Assembly (NCBI GenBank): GCA_031292555.1
Contig: JARLGV010000011.1
Location: 1-64,000, forward strand
Origin: Fimbriimonas sp.
Lineage (GTDB): Bacteria; Armatimonadota; Fimbriimonadia; Fimbriimonadales; Fimbriimonadaceae
Direction: 5' to 3'
DNA: 64,000 nt
In this document: positions 1 through 64,000 of the stretch, piece after piece
Position numbering within the stretch: position 1 is the first letter of the stretch
Layout of the letters: every line of letters starts with the position of its first letter
Position numbers and translations under genes: made by a program
The notes under the pieces: model-generated
Databases searched by the model: none
What the model saw: only the letters and a program-made list of their open reading frames with translations
What the model was told of the DNA's origin: nothing

Positions 1-33
1 AGCGCAAAACAAGCTATAAGAAAGGCTAACCGA

Positions 34-1167
34 ATGCTGACCTTCATCGCCGGAATTGCCATGATGCGCCCTTTGGTGATCGCTCACTACATGCCCTGGT
101 ACCAGAGCAAAACGATCGGCGGTTCATGGGGTTGGCATTGGACGATGAATCACTTCAACCCCGATCAAAAGGGACTGGATGGAAGCAGGCAACTGGCATC
201 CAAGTATCACCCGACGATCGGGCCGTATGATTCTTCGGACCCCGACTGCCTCGAATGCCAGACCCTGCAGATGAAGATTGCGGGAATCGATGGCGTCTTG
301 ATCGACTGGTATGGCACGAAAGATTTGTACGACTATCCTGCTCTTAACCGGAATACGGGCAAGATGATCGGCGCTTGCACGCGAGCCGGATTGAAGTTCG
401 CGATCGTGCTGGAGGATCAGATCGTTCCTGTTCTGGTCAAAGCTGGTAAATCGACTCCTGAGGAGTACGCCAAATCGGCCCTCGCCTGGCTTGACAAGGA
501 GTGGTTTCACCTGCCTGGCTACTTGAAGTGGAAGCATGAGCCGGTGTTGCTTATCTTCGGCCCGCAGTATTACAAGGAGGCGGACCTGAAGGCAAACTTC
601 GGAAACGGCGTCGCGCTTTTCACCGAGCTCGGCCGGCAAGGGCCTGCCGTCGGCGCTTTCGGCTGGCCTGAGCCGCAAGTCGGTCATGAGCAAAGCTGGA
701 CCAAACTCAGGGAGTTCTACGAACGTTCGAAAGACTGGAGCGCTTCGATTCCGGTTGTCTATCCTCGCTTCGAAGACGTGTACAAGGAAGCAGGAGTGAG
801 TCCCGGTTATGGCGAGATTCGTGACGACGAGGGAAAAACGTTCGAACGGTCGCTAAAGCTCGCCGAAGAGTCGGGCGCCTCGTTCCTGCAGATCGCGACC
901 TGGAACGACTGGGGCGAAGGCACCCAGATTGAACCCTCCCAAGAGTTCGGATACCGGGATCTGGAGCGACTCCAAACCGATCGACGTGCATCCGATCCCG
1001 GTTTTCCATTCCGAGCCTCCGATCTCCGTCTTCCGGAGCGGATCTATCGCCTTCGAAAGGCGGGGTTCGCCTCCAAGACCCTCGATCAGGCTGTTCAGGC
1101 CTTGCTGGATGGACATCCGGTGCGAGCAGCAAAGCTCGTCGACGATATGCGACCGGGGCACGGCTAA
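34..1167 (+). CDS. GH99-like (endo-alpha-mannosidase-type) glycoside hydrolase
   Basis: The 377-residue protein opens, after a short hydrophobic stretch, with HYMPWYQSK and carries the late motif WNDWGEGTQIEP near residue 290. These are typical of GH99-like and WbsX-type proteins, a TIM-barrel group that includes endo-alpha-mannosidases. The family link is recognised from these motifs; the substrate is inferred. The first ATG at 34 follows AAAGG; an internal ATG at 61 or 64 would remove the hydrophobic lead. A TATAAG box lies at 14-19. It converges with the halogenase-like gene with only a few bases between stops. An alpha-mannan substrate would fit the GH38-like and GH76 genes elsewhere in the window, but no operon links them. 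Confidence 0.75.
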   Translation: MLTFIAGIAMMRPLVIAHYMPWYQSKTIGGSWGWHWTMNHFNPDQKGLDGSRQLASKYHPTIGPYDSSDPDCLECQTLQMKIAGIDGVLIDWYGTKDLYDYPALNRNTGKMIGACTRAGLKFAIVLEDQIVPVLVKAGKSTPEEYAKSALAWLDKEWFHLPGYLKWKHEPVLLIFGPQYYKEADLKANFGNGVALFTELGRQGPAVGAFGWPEPQVGHEQSWTKLREFYERSKDWSASIPVVYPRFEDVYKEAGVSPGYGEIRDDEGKTFERSLKLAEESGASFLQIATWNDWGEGTQIEPSQEFGYRDLERLQTDRRASDPGFPFRASDLRLPERIYRLRKAGFASKTLDQAVQALLDGHPVRAAKLVDDMRPGHG

Positions 1168-1173
1168 GGATGG

Positions 1174-2853
1174 TCAATACTTGCCGACATCCAGCAATGG
1201 GATGCTCGGATCGTAGCTTGCTTTGACCCAGCCTTCGGTGACCAGCGCCTCCAAGGTTTCCAGGCAGATCCGAGCCATGTCGGAAGATAGCGGAATTCCG
1301 TCCCTTTGAAGTTCGTAAATAAATCGCTCGGCGAGAAGTTGTATCTCTCGTTCCCTAGACTGGAAGGCTCGATAAATGCACCGGTATACACCGTTCAACG
1401 GCCAGACCTGCTCCCCTCGTCGCAAGCACTCAAGTTGACGAACTCGCCCTTGATCGTACAACGCGATCGAATCCCGCTCGGAGCCTTCCGTGTTCAGTTC
1501 GAATAGGTTGTTCTCGTACACGAACCAACTGGTGTCCTTACTGCCGAATCGGCTCGTAAACGCTTTGATCGCCGTCAGAGTGTAAGTGCCGGAGAACGGG
1601 AGACCGTTGAGTTCATCCGCAAATCCGCCCGTGCCCAACCACTGAAATGCGGCATCGGCGTCTAGGGTCAAGCCGGCGCCTCTGGCGATCTCGGTGCAGT
1701 ACTCCTTTAGGTCGGTGAACTGCTCGTTCGCCGAATACCAATAATCGGCAAATCGAATGTGGTTCAGCGTGTTGCGCCGTTGAGTCCGGTTGAACTGAAA
1801 CTTGATCCAAGCGGTATCAACCTCGCCTCGCTCGATTTCGAGAATCGAGTAAGCGACCCTTCGGGATCCCATCTGCGCCAGCGTTAGCCCGGCGGCAAGA
1901 ATCGGGTCGGCAAATCCGCAGGCGTCTCCTGCAAGAAACCAGTTCTCGCCGGTAAGTCGGTCCGCTACGAAACTCCAGTCCTTGGTTGCCTCCAGACGAT
2001 TTTCGCGCATCGCGTTCGCCGTAAGCGACTGGATAAGGGGCTCTCTCTGAATCGCCTCAAGATACATCTGTTCGGTGGACTGACCGGAGTTCTTGTAGTA
2101 TTCAGCGGACGTGATGAACCCGATCGAAGTGCGAGTTGGGCCGAGCGGAATGAACCAAATCCATCCGTAGCCGATACTCATCACGTAAACGTATGTCCCG
2201 TCCACGCCAATCTTCTCGGCCCATTCGGTGTTCTGCCAGTAATCCCAAATCGCGATATTGCGCAGTAGTGTCGGCGACATCACTTCCACGCCGAAGGCCT
2301 TACGAGCCAAACTCTCACCGCCCGACGCGTCGACGTAGTACCGTGCCTCGACCGTGTCCTGCTTCCCGGCAAAGGAAACGTCCAGTGATTCGATCCGATC
2401 GCCAGATCGTACGATCTGGCTCACTCTCGCCTCTTCAAAGACGCGGCATCCACACTCGGCGGCGTGGTCGAGGAGGATCTTGTCGTAAACCGAACGGTCT
2501 ACCTGGAAGGTCGTCTGACGGCGCTGGCCGATATATTTGCCCGGGCGCTCGGTCTGCGAGAACTTGCCCTCGGGCAAGAAATGGAAATAGTACAGATCCT
2601 GGTCAGACTGCTTGCCCCATCGATAGGTGGCGCCCAACTTAATCGGGAAGTTTGCCGCTTCCACCTTGTCCCAGACGCCCATCTCATCCAAGACCCCGGT
2701 CACCGCCGGCAGAAGGCTCTCGCCGACGTGATCCCTTGGAAATCGCTCCTTCTCCAAGATCACGACATCGAGATCAGGGTTATATTTCTTGAGCAGAGTA
2801 CCGACGGTCGCTCCAGCCGGACCGCCTCCAATGATGGCGACATCGCAATTCAT
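1174..2853 (-). CDS. Flavin-dependent tryptophan halogenase-type oxidoreductase
   Basis: The N-terminus has the Rossmann motif GGGPAG, followed by the HVGESLLP stretch typical of flavin-dependent halogenases and their relatives. The family hallmark WxWxIP is present as WIWFIP near residue 235. A lysine in FPIKLGATYRW (around residue 75-80) sits where halogenases carry the catalytic lysine. A later GDACGFADP is the second FAD-binding motif. About 190 residues beyond the FAD core are not recognised. ATG at 2853 is chosen because GAGGA lies five bases upstream; a GTG 15 bases earlier is possible. Halogenation itself is inferred: many relatives have unknown substrates. No flavin reductase or biosynthetic cluster is adjacent. 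Confidence 0.8.
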   Translation of the reverse strand: MNCDVAIIGGGPAGATVGTLLKKYNPDLDVVILEKERFPRDHVGESLLPAVTGVLDEMGVWDKVEAANFPIKLGATYRWGKQSDQDLYYFHFLPEGKFSQTERPGKYIGQRRQTTFQVDRSVYDKILLDHAAECGCRVFEEARVSQIVRSGDRIESLDVSFAGKQDTVEARYYVDASGGESLARKAFGVEVMSPTLLRNIAIWDYWQNTEWAEKIGVDGTYVYVMSIGYGWIWFIPLGPTRTSIGFITSAEYYKNSGQSTEQMYLEAIQREPLIQSLTANAMRENRLEATKDWSFVADRLTGENWFLAGDACGFADPILAAGLTLAQMGSRRVAYSILEIERGEVDTAWIKFQFNRTQRRNTLNHIRFADYWYSANEQFTDLKEYCTEIARGAGLTLDADAAFQWLGTGGFADELNGLPFSGTYTLTAIKAFTSRFGSKDTSWFVYENNLFELNTEGSERDSIALYDQGRVRQLECLRRGEQVWPLNGVYRCIYRAFQSREREIQLLAERFIYELQRDGIPLSSDMARICLETLEALVTEGWVKASYDPSIPLLDVGKY

Positions 2854-2894
2854 GTTGTCCTCGTTCACATACTTGGCCGACTAAGGCTTCCGAC

Positions 2895-2934
2895 AAAAAA
2901 CGGACAGACCGTCCGGTAAAGGTCGATCTGTCCG
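2895..2934 (-). terminator. Rho-independent terminator after the first prepilin
   Basis: An 8-bp stem CGGACAGA/TCTGTCCG (2901-2908 with 2927-2934) is extended by an inner GACC/GGTC. On the minus strand it is followed by six Ts. It lies just after the prepilin stop and before the halogenase start, so it probably separates the two transcripts. Confidence 0.8.
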
Positions 2935-2957
2935 CCGATGTGCATTAGGCCTATAGC

Positions 2958-3971
2958 CTACTGAATGTTGCCGTCGAACTGGAACTGCCAGTTGTTCCAG
3001 TAGGTCGTGCTCAAGCCCGGATTATTCACATAGAGGTTCTTGAACCACTGGAGGCCGCCCTTGTTGATCGACTTGGCGTGAGAGTCGGCAAAGGAGCAGA
3101 CCATCGTGTTGTTGTAGCGATAGCGAGGGTGCGCCGCACACTCCCAGTTGCCTGAGGTTGAAGCATTGCAGTCCGTGTCGAACTCGGCCTTGACAACGAA
3201 GCCGTCGGGAAGGGTGCTACCCACCGCGGAGTTGCCCGAGTCGTCGCCGTCCGGTCCAACCCACGAGGCGCTTCCGCCGCCTGACTTGCTGACGCGGTTG
3301 ATCCCCAAGCCCAGATACTGCGACTCGACGACGACGAAGTACGGATAGTTCCAATACTGGCTCGAAGTGAAGTAGTTCTCTCCCTTGGGAAGCAGGAGAA
3401 TCTTGTTTGCCGGATCGTCGAACTGAGTCGTGGCCATTGCGGTGCTCGGCGTAACGCCGCCGCCCTGGTAGGCGTCGCTCCAGTCGTTGACCGGCATCGC
3501 GTTGGCATTGACACCATAGCTGAAGCCCTGTTGGTAGAGAGGAGCCGCGTCGTTGATCGCTCCGCCGGGTCCTCCTGGGTACATCTGCTTGGAGCAAGGC
3601 GCGGCGGCAACGTCCTGGTAGATAGCGTCGCAAGCCTGAGTCTGCAACGTTCCGTCTCCGGCATTATATGTCGTCCCGCTCTTTACGTACGGATAGTTCG
3701 TCGCCGCCCAGTTTGTAAGCACGCTGGTGTTGTTCGGATGGCCACCGCTTCCGTGCTCGGAATCTGACAGATGGTCGTCGAAGTCGTTGGCATACATCTG
3801 GAATGCGGTGCCAAGCTGCTTGACATTACTAAGCGAGCTAGTCTTCTTGGCGGCTGCTTTCGCTTGAGCAAAAACCGGGAACAGGATGGCAGCCAAGATT
3901 GCGATTATGGCAATAACGACGAGAAGCTCAATAAGAGTAAATGCTTTGGATTGTTTGGATTTGCGGATCAT
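2958..3971 (-). CDS. Type II/IV prepilin-like protein, H-X9-DG type
   Basis: The 337-residue protein begins [10 protein letters not shown] followed by [18 protein letters not shown], a class III prepilin signal with the conserved Glu at mature position 5. The cleavage site is A|F rather than the usual G|F. A hydrophobic N-helix leads into [13 protein letters not shown] and KQLG. The C-terminus has FADSHAKSI, a variant of the terminal DGH motif of this family. Six or so cysteines occur in the body. The start at ATG 3971 places the signal correctly; a longer reading to 4043 adds an unlikely leader. It lies 149 bp downstream of a small membrane protein, which lies downstream of a LacI regulator. 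No assembly ATPase or peptidase is in the window. The role is inferred to be a surface pseudopilin. Confidence 0.85.
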
Positions 3972-4120
3972 AGAATCGTCTCTCTTCAGCGAGATCGGTA
4001 GCATTGGTTCCTCACAGAACCGATTGGTCGAAGGGCCGGGCATACCGACCTGGATAATGGCGATGGCCGCATGCGGCCGATAGATAACAACGTTTGGGTG
4101 GCAAAGTCGAATCAGAATCG

Positions 4121-4423
4121 CTATCGTGGCGCCCCTTGAGCCGGCATTCCGGGCGGACTGCCCTGACCTTTTGCGGTGGCGATTTCGCCTTGCTCGTGCG
4201 CTATCATCGCCTTCTTCTGCTCAGGCGACAGATTCGTCATTTTGTTGATCGCATCGATCTGCTGCTGGGCCTCTGAGACAACCTCTTTGGCGGGTACGTT
4301 CCGGGAGCCGTCGCCAGAGCCGTAGTGCATAAATTCGAAAACGAGTGCTCCGATTGCGGCTACCACGACAATGGCAATACCGACCTTTCCGCCGGTCGTT
4401 TGAGTGAAGTTAGAAACGCTCAT
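4121..4423 (-). CDS. Small single-pass membrane protein between LacI and prepilin genes
   Basis: The 100-residue protein has one transmembrane segment (about residues 14-31, [18 protein letters not shown]), then a charged helical stretch with [20 protein letters not shown], and a Gly/Pro-rich tail. No family is recognised. The MT..PEQ helical segment resembles that of the small lipoprotein at 39997-40218, which also sits beside a prepilin and a regulator. It probably shares a promoter with the prepilin: a promoter-like sequence and inverted repeats lie directly upstream. A role as a pilin accessory or chaperone is possible but unproven. Confidence 0.65.
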
Positions 4424-4471
4424 CGTTTATGGAATCCGTCCGCATCGTTGCGATAGTCGAAGAGGATAATC

Positions 4472-4501
4472 GATTTATCGGAGGTGATAAATCCATTTAT
4501 C
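4472..4501. promoter_or_regulatory. Triple half-site operator, candidate LacI binding site
   Basis: GATTTATC (4472-4479) and GATAAATC (4486-4493) form a perfect inverted repeat around GGAGGT. GATAAATCCATTTATC (4486-4501) forms a second, overlapping inverted repeat. The element lies between the promoter-like hexamers and the small-protein start, where a repressor would block transcription. The LacI-family gene is immediately upstream, so autolocal control is the simple inference. Confidence 0.6.
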
Positions 4502-4503
4502 TA

Positions 4504-4531
4504 ATCATACATGAATCGATATGAAAACCAA
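4504..4531 (-). promoter_or_regulatory. Sigma70-like promoter for the small protein and prepilin
   Basis: On the minus strand TTGGTT (4531-4526) and TATGAT (4509-4504) are separated by 16 bases in a notably AT-rich stretch. The predicted start of transcription falls inside the adjacent inverted repeats. Confidence 0.5.
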
Positions 4532-4598
4532 AATCTTTTCGAGACACTCAAGAAAAATCTCACCTAGATCGCAAAATCCACTTGGATCTTTGGGACTG

Positions 4599-5657
4599 CT
4601 AGACGGTAGCCGTCGAGTTTCGAATGTCCAGACTGCACGGAAAAACTGTTGATTGCTTGTCTGGCTTGTTGCCGCCAATCAGCTCGAGCAAAGCTTCCGC
4701 TGCATATGCCGCCATCTCCCGAATGGGCTGGCGAATCGCCGTCAGGCGAGGAGTCGTCGTTTCGCAGAACTGTGTCGAGTCGAACCCGATCACGCTCAAC
4801 TCACCAGGGACCGAAATCCCGGCCTCACCCAGCTTGTCGAGGAGTCGTCCGGCCAAGCTTTCGGTCCAGCAGATCACAGAAGTACAGCCGGTGGCCTTGA
4901 GTTCATCGACTGCACGATTGAGTTTCCACGGACACTCGACTACGATATGGACCCCGCCGCGAGTGGCGATCGCCTTTTGATACGCTTCGCGGCGATCGAC
5001 GCAGTCAGGCGTGTTGACCTCTTCCGATTCATAGAGAAACGCAATCTTTCGATGCCCGAGTTGCCAAAGATGATCGACTGCCAACTCAAGCCCCTCGCCG
5101 TTATCGCAAGTGACGTAGAGCGCCGCAGTTCCCTCCTCCGCCGCGGCGGCATTGAACGCGACGATCGGGATCGGAGTTTTGTGAATCAGCGAGACAGTCT
5201 CGGGGTCGCGCGCCAATTTGCACCAGATGACTCCGTCCAATTGTCCGTCCCCTAGCGATCCGATGATATCGCTGTGGTCGATTTCGGCAAGCAAGGTCAG
5301 CCGGTAGCCCCTTCGAAACAACACGGACGCTACACCATCGAGCAGGTGCGTGGTATAGAGCGGCCCATCAGCCAACCCGTTCAGGTTTTCGAACAACACC
5401 CCAATTGTATGGGTACGACTCATACGCAGGTTGCGGGCAACCGCATTGACCCTATAATTCAGCCTCTCGGCGGCAGCGCGGATCTGAGCGGCACGCTCCT
5501 CACTGACCCGGACGCTGGCATCTCCCCCGTGCAACACCCGCGAAACGGCCGTCGTCGAAACGTTCGCCGCTTCCGCAACATCGCGCAAAGTGACTTGCCT
5601 CGGAGCCGACGAACGTGCTCGAGCTTTCTTGTCCGATGCAGGGGGCTGATGCGACAT
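4599..5657 (-). CDS. LacI-family transcriptional regulator
   Basis: The 352-residue protein has a basic tail, then the LacI helix-turn-helix at about residues 22-45 (TLRDVAEAANVSTTAVSRVL) with the hinge-helix segment NYRVNAVARNLR. It continues into a periplasmic-binding-protein-like effector domain starting with TIGVLFENL and including ISVPGELSVIGFD near the end. Length and motif order are normal for the family. The ligand is probably a sugar, by family analogy only. The gene is followed on the same strand by the small membrane protein and the prepilin; the operator-like repeats between them are the likely target. The unit parallels the GntR-associated module at 39.1-41.0 kb. Confidence 0.9.
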   Translation of the reverse strand: MSHQPPASDKKARARSSAPRQVTLRDVAEAANVSTTAVSRVLHGGDASVRVSEERAAQIRAAAERLNYRVNAVARNLRMSRTHTIGVLFENLNGLADGPLYTTHLLDGVASVLFRRGYRLTLLAEIDHSDIIGSLGDGQLDGVIWCKLARDPETVSLIHKTPIPIVAFNAAAAEEGTAALYVTCDNGEGLELAVDHLWQLGHRKIAFLYESEEVNTPDCVDRREAYQKAIATRGGVHIVVECPWKLNRAVDELKATGCTSVICWTESLAGRLLDKLGEAGISVPGELSVIGFDSTQFCETTTPRLTAIRQPIREMAAYAAEALLELIGGNKPDKQSTVFPCSLDIRNSTATV

Positions 5658-5693
5658 TGCGATTCATCCTGCCTTCAATCAAGCGCAGACCAC

Positions 5694-5711
5694 TTGGTTA
5701 AAGGATTAATC
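5694..5711. promoter_or_regulatory. Possible second operator upstream of LacI gene
   Basis: TTGGTTAAAGGATTAATC is an imperfect inverted repeat about 40 bp upstream of the LacI start. Its GATTAATC differs by one base from the GATTTATC half-site at 4472. Autoregulation would be normal for the family; the evidence is weak. Confidence 0.3.
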
Positions 5712-5740
5712 AAAGGGATTATAGGTTACACCAATTAAAC

Positions 5741-5770
5741 GGGCGGGGCAGTTTATTCACTGCGCCGCCC
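5741..5770 (-). terminator. Hairpin after the first propeller protein gene
   Basis: GGGCGGGGCAGT and ACTGCGCCGCCC form a 12-bp stem with one mismatch around a TTATTC loop. On the minus strand GTTTAATT follows, a weak T tract. The position 21 bp past the propeller gene stop supports an intrinsic terminator insulating the LacI gene. Confidence 0.6.
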
Positions 5771-5791
5771 ATTGTGATGGCGAAGGGGCCG

Positions 5792-8700
5792 TTACCGAAA
5801 GGCGTACAGACCCTCTGCACCGAGGTACACGGTACCGTCCGCCGCGATGACCGGAGAACCGCTCGAATAGAGACCCAAGGTGTAGGACCAGACCAGCCTT
5901 CCAGAAGCGGAGATCGCATAGAGCGTCCCGCTATTGGAACTGGCATAGACCGTATGATCGGATCCAATCACAGGCGACGCGGCCATCCGGTCGTCTCCTT
6001 GGAACTGCCACTTCTTCGAACCGTCGGGATTGATTGCGTACAGGTAATTATCGGCACATCCAGCATAGATCGTCCCGTCGGACGCGAGAGCCGGCGAGCC
6101 GCTGAAGAACGAGCCACCCGGGGACTGCCACACGATCGTGCCGTCAGGCTTGACCGCATTAATGCAGTTGTTCCAACCGTTCACGTAGAGGGTACCGTCG
6201 GTTCCGATCGCCATCGCACCCATAATGTTGCCGAACCCTTGCGTCTTCCACTTCAGGCTTCCGCTAGGATTAACCGCAACAAGGGATCCTTCTTGAAGAC
6301 CGAAATAGATCGTCCCGTCGGTCCCGATCGTTGGGGTCGAGGCCGGGCCGGTGCCCGCCGCATAGCTCCACTTGATTGTCCCGGTTTGGGTTAAGGCATA
6401 CAGAGTTCCGTTTTGAACGTAAATGGTCCCGTCAGATCCGATCGTCGGCGAACCACCGATCCACGCCCCAAGTGCCTGCTTCCACTTCAGGGCACCGTTC
6501 GGACCGAAGGCATAGAAGTTGCCGTCGGTGCCGCCTACGAAGACCGACCCATCGCTGCCAATGGCGGGAGTAGCATTGACCGGTGAGCCCACCGAATACT
6601 CCCACTGCTCCGTGCCGTCTTGATTAACGGCAAAGACGTTTCCATCCTGCGCGCCAAAGTACACGGTGCCATCCGCCCCAATCGCCACTGCCGACTGGAC
6701 GACGACTCCGGTATGGACAACCCACTTCTTCTTCCCTGCCGTGCTCATCGCATATAGGTCGCCGTTCATGCTCCCATCGCCGGAGGACACATAGATCGAC
6801 CCATCCAGCCCGATGGTCGGCGTGGATCCCGAGTATCCGTATAGGGGTATTGTCCAAAGCTGCTTGCCCTTCGGGTCAAGAGCATAGAAGCTCTTTCCTG
6901 CCACGTAGACCGTACCATCCGACCCCACGAAGGGCGAGCCGTACCCGCCCGTGCTGAAGCTCCACTTGAAGCTTCCCGTCGAACTCACGGCGTTCAACTT
7001 GTTGTCGAACGAGGTGAAGTAGACGGTGCCGTCCGGTCCGAAAGCGGGAGCAGCCGCAACCATCTGAGGCGCCTTGTACTTCCACTTGATCGTTCCGTTC
7101 AAGGTGACCGCATACACCGTGCCATCCTGCGATCCCTCGTATATCAAGTTGTTCGGGCCGATGACCGGCGAGCAGTACAACATATTGCCCGTCGCCAGTG
7201 ACCACTGGACAGTCCCATCCGGGTTGAGGGAATGAATGAACCCCTTGCCGCCAACGTAGATCGTGCCATCCGAGCCGATGGCAGGTGAAGATCCGCCAGC
7301 CGACTTCCACAGGAGGTCTCCTTCTGGATCGAACGCATAGAGGTTGCCGCCGCTAGTCGACATATAGACGGTCCCATCCTCAGCGATTGCAGGCGAAAGT
7401 CCTTGGTTTCCGTCGGTTGACGCCTTCCAGGCGAGGGTTCCGTCACCGTTGAGGCAATAGAGCGTGCCGTTGCCGGATGCCGCATAGACTGCCCCGTCGG
7501 CGTCTACTGCCGGGTTTGCCCCCGCATAGGCGTCTAGTCTGTAGCTCCATAGCAAGCGTCCGTCCGGAAGCATCGCACACACGTTGCCAACATTGGTTCC
7601 GAAGTAGAGACAGCCGTCCGGTCCTACAGTCACAACGGTGAACAGCATGCCTAGGCTGCCAAAGCTCCACTTGAGTTGCCCGGTGGCCCCCTTTCCCATA
7701 CCGACAGCCGTACCCGCGCTGTTCTGGCGGAATTCGGGCCACGCCGTTCGAGCCAGTCCGGTCTGGACATCCAGGTCGATCTGCACCGTGAGCAAATGCC
7801 CGGCAGCGTCCTTTGCCGTTACGTGGGCCGTCGTGGTTGATGCAACCTTCTGAGTCGATACCGCGAGACTCGTCGACATCGCACCGGCAGGAATCGTCAC
7901 CGTACTCGGTAAAGTGACGACGGCCGAGTCACTCGTTAAGCCAAAGGTGAGACCTCCTGACGGGGCGATCGAGTTGAGCGATAAGGTCCCTGTGGAGTTC
8001 GATCCCCCAATAATCTCACTCGGCGCGAATGTCAAATCGAGAAGTGCTGGTGGCAAGATTCCAAGGCTCAGACGCATGGTCGTCGAACCAAGAGATCCGC
8101 TAATCTTGGCTGTCTGGGTGGTAGTCACCGCCTGGGTTCCGACCAGGAACGCGGCGCCCGAAGCTCCTGCAGGGACAGTAACGCTCGCCGGAACGGTCGA
8201 AGCATTGAGGTTATCGGTCTTGATGCTGACCTTAACGCCTCCGGTTGGAGCAGGTCCCGTGAGTTCGACTTCAGTCGGAACCGCTTCGCCGCCTTGAACC
8301 TTCGTCACATGTGTGTAGATGCGGGCCAAGTTAGCGGGGACGAGCTTAACGGTTCCTTTGGTGCTCGAGGTGCCGAACGTCGCGGTGACGTTGACCGACG
8401 TTGCTGCCTTAACCGGCGAGGTCTCGCATGTGAACGACGTCGATTTCTGCCCGTTCGATAGGGTTACGGCTTTCGGACACTTCAGGCTCGTCGAGCTACT
8501 CGTTAGCTTGACGGAAAGCCCCGCAGCAGGGGCCGCCGAGCCGAGGGTGATTGTGCCGGCCACGGCTTTCCCACCTGCCGTCGATGTCGGGCTGAAGGCC
8601 AGACTCGCTATCTTGGGCACGTCGACGGTCAGCACCGCCTTCACCGAGCTGGTACCCAGCGCCGCCTTGATCGTAGTAGCAACGTTGGCAGCGACCGGGC

Positions 8701-9007
8701 TTGTGCTGATCGAGAACGTCGCCGACTTGGCACCGCTTTGGACGGTAACCGCCCCAGGTACAGCGGCCGCCGAACTGGACGAAGTCAGTTGGACACTGGC
8801 GCCCGAGGCTCCCGCGCTGGCAGAAAGGGTGACCGTTCCGGTCACCGAAGCGCCGCCCGCGACCGCCGCCGCGGACAGCTTGAGTTGCGTGACCTTCTGC
8901 GCAGATGCCTGCCCGGCGAAAAGGAGAAGGGAGCCGAGAACGAGTGAAAACCGAAAACACGAGGTGGCCAAACGGCCAACGCGGCGAAGCTCGCTATTAC
9001 AATCCAA
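5792..9007 (-). CDS. Secreted Ig-like repeat plus 16-repeat PQQ-like propeller protein
   Basis: The 1071-residue protein has a signal peptide ending QASAQ. Four Ig-like repeats of about 95 residues follow (each with a GG.S.GT..L..AP..G pattern, to about residue 410), then a linker TAWPEFRQNSAGT. Next come sixteen beta-propeller repeats of about 38-43 residues, each with GTIYVG..DG.LYA..P.G. It ends in LYAFR. The repeats match PQQ-binding-like (outer-membrane PQQ/BamB-type) propellers; no cofactor ligand is evident. The start is TTG at 9007, preceded by GGTGGGGG; a later TTG at residue 13 would also leave a signal. A same-architecture paralogue lies at 28405-31614. Function is unknown; cell-surface binding or display is inferred. 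Confidence 0.85.
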   Translation of the reverse strand: MDCNSELRRVGRLATSCFRFSLVLGSLLLFAGQASAQKVTQLKLSAAAVAGGASVTGTVTLSASAGASGASVQLTSSSSAAAVPGAVTVQSGAKSATFSISTSPVAANVATTIKAALGTSSVKAVLTVDVPKIASLAFSPTSTAGGKAVAGTITLGSAAPAAGLSVKLTSSSTSLKCPKAVTLSNGQKSTSFTCETSPVKAATSVNVTATFGTSSTKGTVKLVPANLARIYTHVTKVQGGEAVPTEVELTGPAPTGGVKVSIKTDNLNASTVPASVTVPAGASGAAFLVGTQAVTTTQTAKISGSLGSTTMRLSLGILPPALLDLTFAPSEIIGGSNSTGTLSLNSIAPSGGLTFGLTSDSAVVTLPSTVTIPAGAMSTSLAVSTQKVASTTTAHVTAKDAAGHLLTVQIDLDVQTGLARTAWPEFRQNSAGTAVGMGKGATGQLKWSFGSLGMLFTVVTVGPDGCLYFGTNVGNVCAMLPDGRLLWSYRLDAYAGANPAVDADGAVYAASGNGTLYCLNGDGTLAWKASTDGNQGLSPAIAEDGTVYMSTSGGNLYAFDPEGDLLWKSAGGSSPAIGSDGTIYVGGKGFIHSLNPDGTVQWSLATGNMLYCSPVIGPNNLIYEGSQDGTVYAVTLNGTIKWKYKAPQMVAAAPAFGPDGTVYFTSFDNKLNAVSSTGSFKWSFSTGGYGSPFVGSDGTVYVAGKSFYALDPKGKQLWTIPLYGYSGSTPTIGLDGSIYVSSGDGSMNGDLYAMSTAGKKKWVVHTGVVVQSAVAIGADGTVYFGAQDGNVFAVNQDGTEQWEYSVGSPVNATPAIGSDGSVFVGGTDGNFYAFGPNGALKWKQALGAWIGGSPTIGSDGTIYVQNGTLYALTQTGTIKWSYAAGTGPASTPTIGTDGTIYFGLQEGSLVAVNPSGSLKWKTQGFGNIMGAMAIGTDGTLYVNGWNNCINAVKPDGTIVWQSPGGSFFSGSPALASDGTIYAGCADNYLYAINPDGSKKWQFQGDDRMAASPVIGSDHTVYASSNSGTLYAISASGRLVWSYTLGLYSSGSPVIAADGTVYLGAEGLYAFR

Positions 9008-9241
9008 TGTTAACCCCCACCGTCAACACCGACCGCCGGGCAGGCCAACCAAGAATCAGATAACCGGCTCGACATCGGCAGAGGCGGCTTCATCCGATAT
9101 TAGCAGAACCACTATTCTGGAATCATGGCCGTGCGTGGATCTTTGCTTCCGATATGGCACGGAACCCAAGGTGTGGATTGCTTTTGGCGTTAGTACCCTT
9201 CGCTGCCCCGTAAACCGGGTCCGGTGGTTGGTAGGTAATCT

Positions 9242-9267
9242 CCCCGGGTTGCCTTGGCGATCCGGGG
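9242..9267 (+). promoter_or_regulatory. Hairpin able to mask the anSME ribosome-binding site
   Basis: CCCCGG (9242-9247) pairs exactly with CCGGGG (9262-9267). The 3' arm is the GGGG Shine-Dalgarno-like sequence four bases before ATG 9272. Pairing would hide it. Whether this regulates translation is unknown. Confidence 0.4.
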
Positions 9268-9271
9268 ACTT

Positions 9272-10489
9272 ATGCCGAACTTCCACGTCATGACCAAGCC
9301 GAACGGGGCGGTCTGTAATCTCGACTGCACCTACTGCTACTACTTGGAAAAGGAGAGGCTCTATCCTGGCGCCAAAAGCTTCCGGATGACTGACGAGGTG
9401 CTGACCTCGTTCATCCGGCAGTACATCCGGGCGCAGTCGGCTCCCGTCGTAACGTTCGCGTGGCACGGCGGGGAGCCGACGCTACTAGGCATTCCCTTCT
9501 TTGAACGGGCGCTTGAGATCCAGGCGCGTTACGCGAAGGGAAAGACGATCGAGAACGCATTCCAAACGAATGGCGTCCTCCTCGACGACAAGTGGGGCGA
9601 GTTCCTCGCAAAGAACAAGTTCCTCATCGGCATCTCGATAGACGGGCCCGAGGAACTGCACGACGTCTATCGCACAAACAAGGGCGGCCGACCGACCCAT
9701 AGCCAGGTTATGAGAGGGTTGCGCGTTCTACAGAAGCACGGCGTCGAGTTCAATACGCTCAGTGTCGTCAACCGCAAGAACTCGTACCAGCCTCTGGAGG
9801 TCTACCACTTCCTCAAAGAGATAGGGAGCGAGTTCATTCAGTTCATTCCAATCGTCGAGCAGTTGGCTAGCGAACCGGACGAAGACGGCATTCGCATGCC
9901 CAAGCCCTATGCCAATCCCTCCTCGAAGGTGGCCGACTGGTCGGTGGAACCGCTTCAATACGGGATCTTTCTCCAAACGATCTTCGACGAATGGGTTCGG
10001 CACGATGCCGACAAAATCTACGTGCAGATGTTCGACGTCGCGCTCCAGTCCTGGCTGAACTTCGTCCCGAGCCTCTGCGTTTTTGCCCCAACGTGCGGCA
10101 ACGCGATGGCGATGGAGCATAACGGGGACCTCTACTCCTGCGACCACTTCGTCTATCCGGAGGACAAGTTGGGAAACATCATGGAGCTTCCGCTTGCCAA
10201 GTTGGCGGCGTCCCCGCAACAATTCGAGTTCGGTAACGCAAAGCGCGACACGTTGCCCGCTCAGTGCCGGAACTGCGACTATCGCTTTGCATGCAACGGC
10301 GGTTGCCCCAAGCACCGGTTCCTGGAGACGAAAGACGGGGAGCCTGGGTTGAACTACCTGTGCGAAGGGTACATGCATTTCTTCCGCCATGCCGCCCCCT
10401 ACATGGAGATTATGGCCAACGAGTTTCGGCTTGGACGCTCTCCGGCCAATGTTATGCCTTGGGCAAGGAAGAAGGATACGCCTGCTTGA
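9272..10489 (+). CDS. Anaerobic sulfatase-maturase-type radical SAM/SPASM protein
   Basis: The 405-residue protein has the radical-SAM cluster motif CNLDCTYC (C15, C19, C22), then WHGGEPTLLG and an FQTNGVLL strand. The C-terminal SPASM region is cysteine-rich: CGN, SCDHFVYPE, CRNCDYRFACNGGCPKHR, and a late CEGY. This full set matches anaerobic sulfatase-maturating enzymes, which oxidise a Cys or Ser of sulfatases to formylglycine; the Asp of SCDHF matches their proposed base. ATG 9272 is preferred over TTG 9254 because of its GGGG site. No sulfatase gene is in this window, so its partner must be elsewhere or it modifies another peptide. It stands alone between divergent and unrelated genes. 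Confidence 0.85.
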   Translation: MPNFHVMTKPNGAVCNLDCTYCYYLEKERLYPGAKSFRMTDEVLTSFIRQYIRAQSAPVVTFAWHGGEPTLLGIPFFERALEIQARYAKGKTIENAFQTNGVLLDDKWGEFLAKNKFLIGISIDGPEELHDVYRTNKGGRPTHSQVMRGLRVLQKHGVEFNTLSVVNRKNSYQPLEVYHFLKEIGSEFIQFIPIVEQLASEPDEDGIRMPKPYANPSSKVADWSVEPLQYGIFLQTIFDEWVRHDADKIYVQMFDVALQSWLNFVPSLCVFAPTCGNAMAMEHNGDLYSCDHFVYPEDKLGNIMELPLAKLAASPQQFEFGNAKRDTLPAQCRNCDYRFACNGGCPKHRFLETKDGEPGLNYLCEGYMHFFRHAAPYMEIMANEFRLGRSPANVMPWARKKDTPA

Positions 10490-10495
10490 CCTGAC

Positions 10496-10524
10496 TTGCG
10501 CACGCAGGCACTCCATGCCATAAT
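10496..10524 (+). promoter_or_regulatory. Promoter giving a probable leaderless vapBC mRNA
   Basis: TTGCGC (10496-10501) and CATAAT (10519-10524) are separated by 17 bases. A start seven bases after the -10 falls on the ATG at 10531, and no Shine-Dalgarno is present, so the transcript may be leaderless. Confidence 0.45.
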
Positions 10525-10530
10525 GCCTAC

Positions 10531-10779
10531 ATGTCTTCGCATGCAATCCAGTATACGGTTCGAGGGGTCCCAGAAGAGGTCGACCGCATGCTCCGGGAGC
10601 GGGCGCAGAACCAAGGGAAAAGCATTAACCAGGTAATCCTCGATGAACTCACCAAATCGACGATTGGTCGACGCAAGATGGCTGATTTTTCTGATCTGGT
10701 CGGGCGATGGGAGCCAGACCCGGTCTTCGATGCCATTTTGGAAAACCAGAGGCCGATCGACGCCGATGACTGGAAATGA
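10531..10779 (+). CDS. vapB: VapB/FitA-like ribbon-helix-helix antitoxin
   Basis: The 82-residue protein starts with a beta strand (AIQYTVRGVP), followed by EEVDRMLRERAQNQGKSINQ, the pattern of Arc/CopG-type antitoxins where the strand binds DNA and the helices dimerise. The C-terminal tail ends DADDWK, and such acidic/aromatic tails usually block the PIN active site. Its stop overlaps the toxin start by four bases (ATGA), as usual for toxin-antitoxin pairs. Autoregulation with the toxin is expected from the family. Confidence 0.8.
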   Translation: MSSHAIQYTVRGVPEEVDRMLRERAQNQGKSINQVILDELTKSTIGRRKMADFSDLVGRWEPDPVFDAILENQRPIDADDWK

Positions 10780-11165
10780 GAGCCGCGATTGACACGAATC
10801 GCCTGACCGATCTGTTCAGGGGCGACAAGCATCTCGGCGATTGGCTCGGCGAATGCGATCAGATCTACGTCCCGTTGCCAGTTCTCGCCGAGATCAAGGC
10901 TGGGTTCGCGGGTGGCGCCCGCAGACCGGAGAACGAGGCTGTTCTTCGGGAGTTCCTGTTGAAGCCGACGGTTAGCGTCCTGTTGCCTGGGCGGGAAACT
11001 GCCGAGCACTACGCGCGCCTGTTCGTCCAACTTCGAATTGCGGGAACTCCGATACCGATCAACGACCTGTGGATTGCCGCCCTCGTCGTCGAGCACGACC
11101 TAGTGCTGGTGACGAGAGACGCGCACTTCCGTCGCATTCCGCAGATCATCGCCACTCAACCATAG
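10776..11165 (+). CDS. vapC: VapC-type PIN-domain ribonuclease toxin
   Basis: The 129-residue protein has the four acidic positions of PIN nucleases: D6 in AIDTNRLTDLF, E39 in LAEIKAG, D98 in INDLWIAA, and a later aspartate in VTRDAHF. These coordinate Mg2+ or Mn2+ for cleavage of RNA, most often tRNA or rRNA in the family. Length is normal and the motifs look intact, so activity is likely. It is translationally coupled to the antitoxin. Confidence 0.88.
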   Translation: MRAAIDTNRLTDLFRGDKHLGDWLGECDQIYVPLPVLAEIKAGFAGGARRPENEAVLREFLLKPTVSVLLPGRETAEHYARLFVQLRIAGTPIPINDLWIAALVVEHDLVLVTRDAHFRRIPQIIATQP

Positions 11166-11504
11166 AAACTTCGATGCAAGGTAGCGTGCTCTCGTGCAAT
11201 CGGAAAGGTCTCAGCATAAATGTGAGCCCACTTCATTTGCTTGAGATGGGCTACAAGTAGGGTGGAAAGATCGAACTGGCCGTCGGTTCGGAAACCAGAA
11301 GCTTGATCATTGGAAACGATGCCTCTAGGGCGGCTATTGCCGCAGCGACAGACCTAGCCGCTGCGCATCCCGAGCAGGTAGACCTGAGGGGTGTCGTTCT
11401 CAAGCACTGGGAACTCCGGGGCTGGGGATTTTTGAACCTAAGGCCCCATGCCGGAGACAATCCGCACTTGACGGCCCAACCAGACGATCAGTCGTCCTGA
11501 CGAC
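11166..11504. other. Sparse intergenic stretch between VapC and a membrane protein gene
   Basis: No recognisable gene. A plus-strand reading frame from GTG 11261 to 11500 (79 residues, MGKIELAVGSETRSLIIGND...) lacks a clear ribosome-binding site and family match. It could be a small protein or a remnant. Nothing resembling a tRNA or terminator was seen. Confidence 0.4.
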
Positions 11505-11903
11505 CTAGCCGGCGGAATCGGACGATCGAAGATAGGCGAGCAGCTTCGGCAGGACGAACCCGAACTGCAGTGCCAGAGCGATAGCCGCCGAAGGCAACGG
11601 CCCGACCGGTCCGTACCCCATGAAAAGACCGATCAACGCCACTAGCTCCGCGCCTGCGAGCGCGCAAAGCATGTTCGCTTGAAACTGGGCTAAGGACGGA
11701 AGCAAGCCGCCCGGGAGCATCCGGTACAGCGAGAAATAGACACAAAGTCCAGCACCGGCAATCTCGGCGATGAATGGCACCGGCGTTTGCGGCGTGTTTC
11801 TCGCCTGCATTGCCGGACCTACGAACACGTTAAGCAAGATGATCAGGATCGCATAGGCTCCGAAGATCATCAGGAGCGTCTGCTTTGCGGGCTTTGCATT
11901 CAC
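11505..11903 (-). CDS. Small integral membrane protein, unknown
   Basis: The 132-residue protein has a positively charged N-terminus followed by four hydrophobic segments (about residues 10-28, 43-60, 75-95 and 103-122). The YFSLYRMLPGG and FMGYGPVGPLP loops are not recognised. It stands alone between the vapBC region and a secreted hypothetical protein on the same strand, with 165 bp between them. No function can be assigned. Confidence 0.65.
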   Translation of the reverse strand: MNAKPAKQTLLMIFGAYAILIILLNVFVGPAMQARNTPQTPVPFIAEIAGAGLCVYFSLYRMLPGGLLPSLAQFQANMLCALAGAELVALIGLFMGYGPVGPLPSAAIALALQFGFVLPKLLAYLRSSDSAG

Positions 11904-12068
11904 AGTTCGTTTTACACTGAAACGGTCTAGAACGGGTCGGAACGAGCAGCCTTCCAGTGCAAGAACTTTCCACGGCCGGCCTACTTACAGGAACCCATCG
12001 GTTCGGCATAACTTGAAACAAAGATCCGGGCCAAGCGAGATTCCCGTCTATTCCAGGCAACTCTGTCC

Positions 12069-12605
12069 TCAGTCGCCAGTTGCAGCGTTCGCGATCTTTG
12101 CCAGCCTCTCGATCTCGGGCAGGAGGTCCTTAAACAGCTTGTCGTTCTTCGACTCCGACCGAAGTTCGGCGGCGATCAGCTTGGCATCGCTCATGACCCC
12201 ATACTTTGGATTGTCACCGCGGACCAACCCAATCTGAACCCAGATCCTCCCTACGACGACGTCACTCTCGATATATCGGGGCTGTCCAACGTAGTGGACC
12301 TCAAATCCCCGCTTCTCGAGTTCGGGCAATCGAATCGGCACGGAAGCGCCTTGTCGAGCCAGACTTTGCGAGTGGATCGCCTGGGGGACTTCCTTCGCCG
12401 TGCCGTAGGAGAAAGCCTCAATCGTTAGGCGACGTGCTCCTTCCGAGAAAGACGCTCTGGCAACAAGGGTCGCTCCTGGAGGCGTTTGCCGATGTTGCGC
12501 CTGCCCCTCCTCAAATCCCTTCAAGGCAGGCAGTTTCCCTAGCCCGTTGAATGGGTTCGATCCAAATGCGGCGATGGCCCCGACGAAAACCAGAATCAAT
12601 CGCAT
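12069..12605 (-). CDS. Secreted hypothetical protein
   Basis: The 178-residue protein begins with an apparent signal peptide (MRLILVFVGAIAAFG). A glycine/leucine linker follows, then an alternating beta-rich domain with RASFSEGARRLTIEAFSYG and VVVGRIWVQIGLV. The C-terminus is a charged amphipathic helix (FKDLLPEIERLAKIAN). No family was recognised. It has no operon partner. Confidence 0.65.
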   Translation of the reverse strand: MRLILVFVGAIAAFGSNPFNGLGKLPALKGFEEGQAQHRQTPPGATLVARASFSEGARRLTIEAFSYGTAKEVPQAIHSQSLARQGASVPIRLPELEKRGFEVHYVGQPRYIESDVVVGRIWVQIGLVRGDNPKYGVMSDAKLIAAELRSESKNDKLFKDLLPEIERLAKIANAATGD

Positions 12606-12890
12606 GGGCCGAGGTTACCCGGCTTGTTTTTGAGGTCAAGCAGGAGTGCGACCCCTTCGTCTACGCTCGCCTCCAATGACAAGGCGCTGAATCGCACGCT
12701 TCCTTCGATACTACACTGCAAGGCCGATCTCTTATTGTCCGGGCAACCCACCTTTGCAGGCTCGCGCAATCAAATCAGATGCGATGCTCGCATGCGTGAG
12801 ACCCCATAATGTCGATCGTGCGGCTGTCCCACATGCAAGCCGTCGTAACCGCCCAAAATTGAACAAGATCGCCATTCACGATAGCGATCG
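12606..12890. other. Intergenic region
   Basis: No gene or RNA was recognised in this divergent interval between the secreted hypothetical protein and the kinase-like gene. Confidence 0.4.
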
Positions 12891-13703
12891 ATGAAAGCGT
12901 TGCCACAAGGCGAATCAGGTTGTCGGCGAGAGGGTGCCATAGTCCTGTGGACTATGCGTACGTCATGTGTTGACTTGACCTGCCGTGCTTGGCTTGCTGC
13001 AGCGTATGGTGAGAAGTGCGAGGAACTCGGCAAGGAATCGCCGGAAACGCGGGCATGGATCGGAGAAGGGGACGGACAGAGAACCTTCCTCAAGTGGTAT
13101 CCGACCGAGCTTTGCGAGGGCCGTGGTGAGATCGAACGGTCGATTTCCGGGACATTCCTCCATCCAGCGATTGTCCCGCTTCGGCGCCTCGTGCATTGCA
13201 CCGACGGCGACCTTCACGTCTACGACTTCGTAGAAGGTCTCAATCTTGCTGGCCAGTCAGCCCGGCGACAGTTCGCTCTCCGTCCCGTCGCCGAGAGGAT
13301 CAGCGTCGTTCAGAACGTCATGGAGGCGCTTGGCGCCATTTGCGAAGCAGGCTTTACGGTTGTCGATTGGCATGAAGGCAACATGCATTACGACTTCAAC
13401 GCCAAGAAGATATGGCTCTTCGACTGGGATCTCTGCCGGCGGGGACCGTCATTTACTCTCGAGATGGAATCAAACTACGGCACTAGCCGTTTGATGGCGC
13501 CGGAGGAGCTTGTCCGTGGGAGCTCCATCGATCAAATGACGCTAGTGTTCAATCTCGGCCGATTCGCAATGATCTACCTTCCTGAGCTTGCAGAAGACCT
13601 GGCGGACATTTTGGCAAAGGCAACCCACCCATCCCGCAAGCGACGATTTGAGACGGCAAGGGCGCTTGCTGACGCGTTACGCGATTCTCTCAAAAGCGAG
13701 TGA
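12891..13703 (+). CDS. Protein-kinase-like protein with APH-type catalytic loop
   Basis: The protein has up to 270 residues. A candidate ATP-lysine occurs in TFLKWYP. The catalytic loop reads VVDWHEGN, which matches the DxHxGN form of aminoglycoside and small-molecule kinases better than HRDLKxxN. The metal motif is IWLFDWDL. The activation segment ends GTSRLMAPEEL, an APE motif of eukaryotic-like kinases, followed by a shortened C-lobe. No glycine-rich loop is obvious. The start is uncertain: ATG 12891 lacks a Shine-Dalgarno, and ATG 12954 lies inside an inverted repeat CATAGTCCtgtGGACTATG (12938-12956). Substrate unknown; a Ser/Thr kinase or pseudokinase are both possible. Confidence 0.65.
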   Translation: MKALPQGESGCRREGAIVLWTMRTSCVDLTCRAWLAAAYGEKCEELGKESPETRAWIGEGDGQRTFLKWYPTELCEGRGEIERSISGTFLHPAIVPLRRLVHCTDGDLHVYDFVEGLNLAGQSARRQFALRPVAERISVVQNVMEALGAICEAGFTVVDWHEGNMHYDFNAKKIWLFDWDLCRRGPSFTLEMESNYGTSRLMAPEELVRGSSIDQMTLVFNLGRFAMIYLPELAEDLADILAKATHPSRKRRFETARALADALRDSLKSE

Positions 13704-13720
13704 AGGGATAACGGAGTTAC

Positions 13721-13766
13721 CCGGCAGCTCTGTCCAGCTTAGTACAACGTGGGACAGGGCTGCCGG
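13721..13766. terminator. Strong bidirectional hairpin between convergent genes
   Basis: CCGGCAGCTCTGTCC (13721-13735) pairs with GGACAGGGCTGCCGG (13752-13766), 15 pairs with a single G-T. It lies 17 bp after the kinase-like stop and 9 bp after the trpB2 stop, so it can serve both. No long T tract follows. Confidence 0.65.
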
Positions 13767-13775
13767 ATGGTCTGA

Positions 13776-15077
13776 CTAAGAGTCGCCGTTCAATTCACCG
13801 GCAAAGTAGCGGTCATAGGCGCCTAAATCGAGTAACCCGTGACCGCTGAGGTTGAACAGAATGACCCGCTCCTTACCCTCTTCCTTAGCTCGAAGCGCCT
13901 CGTCGATTGCCGCGCGGATCGCGTGCGCCGATTCCGGCGCAGGGATGATCCCCTCCGCCTTGGCGAACGTCACGGCAGCATCGAATACTGTCTGCTGATG
14001 GTAGGCGACCGCCTCGATGAGGCCCTCGTGCTTGCACAGGCTGACTAGCGGGGACATGCCGTGGTAACGGAGGCCGCCGGCGTGGATTCCGGGTGGAATA
14101 AAGCCAGACCCCAGCGTATACATCTTAAACAGCGGCGTCATCTGCCCGGTATCGCCGAAGTCGTAGCGGAATTCGCCCTCCGTCAGCGAAGGGCACGAAG
14201 TGGGCTCGACGGCCACGACGCGCATCTCCTTGCCGGCGATTTTGTCCGCCAAATACGGGAAAGCCAAGCCGGCAAAGTTGGAACCGCCGCCCGTGCATCC
14301 GATGATGACGTCGGGATAGTCGCCCGACTGCTCCATCTGCTTCTTCGCCTCGAGGCCGATGACGGTTTGGTGGAGAAGGACGTGGTTCGTTACGCTCCCC
14401 AACGCGTATTTCACGCCCGGATGAGTCACGGTATCCTCGAGCGCTTCGCTAATGGCAATACCCAAGGAACCCGGCGAATCCGGAGTCTCGGCAAGGACCT
14501 TCCTGCCGAAAGCGGTGTGCTCGCTGGGGCTGGCAAAGACCTCTGCTCCATAGACTTGCATCATCGACTTGCGATACGGCTTCTGCTGGAAGCTGATTGC
14601 AACCATGTAGACCGTGCATTCGATCTCCACCATCGAACAGGCGAGCGCCATCGAGCAGCCCCACTGCCCAGCGCCGGTTTCGGTTGCCAGCCGCTTGATG
14701 CCGGCGCGCTTGTTGTAGTAGGCCTGGGCAAGAGCGGTGTTCAGCTTGTGGCTGCCGACCGGGCTGGTCCCCTCGAACTTGAAGTAGATGTGGGCGGGAG
14801 TCCCGAGTGCCTTCTCAAGCCGAAGCGCACGATAGAGCGGGGTCGGACGCCACTGCGCCATACCTTCGCGAACCTCTTCCGGAATCTCGATCCATCGCTC
14901 GCCGGAGACCTCCTGGCCAATGATCTCGTCACAGAAAATCGCCTGAAGGTCTTGTGGGCCGGCTGGCTCGTTGGTCGCAGGATGAAGCGGCGGTTCGGGT
15001 GCGACTGGAAGGTCGGCGACGATGTTATACCAATGGGTGGGGATATCCCCCTGTTGAAGTAGGAATTGACGCTGCAT
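13776..15077 (-). CDS. trpB2: Tryptophan synthase beta-like protein TrpB2
   Basis: The 433-residue protein opens with [19 protein letters not shown], the characteristic extended start of TrpB2 rather than TrpB1. The PLP lysine is in [11 protein letters not shown] (K111), the phosphate-binding loop is [11 protein letters not shown], and LSGHGLLDL lies near the end. It condenses indole with serine, or O-phosphoserine in some TrpB2 enzymes, to give tryptophan. No trpA or other trp genes are adjacent, which is common for TrpB2 and suggests indole salvage. ATG 15077 has AAGG upstream; a GTG at 15116 would extend it by 13 residues. Confidence 0.92.
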
Positions 15078-15159
15078 GGGGCTTTGCCTTGCCGCGCTCT
15101 TCCTCGAACCCGACACTATCCGAGGCTACCGCACCAACGGGACCGATTACCTGGTAGGA

Positions 15160-15468
15160 TCACCGTCTTTCGACCGTGTCAAAACCTCTATTCTGTCGAG
15201 CCAACGAGGCAATCGACCGACCAACTCCAGCGATGTGGCCCGATACGCCCGAAATGACTGCAGAGCAGTTATCGGGCCATGACGAAGCCGCGATCTTCGC
15301 CCCGTGTCTGGCTGCCTCTTCAGTTAGCCCAAGAAGCTTCGTCAGATTTCGCTCCACCTCGCCCAGATCCGACGAGCATTGGATGGCGGCGACTTTGACC
15401 GTTGGATGAGGGATCTTCACGGTCTCGCCTCTCGCAAGCCAACCGAACATCACGAGCAACACAATCAT
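15160..15468 (-). pseudogene. Truncated secreted nitrilase-family remnant
   Basis: The 102-residue frame begins with a signal-like segment, then VKVAAIQCSSDLGEVERNL and EEAARHGAKI, which is the start of carbon-nitrogen hydrolases. Where the family continues with a strand ending PE (the catalytic Glu), this frame diverges to unrelated sequence. The catalytic Glu, Lys and Cys regions are missing, and neither of the other frames resumes the family. Only about 45 residues of homology remain of a usual 250-300. It looks like a 5' fragment left by deletion, ending just before the trpB2 gene. Confidence 0.6.
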
Positions 15469-15687
15469 GATTGGCTGGACGTCGAACGAACGCTCCGGTT
15501 CAAGTCGAGACTCGCTTTATCGGCGAACAAGAATAATCTAGCCACGAAGTCTCCGGCTTCGACAACTGGGCAGAACCTGAGGCAAATCCTTGACGCCATA
15601 GGCATGTCTGCAGCGCAAAGTCAGCGGAAATCACCACATAGGCTCGAGGGGGGTGGATGATACACTGGCCGTGATTAGGCAGGGGGC

Positions 15688-16956
15688 ATGATGACTTCCT
15701 TGGAGCGAGTCTCCGCGACAGTCGCACACCGGGAACCAGACCGAGTACCGATCGACTTAGGCGCCACGTCGGTGACCGGGATGCACGTCTCGGTGGTTTA
15801 TCGGCTGCGGCAGGCACTATCTTTGGACGCCCCCGGTTCGCCAGTGAAGGTAATCAATCCCTTCCAAATGCTCGGGGAGATCGCCCTTGATCTCGTCGAT
15901 GCCTTGGGAGTCGACGTTATTCCATTACCCGGCCCCCGCAGTTCGTTCGGGTTCCCCAACGCCGACTGGAAAGAATGGACGATGAGGGACGGAACACCCG
16001 TATTGGTCCCGGGCGGGTTCAATACAGATTACGAACCCGATGGCAGCCTATACCTCTACCCTCAGGGCGACAAGTCTGTGCCCCCGAGCGGCCTGATGCC
16101 AAAGGACGGCTTCTATTTCGACGGAATCATCCGCCAAGATCCGATCGACGATGACAATCTGAACATCGAAGACAACCTTGAGGAGTTCGGTTCGATATCG
16201 AACTCCGATATCCAACACTATAAGCGTGAGGTCGACAGGCTGTCCTACACCGGCAAGGCGATCATGGCCGGCTTTGGCGGGACCGGGTTTGGGGATATCG
16301 CACTGGTGCCCGGTCTGGGACTAAAACATCCGAAGGGGATTCGCGACGTCGAGGAGTGGTACATCAGCACTTCGATCCGCCGGGACTACATAAAGGCCGT
16401 CTTTGAGCGGCAATGCGAGATCGGTATCGGCAACCTGAAGAGGCTGCACGAAGTCATCGGCGAACGGATCTTCGGCGTTCTGGTCTCAGGAACCGATTTC
16501 GGTACCCAACGAGGACCGTTCATCTCCCGTGAAACCTATCTGGATCTCTATGCTCCTTTCCACAAGAGGGTTACGGACTGGATTCATCGGAACACGACTT
16601 GGATGTGCATGATCCATACCTGCGGTTCGGTTGTAGCACTCTTGCCAGACATCATCGACGCGGGCTTCGACATCTTCAACCCGGTCCAGTGTTCGGCCGA
16701 GGGCATGGATCCCAAAGTGCTCAAGGAGCGCTTCGGCAACCGCGTTACGTTCTGGGGCGGCGGCGTCAACACGCAGCACACGCTACCGTTCGGCACTCCT
16801 GATGAGGTCCGGCGAGAGGTTCGGGACCGGATCGACGCTTTTGCCCCCGGCGGCGGGTTCGTCTTCAACTCGATCCACAACATTCAAGCCGGAACTCCGA
16901 TCGAGAACGTGATCGCCATGTTCGAAACTGTCCGTGACTACGGCGCCTACCGGTGA
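15688..16956 (+). CDS. URO-D superfamily (MtaA/CmuA-like) protein 1
   Basis: The 422-residue protein begins TSLERVSATVAHREPDRVP, the standard start of this superfamily. It has the zinc-site motif IHTCGSV (about residue 310) and a C-terminal GGGVNTQHTLPFGTPDEV, as in methylcobamide:coenzyme M methyltransferase-like members rather than haem-pathway HemE. The reaction is probably a methyl or similar transfer, but the substrate is unknown. ATG 15688 follows AGGGGG. It converges with a homologue at 17170-18228. No corrinoid protein is nearby. Confidence 0.85.
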   Translation: MMTSLERVSATVAHREPDRVPIDLGATSVTGMHVSVVYRLRQALSLDAPGSPVKVINPFQMLGEIALDLVDALGVDVIPLPGPRSSFGFPNADWKEWTMRDGTPVLVPGGFNTDYEPDGSLYLYPQGDKSVPPSGLMPKDGFYFDGIIRQDPIDDDNLNIEDNLEEFGSISNSDIQHYKREVDRLSYTGKAIMAGFGGTGFGDIALVPGLGLKHPKGIRDVEEWYISTSIRRDYIKAVFERQCEIGIGNLKRLHEVIGERIFGVLVSGTDFGTQRGPFISRETYLDLYAPFHKRVTDWIHRNTTWMCMIHTCGSVVALLPDIIDAGFDIFNPVQCSAEGMDPKVLKERFGNRVTFWGGGVNTQHTLPFGTPDEVRREVRDRIDAFAPGGGFVFNSIHNIQAGTPIENVIAMFETVRDYGAYR

Positions 16957-17169
16957 CCCCGTTACGTCATCACCCGTCCGAGCATTCACTCGCGCAAGAC
17001 CTCAAAGGCGACAAAACCTGCAGTGTCACCATATTCGGGGAGAGTGTTTCATTCCCCTTGAGCGCCTCGCCGCCCTTCCGCCTCACCTCCGAATCGCCCT
17101 TTTCAACTATCCGCATCCGCTCCCTGTTGTCTCGGAGCGTCAGCGCCACTTCACCAATCGCCTCTTCGC

Positions 17170-18228
17170 TTAGTCGCCGTGCCCTGCGTCCCGTAGTTCC
17201 ATCTCGTACATGGCGAGGATATTCTCGGTTGGCGTGTCTGCGCTGATGTCGTGGCTGGACGACAAGATGTAGCCGCCGCCGTTTCCGAGGGTCGCGATGC
17301 GGTCCCGGACTGCTTCGCGCACGTCCTCGGGAGTACCGAATGGAAGCGTCGTCTGGGTGCAGACTCCGCCGTGGAAACACAGTCGATCCCCGAAGTCGGC
17401 TTTCAGACGCGCAGGATTCATCCCTTCGGCTGCCACCTGAATTGGATCGAGCGCGTCGATTCCCAGTTCCAAGAAGTCGGGGATCAGGTCCCGAATTGCG
17501 CCGCAGCTATGGAGCATGAACTTGGCCCCACCAGAGTGGACGGTGTCGATGAAGCGCTTAAGGTACGGCGCCATGAACTGGCGAAACATGGGAATCGACA
17601 TCAGAAGTCCGCGCTGGGTCCCAAAATCGCTCCACTCGCAGTAGATGTCGATCTTGCCGCCCGTTGCTTCAAAGGCCCGGTTCACATCTTCGCAGTAGAA
17701 CGAAGTGAATCTGTCCAGCAGGTAGTGGACCATCTCAGGCTGCTGGAACATATCAAGCATCACATTCTCCATGTGACGCAGAATGCAGGGCCGCGTGAAA
17801 AGGTCGGCCCCCTCGTACATGACCAGATAGTCGTCCCAGCCAGCGCGTTGGTCCTTCATCACCGAGTAGTCGAAGATGTCCGGCGAGGGCCAGTCATGGC
17901 GCTCCATGTCTTCGATCGTCTCGGCGTCCCACAAAGGGGTGTGCACATGCTGGTCGTAGCTGCCGTGGCTCGCCTTCATATGAATCGATCGGATTCCCCA
18001 ATAGTCCTCGAAGACGCCTCCGCCCAAGTCCTTATTGAAACGTCCGATCTGCTTTGGGCTGAGCCGCCGAACGTCCACTTGGAGATTTCGGAGGAGCCCT
18101 TCATGGTCCGACACCCCGAAATGAGCCATCATGCGCTCGTTGACCTCCGGCTCGCCTTTGTAATCGGCAGGAGTTCTATCCGGCATCTTGCGTTCAATGG
18201 CGGCAAAAGCCCGTTCGCGACTGGTCAT
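17170..18228 (-). CDS. URO-D superfamily protein 2
   Basis: The 352-residue protein starts MTSRERAFAAIERKMPDRTP with GGAGAAAG upstream, so ATG 18228 is chosen over the open frame to 18303. It keeps LHSCGAIRDLIPDF (zinc-type H-x-C) and HGGVCTQTTLPFGTPEDV near the end. It is clearly related to protein 1 and faces it across about 210 bp with no recognised gene. Role inferred only at superfamily level; it lacks the features needed to call it a porphyrin decarboxylase. Confidence 0.85.
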   Translation of the reverse strand: MTSRERAFAAIERKMPDRTPADYKGEPEVNERMMAHFGVSDHEGLLRNLQVDVRRLSPKQIGRFNKDLGGGVFEDYWGIRSIHMKASHGSYDQHVHTPLWDAETIEDMERHDWPSPDIFDYSVMKDQRAGWDDYLVMYEGADLFTRPCILRHMENVMLDMFQQPEMVHYLLDRFTSFYCEDVNRAFEATGGKIDIYCEWSDFGTQRGLLMSIPMFRQFMAPYLKRFIDTVHSGGAKFMLHSCGAIRDLIPDFLELGIDALDPIQVAAEGMNPARLKADFGDRLCFHGGVCTQTTLPFGTPEDVREAVRDRIATLGNGGGYILSSSHDISADTPTENILAMYEMELRDAGHGD

Positions 18229-18341
18229 CTTTCTTTCTCCGTTTCGAACCCAAGGCAGTGTTGCTTTACGCACCCATTTGGGCCTTCTTGACAATAAGAC
18301 CATCCGACCCCACCGGTGTTTCCACGGCCGGGCCCATCCAA

Positions 18342-19592
18342 TCAGTCCTCGACAAGATAGCGAGGATCGACGCGATACGTTCGGCCGTCATCGCCCCGCA
18401 AAACCAGGCTGACTGCGCCGAACTTGGTTAACGCTGCCCTCGTCGTCTTCGGGTTCTTTGCGATTCGGCATCGAACAATGCGGTGCCCGAAATGCAACTC
18501 AACAGAGCCGTTGCGAGCGGCAGAGAACTTCGCAGTTAGGCATCGACTCCACTGCAGGCCCACTATCGCGGACGCAATCCCGCCCATGATGAGGCCGACG
18601 CCGCATCCAAATAGAATCCACGCCGGCGTTCGATCGCCATCGTGCGGAACGAACAAAGGCAGACTCGCGCATAGGCTTCCAAGAATTCCAAGCACGATGC
18701 CGGCTACCAGCAGATCACTCGATTCGCCGAGGCCCTTCGGACAGACATACCGGTAAATCCGCCCAGGCTCCATTGCCACCGCGTCCAGCTTCCCATGCCT
18801 AGAATTGATGAACTCAACGAGTTCGGCGTGCTTCTGACGACTACGTTTCGCAACCCAACTCAGCAGCGGAATTTCGCAGAACTGCACTGCAAGCAAAAGA
18901 AGGCTCACTCCCAACCCGGCCGCAACCAATTCACCCAATCCGAACAGCCTTTGGACTAAGGTGGCTTCGGGGTTGGCCTCGACTGCGATAAAGCGGTCCT
19001 TTGCGACCATGAACAGTGGAATGCAGCCGGCGCCCACCGCGATCAACGGGGCTAGGAGCCACCACGATCGCTTGCGCGGAATCCTCTCTCGCTCGGCCAT
19101 CCCCTGAGCCCTAAGAGATTTCACCTTTGTACGGATTACGCTGAGGACCAGCAGACGGTCGGCGTGCTTGGATTCCAGTCCCGACAGCGAAAGCGGGAAC
19201 CCGTCTGCGTCGCACGGCCACGTGTCCCGTTTTGCCCGGATCGTCATCTCAGACCACCGGCAGTTCTGCCGGGCGATACCGTGACGCTCCACGGTGATCC
19301 CTTCTCGATTTACCGTCACTCTAAGGCCCGTTCGGTCTCGGCGGTACACGATGACCGATATGGCGCCGGCGAGCACCGACACGCCGACCGCACCCCACAG
19401 CAGGCTGGGCTGCAGCGACCAGTCGGTGGCAAGCACCTCCGCCGTCATCATGAGGAAGAACACGAGAAAGAATGTGCCGACGGTTACCGAATAGGCCAGA
19501 GCAAAGAGGCGCCCAGGAGACGCCTCGAACACAACATCTTCGGTCAAGACCTCCGGTTCGGCATCGCCCCGATAGGCGAAAGCGTCGCTCAT
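18342..19592 (-). CDS. Multi-pass membrane protein, unknown
   Basis: The 416-residue protein has paired hydrophobic segments at about 30-52, 65-82, 178-196, 222-243, 290-312 and 322-345. A soluble loop around 85-170 includes GITVERHGIARQNCRW, a PH-like strand pattern often seen in bacterial membrane-associated domains. The C-terminus carries a second beta-rich soluble part ending RTYRVDPRYLVED. No family was recognised. It lies 42 bp before the deacetylase gene on the same strand (upstream is free), so a shared transcript is possible. Confidence 0.7.
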   Translation of the reverse strand: MSDAFAYRGDAEPEVLTEDVVFEASPGRLFALAYSVTVGTFFLVFFLMMTAEVLATDWSLQPSLLWGAVGVSVLAGAISVIVYRRDRTGLRVTVNREGITVERHGIARQNCRWSEMTIRAKRDTWPCDADGFPLSLSGLESKHADRLLVLSVIRTKVKSLRAQGMAERERIPRKRSWWLLAPLIAVGAGCIPLFMVAKDRFIAVEANPEATLVQRLFGLGELVAAGLGVSLLLLAVQFCEIPLLSWVAKRSRQKHAELVEFINSRHGKLDAVAMEPGRIYRYVCPKGLGESSDLLVAGIVLGILGSLCASLPLFVPHDGDRTPAWILFGCGVGLIMGGIASAIVGLQWSRCLTAKFSAARNGSVELHFGHRIVRCRIAKNPKTTRAALTKFGAVSLVLRGDDGRTYRVDPRYLVED

Positions 19593-19634
19593 AGCTCAAT
19601 CTACCGTCGACGTCGCCAGAACGCCTCACGTAAG

Positions 19635-20627
19635 CTATTTGGAGTCTTGGGTCACGGTCGCGGATCCCGCATTTGGAAGTACGTCAATGCGCGCAAGACC
19701 TGCTCGAACGACCTCCCCATGCACGACTCTCTTGCCTTGCACGATACGGATCTGATCCCAATTCACGGGAACCGAGATCTCGACGGTAAGCGGCTGGTCG
19801 TATAGTGCGGCAACGGAGCAGCCAAACGTCTCCAGTTTCGTTCGATCGCACATTACGGACACGCTGACCATGCTCGATCCCGTGCGTTTGACGACGGGTT
19901 GTTCGGCCGCTTCACGCTCGACGACGTACTTGTAGATGTCGATATTCGGCGCGATCCAAAGTGCGGGCCGATGCGCAACCATGAAATCGAGCAGATGCGT
20001 TAGCGTCGGCAAGCTTGTACTGAGCCACTCGCCCCCTGCGCCGTGCATCGAAACGTTGCTCCAGGCATGAGTGTCGATCGCCTTCTGGACGTAGCTCACC
20101 GGGTCGGTCTTCTGTTCATCGAAGAAGTTCCGTCGATCAGCGAGCACGAGTCGGTACTTCTCGAGGACCTTCGCCAATTGCTCCGGCGTGAAACCCCAAG
20201 GCACTCCGCCGGGGATGGCGAACGAAGTCAGGCGCGGACGGGCGCCCAGGACTCGATCCAGTTGGGCAGAGCAAAGGCCGATCTCTTTGTCCAGTTCCTC
20301 GATCGTCTTGGCGCCCGAGTGGTGAGCGGTGTGGTTACCCAGCTCGTGGCCGGCTTTTGGAACGTCTACTTCCCACTCATGACGATGGGACTTGTATTGC
20401 CCACTCTCCGTGTTTACAAAGAACGTCGCATGGATCCCGCGTGCGTTGAGCAGCGGAATCGCGTTTGCGAGTTGGGATGTCATGGAGTCGTCGAACTGAA
20501 GCGAAACCGCCGCCTCGGCACCACCCAAGAACCGGCAGATCCCAGGAACACCCGGCTCGCGAGCCGATCCTTGCGTCAAGCAGGTCCCCAATGCCACGAA
20601 AAAAACTGCGGTTGCGAGTTGTATCAT
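19635..20627 (-). CDS. Secreted polysaccharide deacetylase (NodB-type)
   Basis: The 330-residue protein has a signal peptide (MIQLATAVFFVALGTCLTQ). The NodB motif 1 is present as VSLQFDDSM with catalytic and metal aspartates. Motif 2 is HELGNHTAHH, supplying the H-x3-H metal site. A beta-strand domain follows the barrel. The family removes N- or O-acetyl groups from polysaccharides such as chitin, xylan or peptidoglycan; the substrate here is unknown. ATG 20627 is chosen because it starts the signal peptide; the open frame runs to 20780 without one. It is divergent from the GH-A hydrolase. Confidence 0.88.
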   Translation of the reverse strand: MIQLATAVFFVALGTCLTQGSAREPGVPGICRFLGGAEAAVSLQFDDSMTSQLANAIPLLNARGIHATFFVNTESGQYKSHRHEWEVDVPKAGHELGNHTAHHSGAKTIEELDKEIGLCSAQLDRVLGARPRLTSFAIPGGVPWGFTPEQLAKVLEKYRLVLADRRNFFDEQKTDPVSYVQKAIDTHAWSNVSMHGAGGEWLSTSLPTLTHLLDFMVAHRPALWIAPNIDIYKYVVEREAAEQPVVKRTGSSMVSVSVMCDRTKLETFGCSVAALYDQPLTVEISVPVNWDQIRIVQGKRVVHGEVVRAGLARIDVLPNAGSATVTQDSK

Positions 20628-20716
20628 TGCCAAGCTCGAATACAGCCTGTTATAGCATGGGCCGGGCGTCATTCCTGGCGGACGGAACATCGGAGACGCT
20701 TCGAGGACTATCCTAT

Positions 20717-20737
20717 GGGCTACCCGCGGGTAAGCCC
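20717..20737. promoter_or_regulatory. 21-bp inverted repeat just before a hydrolase start
   Basis: GGGCT-ACCCGCGGGT-A-AGCCC contains a perfect 10-bp palindrome ACCCGCGGGT with outer GGGCT/AGCCC arms, ending 11 bp before ATG 20749. It could be an operator or an RNA hairpin; no nearby regulator gene is evident. Confidence 0.45.
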
Positions 20738-20748
20738 GCACCACAATC

Positions 20749-22020
20749 ATGATGCTACTCGCGACTCTCTTGGCACTCATTGCCGGTCAGAAGCCTGCGA
20801 TGCAGGACTTCATTGGGCTCAACGTACACACAGTGCTCTTCAAGCCTGATCTCTACCGGCCAGTGTCGTCGGTCGTGCGCGACTACCACGCGATCGACTG
20901 GGATCTTGGCCAGAGCCCAAACAACCCGGCGACCTTTCCAATGTCGAGAAACGGGGTGAACTGGCTAGATCTCTATGGCGGATGGGGAAAACACGGGTAC
21001 CGCATCGATGTGACGGTTCAGTTCGACCGGCTTCCTCCCAATCTTTGGACGCCCCAAAATGAGTCCGCGTATGGCGAGGCCTTTGCCAAATACTTCGGAC
21101 CGTCGCACGGTCAGGGCCTTGTCGATTCCATCGAAATTGGAAACGAGCCGAGCGAGTTCAGCGAGACGCAGTATCGGTTGATGTTTGAAAACATGGCTAG
21201 GGGTGTCCGGAAGGCTGACCCCAAGGTCAAGATCGCCACATGCGCCGTCGCGGTCGGGAAGCAGGACAAGTATTCGAAGGACATCGCGTGCCTCGCGGGG
21301 CTGGAGTCGCTGATCGACATCGTCAATGTCCACACCTATGCGTTCGCCGAGGCCTATCCGACTTGGAGACGGAGTTACCCCGAGGACCCGAAGATCGCCT
21401 ATCTGAAGCAGGTTACCGATATCATTCGATGGCGGAACGCTCATATTCCCGGAAAACCGGTATGGGTGACCGAATTCGGCTACGACTCCACAACCAAGCC
21501 GAACAAGCCGACCGGCGATTTCGCCAAATGGGTAGGCAATTCGGATCTTGAGCAGGCCGAATACATCGTGAGATCATATCTCGTGTTCTCGGCAATGGAA
21601 GTCGAGAGGGCGTACCTGTTCTTCTTCAACGACAGCGACGACCCCCAACTGCATGGTTCATCGGGCCTAACCCGAAACTACCAGCCCAAACCTGCATTCT
21701 ATGCGGTCGCTCACCTACAAAAAACTCTCGGAGGCTACCGATTCGAAAGAGCCGTCCTCGAACGGCCGAACGACATCTACCTGTATCAGTACCGTGGGAA
21801 AACCCACTCAAACGAGATCGTCTGGGTGGCATGGTCACCCACTGGCTCTAATCGGTCCGTCGAAGCGGTTCTTCCCAATCCGCAAGGAACAATCATTAGC
21901 GCCGAGCGCATGCCGCTCTCACCAAGCGCACCCGAAACCGTTCCGGTCCAGCGAGACGCCGATGGCCAGCTACGCCTGACGATTTCTGAGCGTCCCGTCT
22001 TTTTGTCCGTTCGGCAATAA
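20749..22020 (+). CDS. Secreted clan GH-A glycoside hydrolase (GH39-like)
   Basis: The 423-residue protein has a short signal peptide (MLLATLLALIAG) and a TIM-barrel with the two clan GH-A glutamates: E133 in SIEIGNEPSEF (acid/base) and E242 in VWVTEFGYDS (nucleophile). The downstream YLFFFNDS and a beta-rich C-terminal domain resemble GH39 and related families. The exact family is not certain. The ATG at 20749 is followed directly by another ATG at 20752. It is divergent from the deacetylase and stands alone. Confidence 0.78.
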   Translation: MMLLATLLALIAGQKPAMQDFIGLNVHTVLFKPDLYRPVSSVVRDYHAIDWDLGQSPNNPATFPMSRNGVNWLDLYGGWGKHGYRIDVTVQFDRLPPNLWTPQNESAYGEAFAKYFGPSHGQGLVDSIEIGNEPSEFSETQYRLMFENMARGVRKADPKVKIATCAVAVGKQDKYSKDIACLAGLESLIDIVNVHTYAFAEAYPTWRRSYPEDPKIAYLKQVTDIIRWRNAHIPGKPVWVTEFGYDSTTKPNKPTGDFAKWVGNSDLEQAEYIVRSYLVFSAMEVERAYLFFFNDSDDPQLHGSSGLTRNYQPKPAFYAVAHLQKTLGGYRFERAVLERPNDIYLYQYRGKTHSNEIVWVAWSPTGSNRSVEAVLPNPQGTIISAERMPLSPSAPETVPVQRDADGQLRLTISERPVFLSVRQ

Positions 22021-22455
22021 CCGCTCCCGCGTGTTCCAACGGAGTGCATGGGCCCAAGGGGAGTACGTCGACATGTGTTTGGGCATCATGAACCGCCTTG
22101 AGGTTCTACGTCCGTGATTTGGACTCTCGCCGATCCCTGATCACGTGACATAGCAGTTGGGACCGGCAGGTAAGCCAGTCCCAATCTGGATGGGGTTGGG
22201 AGTCTTCAACCCAGATCTGTACGAAAGTCGATGGCCCTATCGTCGCTAGGCGCCTTTATGAGATTCACAACCTACGATTGCAGCGATGCGGATTTGGACT
22301 GCCGTTGTAACGTGATGTTTTCGGACCGGAGTCAGGTCGCGGCAGGTGTTCCGGAGAACGCGATTCGTTCAAGCGAGGCAGACGCAATACCCGTCAGGTT
22401 CCATTGCCTAGCGACACATCGGTCCCACGTAGCGTAGACTGAGACACAAACAACC
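22021..22455. other. 435-bp intergenic region with two tandem hairpins
   Basis: No convincing gene. TTGGGAC (22157-22163) pairs with GTCCCAA (22178-22184), with an inner GGC/GCC. Directly after, ATCTGG...GTTG pairs with CAACCCAGAT around 22185-22220. No T tract follows either. They could be a terminator for the upstream hydrolase or part of a structured leader for the URO-D gene. Confidence 0.4.
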
Positions 22456-23403
22456 GTGAACAAACGAGAGGCTCTTCTACGGTATTTGGAGGGTGACCGA
22501 GTCGGCGAGTACACACCGGCGGCCTTCTTCCTCCACTTTGGCGACGACTACAAGCTCGGCGAGGCCGCAATCCAGAGGCACAAGGAGTTCTTCGCGGCAA
22601 CCGACATGGATTTTGTGAAGATCCAGTTTGAGTTGGGCGTCCCTCAGCTTGAGATCTCGCGTGACACCGACTTCGAGCGCATACCCTACCTGCCTCTCGT
22701 GTACTACAAGCCGCAGCTCGAAGTTGTGAAAGGCTTGGTCACTGCGCTGAAGTCTGAAGCGCACGTCGTACTCACTCTGTACTCCCCATTCATGCTTCTG
22801 GGCAATATGGTCGGTCGGCAGATTTTGATCGACCATATGGAACGGAGCCCGGAGATGGTGTTCCGAGCGCTAGAGACGGTTACGGAGAGCCTCTTGGAAT
22901 TCGTGCGTGAGTGCGTCCGAATTGGACTAGACGGCTTCTATCACTCGACGCAAGGGGGCGAAAGCCACCGCTTTATGGATCCGGACATCTTCCAGCACTG
23001 GATCAAGCCGACCGATCACTTGGTGATGAACGAGATCGATGAAACCTGCAATTTCAACATCCTTCACATCTGCGACTATCACCAGGAATTCGGCGGTTAC
23101 AACGACTTGAGCCCATTCGTGGACTATCCCGGCACCGTCGTCAACGTCTCTACCGAGATCGGCGGCGCGAGCGTCGCTCCATCCTATCTTTCGCAGTTCT
23201 TCGAGCGCCCCTATATGGGCGGTCTAAATCGGCTCGGGGTTTTGGCCAACGGTACCGAAGCAGAGGCGCGAGCCGCCGCAAGAAAGGTGCTCGATCAGGC
23301 GCCACCGAGGTTTATCCTTGGAGCCGATTGCACGGTGCCGCCTACGACTCCTTGGTCTAACCTCAGAGCGGCCGTCGACGAAGCTCATGGGATCCGCCCT
23401 TAG
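22456..23403 (+). CDS. URO-D superfamily protein 3
   Basis: The 315-residue protein starts at GTG with NKREALLRYLEGDRVGEYTP, a typical URO-D-superfamily opening. It keeps FNILHICDYH, the H-x-C position, and ends FILGADCTVPPTTPWSNLRA. It is more distant from the other two copies and lacks their TQ.TLPFGTP segment. A demethylase or methyltransferase role is plausible for the superfamily; the substrate is unknown. It is isolated, with long intergenic stretches on both sides. Confidence 0.82.
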   Translation: MNKREALLRYLEGDRVGEYTPAAFFLHFGDDYKLGEAAIQRHKEFFAATDMDFVKIQFELGVPQLEISRDTDFERIPYLPLVYYKPQLEVVKGLVTALKSEAHVVLTLYSPFMLLGNMVGRQILIDHMERSPEMVFRALETVTESLLEFVRECVRIGLDGFYHSTQGGESHRFMDPDIFQHWIKPTDHLVMNEIDETCNFNILHICDYHQEFGGYNDLSPFVDYPGTVVNVSTEIGGASVAPSYLSQFFERPYMGGLNRLGVLANGTEAEARAAARKVLDQAPPRFILGADCTVPPTTPWSNLRAAVDEAHGIRP

Positions 23404-23826
23404 TCGCTGCAGAGGCGATAGAAGGGATGGTAGCCAACCGGTGGATCAAGGCTAGCTGAACACTTGGATGCCCCTACTTCGATATCGCCGAAGATCGGGC
23501 CGGTATTGGAATAGTCGTGCGCTGCCGCCAAGGAGGGCCGAAGGCGACTGGTTGAGGATAAAACGGTTAAACCTCACGATCGAGGCAGATTTCCTGCAAT
23601 CGAATGAGCCTCGTCCCCGTCTTATCAAACAGGTGTGTCAAGCGCATAGAATGCCCGGTCTTCACATTAGGATGATGGGGAGTGTCTGGGGGCGTCGCGG
23701 GACTGCGATGATTCATATTTGCGTTCTGGGGCCGAATCACACTAAAATGAAGCGTCACCTATGGATGGGTGATCGGAAAGAGGTTGGACGTGTCTAACCC
23801 ATCGCTATCAAGCAAGGAATGCGCAA
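23404..23826. other. 423-bp intergenic region
   Basis: No gene supported. A short frame just after the URO-D stop (23403-23456) encodes AEAIEGMVANRWIKAS, faintly like the C-terminal ETLEALVTEGWVKAS of the halogenase-like protein; it may be a chance match. GGTTGGACGTGTCTAACC (about 23782-23799) is an imperfect inverted repeat ahead of the next gene. Confidence 0.35.
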
Positions 23827-24381
23827 ATGATACAACAAGCTCATATCGAACCAGCCCCGCGCTGTTGCTGCCCCCGTTGCGGCAGCTCTGAGATCTCCAC
23901 GATGTCTGAGTTGGGCGATTTGGTGTCGACACCCTCCTACCAGTTTTCGTCCGATTTGGCGGAATGGCTCTCCGCTCCACAGAGCCCGGACCGTCCCGTT
24001 TCAAGCCGCCGTCGGGTTGCCGCGCGAAACAGCGTTGCTTTTGGCGTCACTTCGATGATCGTTTTCACGATTGCGTTCTTCGCCTTAACCGGTTATCCTC
24101 CCACGTTGCCATTCGTACTTCTTGAAGTAGCGATTGCCATTACGATCGGCGCCCGCACATGGAGAACCGAATCGAGGATTGCCGCCACCGAGGATTCGCT
24201 CCTCATGGAGACTCACGTCGAGCGATATCGCTCGTACCTGCATCGACGCCGGGTGTGGTCTCGTCTTCGTTACTGTTTCAAATGCGCGATGGTCGTCGAT
24301 CCGGCAACGCTTCAATCGGCGTCGCTCTTCGACATCCACGAACTGGCCAATCGACGGTTTACCGAGGTGAGTCTCAAATAA
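23827..24381 (+). CDS. Zinc-ribbon membrane protein heading the BcsB-like/NfrB-like operon
   Basis: The 184-residue protein has an N-terminal CCPRCG pair and a C-terminal YCFKC that could form a zinc ribbon. Between them are two hydrophobic segments (about 75-95 and 98-112) and basic flanks. AAGGA lies upstream of ATG 23827. It ends eight bases before the BcsB-like start, so the genes are probably co-transcribed. No family was recognised; a structural or regulatory role in exopolysaccharide synthesis is inferred from position only. Confidence 0.65.
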   Translation: MIQQAHIEPAPRCCCPRCGSSEISTMSELGDLVSTPSYQFSSDLAEWLSAPQSPDRPVSSRRRVAARNSVAFGVTSMIVFTIAFFALTGYPPTLPFVLLEVAIAITIGARTWRTESRIAATEDSLLMETHVERYRSYLHRRRVWSRLRYCFKCAMVVDPATLQSASLFDIHELANRRFTEVSLK

Positions 24382-24389
24382 AACGGTGC

Positions 24390-26336
24390 ATGGCAGCTTT
24401 GTGGTTAGGAGCGATTGCGGCAACTGGATCGGCAACCGACATCCAGATACACCCGATCCTTAGCGACAAAGCCGTCCATTCGAACAGCGACCGATGGCGC
24501 TATTTCTTCGAACTCCCTCACGGGGTCAACGTATCGAAGGATGGTTCGTTCTCTCTAGAATACGACACATCGCCCACGATGACGGGTGTGCGGGCGAACA
24601 TGACTGTTCTACTTAACGGCGTGCCCATCGACTCCGTCACGCTACAGCCCGAAGGAAAGACCGCGTTCCACTGGGAGGTCCCGCTTCCCGCCGCCAACTT
24701 CAAGGAAGGTTTCAACGAACTCACGGTAGCCACCCGTAGCCGGACGGTAGACGGGCCTTGCCTTGAAGACGACGATCTGCGGAACTGGGTAAAGTTCCGA
24801 GCGACGTCACTTATATCGTTTCACTTGGCTGATATGGATAGATTTCCGTTGTCAGCCTATCCGTATCCCTATATCAACGGGCTATCTCAGCCGGCTACCA
24901 GTACGCCGATCGTCCTTGGACCCGCTGCAGGGGACACAACGTTCTCTGCCGCATTCAACCTTGCGGCCAGTTGGGGCAGGAGGTTGACGGAGAAGCCGCT
25001 GATCGTCCAGGTGACTCGATCCCAAGTGACCGGTCAAGCCGTCCACCTAGGACTTCGAAAGGAACTCGCCAACCCCAAACAGAAGCTCTCGATTGAGGTT
25101 CATGACAGCGGAATGTGGATCACAGGGTTTAGCCCCGCACGGCTGGACGCTGCCGTCAATACGCTGAACTATCCCGAAGTGACCGCCCAGATGAAGGGAT
25201 TTGCCGCTCCTGCGCTGGATTACACTCCTCCACCCCAATCGGTCGAGACCCGACTCGGAATCACCAACTTCGACGAACTTGGCTACTCGGCGATCAACCT
25301 CACCGGGATCGGAACCCAAAGCACTACCATCGTCTTGCGCCGCCCGCTCCTGCTTCAGTTGGGACGGGGCGTCCAACTCAGGCTTCACTTCCGGCATGCC
25401 GCGACGTTGGTGAATACGCGCTCTCTCCTTGCCGTCACGATCAACAATCAGTACATCGGCAGCGTCGCGCTCACTCCGGAAAACGCCAACGACGGCACGA
25501 TGGTCTGCACGGTGCCGATCAACCTGGTCGATAGCAACGAGTGGAGCATCATGATTACGGCGCATAACGATATCGCCAATGTCGACTGCTCGAAAAACTA
25601 CGACGACGTCGCCTGGACCACCATCCTGGGCTCTTCCGAATTCGAGCTTCGCGAAGGTTCTCTTCCGAGTCTTCCTTATCTGGAAGGCTTTCCCTACGTC
25701 CGTAACCGCGAGGGCAAGCTCCCTCAGAAACTAACCGTCGGCCTTGGCCCCCATCCAAGCGACGCCGAACTCTCGTTTGTGGCGGCCACCGCCGCGCTTG
25801 CCGCCCAATCGAACCACGGCACACCCACCTGGGTCGCTTCGACCGGCGACACGACCGGGAACGAGGACTTGATCATCGGTCGCTTGAATGACGACAAGCG
25901 CTTCAAGGGAATCATGGACACGTTCGGGGTTAAGCCCACCTCCAACGGCGTCCCGGAAGTGATCAAGGACCTTCCCATCCTCGCTTCGACCTTGGTCGAT
26001 TCAGTCGTGGTTCAGGCGGTTCACAAACCATCGGGCGGCGTCGGTTACGTTGTCTTGGCCGCCTCCGACCAAGCCCTCAACCGATTCACCGCCTTTCTCG
26101 CCGACCCCAAATCGGAAGGCGCCCTTCGCGGTCAGGTTGCGGTGTTCTCGGTTGGTGGAGACCTTTACACATTCGACATGCTTTCACAACCCGAACGGCG
26201 CGTCGACGAGAAATCCGAGATGCAGCGATACAAGCCGGAAATGAAGATCGGGATGACTTCGTTCCTGGTCTGCCTCGGCCTCGTCGCGATTTACATCGGC
26301 AGCAAATTCGTGAAACGGAAGCATCCCAAGAAATAG
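24390..26336 (+). CDS. BcsB-like periplasmic polysaccharide synthase subunit
   Basis: The 648-residue protein starts with a short signal-like region (AALWLGAIAATGSATD). It has the alternating beta-sandwich and flavodoxin-like layout of cellulose synthase regulatory subunit BcsB, including MTVLLNGVPIDSV in the first sandwich domain, a second sandwich with LLAVTINNQYIGSV, and a single C-terminal transmembrane helix (SFLVCLGLVAIYIGSKF) followed by lysines. BcsB guides the glucan chain and is anchored by that helix beside BcsA. Here the partner is an NfrB-like glycosyltransferase 10 bp downstream, not a standard BcsA. ATG 24390 is chosen because the long upstream frame overlaps the preceding gene. 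Confidence 0.75.
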   Translation: MAALWLGAIAATGSATDIQIHPILSDKAVHSNSDRWRYFFELPHGVNVSKDGSFSLEYDTSPTMTGVRANMTVLLNGVPIDSVTLQPEGKTAFHWEVPLPAANFKEGFNELTVATRSRTVDGPCLEDDDLRNWVKFRATSLISFHLADMDRFPLSAYPYPYINGLSQPATSTPIVLGPAAGDTTFSAAFNLAASWGRRLTEKPLIVQVTRSQVTGQAVHLGLRKELANPKQKLSIEVHDSGMWITGFSPARLDAAVNTLNYPEVTAQMKGFAAPALDYTPPPQSVETRLGITNFDELGYSAINLTGIGTQSTTIVLRRPLLLQLGRGVQLRLHFRHAATLVNTRSLLAVTINNQYIGSVALTPENANDGTMVCTVPINLVDSNEWSIMITAHNDIANVDCSKNYDDVAWTTILGSSEFELREGSLPSLPYLEGFPYVRNREGKLPQKLTVGLGPHPSDAELSFVAATAALAAQSNHGTPTWVASTGDTTGNEDLIIGRLNDDKRFKGIMDTFGVKPTSNGVPEVIKDLPILASTLVDSVVVQAVHKPSGGVGYVVLAASDQALNRFTAFLADPKSEGALRGQVAVFSVGGDLYTFDMLSQPERRVDEKSEMQRYKPEMKIGMTSFLVCLGLVAIYIGSKFVKRKHPKK

Positions 26337-26346
26337 CAGAGATCCG

Positions 26347-28380
26347 ATGAGACTGGACGAATACGACTGGCTGCTGATGCTGAGGGATTTCTTCTCCGGC
26401 CTCACGTGGATCGTCGCGGTCGTCTTCTTTCTCAGCGGCTCCCAAGACCTCGTCTATGACGTCGGCGCCTACTGGCTCCGGTTCTGGCGTCAGTTCACGT
26501 ATCGCAGGAAACCTAGGCTTACTCTCGAGCGCCTTAGGGCACGCGAGCAGCAGCGTATCGCGGTGATGGTTCCGGCCTGGAACGAGGGAGAAGTTGTCGC
26601 CAGCATGGTCGACAACATCATCAAGCGCGTCGAATACGACAATTATTCCATTTTCGTGGGGACCTATCCAAACGATCCGGCCACTCAGGCATGCGTTGAT
26701 CGCCTATCCAAGGACTATCCCCAGATCATCAAGGTCGTCACCGCCCGACCCGGCCCAACGACTAAGGCGGACTGCCTTCAGAACGTCCTCGCGGCGATTC
26801 GCGCCAAAGAAGAGGCGGAGCTTATCAACTACGACATCATCCTCATGCACGACGCGGAGGACTGGGTGCATCCCCAGGAGTTCCTGGTGCACAACTACTT
26901 GATCCCCCAGATCGACGTCGTTCAGTTGCCGATTCTCCCGTTCCCTGCCAAATGGAATAAGTGGGTGCACTGGATTTACGCAGACGAGTTCAGCGAGAAC
27001 CACATGAAGGATGTGCCGGTTCGAGAGAAGATCTCGGGCTTCGTACCCTATGCGGGCACCGGAACCGGCTTTTCGCGCAAGGTCATCGAGTTCCTTGCCG
27101 ATGAATTCGACGGACAGGTTTTCAACGAAACGTCGATGACCGAGGATTACTCGATGTCGAAGAAGATCCGGGAAGCCGGTATGAAGTCGGCGTTCGTGAA
27201 TGTCGTCCTTGGCGACGACGACTCGCCCTGGTGGAAGCCCCTCTACAAGCGACCGATGTTCATCTCGAATTGGTCGTACTTCCCGATGGATTGGACTCGC
27301 TCGGTCCGCCAGAAGTCGCGCTGGATCATCGGAATTTCCTTGCAGGAATGGGAGCAGACCGGATGGGTCGGCAACTGGCTCATGAAGGAGAACTTCGTCA
27401 AGGACCGCAAGGTCTTCGTTGCGGCGTCGGCGTCATTCTTGGGCTACCTGGTTCTCATCTACAATATCGTATTCGTGCTGGGCTACTTCCACCTGGTGCC
27501 TTTCCAACTGCTTCCAACCCTTGTCGCCGGCGAGCCGCTAGCCAACCTTGTCTCCTTCTGCACGTTCTACATGCTGTTGCGGATCACTCAGCGCATCACC
27601 TGGGTGGGGCTGACCTACGGGCTCGGTCCTGGCCTGCTCTCAGTGCCGCGCCTTATCGTCGGAAACATCATAAACGGCCTCGCCTCATTCCGCGCCCTGA
27701 AAGTATTTGCCGATTCGCGAAGCGGCAAGGCTACGGTGCGGTGGGACAACACCACGCATCTGGAAGGAATCGGCGATATGGGCGGAGTTGAGCCGGTTCG
27801 GACCAAAGTCGAGGTCCAGTTCGTTCCGATCGAAGAGATCGTGACCGGTCTGACGTCAGAAGAACCAGAAGCGATCGTCAAGGCACTCCGCGTAGTTCCC
27901 GCTACTCCCCTAGACACAGAACGGGCAGAACTTATCGCCTACATGCGCTCGCTCGTATCTCACCGCGAACTCAAGGTGCGGGCAGCGCTTGCCCAGACGA
28001 TGGGGCGCGTTCAGTGGCCCGAACTAAACCCCACGCTCTTCCACGCTTTGAGCGACACCGACTCGGTCGTGTTGCTGAACGCCGCACGCGCACTTCTGGA
28101 CCTCCCGAAAGGTGCCGCCATGATCGAGCAGGCGTTTTCAGTAGCAACGCCCAAGACGGTTGACGCGCTGATTCGCGTGATTGAACAGGACCGTCGGCGT
28201 CAGCGCCGGGTCTTTCATATGATCGACCAAGAGGAACTGCTCGTCACGAAGGCAAGTATTCTGGCCGGCTCGCAGATATTGCGCAAGAGGTACGCGACAT
28301 TCCTCGACGAGAAGTTGCTGCCAGACAAGGTTGCCGCGTCGCACTTACGCCTAGAGAACGTCCAACCGGACGCTCTCTAG
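26347..28380 (+). CDS. NfrB-like membrane glycosyltransferase (GT2) with HEAT-like tail
   Basis: The 677-residue protein has an N-terminal membrane helix (about 13-35) and a GT2 domain: VMVPAWNEGEVV, the DxD-type HDAEDWVHP, the acceptor motif MTEDYSM and RQKSRW (Q-x-x-R-W class). Several membrane helices follow (about 360-440). This order matches NfrB, the phage N4 adsorption protein B family. The last 170 residues read as HEAT-like helical pairs (LVSHRELKVRAALAQTMG; ALSDTDSVVLLNAARALL). No PilZ or MshEN c-di-GMP domain was seen. It probably polymerises and exports a surface polysaccharide with the BcsB-like protein. Confidence 0.82.
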   Translation: MRLDEYDWLLMLRDFFSGLTWIVAVVFFLSGSQDLVYDVGAYWLRFWRQFTYRRKPRLTLERLRAREQQRIAVMVPAWNEGEVVASMVDNIIKRVEYDNYSIFVGTYPNDPATQACVDRLSKDYPQIIKVVTARPGPTTKADCLQNVLAAIRAKEEAELINYDIILMHDAEDWVHPQEFLVHNYLIPQIDVVQLPILPFPAKWNKWVHWIYADEFSENHMKDVPVREKISGFVPYAGTGTGFSRKVIEFLADEFDGQVFNETSMTEDYSMSKKIREAGMKSAFVNVVLGDDDSPWWKPLYKRPMFISNWSYFPMDWTRSVRQKSRWIIGISLQEWEQTGWVGNWLMKENFVKDRKVFVAASASFLGYLVLIYNIVFVLGYFHLVPFQLLPTLVAGEPLANLVSFCTFYMLLRITQRITWVGLTYGLGPGLLSVPRLIVGNIINGLASFRALKVFADSRSGKATVRWDNTTHLEGIGDMGGVEPVRTKVEVQFVPIEEIVTGLTSEEPEAIVKALRVVPATPLDTERAELIAYMRSLVSHRELKVRAALAQTMGRVQWPELNPTLFHALSDTDSVVLLNAARALLDLPKGAAMIEQAFSVATPKTVDALIRVIEQDRRRQRRVFHMIDQEELLVTKASILAGSQILRKRYATFLDEKLLPDKVAASHLRLENVQPDAL

Positions 28381-28404
28381 ACGAACCGTTGGAACGGAAG
28401 CCTC

Positions 28405-31400
28405 CTATCGGATGACCCAGAACGCCCCGCCCGATGACCCGACGTATATCTTCCCGTCGGCTCCAATCGAAGGAGAGCTCTGCCCATACGTGTTTCCAGT
28501 TAAGAAACGCCATTTCATCTTCCCGGCCGCATTCACCGCGTACAAGTTACTGTCCTGCGATTGCACGTAGATCGTTCCATCCGAACCGATCGCCGGCGAC
28601 GACCGGATGATATCGTGGGTAGTGAAATTCCAGAGACCTGCTCCCGCTGCGCTGACCGCATAGAGATTCCCGTCGTTCGATCCGATATAGACAGTGCCGT
28701 CGGTTCCGACCGCAGGAGACGAAACGACAATGTCGCCAAGGGTCATTGCCCAGCTTTGCGAACCCGTTGGAGTAATCGCGTAGAGGTTGGAGTCTAATGA
28801 GCCAACGTAGATCGTTCCGTCCGGACCGACCGCCGGGCTCGACCGAACGCTGTTTCCGGTCTTGAACGCCCACTTCTTGGCGCCCGTCGGGCTGAGAGCA
28901 TACAGATTGCCATCATCGGAGCCCACGTAGATCGTGCCGTCGCTTCCTATCGCCGCCGAAGAGTAACCGTTCGTGGTGCTGCCTGTTACATACGTCCATT
29001 TCTTCGCGCCACCGCCAGTCAGCGCATAGACGATTCCGCCAAACGACTGGACGTAGATTGTGCCGTCAGGAGCGATCGTGGGCGACGCATATACCGGACT
29101 TCCCGTCGCGAACGACCACTGCTTGGAGCCGTCAGGATTCAAGGCGTAGACCGAGCCGTCCGTCGATCCGAAATAGACGGTACCGTCGGCGCCGAGCGCC
29201 GCAGAGGAATCTACTTCGCCACCGGTCTGGAATTGCCATTTGACAGAGCCGTCAGGATTGGCTGCCGTAAATTTCTTCCCGCCGCCCCCAATGTAGATCG
29301 TGCCGTCTCCGCCCAGAACTGGCGACGCGAAGATAGGGCTACCGGTGCTCAGTTGCCAGTTCTGATGGCCGGTCGCATCGATATCGTAGAGATTCCCGTC
29401 GTCTGAGCCGAAGTTGATCATGCCGTTGGGGCCGATCGTTGGGGAAGACTCGACGTAGCTTCCGGTCTGAAATACCCACTTCTGGGTCCCGTTGGGGTTC
29501 ACGGCATACAGGTTGTCGTCGATGCATCCGACGTAGATCGTGCCGTCCGAACCGATCGTCGCCGTTGATTTTCCAATTTGATCACCGGTCTGGAACTGCC
29601 ATTTCAGGGTGCCATTCGGGTTTAGCGCATACAGCTCGTTGGTCCATGCGCCCACGTAGATCGTTCCGTCGGATCCGATGATCGGAGACGAGTCGACACC
29701 ACCGGCGGCTTGGTACTTCCATTTCTGCGATCCCGTGGAGTCGATCGCATAGAGGTAGCCATCGCCGGATCCCACATAAATCGTGCCGTCCGAACCGATC
29801 GCCGGTGTTGAATCGATGTAGTTCGTTGCAGAAAAGCTCCACTTCAAGGTTCCGGTCGAGTTGATCGCATAGAGTCTTCCGTCTCGGGCGCCTATGTAAA
29901 TGGTTCCGTCCGGCGCCAGCGTCGGCGATGAGTGGATATGCGCTCCGATCGTGTACGACCACTTCTTCGTGCCGGCAGAATTGACCGCGTAAAGGTTGCC
30001 GTCGTCCGATCCCACATAGATGGTCCCGTCCGATCCGATCGCCGGCGACGAATCCACTTGGTCGCCTGTCTTGAACGACCACTTCTTCGTCCCGGACGGC
30101 AAGAGCGCATAGAGATTGCCATCGCCCGAACCAACGTATATCACGTTTCCAGCGCCAATCGCCGGGTTCGATTGGATCGCGCCGTTCGTCGCGAATTGCC
30201 AGACCGCTTGGCCGGAAGAGTTAACTTCTCCAACCACTCCACCTCCGGTCCCGGCGACCAAGGCTCCGCTCGAAGTGTAGGCGACCTTCGTGCTGATGTT
30301 GCCGCCACCACCAACCCATGATAGTTGGCCAAGTGCTCCGGCGCCGGTTCCGCTCCCCGTGTTCTTTGCGTTCGCGCGGAATTTGGGCCAAGGCGTTGTC
30401 GCCAATCCAGTTGCATGGGGAGTCACCGTCAAGGTCGCTTTGACGACTGTGCCGGATGGCGATTTCGCCGAGATATTCGCCACCACCGAGCCGCTGATCG
30501 CCGCAGTGGAGATCGTGAATGTCGCCGTGGATGAACCTCCGGCGACCGTGGCCGAGCTCGGCACGGTCACCGCGGTTTGATCGGAGGTCAGCCCGCACTT
30601 CATGCCGGCGGTGGGCGCAATGCCGCTAAGGATCAGTGTCCCTACCGCCGTCGTTCCGCCCACGACCGATGCCGGTGAGATCGTAAGGCTCGTGAGGGTC
30701 ACGGGATTGATTGTTAGGGTCACGGCAATCGATGTCGATCCGGCAGATGCCGTGATTTTGGCTGGAGTGGACGAAGTAACGGCTTTCGTAGTGATCGAGA
30801 ACGTTGCCGACGACGTCCCGCCTGGAACCGTGACGGTCGCCGGCGCGGCAGCCGAGGTCGAACTCGACTTGAGGGTCACCTTAAAGCCGGCGGGCGGCGC
30901 ATTTCCGCCAAGTGTCAATGTGCCAACCGAGGACTTGCCTCCTGTAACACTCGTGGGAGCGATCGTGAACAAGGTGAGGGCGATCGGCTTTACGGTAAGG
31001 ACCGCCGTCACCTTCGCTCCGCCCAGCGATGCCGTGATCGTGATCTTCGTCGATGCGGTGACGGACCCTGTCACAAAGCTCATTGTTGCCACTTTCGAGC
31101 CGGCCGGTACAGTTACCGATCCGGGGCCACCCCATGCCGGTGACGTCGACGTGAAAGTCACTTTGCTGCCACCCGATGGAGCAGCCGAGCTGATATTGAC
31201 GGTTCCAGTTACCGATCCTCCCTCTTGAACGCTTGTCGGCGAAAGGGACAGGCTCGTAACCTTAGGCGGCTGGATCGAAAGGGATGACGTGACCGAACTC
31301 TTCCCCAGAGTCGCCTTGATCTTGGCCGCCGTCACAGCGGGTACTGCCGTCGTGGTGACCGTAAACGTCGTGCTCGATTGTCCGCCCGCAACCGTGACGG

Positions 31401-31614
31401 AAGAAGGCAGGCTTGCGGCAGTGCTGCTCGAGGCGAGTGCGACCACGATTCCCGAGCTGCCGGCCTTTGCCGAAAGCGTCACTGTTCCCTTCGAGCTTGC
31501 CCCTCCCTGAAGCGACGCCGGCGAAAGCGCCAATTTCGACACGGACTGTGCCGATGCCATCGACGCGACACAAAGAACCCATAGGGCGATACCAATTTTG
31601 AGAACCGATTTCAT
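28405..31614 (-). CDS. Second secreted Ig-like plus 16-repeat propeller protein
   Basis: The 1069-residue protein has a signal peptide ending SMASAQS. Four Ig-like repeats (about residues 24-400; each with SPTSV.GG.S..GT) come next, then the linker TTPWPKFRANAKNTGS. Sixteen propeller repeats of 38-42 residues follow, mostly GTIYVGSDDGNLYAVN.TG, with a last repeat ending GAFWVIR. Architecture, repeat number and linker match the 5792-9007 protein, so they are paralogues, though the repeats here are more uniform. It converges on the exopolysaccharide operon with 24 bp between stops. A role in surface binding is inferred. Confidence 0.86.
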   Translation of the reverse strand: MKSVLKIGIALWVLCVASMASAQSVSKLALSPASLQGGASSKGTVTLSAKAGSSGIVVALASSSTAASLPSSVTVAGGQSSTTFTVTTTAVPAVTAAKIKATLGKSSVTSSLSIQPPKVTSLSLSPTSVQEGGSVTGTVNISSAAPSGGSKVTFTSTSPAWGGPGSVTVPAGSKVATMSFVTGSVTASTKITITASLGGAKVTAVLTVKPIALTLFTIAPTSVTGGKSSVGTLTLGGNAPPAGFKVTLKSSSTSAAAPATVTVPGGTSSATFSITTKAVTSSTPAKITASAGSTSIAVTLTINPVTLTSLTISPASVVGGTTAVGTLILSGIAPTAGMKCGLTSDQTAVTVPSSATVAGGSSTATFTISTAAISGSVVANISAKSPSGTVVKATLTVTPHATGLATTPWPKFRANAKNTGSGTGAGALGQLSWVGGGGNISTKVAYTSSGALVAGTGGGVVGEVNSSGQAVWQFATNGAIQSNPAIGAGNVIYVGSGDGNLYALLPSGTKKWSFKTGDQVDSSPAIGSDGTIYVGSDDGNLYAVNSAGTKKWSYTIGAHIHSSPTLAPDGTIYIGARDGRLYAINSTGTLKWSFSATNYIDSTPAIGSDGTIYVGSGDGYLYAIDSTGSQKWKYQAAGGVDSSPIIGSDGTIYVGAWTNELYALNPNGTLKWQFQTGDQIGKSTATIGSDGTIYVGCIDDNLYAVNPNGTQKWVFQTGSYVESSPTIGPNGMINFGSDDGNLYDIDATGHQNWQLSTGSPIFASPVLGGDGTIYIGGGGKKFTAANPDGSVKWQFQTGGEVDSSAALGADGTVYFGSTDGSVYALNPDGSKQWSFATGSPVYASPTIAPDGTIYVQSFGGIVYALTGGGAKKWTYVTGSTTNGYSSAAIGSDGTIYVGSDDGNLYALSPTGAKKWAFKTGNSVRSSPAVGPDGTIYVGSLDSNLYAITPTGSQSWAMTLGDIVVSSPAVGTDGTVYIGSNDGNLYAVSAAGAGLWNFTTHDIIRSSPAIGSDGTIYVQSQDSNLYAVNAAGKMKWRFLTGNTYGQSSPSIGADGKIYVGSSGGAFWVIR

Positions 31615-31819
31615 GGCAAAACCAAAACCTATCTGCAGACTTTAGCGATTCTATCACCCTAACCAATCGTGAGAGGAACCTCTTGATGGCTATGGACCAT
31701 CGGCAGCGAAAACTTGCTGATGAACAAAACGCACTCGCCAGCGGCACGAGGCCGATTCTCGATCGAAAGGAGTCGTTTCGCTCGACATTCCTGGCGAGTG
31801 TGTCCAGAATAGGCTAACC

Positions 31820-32851
31820 ATGTCGAAGTTGAGAATTGGTTTTGTCGGGGTGGGCAATATGGGCCAGGCTGCCCACTTGAGGAACTACGCGACCCTGCCG
31901 GAGTGTGAGGTCGTTGCCCTCGCCGAGGTCCGCCCGAAACTCGGTCAGGAGGTGGCTCGTCGCTACGGTATTCATCACGTCTATACGAGCCATCGTGAGA
32001 TGTTGGAGAAAGAAGCGCTCGACGGCGTAGTCGCCATCCAGCAGTTCCAAAACCACATCGCGCTCATTCCCGATCTCCTGGCTTACGGCGTGCCGATCAT
32101 GACGGAGAAACCGCTCGCCGATACCGTGGCCCATGGAAGGGCGATTCTCGAGAGTGCCCGAGTGTCCAGTGCGCCGGTCTACCATGCCTACCACAAGCGC
32201 AGCGATCCGGCGATCGCATTCGCGAAGGGCAAGATCGAGGAGTGGACAGCCTCAGGCGACTTCGGTCCAATGCGCTATGTTCGGATCACGATGCCGCCCG
32301 GCGACTGGGCGCGCGAAGGCTTTGCGTCGAATATCCGAACCGATGAGTCGTACGACGGACTGTCGGTAGAGTGGGACCTTTATATCAAGTTTGTCAATTA
32401 CTACATCCATCAGGTCAACCTCATGCGGTTCTTGCTTGGGGAGGATTACGAGGTCCTGTTCGCCGATCCAGGGTCGATTACTTTGGCGACGCGCAGCACG
32501 TCCGGCGTGTCCGGGCTCATCGAAATGGCGCCCTATGAAACGACCCTTGCCTGGCAGGAGTCGGTACTCGTCGCCTTCCAAAAAGGGTGGATCAAAGTTG
32601 ATCTTCCCGCCCCGATGACCCTCGACGAGCCGGGCGCTGTAATCGTATTCGAGGATCCGGGTGGCGGAGCGACGGCAAAGGAATCCCGGCCCTCGCTTCC
32701 ACATATCCATGCCATGCGTGCGCAAGCACAACACTTCCTAAGGGCGATACGCGGGGAAGCCCATCCCTTGTGCGGCGCGGAGGATGCGTTCAAAGACCTC
32801 TTGGTCGCTCAAGCCTACGTGGACCTGTTCGAAGGCAAGGCGAGGGCTTAG
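31820..32851 (+). CDS. Gfo/Idh/MocA family oxidoreductase
   Basis: The 343-residue protein has an N-terminal Rossmann motif (FVGVGNMGQAAH) and the family EKP motif (TEKPLADT, about residue 96-99). The C-terminal alpha/beta domain includes HAYHKRSDPA and a histidine in YYIHQVNLMRF consistent with the catalytic region. These NAD(P)-dependent enzymes oxidise sugars, inositols or their derivatives; the substrate is not predictable here. Its stop lies two bases before the FG-GAP protein start, so they are coupled. Confidence 0.9.
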   Translation: MSKLRIGFVGVGNMGQAAHLRNYATLPECEVVALAEVRPKLGQEVARRYGIHHVYTSHREMLEKEALDGVVAIQQFQNHIALIPDLLAYGVPIMTEKPLADTVAHGRAILESARVSSAPVYHAYHKRSDPAIAFAKGKIEEWTASGDFGPMRYVRITMPPGDWAREGFASNIRTDESYDGLSVEWDLYIKFVNYYIHQVNLMRFLLGEDYEVLFADPGSITLATRSTSGVSGLIEMAPYETTLAWQESVLVAFQKGWIKVDLPAPMTLDEPGAVIVFEDPGGGATAKESRPSLPHIHAMRAQAQHFLRAIRGEAHPLCGAEDAFKDLLVAQAYVDLFEGKARA

Positions 32852-32853
32852 CG

Positions 32854-33912
32854 ATGGCTGTTATTTTCCGAAAGCAGCAGATCTCCAGCGAATCGTTCGA
32901 GTCGGCCAACGCATGGGACGTCGACGGTGACGGAGTCCTCGATATCGTCTCGGGAAGCTTCTGGTACAAGGGCCCCTCCTTTCACAGGCGATACTACATC
33001 GGTGACGTTCCGCGGATCTCGGAGTACTACGACGACTTCTCGACCCTTCGCCTCAGTCTCGATGGCCGCCCGGGATTCGTAACCGGCGGTTGGTGGGGCG
33101 GCAATCTTCGCTGGCGCGAGTGCCCGGCCGACCCGACCCAGGAATGGCCCGAACACGTGCTCGCCGACGATCTCGGCAACATCGAGACGACGAGAATGTG
33201 GGATATCGACGGCGATGGCGAACTGGAGATCGTGCCAAACACGCCAGGCTCCGCGTTCGCTTACTACAAGGCGGTTCCCGGAGCTATCGCACTTGAACGC
33301 CACCTTGTGTCCGAGACACCGATCGGCCACGGGTACGGGTTTGGCGACGTCGACGGTGACGGACACAGCGAATTCGTCTTTCGGAACGGCTATCTCAAGA
33401 TGACTGAAGGCGCATGGCGGCACGTCGCCGCTTTCGAACTGGATCACTGGGACGCGTCGTGCCCGATGCTTGTCGTCGACGTGAACCGGGACGGACGCGC
33501 CGACCTCATTGTCGGTCGCGCTCACTCCTATGGGTTGGATTGGTACGAGCAAACGGAACACGGAAAGTGGATCAAGCACCCGATCGACCCGTTCGTCGCC
33601 CAATATCACGACCTGCATTGGGTCGACATCGACGGTGACGGCGAAAACGAACTGGTGACCGGAAAGCGGGCCCGCGCTCACAATGGCGCCGAGGCTGGAG
33701 AGGGCGATCCACTGGGGATCTACTACTTCAAATGGACCGGCGAATCGTTCGCGAAGCAAGTCATCGACCATGTGCCGGTCGGCGGATCGGGAGGTGGTTG
33801 CGGCATTCATTTCATGCCCGCCGATCTGCGTGGCGTCGGTAGACTGGACATCGTAGCGCCCGGCAAGGACGGGCTATTCGTCTACTGGAACGAAGGCAAC
33901 GGCTCCATTTAG
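32854..33912 (+). CDS. FG-GAP/VCBS-type beta-propeller protein
   Basis: The 352-residue protein carries repeated calcium-loop motifs DVDGDGVLDIV, DIDGDGELEIV, DVDGDGHSEFV, DVNRDGRADLI and DIDGDGENELV, spaced as in integrin-like propellers. No signal peptide is visible, so it may be cytoplasmic or use an unusual export route. ATG 32854 follows the upstream stop by two bases. The pairing with a Gfo/Idh oxidoreductase suggests carbohydrate-related work, but its function is unknown. Some fungal and bacterial FG-GAP proteins are lectins or lyases. Confidence 0.82.
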   Translation: MAVIFRKQQISSESFESANAWDVDGDGVLDIVSGSFWYKGPSFHRRYYIGDVPRISEYYDDFSTLRLSLDGRPGFVTGGWWGGNLRWRECPADPTQEWPEHVLADDLGNIETTRMWDIDGDGELEIVPNTPGSAFAYYKAVPGAIALERHLVSETPIGHGYGFGDVDGDGHSEFVFRNGYLKMTEGAWRHVAAFELDHWDASCPMLVVDVNRDGRADLIVGRAHSYGLDWYEQTEHGKWIKHPIDPFVAQYHDLHWVDIDGDGENELVTGKRARAHNGAEAGEGDPLGIYYFKWTGESFAKQVIDHVPVGGSGGGCGIHFMPADLRGVGRLDIVAPGKDGLFVYWNEGNGSI

Positions 33913-33939
33913 CATCTTCCAGTATCCAAGACTTCAACG

Positions 33940-35805
33940 ATGGCATCCTCACCAAGCGACCTGTTTGCCAAAGCCACCCGGGCGAATGCCGCCGGGAAAC
34001 TTGACGAAGCCATCCAAGCGCTTCACCAGCTTCTCGCCCAATCGCCTTCGAACACGGAGGCGATGCTCCTATACGCGATCGTTCATTTCCGGACGAACGA
34101 CATAACTACGTCTTGCGAAACGCTCCAGCAAGTGGTTCAACTGGACCCTCATTCCAGTGATGCGTGCTTCTGGCTATCGGCGTCACTGAGGAAGTTGGGC
34201 CGGTCGTTCGAGGCCCTCGACTGGGCCAAGCGTGCACTGGAACTCGGTCAACCGGCCGAGCATGCATTGAATCAGGTGGGAATGTGCCTGCTCGACCTTG
34301 ACAAGGGCGACCAGGCAGTTTCGGTGTTTCAGCAAGCGCTCGAGAAGTCGCCCAACGCGGGCCCGATCCTTGAGAACCTTGGCCGGGCACTCCAATCCGT
34401 CGGCCGCTACCAAGAGGCGGTCCGCGCCTATCGCCGGGCGATTTCGGTCGGGCCGATGCGCGCCGGGCTTCTCTTGCGTCTCGGCGACGCATATTTGCTC
34501 GCGTCGAACGCTCAGGGCGCCGTCCAAACGGCACAGTCGGTGCTGCAGATGGAGCCAGACTCCGCAGCGGGAAACCTCCTGATGGCGCGTGCGCTGATCG
34601 AGGACGGAAGGGGCGCTCAAGCGCTTCCGTACTCGAAGCGTGCGGCCGAACTGGAGCCCGAAAGCTCCATCGCTGCATCCTATCACGGTCGTGCGCTGCA
34701 AAGCTCAGGGAAACTCGTCGGGGCCGACGAGATGTTTCGTCGCTCGATCGAACTGGAGCCGCATCAGGGATTCGCCTATCACGCCCTGATCCACAATCGG
34801 AAGGTTACCGATCTGGAACGCCCCCTCATCCGCGATATGGACGGCCTTTGCCGCGACCCAGAGATGGGTTCAGCCCACAAGCTGCTCCTCCATTACGCAC
34901 TTGGAAAGGCGCTCGAAGACCTGGGGCAGTTCGAACCGGCGATGGGACACTACGATGAAGCGAACCGTATCGATCACGCGCTCAAGGCTGGGAGGGTCGA
35001 GTTCTCTAAAGACCGCATCGTGGAGACCACCGACTTTCTCATCGAGACGTTTACGAGAGAGTTTCTCGACCGAAATCTGGGTGTTGGCTTTACGAACGAG
35101 CTTCCGATATTCGTCGTTGGCATGATGCGGTCAGGCACGACACTCGCCGAGCAGATCCTGTCGAGCCACTCGAAGATTGGCGGGGTGGGTGAGCAGATCT
35201 TCTGGTCGGACAATGCTGGAACCCGCGAGAAAGTGTTCAACGGCGCCGACGCGGTCGACACTCAGCGCATCGCCAAGCTATGCCGCACGTATCTGAACCG
35301 ACTGGAAACAATGGCGCCTGGCTTTGCCCGCGTCGTGGACAAACTTCCGACGAACTATCTGCTTCTAGGCGTGCTACGTCTCGCTCTACCCAATGCGCGC
35401 ATCATTCACATGCGGCGACACCCCGTGGACACATGCATTTCGATCTGGGCGAATCCCCTTACGCCTGAGTTAACGTTCGGCGGGGATAGGGCAAACCTGG
35501 TGAGCGCCTATCTCGAATATCTTCGGCTGATGTCCCATTGGCGAACAGTGCTGCCCGCCGATCGCCTGTTCGAAGTTCATTATGAAGATTTGGTTTACGA
35601 TCAGGAGCGGTGGTCGCGCAATATGATCGAGTTTTGCGGATTGGAATGGGAGGAAGCGTGCCTGCGGCCGCAGGACAACCCGAACACAGTGCGAACCCCA
35701 AGCGTCTGGCAAGTTCGCCAGCCGATCTATCGAACTTCTACTGAACGCTGGCGGAAGTTCGAAACGTGCCTCGGCGCGTTTTCCGAACTGATGGATATCG
35801 TGTAG
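33940..35805 (+). CDS. TPR-sulfotransferase fusion protein
   Basis: The first 340 or so residues of the 621-residue protein are tetratricopeptide repeats (for example LENLGRALQSVGRYQEAVRAY). The C-terminal 240 are a PAPS-dependent sulfotransferase. The 5'-phosphosulfate loop is GMMRSGTTLAEQIL near residue 394, and the 3'-phosphate motif is RRHPVDTCIS. A conserved end VWQVRQPIYRTSTERWRKF is also present. This TPR fusion is a known bacterial architecture. The acceptor could be a protein, a lipid or a glycan. It starts 27 bp after the FG-GAP gene and may be in the same transcript. Confidence 0.88.
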   Translation: MASSPSDLFAKATRANAAGKLDEAIQALHQLLAQSPSNTEAMLLYAIVHFRTNDITTSCETLQQVVQLDPHSSDACFWLSASLRKLGRSFEALDWAKRALELGQPAEHALNQVGMCLLDLDKGDQAVSVFQQALEKSPNAGPILENLGRALQSVGRYQEAVRAYRRAISVGPMRAGLLLRLGDAYLLASNAQGAVQTAQSVLQMEPDSAAGNLLMARALIEDGRGAQALPYSKRAAELEPESSIAASYHGRALQSSGKLVGADEMFRRSIELEPHQGFAYHALIHNRKVTDLERPLIRDMDGLCRDPEMGSAHKLLLHYALGKALEDLGQFEPAMGHYDEANRIDHALKAGRVEFSKDRIVETTDFLIETFTREFLDRNLGVGFTNELPIFVVGMMRSGTTLAEQILSSHSKIGGVGEQIFWSDNAGTREKVFNGADAVDTQRIAKLCRTYLNRLETMAPGFARVVDKLPTNYLLLGVLRLALPNARIIHMRRHPVDTCISIWANPLTPELTFGGDRANLVSAYLEYLRLMSHWRTVLPADRLFEVHYEDLVYDQERWSRNMIEFCGLEWEEACLRPQDNPNTVRTPSVWQVRQPIYRTSTERWRKFETCLGAFSELMDIV

Positions 35806-35942
35806 GCGGCGCGGTTCAGCCACCGTGCAAACGGTGACAAGGGTCGTGCTGGACAAGTTCGGAGTTCGTCTGGCGCCAGGCATAAGGCCCTGAACAAATA
35901 CCGATCTTTGGGACACTCAAACACAAGGAGAGACCCGGAAGC

Positions 35943-36389
35943 ATGCACGAGAAGACCATCGCATGGTCAATTGCCAAAGCGCTCGCCCTGATGGCATTCT
36001 GTGGCTCACCGTTTTGGTTTGGATTCATCGCTTGGCGACTCCTCTTCGATGGGAGCGACGATCGTTTGCGCTTCTGGCAAGTGCTATCCTCTGGGCCAAG
36101 CTACCTCTTGCAGACTTGCCTGGCGATTGAAGCGCTCGCCACCATCGTCTTTCTTTGGGATCGGATGGGACAAATGGCGCGAGTATGGACGGCTTCCAGT
36201 TTTGCCGCCATAGTGCTGCTCTTCTTCGGCTTCTTCCTTTGGCCGACGCCGTTCGTCTACTGGACCGAGACGCGGACCGGGAAGCCGGGCATTCCCTTTC
36301 CGGTGCAGTTCCGCTCCAACCGATTCACCGGAGAGAAACAGACGCGTATCGATGACGAATGGGAGGATGGCGAGATCATCTTTGACTGA
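35943..36389 (+). CDS. Small membrane protein, unknown
   Basis: The 148-residue protein has three hydrophobic segments (about 10-32, 55-72, 82-100) followed by a soluble tail ending DDEWEDGEIIFD. AGGAGA lies upstream of ATG 35943. No family recognised. It is separated from the TPR-sulfotransferase by 137 bp. Confidence 0.65.
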   Translation: MHEKTIAWSIAKALALMAFCGSPFWFGFIAWRLLFDGSDDRLRFWQVLSSGPSYLLQTCLAIEALATIVFLWDRMGQMARVWTASSFAAIVLLFFGFFLWPTPFVYWTETRTGKPGIPFPVQFRSNRFTGEKQTRIDDEWEDGEIIFD

Positions 36390-36432
36390 TTCTCTTGCTG
36401 CCAAGTAGAGTAGATGGTGATGTAGTTGGTGG

Positions 36433-38985
36433 CTAGTCCACCGTCTCTCTGGCCAATCGCAAGCCGATCAAGGCCCTTCCAGGCATTTCACAGACCCAGG
36501 CGCCGTCACGCGTCGGCGAGATTTCACTGAGGGGAGTTCCATCCAGACCGGTAGTCCAGGCGCGATCCCACTTAAGAACTCCGGGCACAAGCCGGATTTC
36601 ATTACGACTATCCCCCAAATTCCAGATTACGAGTTGAGTCTCGTCACCGTCCCTCGTTAGCGACTCAACCCAAACGCCCTCGCCTTCGATCGCCACTAGC
36701 GATTCGAAAGACCGTGCCGCCAGCCCCATACCGCGGTACGGATGCACGATCGGCCGAATCGCATACGGCATAGCGCGCAAGTAGGATCGATCTACCGGCT
36801 CCGGTGCTCCCGGCAGCAGTCGCAACCGGTAGTTGGTTCTTCCTCTCTGATTAGCGAGGAAGTTCACCTCCCAATAGTTGTTCGCCAACCAAGCCAACAT
36901 GACCGACTTCCGGTCCGCAGCATCCAGTTGGGTTGATGGAGCGAAAAACATCCCACCGAATTTCCACAGCGGGAGATCCGGTGTTGAGACGGCTAACTCG
37001 GCTTGGTCTGTCTGCATGCGTACGAACCGCCCGGCAGTCACGAAATGCCGCGCCGCATTGGGCAGCTGCTCACGGTCGAACTCCACGATCGCCCCTGCTG
37101 TATCGTAATGCCAACGGGAATCGCCCGCGCTCGGAAGTGTGAACGGTAGAGCCAATGAGTAGGGCCGTTCGTCTCCGGCACTATCCAGTCCGATTTCAAG
37201 ATCGACGCTTGGATCGTCTGCGAAGAGCCGGTAAAGGACTGACACGCGATCCCCATTCGCCATCGAGAATGTCTGTTCGAACTCAACGGCCCCCGGTACC
37301 TCTCGGGCCTGCGATTTCGTCATTTGCCCCCTTAAAATCTCCCGCTCCCAGTTTTCGATCCAGCCCTCTGCCGGTTCGAGCAAACCGAAATCGAGGTTCA
37401 TGATCTCGCGCCGTGTGCCGCCAGATGGTCGCTCAAGAATCGGCAGGCCAAAGGTAAAGTCGCCAAGCGCACCGCAATACTCGATGCCACCGACCGTGAG
37501 CGACCGCACTCCACCCGATGCCAAGAACTCGAGGCTTACGAGAGGGGATTCAATTCGATCTGCTGTGGCAATCAAACCTTTCGAACTCAGACGGGGAGCC
37601 TCCGAGACCGGGTACGTCCGATATCCTAGCGCGGGAACGTCAACCGAACACCAGGCAAAGGCGCCGGCTGGCAAGCTGGCCAAAGCGCCGTCCATCCTCA
37701 GACGGTGGTGAACGCCCGGGTTTGTCAGCCAGTCTAGCCCCTCTACCGGCAGTCTCATCTGTACCTTTGACGGGACCGAACTAGAGTTGAAGACGAGCAG
37801 ATGCGTCGCGTCGCCTCCCGCTCGGCGGGCCAACCCGTCAAGTCCGTCACGCATGACGATCCGTGCATGAGAGAGCCCTCGATACGGATAGGCTGCCTTC
37901 ATGCTCCACTGAGTGGCGGTTTCCAGGGATTCAGGCGAAGAGACGCTGCAGTCCGCGCCCCAGGTGTGTTCGGCGTAAAGCGACAGTTCGGCATGAGAGG
38001 CACCCAGATGTTCACCCATTCTCGGCTCGTGATGCGTCGGCCAAAGTGCAAGTTCGTGGGCGGCATCCAGCGTCCTTAGCCCCTGAAGGAAGGCCACCGT
38101 TTCCCGCGAAGAGCTCCCGGCGCCAAAATTCCAGTAGTCGGTCCAATCTCCCGAAAGTATCGGCAGATCCTCGTTTCGCAACCTATCGAACAGGTCCGAC
38201 AGAAGGATCGTCCGGATTCTGACCGCCGGATTCCGATCGTTCCATTCGCGAACGAACGCTCCAAGCGTGGAGTCAGGCGACGCGTTATCCGGGTGGTGCG
38301 GGTTCGTTATCTGAACCGGCAGGTACGGCAGCGAGTAACCGCGCTCCTCTGTGAGACCAAGAATGCCGGGCATAGCCGCCGCGACCTCGTCTACGGAAGT
38401 CGGCATCCGCAGCAATACGCTCGCAAAGTGCCAGTATTGGAACCCGTTCCAAACCAACAGCTCTCGGCCGTCAGGAGAAACCCATCGGAATGCGCCGGGG
38501 CGCGGAAGAACGGGAGCTCCGAAGTGGGAGTTAGTCGACATGGAGAAGCCATCGATGCCGTGGTCGAGGAGGGAATCCACAAGACCCCAAGGCACGCCAT
38601 TGACATCGGTGTTCATTGCCGAACGAACCGGAATGCCCAAGCTGCGGAAGAACTGCACGTTTTCCAAGCTCTTTACGAGCATCCGGAGATTGGCCAGCGG
38701 AGTCAGATGCCACTCAAGCGCGGCAACTTCAAGCTGCTCTCGCCCGATCGCGGAAAGGAAGCGATCGCGATCTCCGGCAGAGGCACGCTCCCACCATCGA
38801 CGCGTCGTACCTGTGACCTCACATGTCCAGCGGAATCGACCATCCTCCCGGTCGTGCGCCGAGGCATCGGCCATATCGAGCGCCATGTCGATAAACCGAT
38901 CGTGCAGTTCGAATACGGCGGGCTGTGGATGGGTGTAACCGATATCCGTGTGCGAGTGGTGGACGAGAAGAAGCTCCTTGATCAT
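36433..38985 (-). CDS. GH38-like alpha-mannosidase (DUF5054-type)
   Basis: The 850-residue protein begins with VHHSHTDIGYTHP, matching the zinc-binding H-x-D of GH38 (H12, D14). SAMNTDVNGVPWG supplies the expected nucleophile (D127). A later barrel and beta-sandwich domain follow (for example SPLVSLEFLASGGV). GH38-type enzymes remove alpha-mannose from glycans; this lineage may be a DUF5054 group whose substrate is less certain. No signal peptide is seen, so it is probably cytoplasmic. It diverges from the prepilin-led operon across a shared control region (38986-39094). Confidence 0.78.
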   Translation of the reverse strand: MIKELLLVHHSHTDIGYTHPQPAVFELHDRFIDMALDMADASAHDREDGRFRWTCEVTGTTRRWWERASAGDRDRFLSAIGREQLEVAALEWHLTPLANLRMLVKSLENVQFFRSLGIPVRSAMNTDVNGVPWGLVDSLLDHGIDGFSMSTNSHFGAPVLPRPGAFRWVSPDGRELLVWNGFQYWHFASVLLRMPTSVDEVAAAMPGILGLTEERGYSLPYLPVQITNPHHPDNASPDSTLGAFVREWNDRNPAVRIRTILLSDLFDRLRNEDLPILSGDWTDYWNFGAGSSSRETVAFLQGLRTLDAAHELALWPTHHEPRMGEHLGASHAELSLYAEHTWGADCSVSSPESLETATQWSMKAAYPYRGLSHARIVMRDGLDGLARRAGGDATHLLVFNSSSVPSKVQMRLPVEGLDWLTNPGVHHRLRMDGALASLPAGAFAWCSVDVPALGYRTYPVSEAPRLSSKGLIATADRIESPLVSLEFLASGGVRSLTVGGIEYCGALGDFTFGLPILERPSGGTRREIMNLDFGLLEPAEGWIENWEREILRGQMTKSQAREVPGAVEFEQTFSMANGDRVSVLYRLFADDPSVDLEIGLDSAGDERPYSLALPFTLPSAGDSRWHYDTAGAIVEFDREQLPNAARHFVTAGRFVRMQTDQAELAVSTPDLPLWKFGGMFFAPSTQLDAADRKSVMLAWLANNYWEVNFLANQRGRTNYRLRLLPGAPEPVDRSYLRAMPYAIRPIVHPYRGMGLAARSFESLVAIEGEGVWVESLTRDGDETQLVIWNLGDSRNEIRLVPGVLKWDRAWTTGLDGTPLSEISPTRDGAWVCEMPGRALIGLRLARETVD

Positions 38986-39021
38986 GACCGTTGATCCATT
39001 ATTTCACGCGATGTGATCGAA

Positions 39022-39055
39022 ATATGTCTAAACATTTAAATGTATGATCTATAAT
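39022..39055 (+). promoter_or_regulatory. GntR-type operator and promoter between GH38 and prepilin operon
   Basis: ATATGTCTAAACATT (39022-39036) is followed by the perfect palindrome ACATTTAAATGT (39032-39043). A perfect TATAAT lies at 39050-39055. The same 15-mer occurs on the minus strand upstream of the GH76 gene at 54561-54575. The core GTCTAAAC differs by one base from the GTCTAGAC core of HutC-type (DasR/NagR) operators. The regulator gene itself is third in the operon. The operator overlaps where a -35 would lie, consistent with repression. Confidence 0.55.
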
Positions 39056-39062
39056 CCACTGA

Positions 39063-39080
39063 GCGGCGGTTGCTCGCCGC
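39063..39080 (+). promoter_or_regulatory. 5' UTR hairpin before the prepilin
   Basis: GCGGCG (39063-39068) and CGCCGC (39075-39080) form a perfect six-pair GC stem just before GGAG at 39085-39088. It lies in the predicted leader and may affect translation or mRNA stability. Confidence 0.4.
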
Positions 39081-39094
39081 AAACGGAGCAATCA

Positions 39095-39997
39095 ATGAAG
39101 AAGCAAGGTTCCAGATTCGGGGCATTTACGCTCATCGAATTACTCGTCGTGATCGCGATTATCGCGATCTTGGCCGCCATTCTATTCCCGGTTTTTGCCC
39201 AAGCTAAGGCCGCTGCTAAGAGAACCAGCGACCTATCCAACAATAAGCAACTGGGACTCGGCGTCACGATGTACATGAATGACAACGACGATAAGACCCC
39301 CCTCTTCCGCGTTGTCGTTAACGGATCAGATTGGTGGACCGCCAAGATGATGGGTTGGAAGGACTTCACTTCGCCTTACATCAAGAACGGTGGGCGTCCT
39401 TACAACAACGGCATTCCCTACACCGTGCCTGACAACGGAGGCATCTTCCAGTCGCCAATCTCCGACGCGCCGTGGTCCGACATCACGCCGATTTATTGGG
39501 GCTGGCCTTTGGCTGAGGGCCCTGGCGACGAGACAACCCGCTTCCCGCGTGGTTACTCGCTCAATCAGGATGCCGGGCGCAACGAAGGCGGCGGGCCTGT
39601 GAACGGCAACGTAGCGCCAGGCATAGTCGCAGACTGGGAAGTGACCGGACTGCAAAGCGCGGTCGGCAGCGAGACACAATTGTCGAACGCTGCCAATACG
39701 ATCATGATCGCAAATGCGCGCGACTTCTTCCTCGGTGCATGGGTTGCCGAAATGGGTTACACGTGCGACGCAAACGGGCTCCCTGGCGGCGGCAATCAAT
39801 TGTCCTGCATTCAGAGCACCAAGAACCGAGGAATGAACGTCGCGTATTACGACGGACATGCGAAGAACATCAAGGGCCAGGAATCAGTCGGAACCTCCGA
39901 TCCGTGGGATGCATTGGCAGCCTACGAGCTGGCATCGCCAGGGTACCGGCAGTCCCTGATCAACGCAACCAACGCGATTCCCGAGTGGACTCAATAA
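39095..39997 (+). CDS. Prepilin-like protein leading the catabolic operon
   Basis: The 300-residue protein begins [10 protein letters not shown] followed by [18 protein letters not shown], a class III signal with Glu at mature position 5 and, as in the first prepilin, A|F at the cleavage site. It shares the following [19 protein letters not shown] and KQLG with that paralogue. The C-terminus has [14 protein letters not shown], the DGH-type terminal motif. ATG 39095 is chosen for GGAG six bases upstream. Its stop overlaps the start of the lipoprotein gene (TAATG). A pseudopilin that captures or displays glycan near the cell surface would fit the neighbours; this is inference. Confidence 0.85.
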
Positions 39998-40218
39998 TGA
40001 GAACGATGCTCCTTCTGGCCGCCGCGACCTTGGCCGCGGCGGGCTGCGGGAATCCGAATGCAGTTCCTTCCCACAGCGATGTCGAAACCAAAGCGATCAA
40101 CGAGCTCAAGTCGATGACTCCCGAGCAGCAAATCGAACGGATCGAAAAAGGCCCAATGCCGGCATCGGCAAAGGCAGCACAGATCCAAAAGATCAAAGAT
40201 AAGGCCGGCATCAAGTAA
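39997..40218 (+). CDS. Small lipoprotein coupled to the prepilin
   Basis: The 73-residue protein has a lipoprotein signal [17 protein letters not shown] with C17 as lipidated cysteine. A short helical region follows (AINELKSMTPEQQIERIEKG, then ASAKAAQIQKIKDKAGIK). No family recognised. ATG overlaps the prepilin stop by one base. The MT.PEQ helix resembles the small membrane protein near the first prepilin. It may be a pilin-associated anchor. Confidence 0.75.
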   Translation: MRTMLLLAAATLAAAGCGNPNAVPSHSDVETKAINELKSMTPEQQIERIEKGPMPASAKAAQIQKIKDKAGIK

Positions 40219-40249
40219 AACTCTCATGGTGAATCTGGAGCAAACGAAA

Positions 40250-41005
40250 ATGGCTTCGACAGCGGATGAAACGCCGCTGCGCATCGATCGGCGAAACGGA
40301 CTTCCGCTTCATGCCCAGATCGATGCTTTGCTCCGTGACCTCATCCGGCAGCCGAAGTACGCAGCCGGCGCCCTTCTACCCGACGAGGTCAGCCTCGCTA
40401 GGCAGTTGGGCGTCAGTCGTAGCACCCTGCGCGCCGGAATGCAGAAGTTGATCTACGAGGGCCTTGTAGAGAGGCGTCAAGGTCACGGAACCCGCGTATC
40501 GAGCCACCCGCCGCTCCAATCGGGAGTTTCTGAGTGGCATAGTTTGACTGGCGAGATGCAGTCGCACGGGATCGAAGTCACCAACTACGATATCCGGCTA
40601 GAACTTACGCGGCCCTCAGTAGAGGTGCAAAACGCACTGCAACTCAGAAGCGACCGACCGGTTTGGATGCTTAGAAGGCTACGAGGCTGGCTCGGCGAGC
40701 GAGTCGTATTGACGGTGTCGTGGATGCATCCGCGCCTGGGAATCAAGGGCGACGAAGACTTTTCAAGGCCCCTCTACAACGTCATCAGCGAGGTCTCTGG
40801 GATCACCGCAACTCGTTCGCTGGAAGACATTACCGCCTGCCTCGCCGAATCCCACCTAGCAAGGGATTTCGAGATCCCACCAGGATCCGCACTTCTGCTT
40901 CGCCGGCGTACGACGCTCGACAATAATGACGAACCGATCGAATACAACCTGAACTGGTATCGGTCGGACATCCACTCCCTTCGACTGGATTTACGGCGAG
41001 GCTAG
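40250..41005 (+). CDS. GntR/HutC-family regulator (UTRA domain)
   Basis: The 251-residue protein has a winged helix at about residues 20-85 (SLARQLGVSRSTLRAGMQKL, then GLVERRQGHGTRVS) and a C-terminal UTRA effector domain (VWMLRRLRGWLGERVVLTVS; EYNLNWYRSDIHSLRLDLRR). HutC-type members respond to sugar phosphates, amino acids or related ligands. ATG 40250 has GGAG nine bases upstream; ATG 40226 is weaker. It ends five bases before the GH97 start. The likely operator sites are at 39022, 54561 and 55107. Confidence 0.88.
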   Translation: MASTADETPLRIDRRNGLPLHAQIDALLRDLIRQPKYAAGALLPDEVSLARQLGVSRSTLRAGMQKLIYEGLVERRQGHGTRVSSHPPLQSGVSEWHSLTGEMQSHGIEVTNYDIRLELTRPSVEVQNALQLRSDRPVWMLRRLRGWLGERVVLTVSWMHPRLGIKGDEDFSRPLYNVISEVSGITATRSLEDITACLAESHLARDFEIPPGSALLLRRRTTLDNNDEPIEYNLNWYRSDIHSLRLDLRRG

Positions 41006-41010
41006 AAGAC

Positions 41011-42915
41011 ATGAATGCCCTGGTCACCATTGTCTCAGCAATCTCGCTGATACAAGGCAGCGCATCGCTCGAAAGTCCCTCGAATGACATCAAGGCCCTG
41101 TTCTCTTTGGACAAGGGACGCGTGACGGTTGAGCTGATGCGGGGCAATGCAGTGTTGACCGAGCCATCGCCGCTTGGAATCGTGGTGAATGGAACCGACC
41201 GCGGGAACGGGATCGGTGCGATTTCTTTTGACGAGTCAAAGGTCGTCAAACGGCACTTGGAGCTACGGGTCGAGAAGCAGTCCGCCGACGTCTCATGGCG
41301 TGAATCCACGCTGGCCGCGTCCGACAGCCAGAGAACCAAACTGCTCATCGACGTCAGGCTCTTCGATGAAGGATTCGCCTACCGCTACCGCCTTCCGAAC
41401 CCCGAAACGAGCGGCAAATGCGAGATCGAAAAGGAGGAGTCGTCCGCCCGCCTGCCTCTTGGATCGAAGGTCTGGACCCAGGACTATTTGAACGCGAACC
41501 TCGCCAATGAGGGTATCTGGTCAGAAACGCCGGTCGGAGGAATCAACGGCGTCCGTTCCGGACCTGTTACCGTGGAACTGCCTGCCCCCAATGGCTTCCT
41601 CTTTATTTCGGAAGCAGGAAACTACGGACTCGACTATTCGGGCAGCAAGTACCTCATCCTTGGTGACCGGGTGCAGCATTGGTTTGCTCACGATCCCCAA
41701 GGCTTCACCATTGCGAAGCCGAACTTCGTCTCGCCTTGGCGCGTTATCGTTACAGCACGCGATCTGACCGGGCTGGTCAATCAGACGATCGTCGCCGCTC
41801 TGGCGCCCGAACCCGACGCCAAGCTGTTTCCGCAGGGCGTCCGTACTCCATGGTGCCGTCCGGGTAGAGCGGCGTGGTCGTTCTTTACGCGCGGTTACCA
41901 CGAGGGAAATGCCACGTCGAAGGACCAGGAAGAGCAATTCATCGACATCGCGGGCGCCCTTGGCTTCGAATACAACATGACCGACGAAGGCTGGTACGGC
42001 TGGAAGAACGGTGGAAAGGACCAGTGGCAGAACATGAGCGACCTCGTCCAGCGAGGCGCCAAGAAGGGTGTTCAGGAGTGGGCTTGGATCTACTATCCGC
42101 TCCAGGTGAACAACCCGGCCAACGACTGGCAACAGATGCGCGACTTTTTCGACAGCCTCGTGCGCGTTGGAGTCGTCGGCATCGAGATTGACTTTCTCAA
42201 TAGCGAATCGCAAGAGCGGAGACGTTTTTACGACGCTGCGCTTCGTCTTTCCGCAGAACGCAAGTTGATGATCCAGTTCCACGGAGCGAACATTCCGACT
42301 GGCGAGTCCCAGTCTTGGCCGAATGAGATCACTCGCGAGGGCATCCATGGACTTGAGAACAACCTATGGTTCGGACTGTCCGGTCAGCACTACACCGCCC
42401 TACCCTTCACCCGATTCGTTGCCGGACCGGGGTGCTTTACGCCGGGGTACTTGGGCCACCGGCAAGAACTCCTCAAAGGATCCAGTTGGCCGCTTCAACT
42501 TGCCACCATGGTGGCTTACAACTCTCTGTTCCTTCAGTCACCGCTTGCCCCCGACGTGCTGGAAGATGCGCTGCCCCCAAACTCGGCTCAACGGGACCTC
42601 GTCCGCGCCCTGCCGGTTGCTTGGGATGAGACGAAAGTGCTTCCCCAAGCCCGGATCGGACGCTATGCGCCATTCGCCCGACGAAAGGGATCCGACTGGT
42701 GGATCGCCGTATTGAACGGCGACGATGCCCGAAGCGAGAGCCTCGACCTCAGTTTTCTCCCCCCTGGCATGTACGATGCAATCCTGATTTCGGACCTGGC
42801 CGAGAAGAACGACGGATGGCGCATCGACAAACGCTCCGTCACCAACGACACTCGGCTTACCATCGACCTCCGCGCATCAGGCGGCTTTGTCGCCTGGATC
42901 CGGCCCAAGAGATAG
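41011..42915 (+). CDS. GH97 alpha-glycosidase, secreted
   Basis: The 634-residue protein has a signal peptide (ending LIQGSAS) and the GH97 layout: an N-terminal beta-sandwich, a TIM-barrel with CRPGRAAWSFF, MTDEGWYGW and IEIDFLNSESQ, and a C-terminal beta domain. GH97 includes inverting alpha-glucosidases and retaining alpha-galactosidases. The Asp in IEIDFLNS may be the nucleophile of the retaining group, but this is not certain. It starts five bases after the GntR gene and lies four bases before the isomerase. Probable role: removing alpha-linked hexose from the imported or outer glycan. Confidence 0.85.
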   Translation: MNALVTIVSAISLIQGSASLESPSNDIKALFSLDKGRVTVELMRGNAVLTEPSPLGIVVNGTDRGNGIGAISFDESKVVKRHLELRVEKQSADVSWRESTLAASDSQRTKLLIDVRLFDEGFAYRYRLPNPETSGKCEIEKEESSARLPLGSKVWTQDYLNANLANEGIWSETPVGGINGVRSGPVTVELPAPNGFLFISEAGNYGLDYSGSKYLILGDRVQHWFAHDPQGFTIAKPNFVSPWRVIVTARDLTGLVNQTIVAALAPEPDAKLFPQGVRTPWCRPGRAAWSFFTRGYHEGNATSKDQEEQFIDIAGALGFEYNMTDEGWYGWKNGGKDQWQNMSDLVQRGAKKGVQEWAWIYYPLQVNNPANDWQQMRDFFDSLVRVGVVGIEIDFLNSESQERRRFYDAALRLSAERKLMIQFHGANIPTGESQSWPNEITREGIHGLENNLWFGLSGQHYTALPFTRFVAGPGCFTPGYLGHRQELLKGSSWPLQLATMVAYNSLFLQSPLAPDVLEDALPPNSAQRDLVRALPVAWDETKVLPQARIGRYAPFARRKGSDWWIAVLNGDDARSESLDLSFLPPGMYDAILISDLAEKNDGWRIDKRSVTNDTRLTIDLRASGGFVAWIRPKR

Positions 42916-42919
42916 AACC

Positions 42920-43492
42920 ATGCAGTCCTTCGCCCCACTCCTTGACCCCCAACTCATGTTCGACTCGTCGACCGGTCTTCTCAAAGGTGAACACGTTATT
43001 AGCGAATCACGCAGACTTGCCGATCTCGCCGGAGTCTTCGCAGACGAGGCCGCCCGATCAGCGATGGAACCGAACACGGTCGTCTACTCAGTTTCTTCAA
43101 CCTTCCCAGTGGAGAACGGCAAGGTGGGAGGGCTGTTTTTCGGGTGCACGACGATCCAGCCCGGAACGATCGGCGGTGAGTACTTCATGACGAAGGGGCA
43201 CTTCCACACCAAGATAGATACGGCGGAGTTCTACTGGTGCCTAGAGGGAGAGGGTGCGCTCCTGTTGATGAACGAATCCCGCTCCTGCCGAGTGGAAAGA
43301 ATGGCGCCCGGGAGCCTCCATTATATTCCCGGGTGCGTTGCCCACCGGACGATCAACACTGGCGAGAAGCCACTGATCTTCGGCGCCTGCTGGCCCTCCG
43401 ATGCCGGGCACAACTATGAGCGCATTCGAATTCACGGATTCTCTGTCCGCTTGGTGAAGGGTGGCGATGGGCCGGTCGTCGTGGAGGCCTAA
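42920..43492 (+). CDS. pgiA: Cupin-type glucose-6-phosphate isomerase
   Basis: The 190-residue protein matches the archaeal-type cupin phosphoglucose isomerase family. The metal ligands are H94, H96 and E103 in KGHFHTKIDTAEFYWCLEGEG, plus H142 in CVAHRTINTGEKPL. This is the full ligand set with the spacing of the family. It interconverts glucose-6-phosphate and fructose-6-phosphate in the cytoplasm. The start is four bases after the GH97 stop, and its stop abuts the ROK start. Together with the mannose isomerases downstream it gives a complete hexose-phosphate interconversion set. Confidence 0.88.
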   Translation: MQSFAPLLDPQLMFDSSTGLLKGEHVISESRRLADLAGVFADEAARSAMEPNTVVYSVSSTFPVENGKVGGLFFGCTTIQPGTIGGEYFMTKGHFHTKIDTAEFYWCLEGEGALLLMNESRSCRVERMAPGSLHYIPGCVAHRTINTGEKPLIFGACWPSDAGHNYERIRIHGFSVRLVKGGDGPVVVEA

Positions 43493-44440
43493 ATGGCGGT
43501 GCTCGCGATCGACCTCGGTGGTACTCGGATCAAACTTGGTGTTGTCCAAGATGGACAGATTCTCGCCAGGACCATCCTAGACGCCCGATCCCAGGAAGGG
43601 CTCGAGGCCCATTTGCCGATGATTACCGAGCAACTCAAAGAGATCGCGCCCGCCCAAGCCGAGGGGATTGGCATGGCATTTCCAAGCCTGGTCGATTCGC
43701 GCACCGGCAAAGTCACGCGAGATTCGGGAAAGTACCGCGACTCCCTCGACTTGGACTTGAATGCTTGGATTGAGCGGGAATTCGCCATTCCGTTTGCAAT
43801 CGAGAACGATGCCCGCCTGGCGACGATCGGCGAGTGGCGCTTTGGCGCCGGCAGAGGATTCGAAAACGTCGTGATGATTACCCTCGGCACGGGAATCGGA
43901 ACCAGCGCGGTCATTGGCGGCCGAGTGCTGAGGGGACCCCATGGACAAGCGGGATGCTTGGGGGGGCACACGATCGCCAATGTAGGTGGTCACCGATGCC
44001 CGTGCGGTGCAATTGGATGTGCGGAAGCCGAAGCATCGACGTCGAATCTAGACCTCCTGGCTCACGAGGACCCGGGGTTCAGAACGAGCGCGCTGCACCG
44101 AGAGTCACGCCTCGACTATGCGGCCGTGTTTCGAGCAGCCAGGCAAGGCGACACTTGTGCGATGCGCCTCCGCGATCGGAGTCTCGATGTGTGGGCTTCG
44201 GTCGGGATCAGCCTGGTTCACGCTTACGATCCCGAAATACTTATCTACGGTGGCGGAATCATGGCCGCCGGTGAGGAAGTGCTGGGACCTGTCCGCGAGA
44301 GAGTGCTACGCGATGCATGGATGCCTTGGGGGACCCTGTCGGTAGTTCCTTCGCAATTGGGAGACGATGCGGCGCTCCTCGCCTGCGAGTGGCTAGTTCA
44401 AAGCAAGAGAATGGAGAAGGATGAGATCGCGTTCGCCTAG
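43493..44440 (+). CDS. ROK-family sugar kinase
   Basis: The 315-residue protein has the phosphate loop DLGGTRIKLGVV (residues 7-18) and the catalytic Asp D106 in IENDARLA. The ROK zinc site is present as GGHTI (H159) with C169, C171 and C176 in RCPCGAIGCAE. It phosphorylates a hexose with ATP. Given the mannose-6-phosphate isomerases next door, glucose or mannose are the likely substrates, but this cannot be read from sequence. It overlaps the next gene by 20 bp. Confidence 0.9.
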   Translation: MAVLAIDLGGTRIKLGVVQDGQILARTILDARSQEGLEAHLPMITEQLKEIAPAQAEGIGMAFPSLVDSRTGKVTRDSGKYRDSLDLDLNAWIEREFAIPFAIENDARLATIGEWRFGAGRGFENVVMITLGTGIGTSAVIGGRVLRGPHGQAGCLGGHTIANVGGHRCPCGAIGCAEAEASTSNLDLLAHEDPGFRTSALHRESRLDYAAVFRAARQGDTCAMRLRDRSLDVWASVGISLVHAYDPEILIYGGGIMAAGEEVLGPVRERVLRDAWMPWGTLSVVPSQLGDDAALLACEWLVQSKRMEKDEIAFA

Positions 44441-46160
44441 TTACGACAAGTTCCCATTTGTCAGCGTGCCGGGTGGCGCTGGCAAAGCCACGACCGGGTG
44501 GGATTCAATCACGGATCGACTGGCACGAACGTGTCACGTCCTAACCGTCGAGTGCTATCCGGGCGTCGATACCGTAGGGGTCTGTCGTGAACTCGCGGAC
44601 CGCTTGGATCCGGTTCTCGTAATCGAAACGCGAGATCTGCTTCTTTGCGAGTGTGCGATCAACCGACTGGTCGAGCCGTTTCTCGGCGGCGACGACCCGG
44701 TCTTTGGCTTTCTGTCCGGACTGACCCTTCCGCAGTTCTTTGACCCAGAACGAGTCGCAGCTGCACGGGCCGATGTCGAAGCCTGCACCGGGCAAGTGAT
44801 GATCGTCGGTGTTGGGGCGAGCCATATTCACCCAGGCGACGTCCTCGTCTATGCCGATCTCGCACGGTGGGAGGCACAGCTAAGGTTTCGCCGAAGCGAA
44901 TCGGGCAATCTCGGCGCAGACAACCACAAGTGCGCCTGGAGCCAACAATACAAGCGAGCGTTCTTCGTCGACTGGCGAGTAGCCGATCGGTGGAAGCGAC
45001 CGCTGATCTCCCGTTGGGATTTTGTTCTAGACACTCACGAAGCCTCGAGGCCGAAGCTGGTTGAGGGAGGGGCCGTTCGCGATGGGCTAAAGGAATGCCT
45101 GACAAGACCGTTCCGCGTCGTGCCGTTCTTCGATCCTGCGCCATGGGGCGGTCAGTGGATGAGAGAGCATTGCGGGCTCGATCCGGCGCCGCCAAACTTT
45201 GGATGGTGCTTTGACTGCGTCCCCGAGGAGAATAGCCTGTACCTTGGATTCGGTGACGTCCGGATCGAATTGCCCTCAGTCGATCTCCTCTACTATCGTC
45301 CGCGAAGCCTGCTTGGTGACCGCGTCTATGCCCGGTTCGGAGACGAATTCCCGATCCGATTTGACTTCTTGGACACCATCGGCGGAGGAAATCTCTCGTT
45401 TCAGGTGCATCCGACGACGGAGTACATCCAAGGAGCGTTCGGCATGCACTACACGCAGGATGAGAGCTACTACATGCTCGATGCCGGCCCCAGCGCATCC
45501 GTCTATCTGGGAACAAAGGAAGGAATCGACCCGGAAGAGATGATCCGCGCCCTTGAGGCCGCTCAGACGGGAAGCGAGCCGTTTGACGCCGATCGGTTCG
45601 TTAATCGGTGGCCGGCCCAGAAGCATGATCACTTCCTCATTCCGGCCGGCACCGTTCACTGCTCCGGAGCAGAAGCGATGGTCTTGGAGATCTCCGCCAC
45701 TCCTTACATCTTCACTTTCAAACTCTGGGATTGGGGACGGCTGGGACTGGACGGGAAGCCTCGACCAATCTACTTGGAGCATGGCAAGCGTGTGATCGAC
45801 TGGAATCGGGGGACTCAGTGGACCCGAGCCAACTTGGTCAACCGATTCGAAACGATCGCAGAGGGCAAGGGATGGCACGAAGAGCGAACCGGCCTCCACG
45901 AGATGGAGTTTATCGAGACCCGGCGTCATTGGTTCACCGACACCGTCGCGCACGACACCCATGGTGGTGTGAATGTGCTGAATCTGGTTGAAGGGGAAGC
46001 CGCATTTGTGGAAAGCCCGACCGGAGCGTTCGAGCCCTTTGAAGTCCATTACGCCGAGACCTTCATCGTCCCCGCATCGGTCGGGAGCTACACGATTCGT
46101 CCCCGTCAATCTTCGCCTGCCAAACCGATGGGCACGATGAAGGCATTTGTAAGAACATGA
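44421..46160 (+). CDS. Class I mannose-6-phosphate isomerase with kinase-like N-domain
   Basis: The 579-residue protein has an N-terminal 220-residue part resembling a nucleoside/uridine-kinase fold. Its loop VPGGAGKATT lacks the usual Ser/Thr after GK, so it may be degenerate. The C-terminal part has class I PMI motifs: FQVHPTTEYIQ, DESYYMLDAG and LIPAGTVHCSGAEAMVLEIS, providing the Gln, His, Glu and His zinc ligands. The reaction is mannose-6-phosphate to fructose-6-phosphate. The last four bases overlap the next gene's start (ATGA). Confidence 0.82.
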   Translation: MRSRSPSYDKFPFVSVPGGAGKATTGWDSITDRLARTCHVLTVECYPGVDTVGVCRELADRLDPVLVIETRDLLLCECAINRLVEPFLGGDDPVFGFLSGLTLPQFFDPERVAAARADVEACTGQVMIVGVGASHIHPGDVLVYADLARWEAQLRFRRSESGNLGADNHKCAWSQQYKRAFFVDWRVADRWKRPLISRWDFVLDTHEASRPKLVEGGAVRDGLKECLTRPFRVVPFFDPAPWGGQWMREHCGLDPAPPNFGWCFDCVPEENSLYLGFGDVRIELPSVDLLYYRPRSLLGDRVYARFGDEFPIRFDFLDTIGGGNLSFQVHPTTEYIQGAFGMHYTQDESYYMLDAGPSASVYLGTKEGIDPEEMIRALEAAQTGSEPFDADRFVNRWPAQKHDHFLIPAGTVHCSGAEAMVLEISATPYIFTFKLWDWGRLGLDGKPRPIYLEHGKRVIDWNRGTQWTRANLVNRFETIAEGKGWHEERTGLHEMEFIETRRHWFTDTVAHDTHGGVNVLNLVEGEAAFVESPTGAFEPFEVHYAETFIVPASVGSYTIRPRQSSPAKPMGTMKAFVRT

Positions 46161-46558
46161 GTACATTTATTACCAAACCCATTCCTCTCGAAAAGCCGAG
46201 CATCGGCCGGATCACACGTCCATGGGGCAGTTTCTCGCAATACGCATTCAACGAGGAGACGACAGTTAGTTTGATGACCGTCAACCCCGGGCAACGCTTG
46301 AGTCTTCAGTCTCACACCGGACGCTCCGAGTTGTGGATCGTCCTTGACGACGGCGCTAACGTACAGGTTGACGACGTTATCGCCGATTACGACAGTGGAG
46401 CCGAGGTGTGGATTCCCGCCAACTCTCGCCATCGACTTTCTTGCTCCGGCGATAGCCCTGTACGCGTACTGGAAGTGGCGTTCGGCAACTGGCAGCAAGA
46501 CGACATCCAACGCTACGAGGACGATTACGCTCGGCCTGCCGAAGGTGAGGCTTCTTGA
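46157..46558 (+). CDS. Cupin-type mannose-6-phosphate isomerase
   Basis: The 133-residue single cupin has RPWGSFSQYAF and MTVNPGQRLSLQSHTGRSELW. These are the signature of the type II PMI C-terminal domain, occurring here without a nucleotidyltransferase part. The metal histidine and glutamate (H in LQSH, E in RSELW) are kept. It is the second PMI-like enzyme in this operon, next to the class I one. It overlaps both neighbours by four bases. Confidence 0.85.
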   Translation: MSTFITKPIPLEKPSIGRITRPWGSFSQYAFNEETTVSLMTVNPGQRLSLQSHTGRSELWIVLDDGANVQVDDVIADYDSGAEVWIPANSRHRLSCSGDSPVRVLEVAFGNWQQDDIQRYEDDYARPAEGEAS

Positions 46559-49155
46559 GCCAAGCGCAGGACGACGCACGGCAAGTTGATCATCGTTACA
46601 GCCCTCCGTGGTGGCAAACGCTAATCTGTCTGCCGGACGACCCGGTCAAGACTCTCGTCGGGCGCGAGGGACAGTTCTTTCTCGACTACGGCTCCGGCGG
46701 CCCTCGAAATTTCCAGACGAGCCTCGGATTCGATCTCGTCGGGGGCAGCGATTGGATTGGCCAAGAGCTGCCGGTAGCGTCGACGCCGGTCCTGATCACC
46801 CGCAAGCGAACCCCGGGTGTAACTATCGAGGAGACCGCCTTCCTTGAGATCCCAGGCGAAGGCGAACTTCCGCCCAAACTCGTGCGATACGATGGTTTCG
46901 AGACCCTGACCGAATGGGCCCACCCGACGGTTCCCTGCGATCCGGCGTTCCGAGACGCCGCAGTTCGCTACCCGAGCGGCTCCCACGAGGCTTCGCTCGA
47001 ACTGCACCTGCATGTCAAACCCCACACCAACCGTACGGTTGCCCTGGGTTTCTGCGAAGGTCGCCATACAGCGCCAGGATTGCGCCGAGCGATCGCCCTG
47101 GTCGAAGGCTCTGAACCCCGCGAAATCGATCCGGTTCGCGATTTCGGCCCCAATACGCCGGGCGTTTATCTATTTCATGCGGCCGACGATGATGGCGACG
47201 GACGAATTCTCATCTCCCTCAAATATCATCCGGATACCCATTTCTCGGTCGATTCCGACCGTATCGCAGACCTGCGGACGATCATGCTCAGCGCTCTCTG
47301 GTCTTTTACCGGAGAAGCTCCCGATCCATCTGAAATCGTTAGGGGGACGGCAAATAGCCTGGCTGAAGTATATGCATCCGGACACGAGATGTTGTTGCCG
47401 CATCGGCGCAATCACGTGTGCGTTCGGCTAACGAACGAGACGGTTGAACGACGTAAGATCGAACCGATGGTGCGCATAGTCGGCATCCAGGAGCCTTTCC
47501 GCGACGGATCGGTCTTGAAGGTCGGCCCACACAACCTGATATCCTGCTCGCTTTCCGTCACTGGCATCGTCGAGGTGAGAGACGACCGTAAGGAGGTTCG
47601 CTCAGAGCACCTAGGCATCCAGGGCAGCGGGGGCGCCGAGTGGCACGTGAGCCTTGCGTGTCTGGATTTGGGGCCAGGCGAGACCCAAGAGGTATCCCTC
47701 GTACTCGACCGGTTCGCGCGACACCAAGCACCCTTCGCCGATCCAGACGTATCGCGACGGGCTTTGGCCATGACTTCGGACCGGTGGTTGGCCATCGGGC
47801 CCGGACTCCACATGATCCAGATCCCCGACGAGGGAGTTCAGCGGATGGTGGATTCGAGCATTCGGAACATCTTCCAAGCCCGAGACATCCGTAACGGCTT
47901 ACCGTCGTTTCACGTTGGGCCTACGGTCTATCGGGGGTTGTTCCTTGCCGACGGCGCCTTCCTGCTCGAAGTAGCCACCCTTCTGGACCGGGTCTCCGAA
48001 TCTCGTCAAGGACTCGCCTATCTCCGCAGCTTCGAATTACCGGAAGGCGGGTTCAGCGTGATCGACACGTACTACAAGGAGAACGGCATCGCCGTATTCG
48101 CCATCATCCGGCACGCCCAGTTGACAAACGATCCGGATTGGCTGCGCTCCAATTGGAGCACGATTCAGGGATGCGTGAAACGCATCCAAAAACTGAGGCG
48201 CTTACCGCCGAAGGGTGCTCCTAACGAGGGTCTGCTTCCGGCCGGCGCATTCTGCGACGGGGGTGTGTTCAATAACGGCCGCCCCTATGCCGACTACTCG
48301 AATGTCGCCTGGTGTCTGAGCGGACTCAAGTGGGCAGCCCAAGCGGCGACTTGGATCGGGGAGACCGAGGACGCCCGCATATGGGGCGCCGAGTTCGACG
48401 ACTTCATGGCGACATTCCGAACTGCCGCCAGTAAAGACCTAATCCAAGACGTAAAGGGCAACACTTACTTGCCGGTCGTGCAGGGCAATGGCGACAATCA
48501 CGAGCCGCAACGCGGTCAATGGGCATTCTGCCATTCGGTCTACCCCGGAGGAATCTATGAGCCGGAAGATCCGATAGTTTGCGGGAACATGGATATGTTG
48601 CGCGATGCGATGATAGAGGGCGTCGTGATCGACACGGGCTGGATGTCGGGCGGGCTTTGGCCCTATTTCTCATCCTTCTACGCCCACGCACTTCTATGGA
48701 TGGGACGTGGTTCCGAAGTACCCCAAGTTCTCTATGACTTCGCCAATCACAGTTCGCCGACCCTGGTGTGGCGTGAGGAGCAAAAGCCGCAGGGCAAGGG
48801 ATACGAAGAAGTAGGCGATATGCCGCATAACTGGGCAAGCGGCGAGTTCCTGCGCATGGTCATCCATATGCTGCAGTTGGATCGGGGCGATGAGCTCCAC
48901 TTGCTGCAGGGGTATCCGGCGAAGTGGTCCGCGCCAGGCTTGACGACGCACCTCCAGGGAATCCGTACTCCGTTCGGCAAGATCGACCTGCTGATCGAGG
49001 GGGTCATGGAGGGAGTTCGTATCCGGCTCGACTTCGCCGATCCAAATCATCTTCCGCGCCGCATCGTCGTCCATCGGGATGCCTGGGGCGGCTCCGGCGA
49101 AGTAGAGTTGCCTGTAGAGATGACCATCGACGAGGTGACGCCGCGCAATTCCTGA
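46555..49155 (+). CDS. Large (alpha/alpha)6-type glycosidase-like protein, family unassigned
   Basis: The 866-residue protein has a beta-rich N-terminal half, then a helical barrel-like region from about residue 420 (VQRMVDSSIRNIF; YRGLFLADGAFLLE; DYSNVAWCLSGLKWA; GWMSGGLWPYFSSFYAHALL) and a beta-sandwich end. It resembles glycoside hydrolases of the GH15, GH63 and GH78 type, but the family cannot be named. No signal peptide is seen, so it is probably cytoplasmic and works on imported oligosaccharides. It starts with TTG, overlapping the cupin stop as TTGA, with AGGTGAGG upstream. Confidence 0.7.
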   Translation: MSQAQDDARQVDHRYSPPWWQTLICLPDDPVKTLVGREGQFFLDYGSGGPRNFQTSLGFDLVGGSDWIGQELPVASTPVLITRKRTPGVTIEETAFLEIPGEGELPPKLVRYDGFETLTEWAHPTVPCDPAFRDAAVRYPSGSHEASLELHLHVKPHTNRTVALGFCEGRHTAPGLRRAIALVEGSEPREIDPVRDFGPNTPGVYLFHAADDDGDGRILISLKYHPDTHFSVDSDRIADLRTIMLSALWSFTGEAPDPSEIVRGTANSLAEVYASGHEMLLPHRRNHVCVRLTNETVERRKIEPMVRIVGIQEPFRDGSVLKVGPHNLISCSLSVTGIVEVRDDRKEVRSEHLGIQGSGGAEWHVSLACLDLGPGETQEVSLVLDRFARHQAPFADPDVSRRALAMTSDRWLAIGPGLHMIQIPDEGVQRMVDSSIRNIFQARDIRNGLPSFHVGPTVYRGLFLADGAFLLEVATLLDRVSESRQGLAYLRSFELPEGGFSVIDTYYKENGIAVFAIIRHAQLTNDPDWLRSNWSTIQGCVKRIQKLRRLPPKGAPNEGLLPAGAFCDGGVFNNGRPYADYSNVAWCLSGLKWAAQAATWIGETEDARIWGAEFDDFMATFRTAASKDLIQDVKGNTYLPVVQGNGDNHEPQRGQWAFCHSVYPGGIYEPEDPIVCGNMDMLRDAMIEGVVIDTGWMSGGLWPYFSSFYAHALLWMGRGSEVPQVLYDFANHSSPTLVWREEQKPQGKGYEEVGDMPHNWASGEFLRMVIHMLQLDRGDELHLLQGYPAKWSAPGLTTHLQGIRTPFGKIDLLIEGVMEGVRIRLDFADPNHLPRRIVVHRDAWGGSGEVELPVEMTIDEVTPRNS

Positions 49156-51545
49156 AGACGATCGCAGTTGGAGCAGCCGTCTTGGCTCTGAGCGGATTCG
49201 GCCGAGCCGACACGACGCTCTCCGTCTGGGGAGCCCAGCTTGGGCCGGACAGCATCGCCGGCAGCCTTGCCGTCGCCCAGACTTTCGAAACCCGCCATCC
49301 CGGCGTTCATCTGAGGCTATTGGGATTGGGTGTCGGGCATATGAACCCGCAGAAGCTGCTCACTGCAATTGTGGGCGGATCGCCGCCCGACCTAATCTTT
49401 CAGGCCCGCTTCAACATCAGCGACTGGGCCAGCCGCGGGGCGTTCATTCCCCTTGATCCCTTCATCCGCCGGGACTTCAACCAACCGGATTGTCCCCGCG
49501 AGAAGGAATACTACGAAGCGGCTTGGAGCGAAGCGGTCTACAAGGGAAAGATCTACGGCATCCCGACTGGCGCCGATGACCGAGCGCTGTACTGGAATCG
49601 AGGGTTGTTTTCGCGAGAGAGAGAGCTTCTGACAAAGGCCGGGCTCGACTGGCGTCGCCCCCCTCGAACCTGGTCCGAGATGCTTCGCTATTCCAAAGCA
49701 CTGACGATCAAGGGAAAGCGGGCGGGATTCATCCCGAATTTCGGTAACGCCTGGCTCTATCTCTATGCGTTCCAAAACGGCGCAAGCTTTCTTTCCCCAG
49801 ACGGAAAGTCCTGCACCCTTGCCTCCGAGCCTGCCGCCGGCGCGCTCGAATTCATGAAGCAAGGGTACGACATCGTTGGCGGCTACACCGAGGCGAACGT
49901 TTTCCAGTCGGGCTTCCAGGGTGGCGAGAACGATCCGTTCATCTCCGGTCAGGTCGCGATGAAGATCGATGGCGACTGGTCGCTGCCCGGTCTCGCACGA
50001 TACGGACCAGGATTGGATTTCGGCGTGGCGCCGCCCCCCGTTCCGGACGACCGCTATTATCGCCGAGGCAGATTCGCCAACGAGAAGGACCAATTCATTA
50101 CCTGGATCGGAGGCTTCAGCTATGCGATGCCGAGGGGTTGTCCCCATCCCGAGCTAGCTTGGGAGTACATTAAGTTCGCGTCAAGCCTCGAAGGGCGGCT
50201 GATCGAGAATCGGGCTCAAGCCTCGTCCGATCGCGCCAAGGGCCGTATGTACCTTCCGCGAATTCAAGGGTTGAAGGCGGCAAACGAAGCGCTGTACAAG
50301 CTCTACTGCCCGGCTGACCCGAAGTTTGCCGAGGGGCTACGCGTTCATGTAGGTCTCATGAATTCGGCACGGGTGAGACCGGCGACCGTCGTCGGCCAAC
50401 TCCTTTGGGATGAACATGTGCGGGCGACCGAGCAGACGCTTCTTGGCAAGCTTTCGCCGATGGCCGCCCTGAGCGAGGGCCAGCAGACAGTCCAACGCGA
50501 GATGAACGTGCTTGCGTCAAAGGGCGGCTATCCAGAAGTTTCGTTTGCGGTCGTCGGTGCAATCGGCGGCGCGCTCGCGCTTGCCGGAGTCATTCTCGCG
50601 GTAATCGTTTGGAGGCGTGCCCGGCTGGGTATCCTCGCCCGCAAAGAGGCAAGGTGGGGTTATCTGTGCATCGCGCCCTGGGCTATCGGCTTCCTGGTCC
50701 TCACCGTCGAGCCGATGCTCGCCTCGCTCTTTTTTAGCTTTACGGACTACGACGTCCTCTCTCCACCAAGGTGGGTCGGGCTCCGCAACTTCGCGGACAT
50801 GTTGGGTCCGGATCGAGCGAACGTAATCAAGGCGTTCGCAAACGCGGGCTATCTTGCCGGCATGGGCGTGCCGCTCGGATTGGCATCCGGGTTAGCCGTA
50901 GCCCTGTTGCTGAACGTCGGCGTACGGGGGATTCGGTTCTATCGCACCGCCTTCTACCTTCCGGCAATCGTACCGGTAGCGGCAAGCGCAGTCCTTTGGA
51001 TCTGGCTCCTGACTCCAGACCCAAACAAGGGGCTCATCAACACTGTATGGCGCTCCTCGGTAGGATCCTGGCTCGCCCTGCCGCCTCCCGGGTGGTTGAC
51101 CGCCGAGTCGTGGGCCAAGCCTGCGCTGGTTCTGATGGGCATTTGGGGCGCCGGAAGCGGAATGATTCTCTGGCTCGCCGGGCTTAAGGGTGTGCCAGCC
51201 AGCCTCTATGAAGCGGCCGAGATCGACGGCGCCACTTCGGTGCGCTCGTTTTGGAACGTTACGATGCCGATGTTGAGTCCGATCCTCTTCTTCAACATCG
51301 TAATGGGCTTCATCGGCGCGATCCAGGAGTTCGACAGGGTCTACATCATGGCGGGCGACGACAGCAACGGACCAAGCGACTCGCTGCTCGTACCTGCGAA
51401 GTACCTGTTCACGAATGCGTTCGGCTACTTCAAAATGGGCTACGCGAGCTCCCTTGCCTGGACGATCTTCGCCGTGATCCTGATCATCACGCTTGTGCAG
51501 TTCCGATTGGCCCCGTTGTGGGTCCATGAGGAGTCACTCAAATGA
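49152..51545 (+). CDS. Fused ABC sugar-binding protein and permease
   Basis: The 797-residue protein begins with an apparent signal, M(CTG)KTIAVGAAVLALSGFGRA, then a family 1 solute-binding domain (TLSVWGAQLGPD, IPTGADDRALYWN, ITWIGGFSYAMPRG) to about residue 440. A membrane helix (about 463-483) leads into a MalF-type permease with AIGFLVLTVEPMLASLFFSF and the EAA loop EAAEIDGATSVRSFWNVTMP (about 687). The CTG start is inferred: the only signal-peptide start in frame overlaps the previous stop as CTGA, and no in-frame ATG or GTG fits. It imports oligosaccharides with the next permease; the ATPase must be elsewhere. Confidence 0.82.
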   Translation: MKTIAVGAAVLALSGFGRADTTLSVWGAQLGPDSIAGSLAVAQTFETRHPGVHLRLLGLGVGHMNPQKLLTAIVGGSPPDLIFQARFNISDWASRGAFIPLDPFIRRDFNQPDCPREKEYYEAAWSEAVYKGKIYGIPTGADDRALYWNRGLFSRERELLTKAGLDWRRPPRTWSEMLRYSKALTIKGKRAGFIPNFGNAWLYLYAFQNGASFLSPDGKSCTLASEPAAGALEFMKQGYDIVGGYTEANVFQSGFQGGENDPFISGQVAMKIDGDWSLPGLARYGPGLDFGVAPPPVPDDRYYRRGRFANEKDQFITWIGGFSYAMPRGCPHPELAWEYIKFASSLEGRLIENRAQASSDRAKGRMYLPRIQGLKAANEALYKLYCPADPKFAEGLRVHVGLMNSARVRPATVVGQLLWDEHVRATEQTLLGKLSPMAALSEGQQTVQREMNVLASKGGYPEVSFAVVGAIGGALALAGVILAVIVWRRARLGILARKEARWGYLCIAPWAIGFLVLTVEPMLASLFFSFTDYDVLSPPRWVGLRNFADMLGPDRANVIKAFANAGYLAGMGVPLGLASGLAVALLLNVGVRGIRFYRTAFYLPAIVPVAASAVLWIWLLTPDPNKGLINTVWRSSVGSWLALPPPGWLTAESWAKPALVLMGIWGAGSGMILWLAGLKGVPASLYEAAEIDGATSVRSFWNVTMPMLSPILFFNIVMGFIGAIQEFDRVYIMAGDDSNGPSDSLLVPAKYLFTNAFGYFKMGYASSLAWTIFAVILIITLVQFRLAPLWVHEESLK

Positions 51546-53203
51546 CGTCCAACCTTCTCTACGCGATTGGCGTGCTTGCCGCCTGGTCGGGAGCCGCCAT
51601 GCTGTTGAGGGCGCTGTATCTCACCCTTCGACGAGCGCCGGGTGTTGCGATTTCGGCCGGTGCGGGCGGCTTGCTTCTCCTTGGCGCGAGCACCACGCCC
51701 GTCTACGCGCAAGGTCTTGGAATTCCGATACTCTGGATCGTCGCGCCGTTTGCCGCTTGGGCAACCGCGACCTGCGGCTGGATGGCAGCCGTCCGCCTGT
51801 TTCAAGCGATATTGGACGGGATACGCAGCCGACTGTATGCGGGCCTGATCTGGATCGCAGCAGGGGCAGTGTTCGTCGCCCTGTATCGACTCGACCCGGA
51901 AAGCAAGATCGAGATCGTTAGGGGGCAAATCGGGCTCAGCCTGGTGTCTGGATCCTCTCTTGTGGGACTTGCCGTTGCCGCGATCGCTGCCATGGCGGCA
52001 GCCAGTCGACGTGTCCGGCAAGTCAGCGGGCGGTTGGCGGTACATGCCGCACTTCTAGCGGGCTCCATCGTCTTCGGTCTTCCCTTCGCTTGGCTACTCG
52101 TCACGAGTTTCAAAGAGGACCGGGATATGTCGAACGCCAACGGTCTCATCTGGGTTCCTCGCGTTCAGCGCACAGTCCCTTTCCTGGACCCGAGCGATCC
52201 CCTCTTAGAAGGAGAGTACAAGGGCAACTGGGTGCAGGCGTCGCTCTCCGGTCGCACGTCGAACGGCTCCTACATCGTAGAAGTCCAGCGTCCTGCAAGC
52301 CTTCGCGGCGTTTCCTTCGTGGGCGCGCCCAAGTCGTTTCGAGTAGTCCCAAAAGATGCACCGGTCGTTTCCGGCGCGGGCTTCATTGGGTTTGTAACCA
52401 AAGAACTTGACGACGGACGCAGGGTCGTCCGGTTCTCGGCGCCCCTTTCGAAAGCCGGAAAGGAGCAGACGTTCATGCCGGCCGACCTACAGCCCGTTAG
52501 AGACATCGCCCTTCGGACTCAGAACTACACCGACGCGCTTGAGGCGATGCCGATCGAGACGAAGCACGGCCTGGTCTATCTCAAGAACACTCTGATCTTG
52601 GTCGTGCTCAGCGTCATCGGAACCTTGCTCAGTTCGTCGATCGTCGCCTACGCCTTCGCGCGCCTACGCTTTCCCGGCCGAGACACATTGTTCAAGATTC
52701 TGCTGGCGACGATGATGCTTCCCGGCGCCGTCACATTGATGCCTCAATTTCTCCTCTATCGGTCGTTGGGCTGGATCGACACCCTGTTGCCCCTATGGGT
52801 CCCTGCGTTCTTCGCTGGCGCTTTCAACGTGTTCCTGCTGCGCCAATTCTTCTCGCAGATCCCGACCGAGCTAGAGGATGCGGGGAAGATAGACGGCGCC
52901 GGGGTTCTGCAGACGTTCTGGCGGATCATGCTTCCGCAGATCAAGCCGGCGCTCGCCGTTGTCGCGATCTGGACGTTCATGGGCGCCTGGAACAACTTTA
53001 TGGGCCCGTTGCTCTACATCAACACCCCGGAGAATATGCCACTGAGCTACGCGCTTCAGCTCTTCCAAAGCGAGCGAGGCGGCGAGCCCGGCTTGATGAT
53101 GGCGTTCGCAACCCTCACCATCCTCCCGGTCCTTGCCCTGTTCTTCTTCGCCCAGCGCTACTTCATCGAAGGAGTCACCCTATCCGGATTCGGCGGACGG
53201 TAG
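51542..53203 (+). CDS. MalG-type ABC sugar permease with extra domains
   Basis: The 553-residue protein is about twice the usual 280. It has about four additional membrane segments in the first 150 residues. The first permease helix (about 168-188) and SFKEDRDM follow, then an insertion of some 115 residues (about 205-325), beta-rich, before the rest of the permease. The EAA loop is DAGKIDGAGVLQTFWRIMLPQ. The end YFIEGVTLSGFGG is typical. The insert would face the periplasm and may contact the fused binding protein. It overlaps the upstream gene as ATGA. This is the last gene of the operon. Confidence 0.88.
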   Translation: MTSNLLYAIGVLAAWSGAAMLLRALYLTLRRAPGVAISAGAGGLLLLGASTTPVYAQGLGIPILWIVAPFAAWATATCGWMAAVRLFQAILDGIRSRLYAGLIWIAAGAVFVALYRLDPESKIEIVRGQIGLSLVSGSSLVGLAVAAIAAMAAASRRVRQVSGRLAVHAALLAGSIVFGLPFAWLLVTSFKEDRDMSNANGLIWVPRVQRTVPFLDPSDPLLEGEYKGNWVQASLSGRTSNGSYIVEVQRPASLRGVSFVGAPKSFRVVPKDAPVVSGAGFIGFVTKELDDGRRVVRFSAPLSKAGKEQTFMPADLQPVRDIALRTQNYTDALEAMPIETKHGLVYLKNTLILVVLSVIGTLLSSSIVAYAFARLRFPGRDTLFKILLATMMLPGAVTLMPQFLLYRSLGWIDTLLPLWVPAFFAGAFNVFLLRQFFSQIPTELEDAGKIDGAGVLQTFWRIMLPQIKPALAVVAIWTFMGAWNNFMGPLLYINTPENMPLSYALQLFQSERGGEPGLMMAFATLTILPVLALFFFAQRYFIEGVTLSGFGGR

Positions 53204-53297
53204 GCACGGAATATGCGACAGACGGATTCGGACCAGACTTGGCGGCAAAGCCGAGCCCTTGAGGCCGGGGCGATATCGAACGAAAGCTAACCGACTT

Positions 53298-54536
53298 CTA
53301 GTGCGCGAGTAGCCATAGCATGCGTGCGACCCCTGCGTTGGCAAGGAGGGTCTTCGCCATCGGACGTTTCTCGACCGGCATCTTGACGTCCGCCGCCGAT
53401 CGCTCCGACTCGTCGGCCGCCAAGGTGGGAGCATCCTGCCCGGTCCACTTGAGGAATTCGGCTTGAGTCGCCGAGTCGATCGTCCAGAGACGCATGTTTC
53501 GCCAGTAGAGACCGTCTTCGTCTCGCAGGAACCCCATGCAGTAGTCGGCCTCCCGCCGCGCTTCATCGATATAGCGCGAGTCGTGCGTGGCAAGACTCAG
53601 CGAGCGCATCCCGTCGACCAGGTACTGCACGAAGAACGTGGAGTCATACCAGTAGCGCTTCGAGGGGTCTTTCACCGCCCCATCGAACATCGGTGATTGC
53701 GTCCGATCAAGGCAGCCATTCCCCATCTTGATTGCCCACTCCAGATAGCTCTTGTCGCCAGTTTGCCGCGCGTACTCGACGGCAGCCCGGATCGGAACAC
53801 CCGTGTTGTAGGTCCAGATCGTGTTCATTCTCTCGAATTTCGGACTGGAGAAGCCGTCATAAATCAGCCCGTTCGAGGCGCTCAGCTTGAGGTGAATCCA
53901 GTCGAGAGCACGCTTCGCCCATGCGCGGTACGTTGTCGCGTCGTGCGATTTTGCAATCAGCAGCGCCGCAAGGGCGCCGGCGGCGGTGGCTGACACCGTC
54001 CGATCCTTGCGATCGTCGTAGGCCGACTTGGTTCCCCAGCGAAGTCCACCTGGCTTGTCGGAGCCGTCCCATCCCCCTTTCACGAACCCATCGAAGATCT
54101 CGATACCGCGGCTTCGATAGCGCTCCTCATGGGTAACGTCAAAGGCCTCCAGGCACGCAATCGCCGCCCACGTGTTGTCGTCGTAGAAACGGTCATCGTT
54201 CCCTGGGAACCACTTCCAGGCGCAATAGGCGTGGTCGGCCCGGTCGAAGTACTGCTCCAGGACGCCATAGAAGCTGCCGACCTTGCTCTTCCACTGTCTC
54301 GGCTCCACCTTGGCCGCCTCGATCACCGATTGCCACGCAAGGAGCGACGTCCAAAACGTGTAACCGTCCGTCCCCACCGCTTCGCTTGAAGCCACCGGCG
54401 GCTTCCAAATCTTCTTTGCCGAATCATAGAAGGTGGCGACGTTCAGTCTCGTCAATCTATCGGCTTCGAGCTCGAACCGATTCGGCTGACCTACGCTTGG
54501 GATCCCCGCTAGGGTTAGGAACGCAAGTAAAATCAT
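53298..54536 (-). CDS. GH76 alpha-1,6-mannanase, secreted
   Basis: The 412-residue protein has a signal peptide (MILLAFLTLAGIPSVG) and an (alpha/alpha)6 fold with the GH76 motif RFYDDNTWAA. The adjacent D119 and D120 match the catalytic aspartate pair. Further motifs are RTVSATAAGALAAL and FERMNTIWTYNTGVPI. GH76 cleaves the alpha-1,6-mannan backbone of fungal or other mannans. The gene faces the operon on the opposite strand and ends 94 bp from the permease. The shared 15-bp GntR-type site is just upstream. Confidence 0.85.
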   Translation of the reverse strand: MILLAFLTLAGIPSVGQPNRFELEADRLTRLNVATFYDSAKKIWKPPVASSEAVGTDGYTFWTSLLAWQSVIEAAKVEPRQWKSKVGSFYGVLEQYFDRADHAYCAWKWFPGNDDRFYDDNTWAAIACLEAFDVTHEERYRSRGIEIFDGFVKGGWDGSDKPGGLRWGTKSAYDDRKDRTVSATAAGALAALLIAKSHDATTYRAWAKRALDWIHLKLSASNGLIYDGFSSPKFERMNTIWTYNTGVPIRAAVEYARQTGDKSYLEWAIKMGNGCLDRTQSPMFDGAVKDPSKRYWYDSTFFVQYLVDGMRSLSLATHDSRYIDEARREADYCMGFLRDEDGLYWRNMRLWTIDSATQAEFLKWTGQDAPTLAADESERSAADVKMPVEKRPMAKTLLANAGVARMLWLLAH

Positions 54537-54550
54537 GACTACTCACGTTT

Positions 54551-54575
54551 ATTATGTCTTAATGTTTAGACATAT
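54551..54575 (-). promoter_or_regulatory. GntR-type operator and promoter of GH76
   Basis: On the minus strand ATATGTCTAAACATT (54575-54561) is identical to 39022-39036. It continues into AAGACATAAT, so TATGTCT/AGACATA also form a 7-bp inverted repeat. CATAAT (54556-54551) is a good -10 box overlapping it. A bound regulator would block the promoter. Confidence 0.55.
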
Positions 54576-55106
54576 CTTGGTCCGGCAAACTCAAGCTGCT
54601 CTGAGATCCGGCCCCGATGCCCTTCAAAGTCAAGGAACGGTGACCAATCTGCGTGGGTCATCACGAACATTGCGATAGGCGGTCGTGAACTCAACCGCCT
54701 CTTGATACGAAGCAATGGGCCACGGACTCTTCGCTGCCCCTGAAGCTGAAGGAGCGAGGATCGGCATGAAGTAGGGTCGTGGACCATATTCAGGCCGATG
54801 GCTTTGATTCGGTGGTCGCAGATTCCTCTCTCGGCGATGTCGGTCTTCTACCGGGTGCAAAGGCTCCGCAAGTGATCAGTCTAGCCGGGTGCCCTAAGCC
54901 AAGCAAATGTTCGCAAGCGCTTTGATCGATTTGACGACTCCCCAGAAAGCCCCCGTTCAGGGCCGACGCGAACCTCATGCGCTGAAGCTCCAGTTCCTCC
55001 ACGTATATTGGGTGCAATCTCACTTTCAAGCCATAGTCAATGCTGCTTACGAGTTGTCTGATAGCATGCTGACCGGGCTCAACATATCCACGCTGAAATC
55101 GCGTAT

Positions 55107-55116
55107 CGTCTAGACG
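55107..55116 (+). promoter_or_regulatory. Palindrome CGTCTAGACG upstream of GH29
   Basis: A perfect 10-bp palindrome with the GTCTAGAC core known for HutC-family DasR/NagR operators lies 38 bp upstream of the fucosidase ATG. The core is one base from GTCTAAAC at the other two sites. Confidence 0.4.
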
Positions 55117-55154
55117 TCACGGGTCTTTACCCGGCGATCCGATGGGGGATTGAA

Positions 55155-56483
55155 ATGAAAGACGTTGGTTCCGTTCTCGACCTGCCTTTGCGTCCTACGA
55201 CAGGGGACAGTTCGTGGTTCACCGAGGCACGATTTGGGATGTTCATTCACTGGGGGCTCTACGCGCTGCCGGCACGGCACGAGTGGGTCAAGCACTACGA
55301 GCGACTCAGCAACGACGATTACCAGAAGTACTTCGAGCACTTCGATCCCGATCTGTACAATCCGGAGATATGGGCGGATGCCGCTGCCGAAGCCGGCATG
55401 AAGTACTTCGTGATCACGACAAAGCATCACGACGGGTTCTGTCTCTGGGACACCGAACTCACCGACTACAAGATCACCAACACGCCCTACGGCAAGGACG
55501 CGATTGCCCCGATGGTCCGGGCCTTCGAATCGCGTGGGCTTGAAACCGGCTTCTACCATTCACTCATCGATTGGCACCACCCCCACTTCCGAGTCGACGA
55601 GATGCATCCGCTACGGGACCATCCTGATCGCAAGAAGCTGAACGAGAGTAGGATTCCTGCCCGATACACGGAGTATCTCCACGGCCAAGTCCGAGAATTG
55701 CTCACCCGCTATCCGAAGCTCCGACTGATCTTCTTCGATTTCTCCTATCCATCGACGCCAGGCAAACTCAACGCTCAGGGCGAACCTTGGGAGGGCAAAG
55801 GACACCTCGACTGGGGCAGCGAGGAGCTGGTCCGGATGATCCGCCAACTCAACCCCCAGATCCTGCTCGACGATCGCCTCGATCTTCCCGGCCAAGCGGA
55901 CGCATGGGACTACATGACCCCCGAGCAGTACCAACCGGACGGCTGGAAGACGGTAGAGGGCCAGCGCGTCGTGTGGGAGGCGTGTCAGACGTTCTCTGGC
56001 TCCTGGGGCTACTACCGAGACGAGGAAACATGGAAGTCAGTCAAACAACTGCTCCTGATGTTGATCGACACGGTTGCCAAAGGCGGGAACCTACTCCTAA
56101 ACGTGGGCCCGACTGGACGCGGAGAGTTCGACGAACGCGCCCTCGATCGGTTGAAGGGCATGGGAGAATGGATGAAACGCCACAACCGGAGCATCTATGG
56201 CTGCACGATGGCCCCGTTCGAGGCGCCCCAAGACTGCCGCTACACCTACAATCCGAAAACGAATCGGCTCTACCTGCATGTGCTTTCATGGCCCACCGGA
56301 GCACTTCGACTCCAAGGGTTGAACGATCGATTCGAATACGCCCAACTGCTGAACGATGCATCGGAGGTGCGGTTCGTGGTCGGGGGCGAGCACGAGGAGT
56401 TCACAGGAATTACATTGAAACTTCCTGTGAAGTCGCCGAACGTGTCGATCCCAGTGATCGAGATCTACCTCAAGCCGGCCTAG
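55155..56483 (+). CDS. GH29 alpha-L-fucosidase
   Basis: The 442-residue protein has the GH29 barrel opening FGMFIHWGLYALPARHEW, the KHHDGFCLWD motif and the nucleophile region LIFFDFSYP (D195). The end of the barrel has GGNLLLNVGPTGRGEF and the C-terminal beta domain follows. The enzyme releases alpha-linked fucose. No signal peptide is present, so it probably acts in the cytoplasm on imported oligosaccharide. GGGGGA precedes ATG 55155. Fucose plus mannose linkages would fit N-glycan-like or fucosylated mannan substrates. Confidence 0.9.
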   Translation: MKDVGSVLDLPLRPTTGDSSWFTEARFGMFIHWGLYALPARHEWVKHYERLSNDDYQKYFEHFDPDLYNPEIWADAAAEAGMKYFVITTKHHDGFCLWDTELTDYKITNTPYGKDAIAPMVRAFESRGLETGFYHSLIDWHHPHFRVDEMHPLRDHPDRKKLNESRIPARYTEYLHGQVRELLTRYPKLRLIFFDFSYPSTPGKLNAQGEPWEGKGHLDWGSEELVRMIRQLNPQILLDDRLDLPGQADAWDYMTPEQYQPDGWKTVEGQRVVWEACQTFSGSWGYYRDEETWKSVKQLLLMLIDTVAKGGNLLLNVGPTGRGEFDERALDRLKGMGEWMKRHNRSIYGCTMAPFEAPQDCRYTYNPKTNRLYLHVLSWPTGALRLQGLNDRFEYAQLLNDASEVRFVVGGEHEEFTGITLKLPVKSPNVSIPVIEIYLKPA

Positions 56484-56494
56484 AGTTCCAACCA

Positions 56495-56523
56495 ATGCCT
56501 TCCCCACTTTTTGGGGAAGGCAT
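56495..56523. terminator. Bidirectional terminator hairpin after GH29
   Basis: ATGCCTTCCCC (56495-56505) pairs perfectly with GGGGAAGGCAT (56513-56523) around ACTTTTT. It sits between convergent stops: 11 bp after the fucosidase and directly next to the membrane protein stop. Confidence 0.75.
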
Positions 56524-58263
56524 TCAGACTAATCCCTTTTCGCGGCAGACATCGTCGAACATGGCGAATATCCGGCTTCGATTTCTCTCGAAACGTTGGG
56601 GCGACATCGTTACCAAAGGCGTCTCCATCGACTTGTCGAGCCACTCTTGGCCGGCCGCTCGACTGGGCACGACGGAGAGCGCCCCGCGGATCTGCCGCCT
56701 TTGGGAGTTCCTTACGATCGAGAGCATCAAGGGCATCGCCACGATGGCAGGAGCCAGCATAGCGAAAAAGAGGAGGAACGATCGAGTCTCGACCGGCGCA
56801 TGGGCTCGCACATATGGCATGAGGAAGAACGCGAAAACAAAGCTCAGGGGGATGATCACCAAGAAGAAAGGTAGGATCTGCCTGACCGAGCTTCCCAGCA
56901 ACGAATAGGCGATCCCAAAATCCAAACTATCTGGGCTTAGGCTTTCGATCGCCTTGCGCGTAATGGTCAGACGACCGTTGTACGAGACGATACTGACCCG
57001 CTGAGACTGATCGCGCGGTTCGATCAAGTCGACTCCGCCGCACAAGCACTTGGACTCCCGAGCAATGCGCAGCGCGCGCTCCACGATCGGATCTCCTGTC
57101 TGGGCCGGGATCTTCCTGGCCGTGAATTTTGCGCTCATGTATCCCGACAGGGGAATTCCACCGAACATGACCACCGTGCCAATCAAGCGTATCGTCGAGC
57201 GGGAAGCCTGCTGTTTGGGCAAGCTCGACGAGTAGGCGGTCATCCCGAACCCGACAATGAAGAAGGCCAGCATCAGGCCGATGGGGGTGTACTTGGACGA
57301 AGGAGTCAAGTTGACCGTCTTCGAGCCCTGGAAATCCGGCTTGTCGGCGTTGTCGGAAAACAGTCGATTCTCGACGCCCGACATCGGGATCAGCAGGAGC
57401 ATCGGAATCGGCATGCTTAGAAACAGGAACGGGATCAACGCCGTGGCCACGCTCGACGTGCCGAACCAGAGGTCGGCGATCGGGATCAGAAAGCCCCCCA
57501 GAATTCCCAGCATCGAGATCGGGATGCAAAGCCCAATCGCCCAGTAAATGGGCTTGATCGCGCAGGACTTGTAGAGCGCTCGACGTCGCGTCAACTCGAT
57601 ATCGGTACGCTTGGCAACGATCACCGCAACCGAGAAACCACCGATCAGGGCAAGAAGAGGGCCAAAAACCACCACAAAAGGCAGGAGCCAAAGAACGACG
57701 CTCATCCTTGCCTGGAGATGAATCGGCCGGTCGATCAGGGGTTCGATCGGGAATGTCGCGATCGAATTCGAATGGGTCACTTCGGTTGCCGGGATCCCAT
57801 CGGATGCATCCCTTGTAACACTTACCCCGCCAAAGACCGTCCAGCCATCCTCTCGAAGCACCCTAACGACGGCGCCAAGATCAAAATCCCACGCATGTTC
57901 ACGGCTAAGCAACCTGCCCCGCGAGAAGTTCGCCACGGCCGCCGCGTAATCGTCTTCTTGCGAGTAGGCCACATCGGCTGCTCCAAATCCCCGTCGCAAA
58001 TCCTCCGCCAGCGCTTTGGCATTTTCGTTCGGGTTCGCCGCGACGATGACCTGAGCGAACGCGGCGCCCGTTCGGGCAATCAGATATAACTGCTTCCTTT
58101 CCAAGACTTCCGGGCCAAGTTGGTGCTTCCGGATCGTCGCGATGAAGTTGTGCTCCCGGGTTTTGATCAACCATTCCGCTGATTCGGTGACCTGAGCCGG
58201 ACAAACAGAAGCTGCCAGCCACATAAGAACGCAAGCGATGCCGGGGAATAACTTCAGTCCCAT
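56524..58263 (-). CDS. M48-like membrane protein without the HExxH site
   Basis: The 579-residue protein has a signal peptide (ending VCPAQ), a soluble N-domain and several membrane helices (about 185-210, 240-290, 330-350, 370-390, 470-525). Near residue 440 the sequence NGRLTITRKAIESLSPDSLDFGIAY resembles the M48 metalloprotease strand-helix pair that leads to HExxH. Here the active-site place reads AYSLLGS, with no His or Glu. It therefore looks like a pseudoprotease, though the similarity is short. No operon partner. The signal-peptide start at 58263 is well placed. Confidence 0.65.
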   Translation of the reverse strand: MGLKLFPGIACVLMWLAASVCPAQVTESAEWLIKTREHNFIATIRKHQLGPEVLERKQLYLIARTGAAFAQVIVAANPNENAKALAEDLRRGFGAADVAYSQEDDYAAAVANFSRGRLLSREHAWDFDLGAVVRVLREDGWTVFGGVSVTRDASDGIPATEVTHSNSIATFPIEPLIDRPIHLQARMSVVLWLLPFVVVFGPLLALIGGFSVAVIVAKRTDIELTRRRALYKSCAIKPIYWAIGLCIPISMLGILGGFLIPIADLWFGTSSVATALIPFLFLSMPIPMLLLIPMSGVENRLFSDNADKPDFQGSKTVNLTPSSKYTPIGLMLAFFIVGFGMTAYSSSLPKQQASRSTIRLIGTVVMFGGIPLSGYMSAKFTARKIPAQTGDPIVERALRIARESKCLCGGVDLIEPRDQSQRVSIVSYNGRLTITRKAIESLSPDSLDFGIAYSLLGSSVRQILPFFLVIIPLSFVFAFFLMPYVRAHAPVETRSFLLFFAMLAPAIVAMPLMLSIVRNSQRRQIRGALSVVPSRAAGQEWLDKSMETPLVTMSPQRFERNRSRIFAMFDDVCREKGLV

Positions 58264-58352
58264 GTAATCATCAATCTTACTGTAACGACTGCAAAGGAGG
58301 AAGCGCTGCAGCGATCTGAGTTGAAATTGGGCGGTTCAGTTCGGTAGGGACT

Positions 58353-58781
58353 CTATGCCGGACGCTTCATCTTGTAGTGGGTTGCGCTCTCGGCAAATCC
58401 CAGACCTCGATAGAAGGCTCCGGCGCGTCGCGTCGGAACCACGACCTCAACGCATCCTTTTGTCCATGCTTCGGTCAACGCCGAATCAACCAGTTGTTTC
58501 CCGAGACCCTTGCCCCGGCAAGCTTCATCAACCACCAACTCCACGATCTCCAACACGGGACCGTTCGCGAACAGAGTCGGCAGAACGTAGCCCAGTAGGT
58601 AACCGACGACCGTACTCTCTTCCTCAACGACCAGGAACAAGGATTTGTTCACATCGACAAGGTGAGGATAGGTCGACTGAAATGCGATCCAGTCCGGCGA
58701 ATACGAGACCGCGAACTGGCGGAGAAGCCGCCATACATCCGGAGCATCCGACAACGTTGCGATTCGTATGGCGTGGTTCAT
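58353..58781 (-). CDS. GNAT-family N-acetyltransferase
   Basis: The 142-residue protein has the acetyl-CoA-binding motif VVDEACRGKGLGKQLVD (R/Q-x-x-G-x-G/A) and the later AGAFYRGLGFAE, both typical of GNATs. Length is normal. The acceptor may be a small amine or a protein; it is not predictable. ATG 58781 is taken; a GTG two codons upstream is possible. No Shine-Dalgarno is visible. Confidence 0.88.
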   Translation of the reverse strand: MNHAIRIATLSDAPDVWRLLRQFAVSYSPDWIAFQSTYPHLVDVNKSLFLVVEEESTVVGYLLGYVLPTLFANGPVLEIVELVVDEACRGKGLGKQLVDSALTEAWTKGCVEVVVPTRRAGAFYRGLGFAESATHYKMKRPA

Positions 58782-59047
58782 ACGCACAGATTACTGTGCA
58801 GTAGCCCGCCTGTCGTTGTTTCGGGATGTGAACCTGCCACCGGACGGTGGCTTTGCTTCCCAACGTGCCTTGGCTGCCATTCGTATGAGGGGAGTTGACT
58901 CGTCTTGCTGTGGTGAAATCGTCCTCCCTAAGGTTGAGATATCTGGATCGGAATAGCCTTGGCGAACGACTCGAAATTCATGTCCTCATCGTCTCAGTTT
59001 GCGTAGACTAAGTCGTCCGGGCCGTGGGCTCGACAGAACTAACATCC

Positions 59048-59971
59048 ATGAAAGCACTCCGATTTCACGAATACGGCGGACCAGAGGTCCTCAGAGTTGA
59101 AGACGCACCCATTCCCGAACCAGGCGAAGGCCAGATCCAAGTCAAAGTGGCCGGGGCCGGCGTGAACCCGGTCGACTGGAAGATCTGGGGTGGTCACGTG
59201 CAAGCCTACTTCCCGGTCGAGTTTCCAGCGATCGTTGGACGCGAGTTCTCCGGTACCGTCTCCAAACTGGGCACCGGCGTCACCGATTTCGAAATCGGCG
59301 ACGAGGTCTATGGAATCGCGACGGAGTCTATGGCCGAGTATGTGGTCGCCATGACTTCGGCGACGGCCCGAAAGCCGGTCAGCATGGATCTGCCCGATGC
59401 GGCGGCGGTGCCTCTGGCGGCTATGACGGCGTGGCAAGCCCTTTTCGATGCCGCAGACCTACGGTCCGGCCAGCGTGTGCTGATTCAGGCGGCGTCCGGT
59501 GGCGTCGGCACCTTTGCGGTTCAACTTGCGAAGTGGAAAGGCGCTTACGTAATCGGTACTGCTTCGGCAAAGAACCACCACTTGCTCCAGCAGCTTGGGG
59601 CCGACGAACTGATCGACTATCGCACGACTGACTACTCCCAGGCCGTCAAGGACGTCGATGTGGTGCTGGAGGGGGTCGGCGGCGAAGAGAATATGCGCAA
59701 GTCCCTTTCCGTACTCAAGAAAGGCGGGATCCTTGTCTCGATCACCAGCGCCGAGCCGACCGAAGCGGCGGAAGCCCAAGGCAAACGGGCCGTCTATCGC
59801 TTCATGCAGCCGGACTCGGCTCAACTTAGCCAGATCGCGTACCTGATCCAAGACCTGAAAGTCCGCCCCATCATTAGCTCGGTCGTCCCATTCCGGGAAG
59901 CGATCGAGGCACAGATGGAGAGCCAATCCGGCAGAGTCGTCGGAAAGCTCGTCGTCGACGTAACACGATAA
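59048..59971 (+). CDS. Zinc-free MDR quinone oxidoreductase
   Basis: The 307-residue protein opens MKALRFHEYGGPEVLRVED, the standard start of medium-chain quinone oxidoreductases. It has GVNPVDWKIWGG, then the NADPH-binding QAASGGVGTFAVQLAKW. The structural-zinc cysteines of alcohol dehydrogenases are absent. It probably reduces quinones or enones with NADPH. ATG 59048 fits the family; an upstream ATG at 59024 adds eight residues. It converges with the GH5-like gene. Confidence 0.9.
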   Translation: MKALRFHEYGGPEVLRVEDAPIPEPGEGQIQVKVAGAGVNPVDWKIWGGHVQAYFPVEFPAIVGREFSGTVSKLGTGVTDFEIGDEVYGIATESMAEYVVAMTSATARKPVSMDLPDAAAVPLAAMTAWQALFDAADLRSGQRVLIQAASGGVGTFAVQLAKWKGAYVIGTASAKNHHLLQQLGADELIDYRTTDYSQAVKDVDVVLEGVGGEENMRKSLSVLKKGGILVSITSAEPTEAAEAQGKRAVYRFMQPDSAQLSQIAYLIQDLKVRPIISSVVPFREAIEAQMESQSGRVVGKLVVDVTR

Positions 59972-59977
59972 AGGCAG

Positions 59978-61447
59978 CTAATGCTTGCCGACCAAGACGA
60001 TTTCATCGACATAGTAGGTCGGCAGGCTGCTTCCGTCGGCAGAGCGCAAGACGAAGCTCTTCACATTCTCCTTGCCCGCGATGCCCAGGTCCCTGAAGGT
60101 AACCATCACGTGCGTCCATACGCCGGCCCTCAATTCGGGGAGTTTGACCGGCTTCTGGCCGGCATCCATGACGTTGGCAAACAGCACCAAACGCTGGCCC
60201 CCCGCCGTCCCCCCGTTCAAATACATCGAGATTCCGGCATAGGGATTGCCATCGAACGGAACATTGCCTAGCTGAACCTGCTGACCGGCGTTGGCATCGA
60301 CCTGGATCGATCGTTGCCCTCGCTTAACCGTCGTCGACTGGAAGTCGACCTTGGCCGAACCCCACGACTGGTATCCGAGCTTCAATCCGTCTTGATAGAT
60401 CGTTTTGTTGTCGATCTTCGTTAGGCGCGGCGGAATCGGGACGGATTTCCCCTTCAATGCGTCCATGACCAGACTTCCGAAATAGGGTGTGGGCTTGTAG
60501 GTCCAGTCGGCGATCAAGCACGGGGAGGCAGCGGGATGCATACACCAAGCACACCAGTTCCAGTCGTGCTTCTTCAGGACCGCGAGCACTTGGGCGGCCC
60601 GGCGCTTTGGATAGTCGAGCGGTAGCGACTGTGGATCGGCGCCAAATTCGCCGACCAAAACCGGAAGTTGCTTCGTCGCCACGATCATCCGCTTCTCCCA
60701 GCTATCGGTCGACTCCCAACCCGGATAGAAGTGATTGGAATAAACGATCCCGTTGCCCGACTTGTCGACGAGGCGATTCGTGATCAAGCCATCCATCCGA
60801 GACGCGTACCCCAAGCCACCCGCAACGATAACGTTCTTGGCTCCGACGCCCCTGATCGCCTCAACAAGCGTCTGCATACCGATTGCCTGGTAGCTGAGCG
60901 TTTGGCCGTTGAACTGCTCCGTGATTGGGCCGCCGTTTCTCCAAACTGTCCAGGGGGCGTCGATCGGCTCGTTATACAAGTCGAACAGCACCGCCGGCTT
61001 GTTGGCATATCGCTTGGCACAGTCCTTCCAAAACGCCAGGCTTCCTATGTCGGGCAGCTTGTGCTGGGCGATATTTTGCCCCCAGACGCCGCAATTGGAC
61101 CAATGGAGATCCAACAGGATGTACTTTCCACGGCGTGTGGATTCGGAAACGAGCCGATCGACGATTTTGCGGTAATTCGTTCCGTCGCCTTTGCTATCCG
61201 GCCCCTTGCCGAACCAACGGTCCTCCGAAAGCGGCACGCGGATCAAGTTGGCGCCCCATTTGTCGAAGGCGACGGGTAGGGACTGCTCGATGTGGTCTCC
61301 TTTGGCGTCCCACTCAAGGCTGCAGATGTCGATTCCGTGGAATCGCATCGTGGAGCCGGCAGGCGTGACCACTCGGGTTCCGCTCACATGGAGTTGAACC
61401 GAACTCAATCCGACAATCGACAGAAGGATTGTTACCGCGTTAACCAT
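59978..61447 (-). CDS. Secreted GH5-type endoglucanase/mannanase with CBM-like tail
   Basis: The 489-residue protein has a signal peptide (MVNAVTILLSIVGLSS), then a GH5 TIM-barrel with LDLHWSN, the acid/base E160 in DLYNEPIDAP and nucleophile E267 in VLVGEFGAD. A C-terminal beta-sandwich (about 350-489), with LGYQSWGSAKVDF and WTHVMVTFRDLG, looks carbohydrate-binding. The family covers cellulases, mannanases and related enzymes; the substrate is not fixed. ATG 61447 fits the signal; the open frame extends to 61486. Confidence 0.88.
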   Translation of the reverse strand: MVNAVTILLSIVGLSSVQLHVSGTRVVTPAGSTMRFHGIDICSLEWDAKGDHIEQSLPVAFDKWGANLIRVPLSEDRWFGKGPDSKGDGTNYRKIVDRLVSESTRRGKYILLDLHWSNCGVWGQNIAQHKLPDIGSLAFWKDCAKRYANKPAVLFDLYNEPIDAPWTVWRNGGPITEQFNGQTLSYQAIGMQTLVEAIRGVGAKNVIVAGGLGYASRMDGLITNRLVDKSGNGIVYSNHFYPGWESTDSWEKRMIVATKQLPVLVGEFGADPQSLPLDYPKRRAAQVLAVLKKHDWNWCAWCMHPAASPCLIADWTYKPTPYFGSLVMDALKGKSVPIPPRLTKIDNKTIYQDGLKLGYQSWGSAKVDFQSTTVKRGQRSIQVDANAGQQVQLGNVPFDGNPYAGISMYLNGGTAGGQRLVLFANVMDAGQKPVKLPELRAGVWTHVMVTFRDLGIAGKENVKSFVLRSADGSSLPTYYVDEIVLVGKH

Positions 61448-61507
61448 GCCCCTATTGTGGGCGATCCGGAAGGCGCAACATATCACCCGCCGGATCGGAT
61501 CCTAGGT

Positions 61508-62692
61508 TTAGAATCGGATCTGGTACTGCAAGTACCCAAAGATCATCTGATTCGATTGTCCGCTAACGTTCTGCACGAAGTTGCCCGGTTCGAAGAAGGC
61601 GATCCCGCCCGAGAAGATTCCTGCGTGCTTCACTGTGTAGGCCGCCTCTAAGTCGAACTCCTTTCCGATGTCCCGCCCGCTCAGACCCGTTGGGTCGCTA
61701 AGCGTTCCGCCACCGGCCTTCGGGTTCGCCGCCCCAACAGCGTTGTACCAGGCGTCGGACGCATCCCTTAGCGAGAACGCGTGGGCCGAAGCCTTCAAGG
61801 TCAGGTTGGGAATTGACCGGTTCTCGACCCGAATACCCAGGTGATTCATATTCTTCCACCCCTGCATGTCGGCCAGCCCATACAGATTGTGGTTCGACGG
61901 ATAGAGGTTGTCGAACGTGTGGGAGGTCGTGGCGTTGCCGCCTCCGCTGGCCGCATCATTCTCCAAACTGAACGTCGTCTTTGGCAGAAGCTCCTGGCTG
62001 ACCGCGAGGTGGTAAGCCCAGGCCCGTTGATCCCGACCGTTGCTGCTTCCATACTGGACGGCGCCTTCGCCGAAAAGCATCGTCTTGCCGACCTTCACCT
62101 TTGCCAAGTGGTCCAGGGTCTGAATATCAGTGCCAGATATCGTGCCGAGATCGTGCTTGAGAATCAGGCTTGTGGTCCCCCAATCCCGATCGGAGTGGCT
62201 CAACCCTTCAACGCGCACCGCCTGTGGCTTGTTGTTGGCGACGCCGAGCCGTCCCGCCCAGGCGTCCCACTGACCGGCCATCGCCCGCGCCGCGTCGAAT
62301 GACCGGGCAAGATTCAGCCACTCAGTGGAACCGATCAACCGCTGATCGCCCAACTCGATTTTCTGGCGTCCGCCAATCGCGGTCACCGAAGGGCCGCTGT
62401 ACTTAACATAGGCCAGCGACAGATCGCTGGCATCGACGGCTCCGTTCGAGTGCTGGTCCCAGTAGAGGTCGTGGGAATACTGATATTCGATCCGTCCAGA
62501 CCATGCGGCGTTTGCTTTGGCATCGAGGCCAACGCGATAGCGGGAGAATAGATCGGATCGGTTCTTCCCCGCCGCATCAGAGAACGATGGGTTGATATGG
62601 CGCTGGAATTGCTCCCGAAGGTCGACGGTGACCTTGACGATGGACGTCGAGTCCGTTGTTGATGGAGGTGGAGGCGTAAATATGAAGAACAT
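61508..62692 (-). CDS. Alginate-export-type outer-membrane barrel protein
   Basis: The protein (394 residues from this ATG) is rich in alternating beta strands ending in aromatic residues and terminates LQYQIRF, with a C-terminal phenylalanine as in outer-membrane barrels. AIGGRQKIELGDQRLIG and the LREQF start match the alginate-export (AlgE-like) family. It supports a diderm envelope. The true start is uncertain: ATG 62692 or TTG 62716 gives a short signal, and the frame is open to 62770. It lies 60 bp upstream of the GH5-like gene on the same strand and may be co-transcribed. Confidence 0.75.
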   Translation of the reverse strand: MFFIFTPPPPSTTDSTSIVKVTVDLREQFQRHINPSFSDAAGKNRSDLFSRYRVGLDAKANAAWSGRIEYQYSHDLYWDQHSNGAVDASDLSLAYVKYSGPSVTAIGGRQKIELGDQRLIGSTEWLNLARSFDAARAMAGQWDAWAGRLGVANNKPQAVRVEGLSHSDRDWGTTSLILKHDLGTISGTDIQTLDHLAKVKVGKTMLFGEGAVQYGSSNGRDQRAWAYHLAVSQELLPKTTFSLENDAASGGGNATTSHTFDNLYPSNHNLYGLADMQGWKNMNHLGIRVENRSIPNLTLKASAHAFSLRDASDAWYNAVGAANPKAGGGTLSDPTGLSGRDIGKEFDLEAAYTVKHAGIFSGGIAFFEPGNFVQNVSGQSNQMIFGYLQYQIRF

Positions 62693-62806
62693 GGCTTGAA
62701 CCCAAATCGCTGGCAATTCTAACAGAAGCCTCGAGATTGCGGTGGACCTCGATGCGGCCGCGACACCCATACGTGCTTGAATACAGCAAAAGAGCCTTAG
62801 TCGAGG

Positions 62807-63382
62807 CTATTGGTCTTCAGCGACGATCAGGTCGTATACATGCCACACGTGGGAGGTCGCGATCCTCATCCCGATTCCGGACGCAAGCTCCTTCACGCGA
62901 TTCCAATCGGTCTGCACATGCGCGCTTTCCAGTTCCGGTCCCCGATCCTTCGAACCGATTCGGCGATGGAGAAACCACTGGTGGATCGGTTTTGGCTTCG
63001 GTTTCGCATCGGCTCCCGCCGTCTGGCCGACCAATTCGACATGAACGCCAGTCCGGTCTGCGAAGACCTTTGTCAACCCCGCCTCGTCGATCCACACATC
63101 CGCTCCGTGGATAGCCAAGAGGGCCACCGGGATCTGCACTAGAGAATCGGCATTGAGCGTCGCCCATTGAACTACCCAAGTAGGCAGGTTTCCAGCCAAG
63201 ATGCCGCTGCAGATCATCGCCCCATCGAAATCGCCGGGCTGGATCATCCAAAGGTCGTCAGACGATTCAACGACGAACACCCGGACGTACGCCTCGAATT
63301 CGCTCAGAACCGTTCGAATGCACTCGGCGATATTGAGGTACTGCTCGGTTCGACTGGAAATGACAACGGCGACTTTTTGCAT
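62807..63382 (-). CDS. Flavodoxin-like hypothetical protein
   Basis: The 191-residue protein starts QKVAVVISSRTEQYLNIAECI, then a strand VRVFVVESSDD and DFDGAMICSGILAGNLP. This is an alternating alpha/beta pattern like flavodoxin-type proteins such as HemG. The FMN loop is not clearly conserved. Function is not assigned. It lies between the barrel and the universal stress protein genes. Confidence 0.55.
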   Translation of the reverse strand: MQKVAVVISSRTEQYLNIAECIRTVLSEFEAYVRVFVVESSDDLWMIQPGDFDGAMICSGILAGNLPTWVVQWATLNADSLVQIPVALLAIHGADVWIDEAGLTKVFADRTGVHVELVGQTAGADAKPKPKPIHQWFLHRRIGSKDRGPELESAHVQTDWNRVKELASGIGMRIATSHVWHVYDLIVAEDQ

Positions 63383-63569
63383 GGCTCGGTCTCGAAAAAG
63401 CCCGCTAGGACATATCTATTCTTGTCTGTCGGACCGATTATTTCTAGTCGAAACTTAAGTGTCCAAGGAAACAAGGACAACTGAAATTTTACGCACTCAG
63501 ATATCACATACAAAAACATACCTTACGGCAGTACCTGCAGCTGCTAACATCTGAATAAAGCGCATTGCT

Positions 63570-64000
63570 TCACACGTGACGCAGAAGTAGCACCGGATAC
63601 CGCTCATGCAACACCTCATGTAGCGACGTGCTGCCGACCATCACGCGATCGAGAAAGCTATGCCCCTGCGAACACACGATGAGTAGGTCCGCTCGTTGTT
63701 CTAGCATCACCCGGTGGATTGTCTCTTCAATCCCTCCCGGCGCCACGAGCGACTCGCTTGGAATGCCGCCTTCCGATAGCCTCTCAGCCACCGCCCCTCC
63801 GCTCGCCGTCAAATGATCGAAAGCTTTGTCCGGGTCCACCTTTGGTCCCGAACCGACGTGCGGAAACGCGTGGTGCTTCGCGCAATGAATGGTAAGAACC
63901 GTCAAATGGGCGATTCCTCGCGGTCGAAACCGGATGAGTTGGTCAATACACTGCTCGCAGTATTGAGAGTGATCGATCGCAAAAACCGCCCGGATCGGTC
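63570..64000 (-). CDS. Universal stress protein, 5' end outside window
   Basis: The visible 143 residues begin inside the first strand (RAVFAIDHSQYCEQCI) and continue to the end of a UspA domain: DLLIVCSQGHSFLDRVMVGSTSLHEVL, then PVLLLRHV. The Gly-rich ATP-type stretch is present but not fully canonical. A TTG at 63905 is not the true start, because the family frame continues upstream to the window edge. USPs bind nucleotides and act in stress responses. Confidence 0.85.
   Translation of the reverse strand, partial: PIRAVFAIDHSQYCEQCIDQLIRFRPRGIAHLTVLTIHCAKHHAFPHVGSGPKVDPDKAFDHLTASGGAVAERLSEGGIPSESLVAPGGIEETIHRVMLEQRADLLIVCSQGHSFLDRVMVGSTSLHEVLHERYPVLLLRHV

Follow-up and report, generated by a model that had tools for sequence, protein, structure and literature searches.

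The glycosyltransferase encoded at the end of a three-gene set in Fimbriimonas sp. is an NfrB-type enzyme that carries a HEAT domain in the place of the MshEN domain of NfrB, and it is encoded directly behind a BcsB-like gene. From its domains, its intact catalytic motifs and its conserved neighbours we infer, with a probability of about 0.6, that the set specifies an inner-membrane exopolysaccharide synthase whose cytoplasmic tail is a protein-docking module. The genes occupy the interval 23827-28380 on the + strand of the window (the whole stretch of DNA that was analysed, 64,000 nucleotides), where ORF1, the BcsB-like gene and the glycosyltransferase gene follow each other in tight series:

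23827-24381, + strand: ORF1, 184 aa, with two predicted TM helices, a long helix and a CxxC pair at each end
24390-26336, + strand: BcsB-like periplasmic subunit, 648 aa, with a Pfam BcsB match of 4.5e-36 over residues 37-475
26347-28380, + strand: NfrB-type family-2 glycosyltransferase, 677 aa, with NCBIfam matches to PRK15489 (3e-132) and NfrB (2e-122)
26347-27765, + strand: catalytic and membrane core of the glycosyltransferase, residues 1-473, with the motifs HDAED, TED, QKSRW and WDNTTH
27829-28347, + strand: C-terminal HEAT domain of the glycosyltransferase, residues 495-667, all-helical, in the place of MshEN

All three open reading frames are real, conserved genes. The intergenic gaps are 8 bases (ORF1 and BcsB-like gene) and 10 bases (BcsB-like gene and glycosyltransferase gene), and they are also short in close relatives (23 and 11 bases at locus L054, 32 and 4 bases at L056) and longer in more distant paralogues. 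Since the short gaps recur in the close relatives, one transcription unit fits the arrangement. The start of the BcsB-like gene is most likely at 24390 and not at 24159, the first ATG of the open frame. The focal genome contains three paralogous synthase loci, and a complete genome of the same genus has two copies of the synthase. The Rfam search of the region 20000-32000 of the window showed no match to a c-di-GMP riboswitch.

We also recorded the genes around the set. Divergent polysaccharide deacetylase-like and glycoside hydrolase-like genes lie upstream (19635-22020 of the window) and are not kept at the other loci. On the - strand, 28408-31614 encodes a secreted protein of 1069 aa that combines N-terminal repeats with a long PQQ-type beta-propeller. 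Of the nine loci in the closest synthase clade, six have a relative of this propeller protein nearby. The genome has N-terminal repeats like those of the 1069-aa protein at other places too (L049), so the linkage with the synthase may be due to chance. Further downstream, 33940-35802 encodes a TPR protein fused to a sulfotransferase domain, and a 42% identical homologue lies near the synthase locus L056 (15814-17667).

The glycosyltransferase showed 39% identity to E. coli NfrB over residues 7-502, in agreement with the initial annotation, which had recognised a BcsB-type subunit and an NfrB-type synthase in one set. Its scores are under the NCBIfam equivalog cut-offs, with 442 bits against 537 for PRK15489 and 410 bits against 1170 for NfrB. 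A motif table of 29 proteins showed that the catalytic motifs HDAED, TED and QxxRW are intact in the enzyme of the window, and that the HEAT-tailed relatives examined have the same catalytic motifs, the first of them with conservative changes in some proteins. The closing motif of the core, WDNTTH, is at residue 466; the pattern W-D-K/N-T-x-H after the last membrane helix is common to the HEAT-tailed enzymes and 10 NfrB relatives of Pseudomonadota, with WAKTxH in two. The structural model of the glycosyltransferase (mean pLDDT 80.7) resembles BcsA and the hyaluronan synthases, with Z scores of 19-22 in an alignment of residues 8-482, a range that is approximately the core and leaves the HEAT tail outside; the rows of the structural alignment ran from residue 8 to 478.

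By analogy with NfrB, the substrate would probably be a HexNAc such as UDP-ManNAc. The genome contains two Epimerase_2 genes, the family expected for a UDP-GlcNAc 2-epimerase (WecB), both on other contigs. No NfrA_C match was found in the focal genome, with a positive E. coli control, and no recurrent export gene was found across the synthase loci. The second paralogue clade has five loci, and at three of them dTDP-rhamnose-type genes lie directly downstream in convergent orientation (L057, 6330-8863, annotated by Pfam; L058, 11669-14196, and L059, 6533-9047, with the same families), which is a possible hint to the sugar.

The tail of the glycosyltransferase was matched by HEAT_2 at 9e-7 over residues 536-620, and residues 495-667 were modelled as a series of helices with pLDDT of about 90 over most of the length. 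The Pfam scan of 20 armatimonad relatives found HEAT_2 in all 20 and, at E 0.1, neither MshEN nor PilZ in any of them. The same scan detected MshEN in the positive controls (3.8e-14 in E. coli NfrB, 2e-13 in the Thalassospira protein and 6e-10 in the Burkholderia protein), and the absence of MshEN from the HEAT-tailed enzymes is therefore meaningful. A profile built from ten HEAT tails matched designed alphaRep HEAT proteins (1.9e-24) and also natural HEAT proteins, for example PP2A subunit A. The profile of six NfrB tails matched MshE, PilB and PilF (2e-50 to 2e-11), with values of about 1e-21 to 1e-23 for MshE and PilB, and the two tail profiles did not match each other (hhalign probability 0.4%). 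A hidden MshEN domain in the tail is ruled out by Pfam on the 20 members, by the profile-profile comparison and by a PDB profile search. The initial annotation had proposed a HEAT-like tail in the position of MshEN and a set without a c-di-GMP domain, and both points were borne out: none of the three proteins contains a known domain of this kind.

The tail evolves faster than the core, with identities among close paralogues of 46-64% for the tail versus 83-93% for the core. In a maximum-likelihood tree of the core, the HEAT-tailed enzymes were split from those of Pseudomonadota with support of 100. As they form one clade, a single exchange event, in either direction, explains the data. Among other NfrB-type enzymes, one of Sphingomonas stops right after the WDKTxH motif (L074, 6953-8323) and one of Variovorax has a short tail of no known domain (L154, 5980-7668). 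Judging from such sequences, tails of the NfrB family appear to have been lost or exchanged repeatedly. We found no published description of an NfrB-type enzyme with a HEAT tail in the open-access literature.

Synthase-dependent exopolysaccharides are usually switched on by the second messenger c-di-GMP. PilZ was found neither in the focal genome nor in its four congeners with the system, so that the genome shows no BcsA with PilZ of the kind that the initial annotation had allowed for outside the window. Four of the 11 enzyme-bearing genomes do encode PilZ proteins, none of them on a contig bearing a synthase locus. The focal genome encodes four GGDEF proteins with intact motifs, three of them with an I-site, and c-di-GMP is thus probably made. 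It also encodes five MshEN domains elsewhere, one of them in a small stand-alone protein of about 160 aa that has no ATPase domain (L049, 6544-7029). No GGDEF, PilZ or MshEN genes were recognised in the inspected flanks of the synthase loci. The direct c-di-GMP switch has likely been lost on the HEAT-tailed enzyme.

The BcsB-like protein scored 124.8 bits against a Pfam gathering score of 21 and has a C-terminal membrane anchor near residues 620-641; Pfam BcsB also matched 12 of 12 relatives. The HEAT-tailed enzyme was found in 11 of the 291 Armatimonadota genomes searched, a lineage of little-studied soil and lake bacteria. A scan of genome contigs gave matches in six close relatives only. 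The enzyme had no match in about a hundred further genomes, apparently outside Armatimonadota, and its confinement to this phylum applies within these two sets of genomes. Ten of the 11 enzyme-bearing genomes had a convincing BcsB, compared with none of the 280 others (Fisher p about 1e-17, or 3e-15 when three weak matches of 51-65 residues in genomes outside the 11 are counted), a p-value that overstates independence because the genomes are related.

BcsB is directly upstream of the enzyme at 14 of the 20 loci where the upstream side is visible. At three loci (L052, L053 and L055) ORF1 adjoins the enzyme without BcsB, and at three loci of a second family (f20) neither BcsB nor ORF1 is adjacent. 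In two of the three f20 genomes BcsB is on another contig and is followed by histidine kinase and receiver-domain genes. At L137 (2465-9277, - strand), and also at L138, the genes after BcsB encode a PAS histidine kinase, a receiver protein and a hybrid receiver-GAF-PAS kinase. The neighbours of BcsB in f20 suggest a phosphorelay input. At L050 (7442-9520) the BcsB homologue is split into two open reading frames of 503 and 171 aa, which may be due to a frameshift, decay or an assembly error.

ORF1 had been described as a zinc-ribbon membrane protein ahead of the pair, and its homologues agree with this description. Four cysteines, C15, C18, C150 and C153 (C15xxC18 and C150xxC153), are invariant in 11 of 11 homologues, and two membrane helices are predicted by hydropathy at about residues 70-88 and 91-109. 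The zinc ribbon is putative and is proposed from the conserved CxxC pairs. The model of ORF1 has a pLDDT of 82.7; the profile search showed no family above cut-off and the structure search no significant fold match. All 11 loci at which ORF1 adjoins the enzyme or the accompanying BcsB belong to the genus of the window, and ORF1 was not found at the HEAT-tailed loci of the sister genus or of the second family. With many HEAT-tailed loci lacking ORF1, it is not a general partner of the tail, and the role of universal tail partner is ruled out for it. In other members of the phylum, distant ORF1 homologues lack a recognised synthase gene as neighbour. From its linkage, ORF1 is a plausible candidate for a synthase partner.

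We compared the set with known systems. NfrB is a c-di-GMP-activated synthase with a proposed ManNAc-based glycan as its product, and MshEN was found in 1,705 of 1,841 NfrB homologues, so that exceptions are on record (PMC8669469). The enzyme of the window shares its catalytic motifs and the closing WDKTxH with E. coli NfrB of the NfrBA-YbcH system, the synthase of the N4 glycan receptor. However, it has HEAT and not MshEN, the adjacent gene is BcsB and not NfrA, and there is no NfrA in the genome. The initial annotation had pointed to the BcsB-NfrB pairing, which did not turn out to be special when neighbours and papers were surveyed. For Achromobacter, a 2021 paper described an nfrA-nfrB-wecB cluster that includes a BcsB homologue (PMC8669472). 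The PGR locus of Acinetobacter, which includes the degenerate cyclase PgrA, has homologues of BcsB and NfrB side by side, and phage adsorption to a surface glycan requires the BcsB homologue (PMC12507263). In the plasmid collection, NfrB-type genes of Paraburkholderia, Variovorax, Pseudomonas and Nitratireductor are immediately preceded by BcsB. With these pairs in Pseudomonadota, the pairing is of an already known kind; what is new is the exchange of MshEN and HEAT, together with the putative zinc-ribbon partner in one genus.

The wecB-bcsB-nfrB(-nfrA) clusters of Pseudomonadota likewise have a BcsB gene beside the NfrB-type gene, directly upstream where inspected. However, in the inspected clusters the tail is MshEN or MshEN-like, or short in Variovorax, and HEAT occurs in none of them; they carry a linked wecB and most of them a linked nfrA, and both links are absent here. 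The BcsAB cellulose synthase has a BcsB family member and a similar synthase fold (Z about 20), but its partner here is NfrB-type and not BcsA, and the genome has no PilZ. The ydaJKLMN operon of Bacillus subtilis combines a BcsB-type protein with a GT2 lacking PilZ, and the Pfam BcsB profile matches in B. subtilis. That operon encodes the c-di-GMP receptor YdaK, whereas the set here has no recognised c-di-GMP receptor gene.

In the mechanism that we propose, the glycosyltransferase would polymerise a nucleotide-sugar and thread the chain through its own membrane part, and the membrane-anchored BcsB-like protein would take the chain in the periplasm. The HEAT tail would follow the interface helices on the cytoplasmic side, at the position of the MshEN switch in NfrB, and would most likely dock a protein and thereby gate or place the enzyme. 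A candidate partner of the tail in one genus is the split-zinc-ribbon membrane protein encoded in the operon. If the enzyme were instead a single-sugar transferase acting on a lipid or cell-envelope glycan, BcsB would have been recruited as a generic carbohydrate-binding subunit; the single-addition GT2 enzymes GtrB and PcManGT are indeed also among the fold matches. We consider this very improbable, as QxxRW is the signature of processive glycosyltransferases. It is further opposed by the genetic ties of NfrB relatives to surface polysaccharide (PMC8669469, PMC8669472) and by the need for the BcsB of an NfrB-type locus in making a phage-binding glycan (PMC12507263).

For the control of the synthase, we infer with the initial annotation that the tail-bearing enzyme may respond to protein contacts rather than to c-di-GMP. 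The change from MshEN to HEAT may then be a rewiring from second-messenger to protein control, with the signal coming from the zinc-ribbon protein and, in the second family, from the phosphorelay behind bcsB, and we put forward this extended proposal only tentatively. HEAT domains are general scaffolds, and the tail could be purely structural, so that it arranges several synthases, fixes the BcsB-synthase stoichiometry or localises the enzyme without regulating catalysis. The fast divergence of the tail fits such a passive scaffold as well as it fits a changing partner, but the tail follows immediately on the conserved WDKTxH linker, which is exactly the position of an allosteric domain, and we hold the structural explanation to be possible but doubtful. 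It is also unlikely that the synthase still answers to c-di-GMP, whether the HEAT tail itself has an unrecognised binding site or docks a separate receptor (a degenerate GGDEF or stand-alone MshEN protein). The intact GGDEF proteins and the stand-alone MshEN-like protein of the genome would allow this, and in Bacillus ydaJKLMN the PilZ-free enzyme has the receptor YdaK. A precedent is the BgsA glycosyltransferase, whose C-terminal domain binds c-di-GMP though no profile predicts it (PMC5567048), and the related Acinetobacter locus encodes the degenerate cyclase PgrA (PMC12507263). However, the inspected flanks are free of recognised genes for such receptors, and the tail is unrelated to MshEN even in profile comparison.

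The genome paper of Fimbriimonas ginsengisoli described a visible capsule and no complete EPS cluster (PMC4072686), and the HEAT-tailed synthase system is a candidate for this capsule. A rewiring to protein control, if true, would be a form of post-translational control not described for the NfrB-type synthase family. The clean exchange of a switch domain on a conserved synthase is a natural experiment on the gating of such enzymes.
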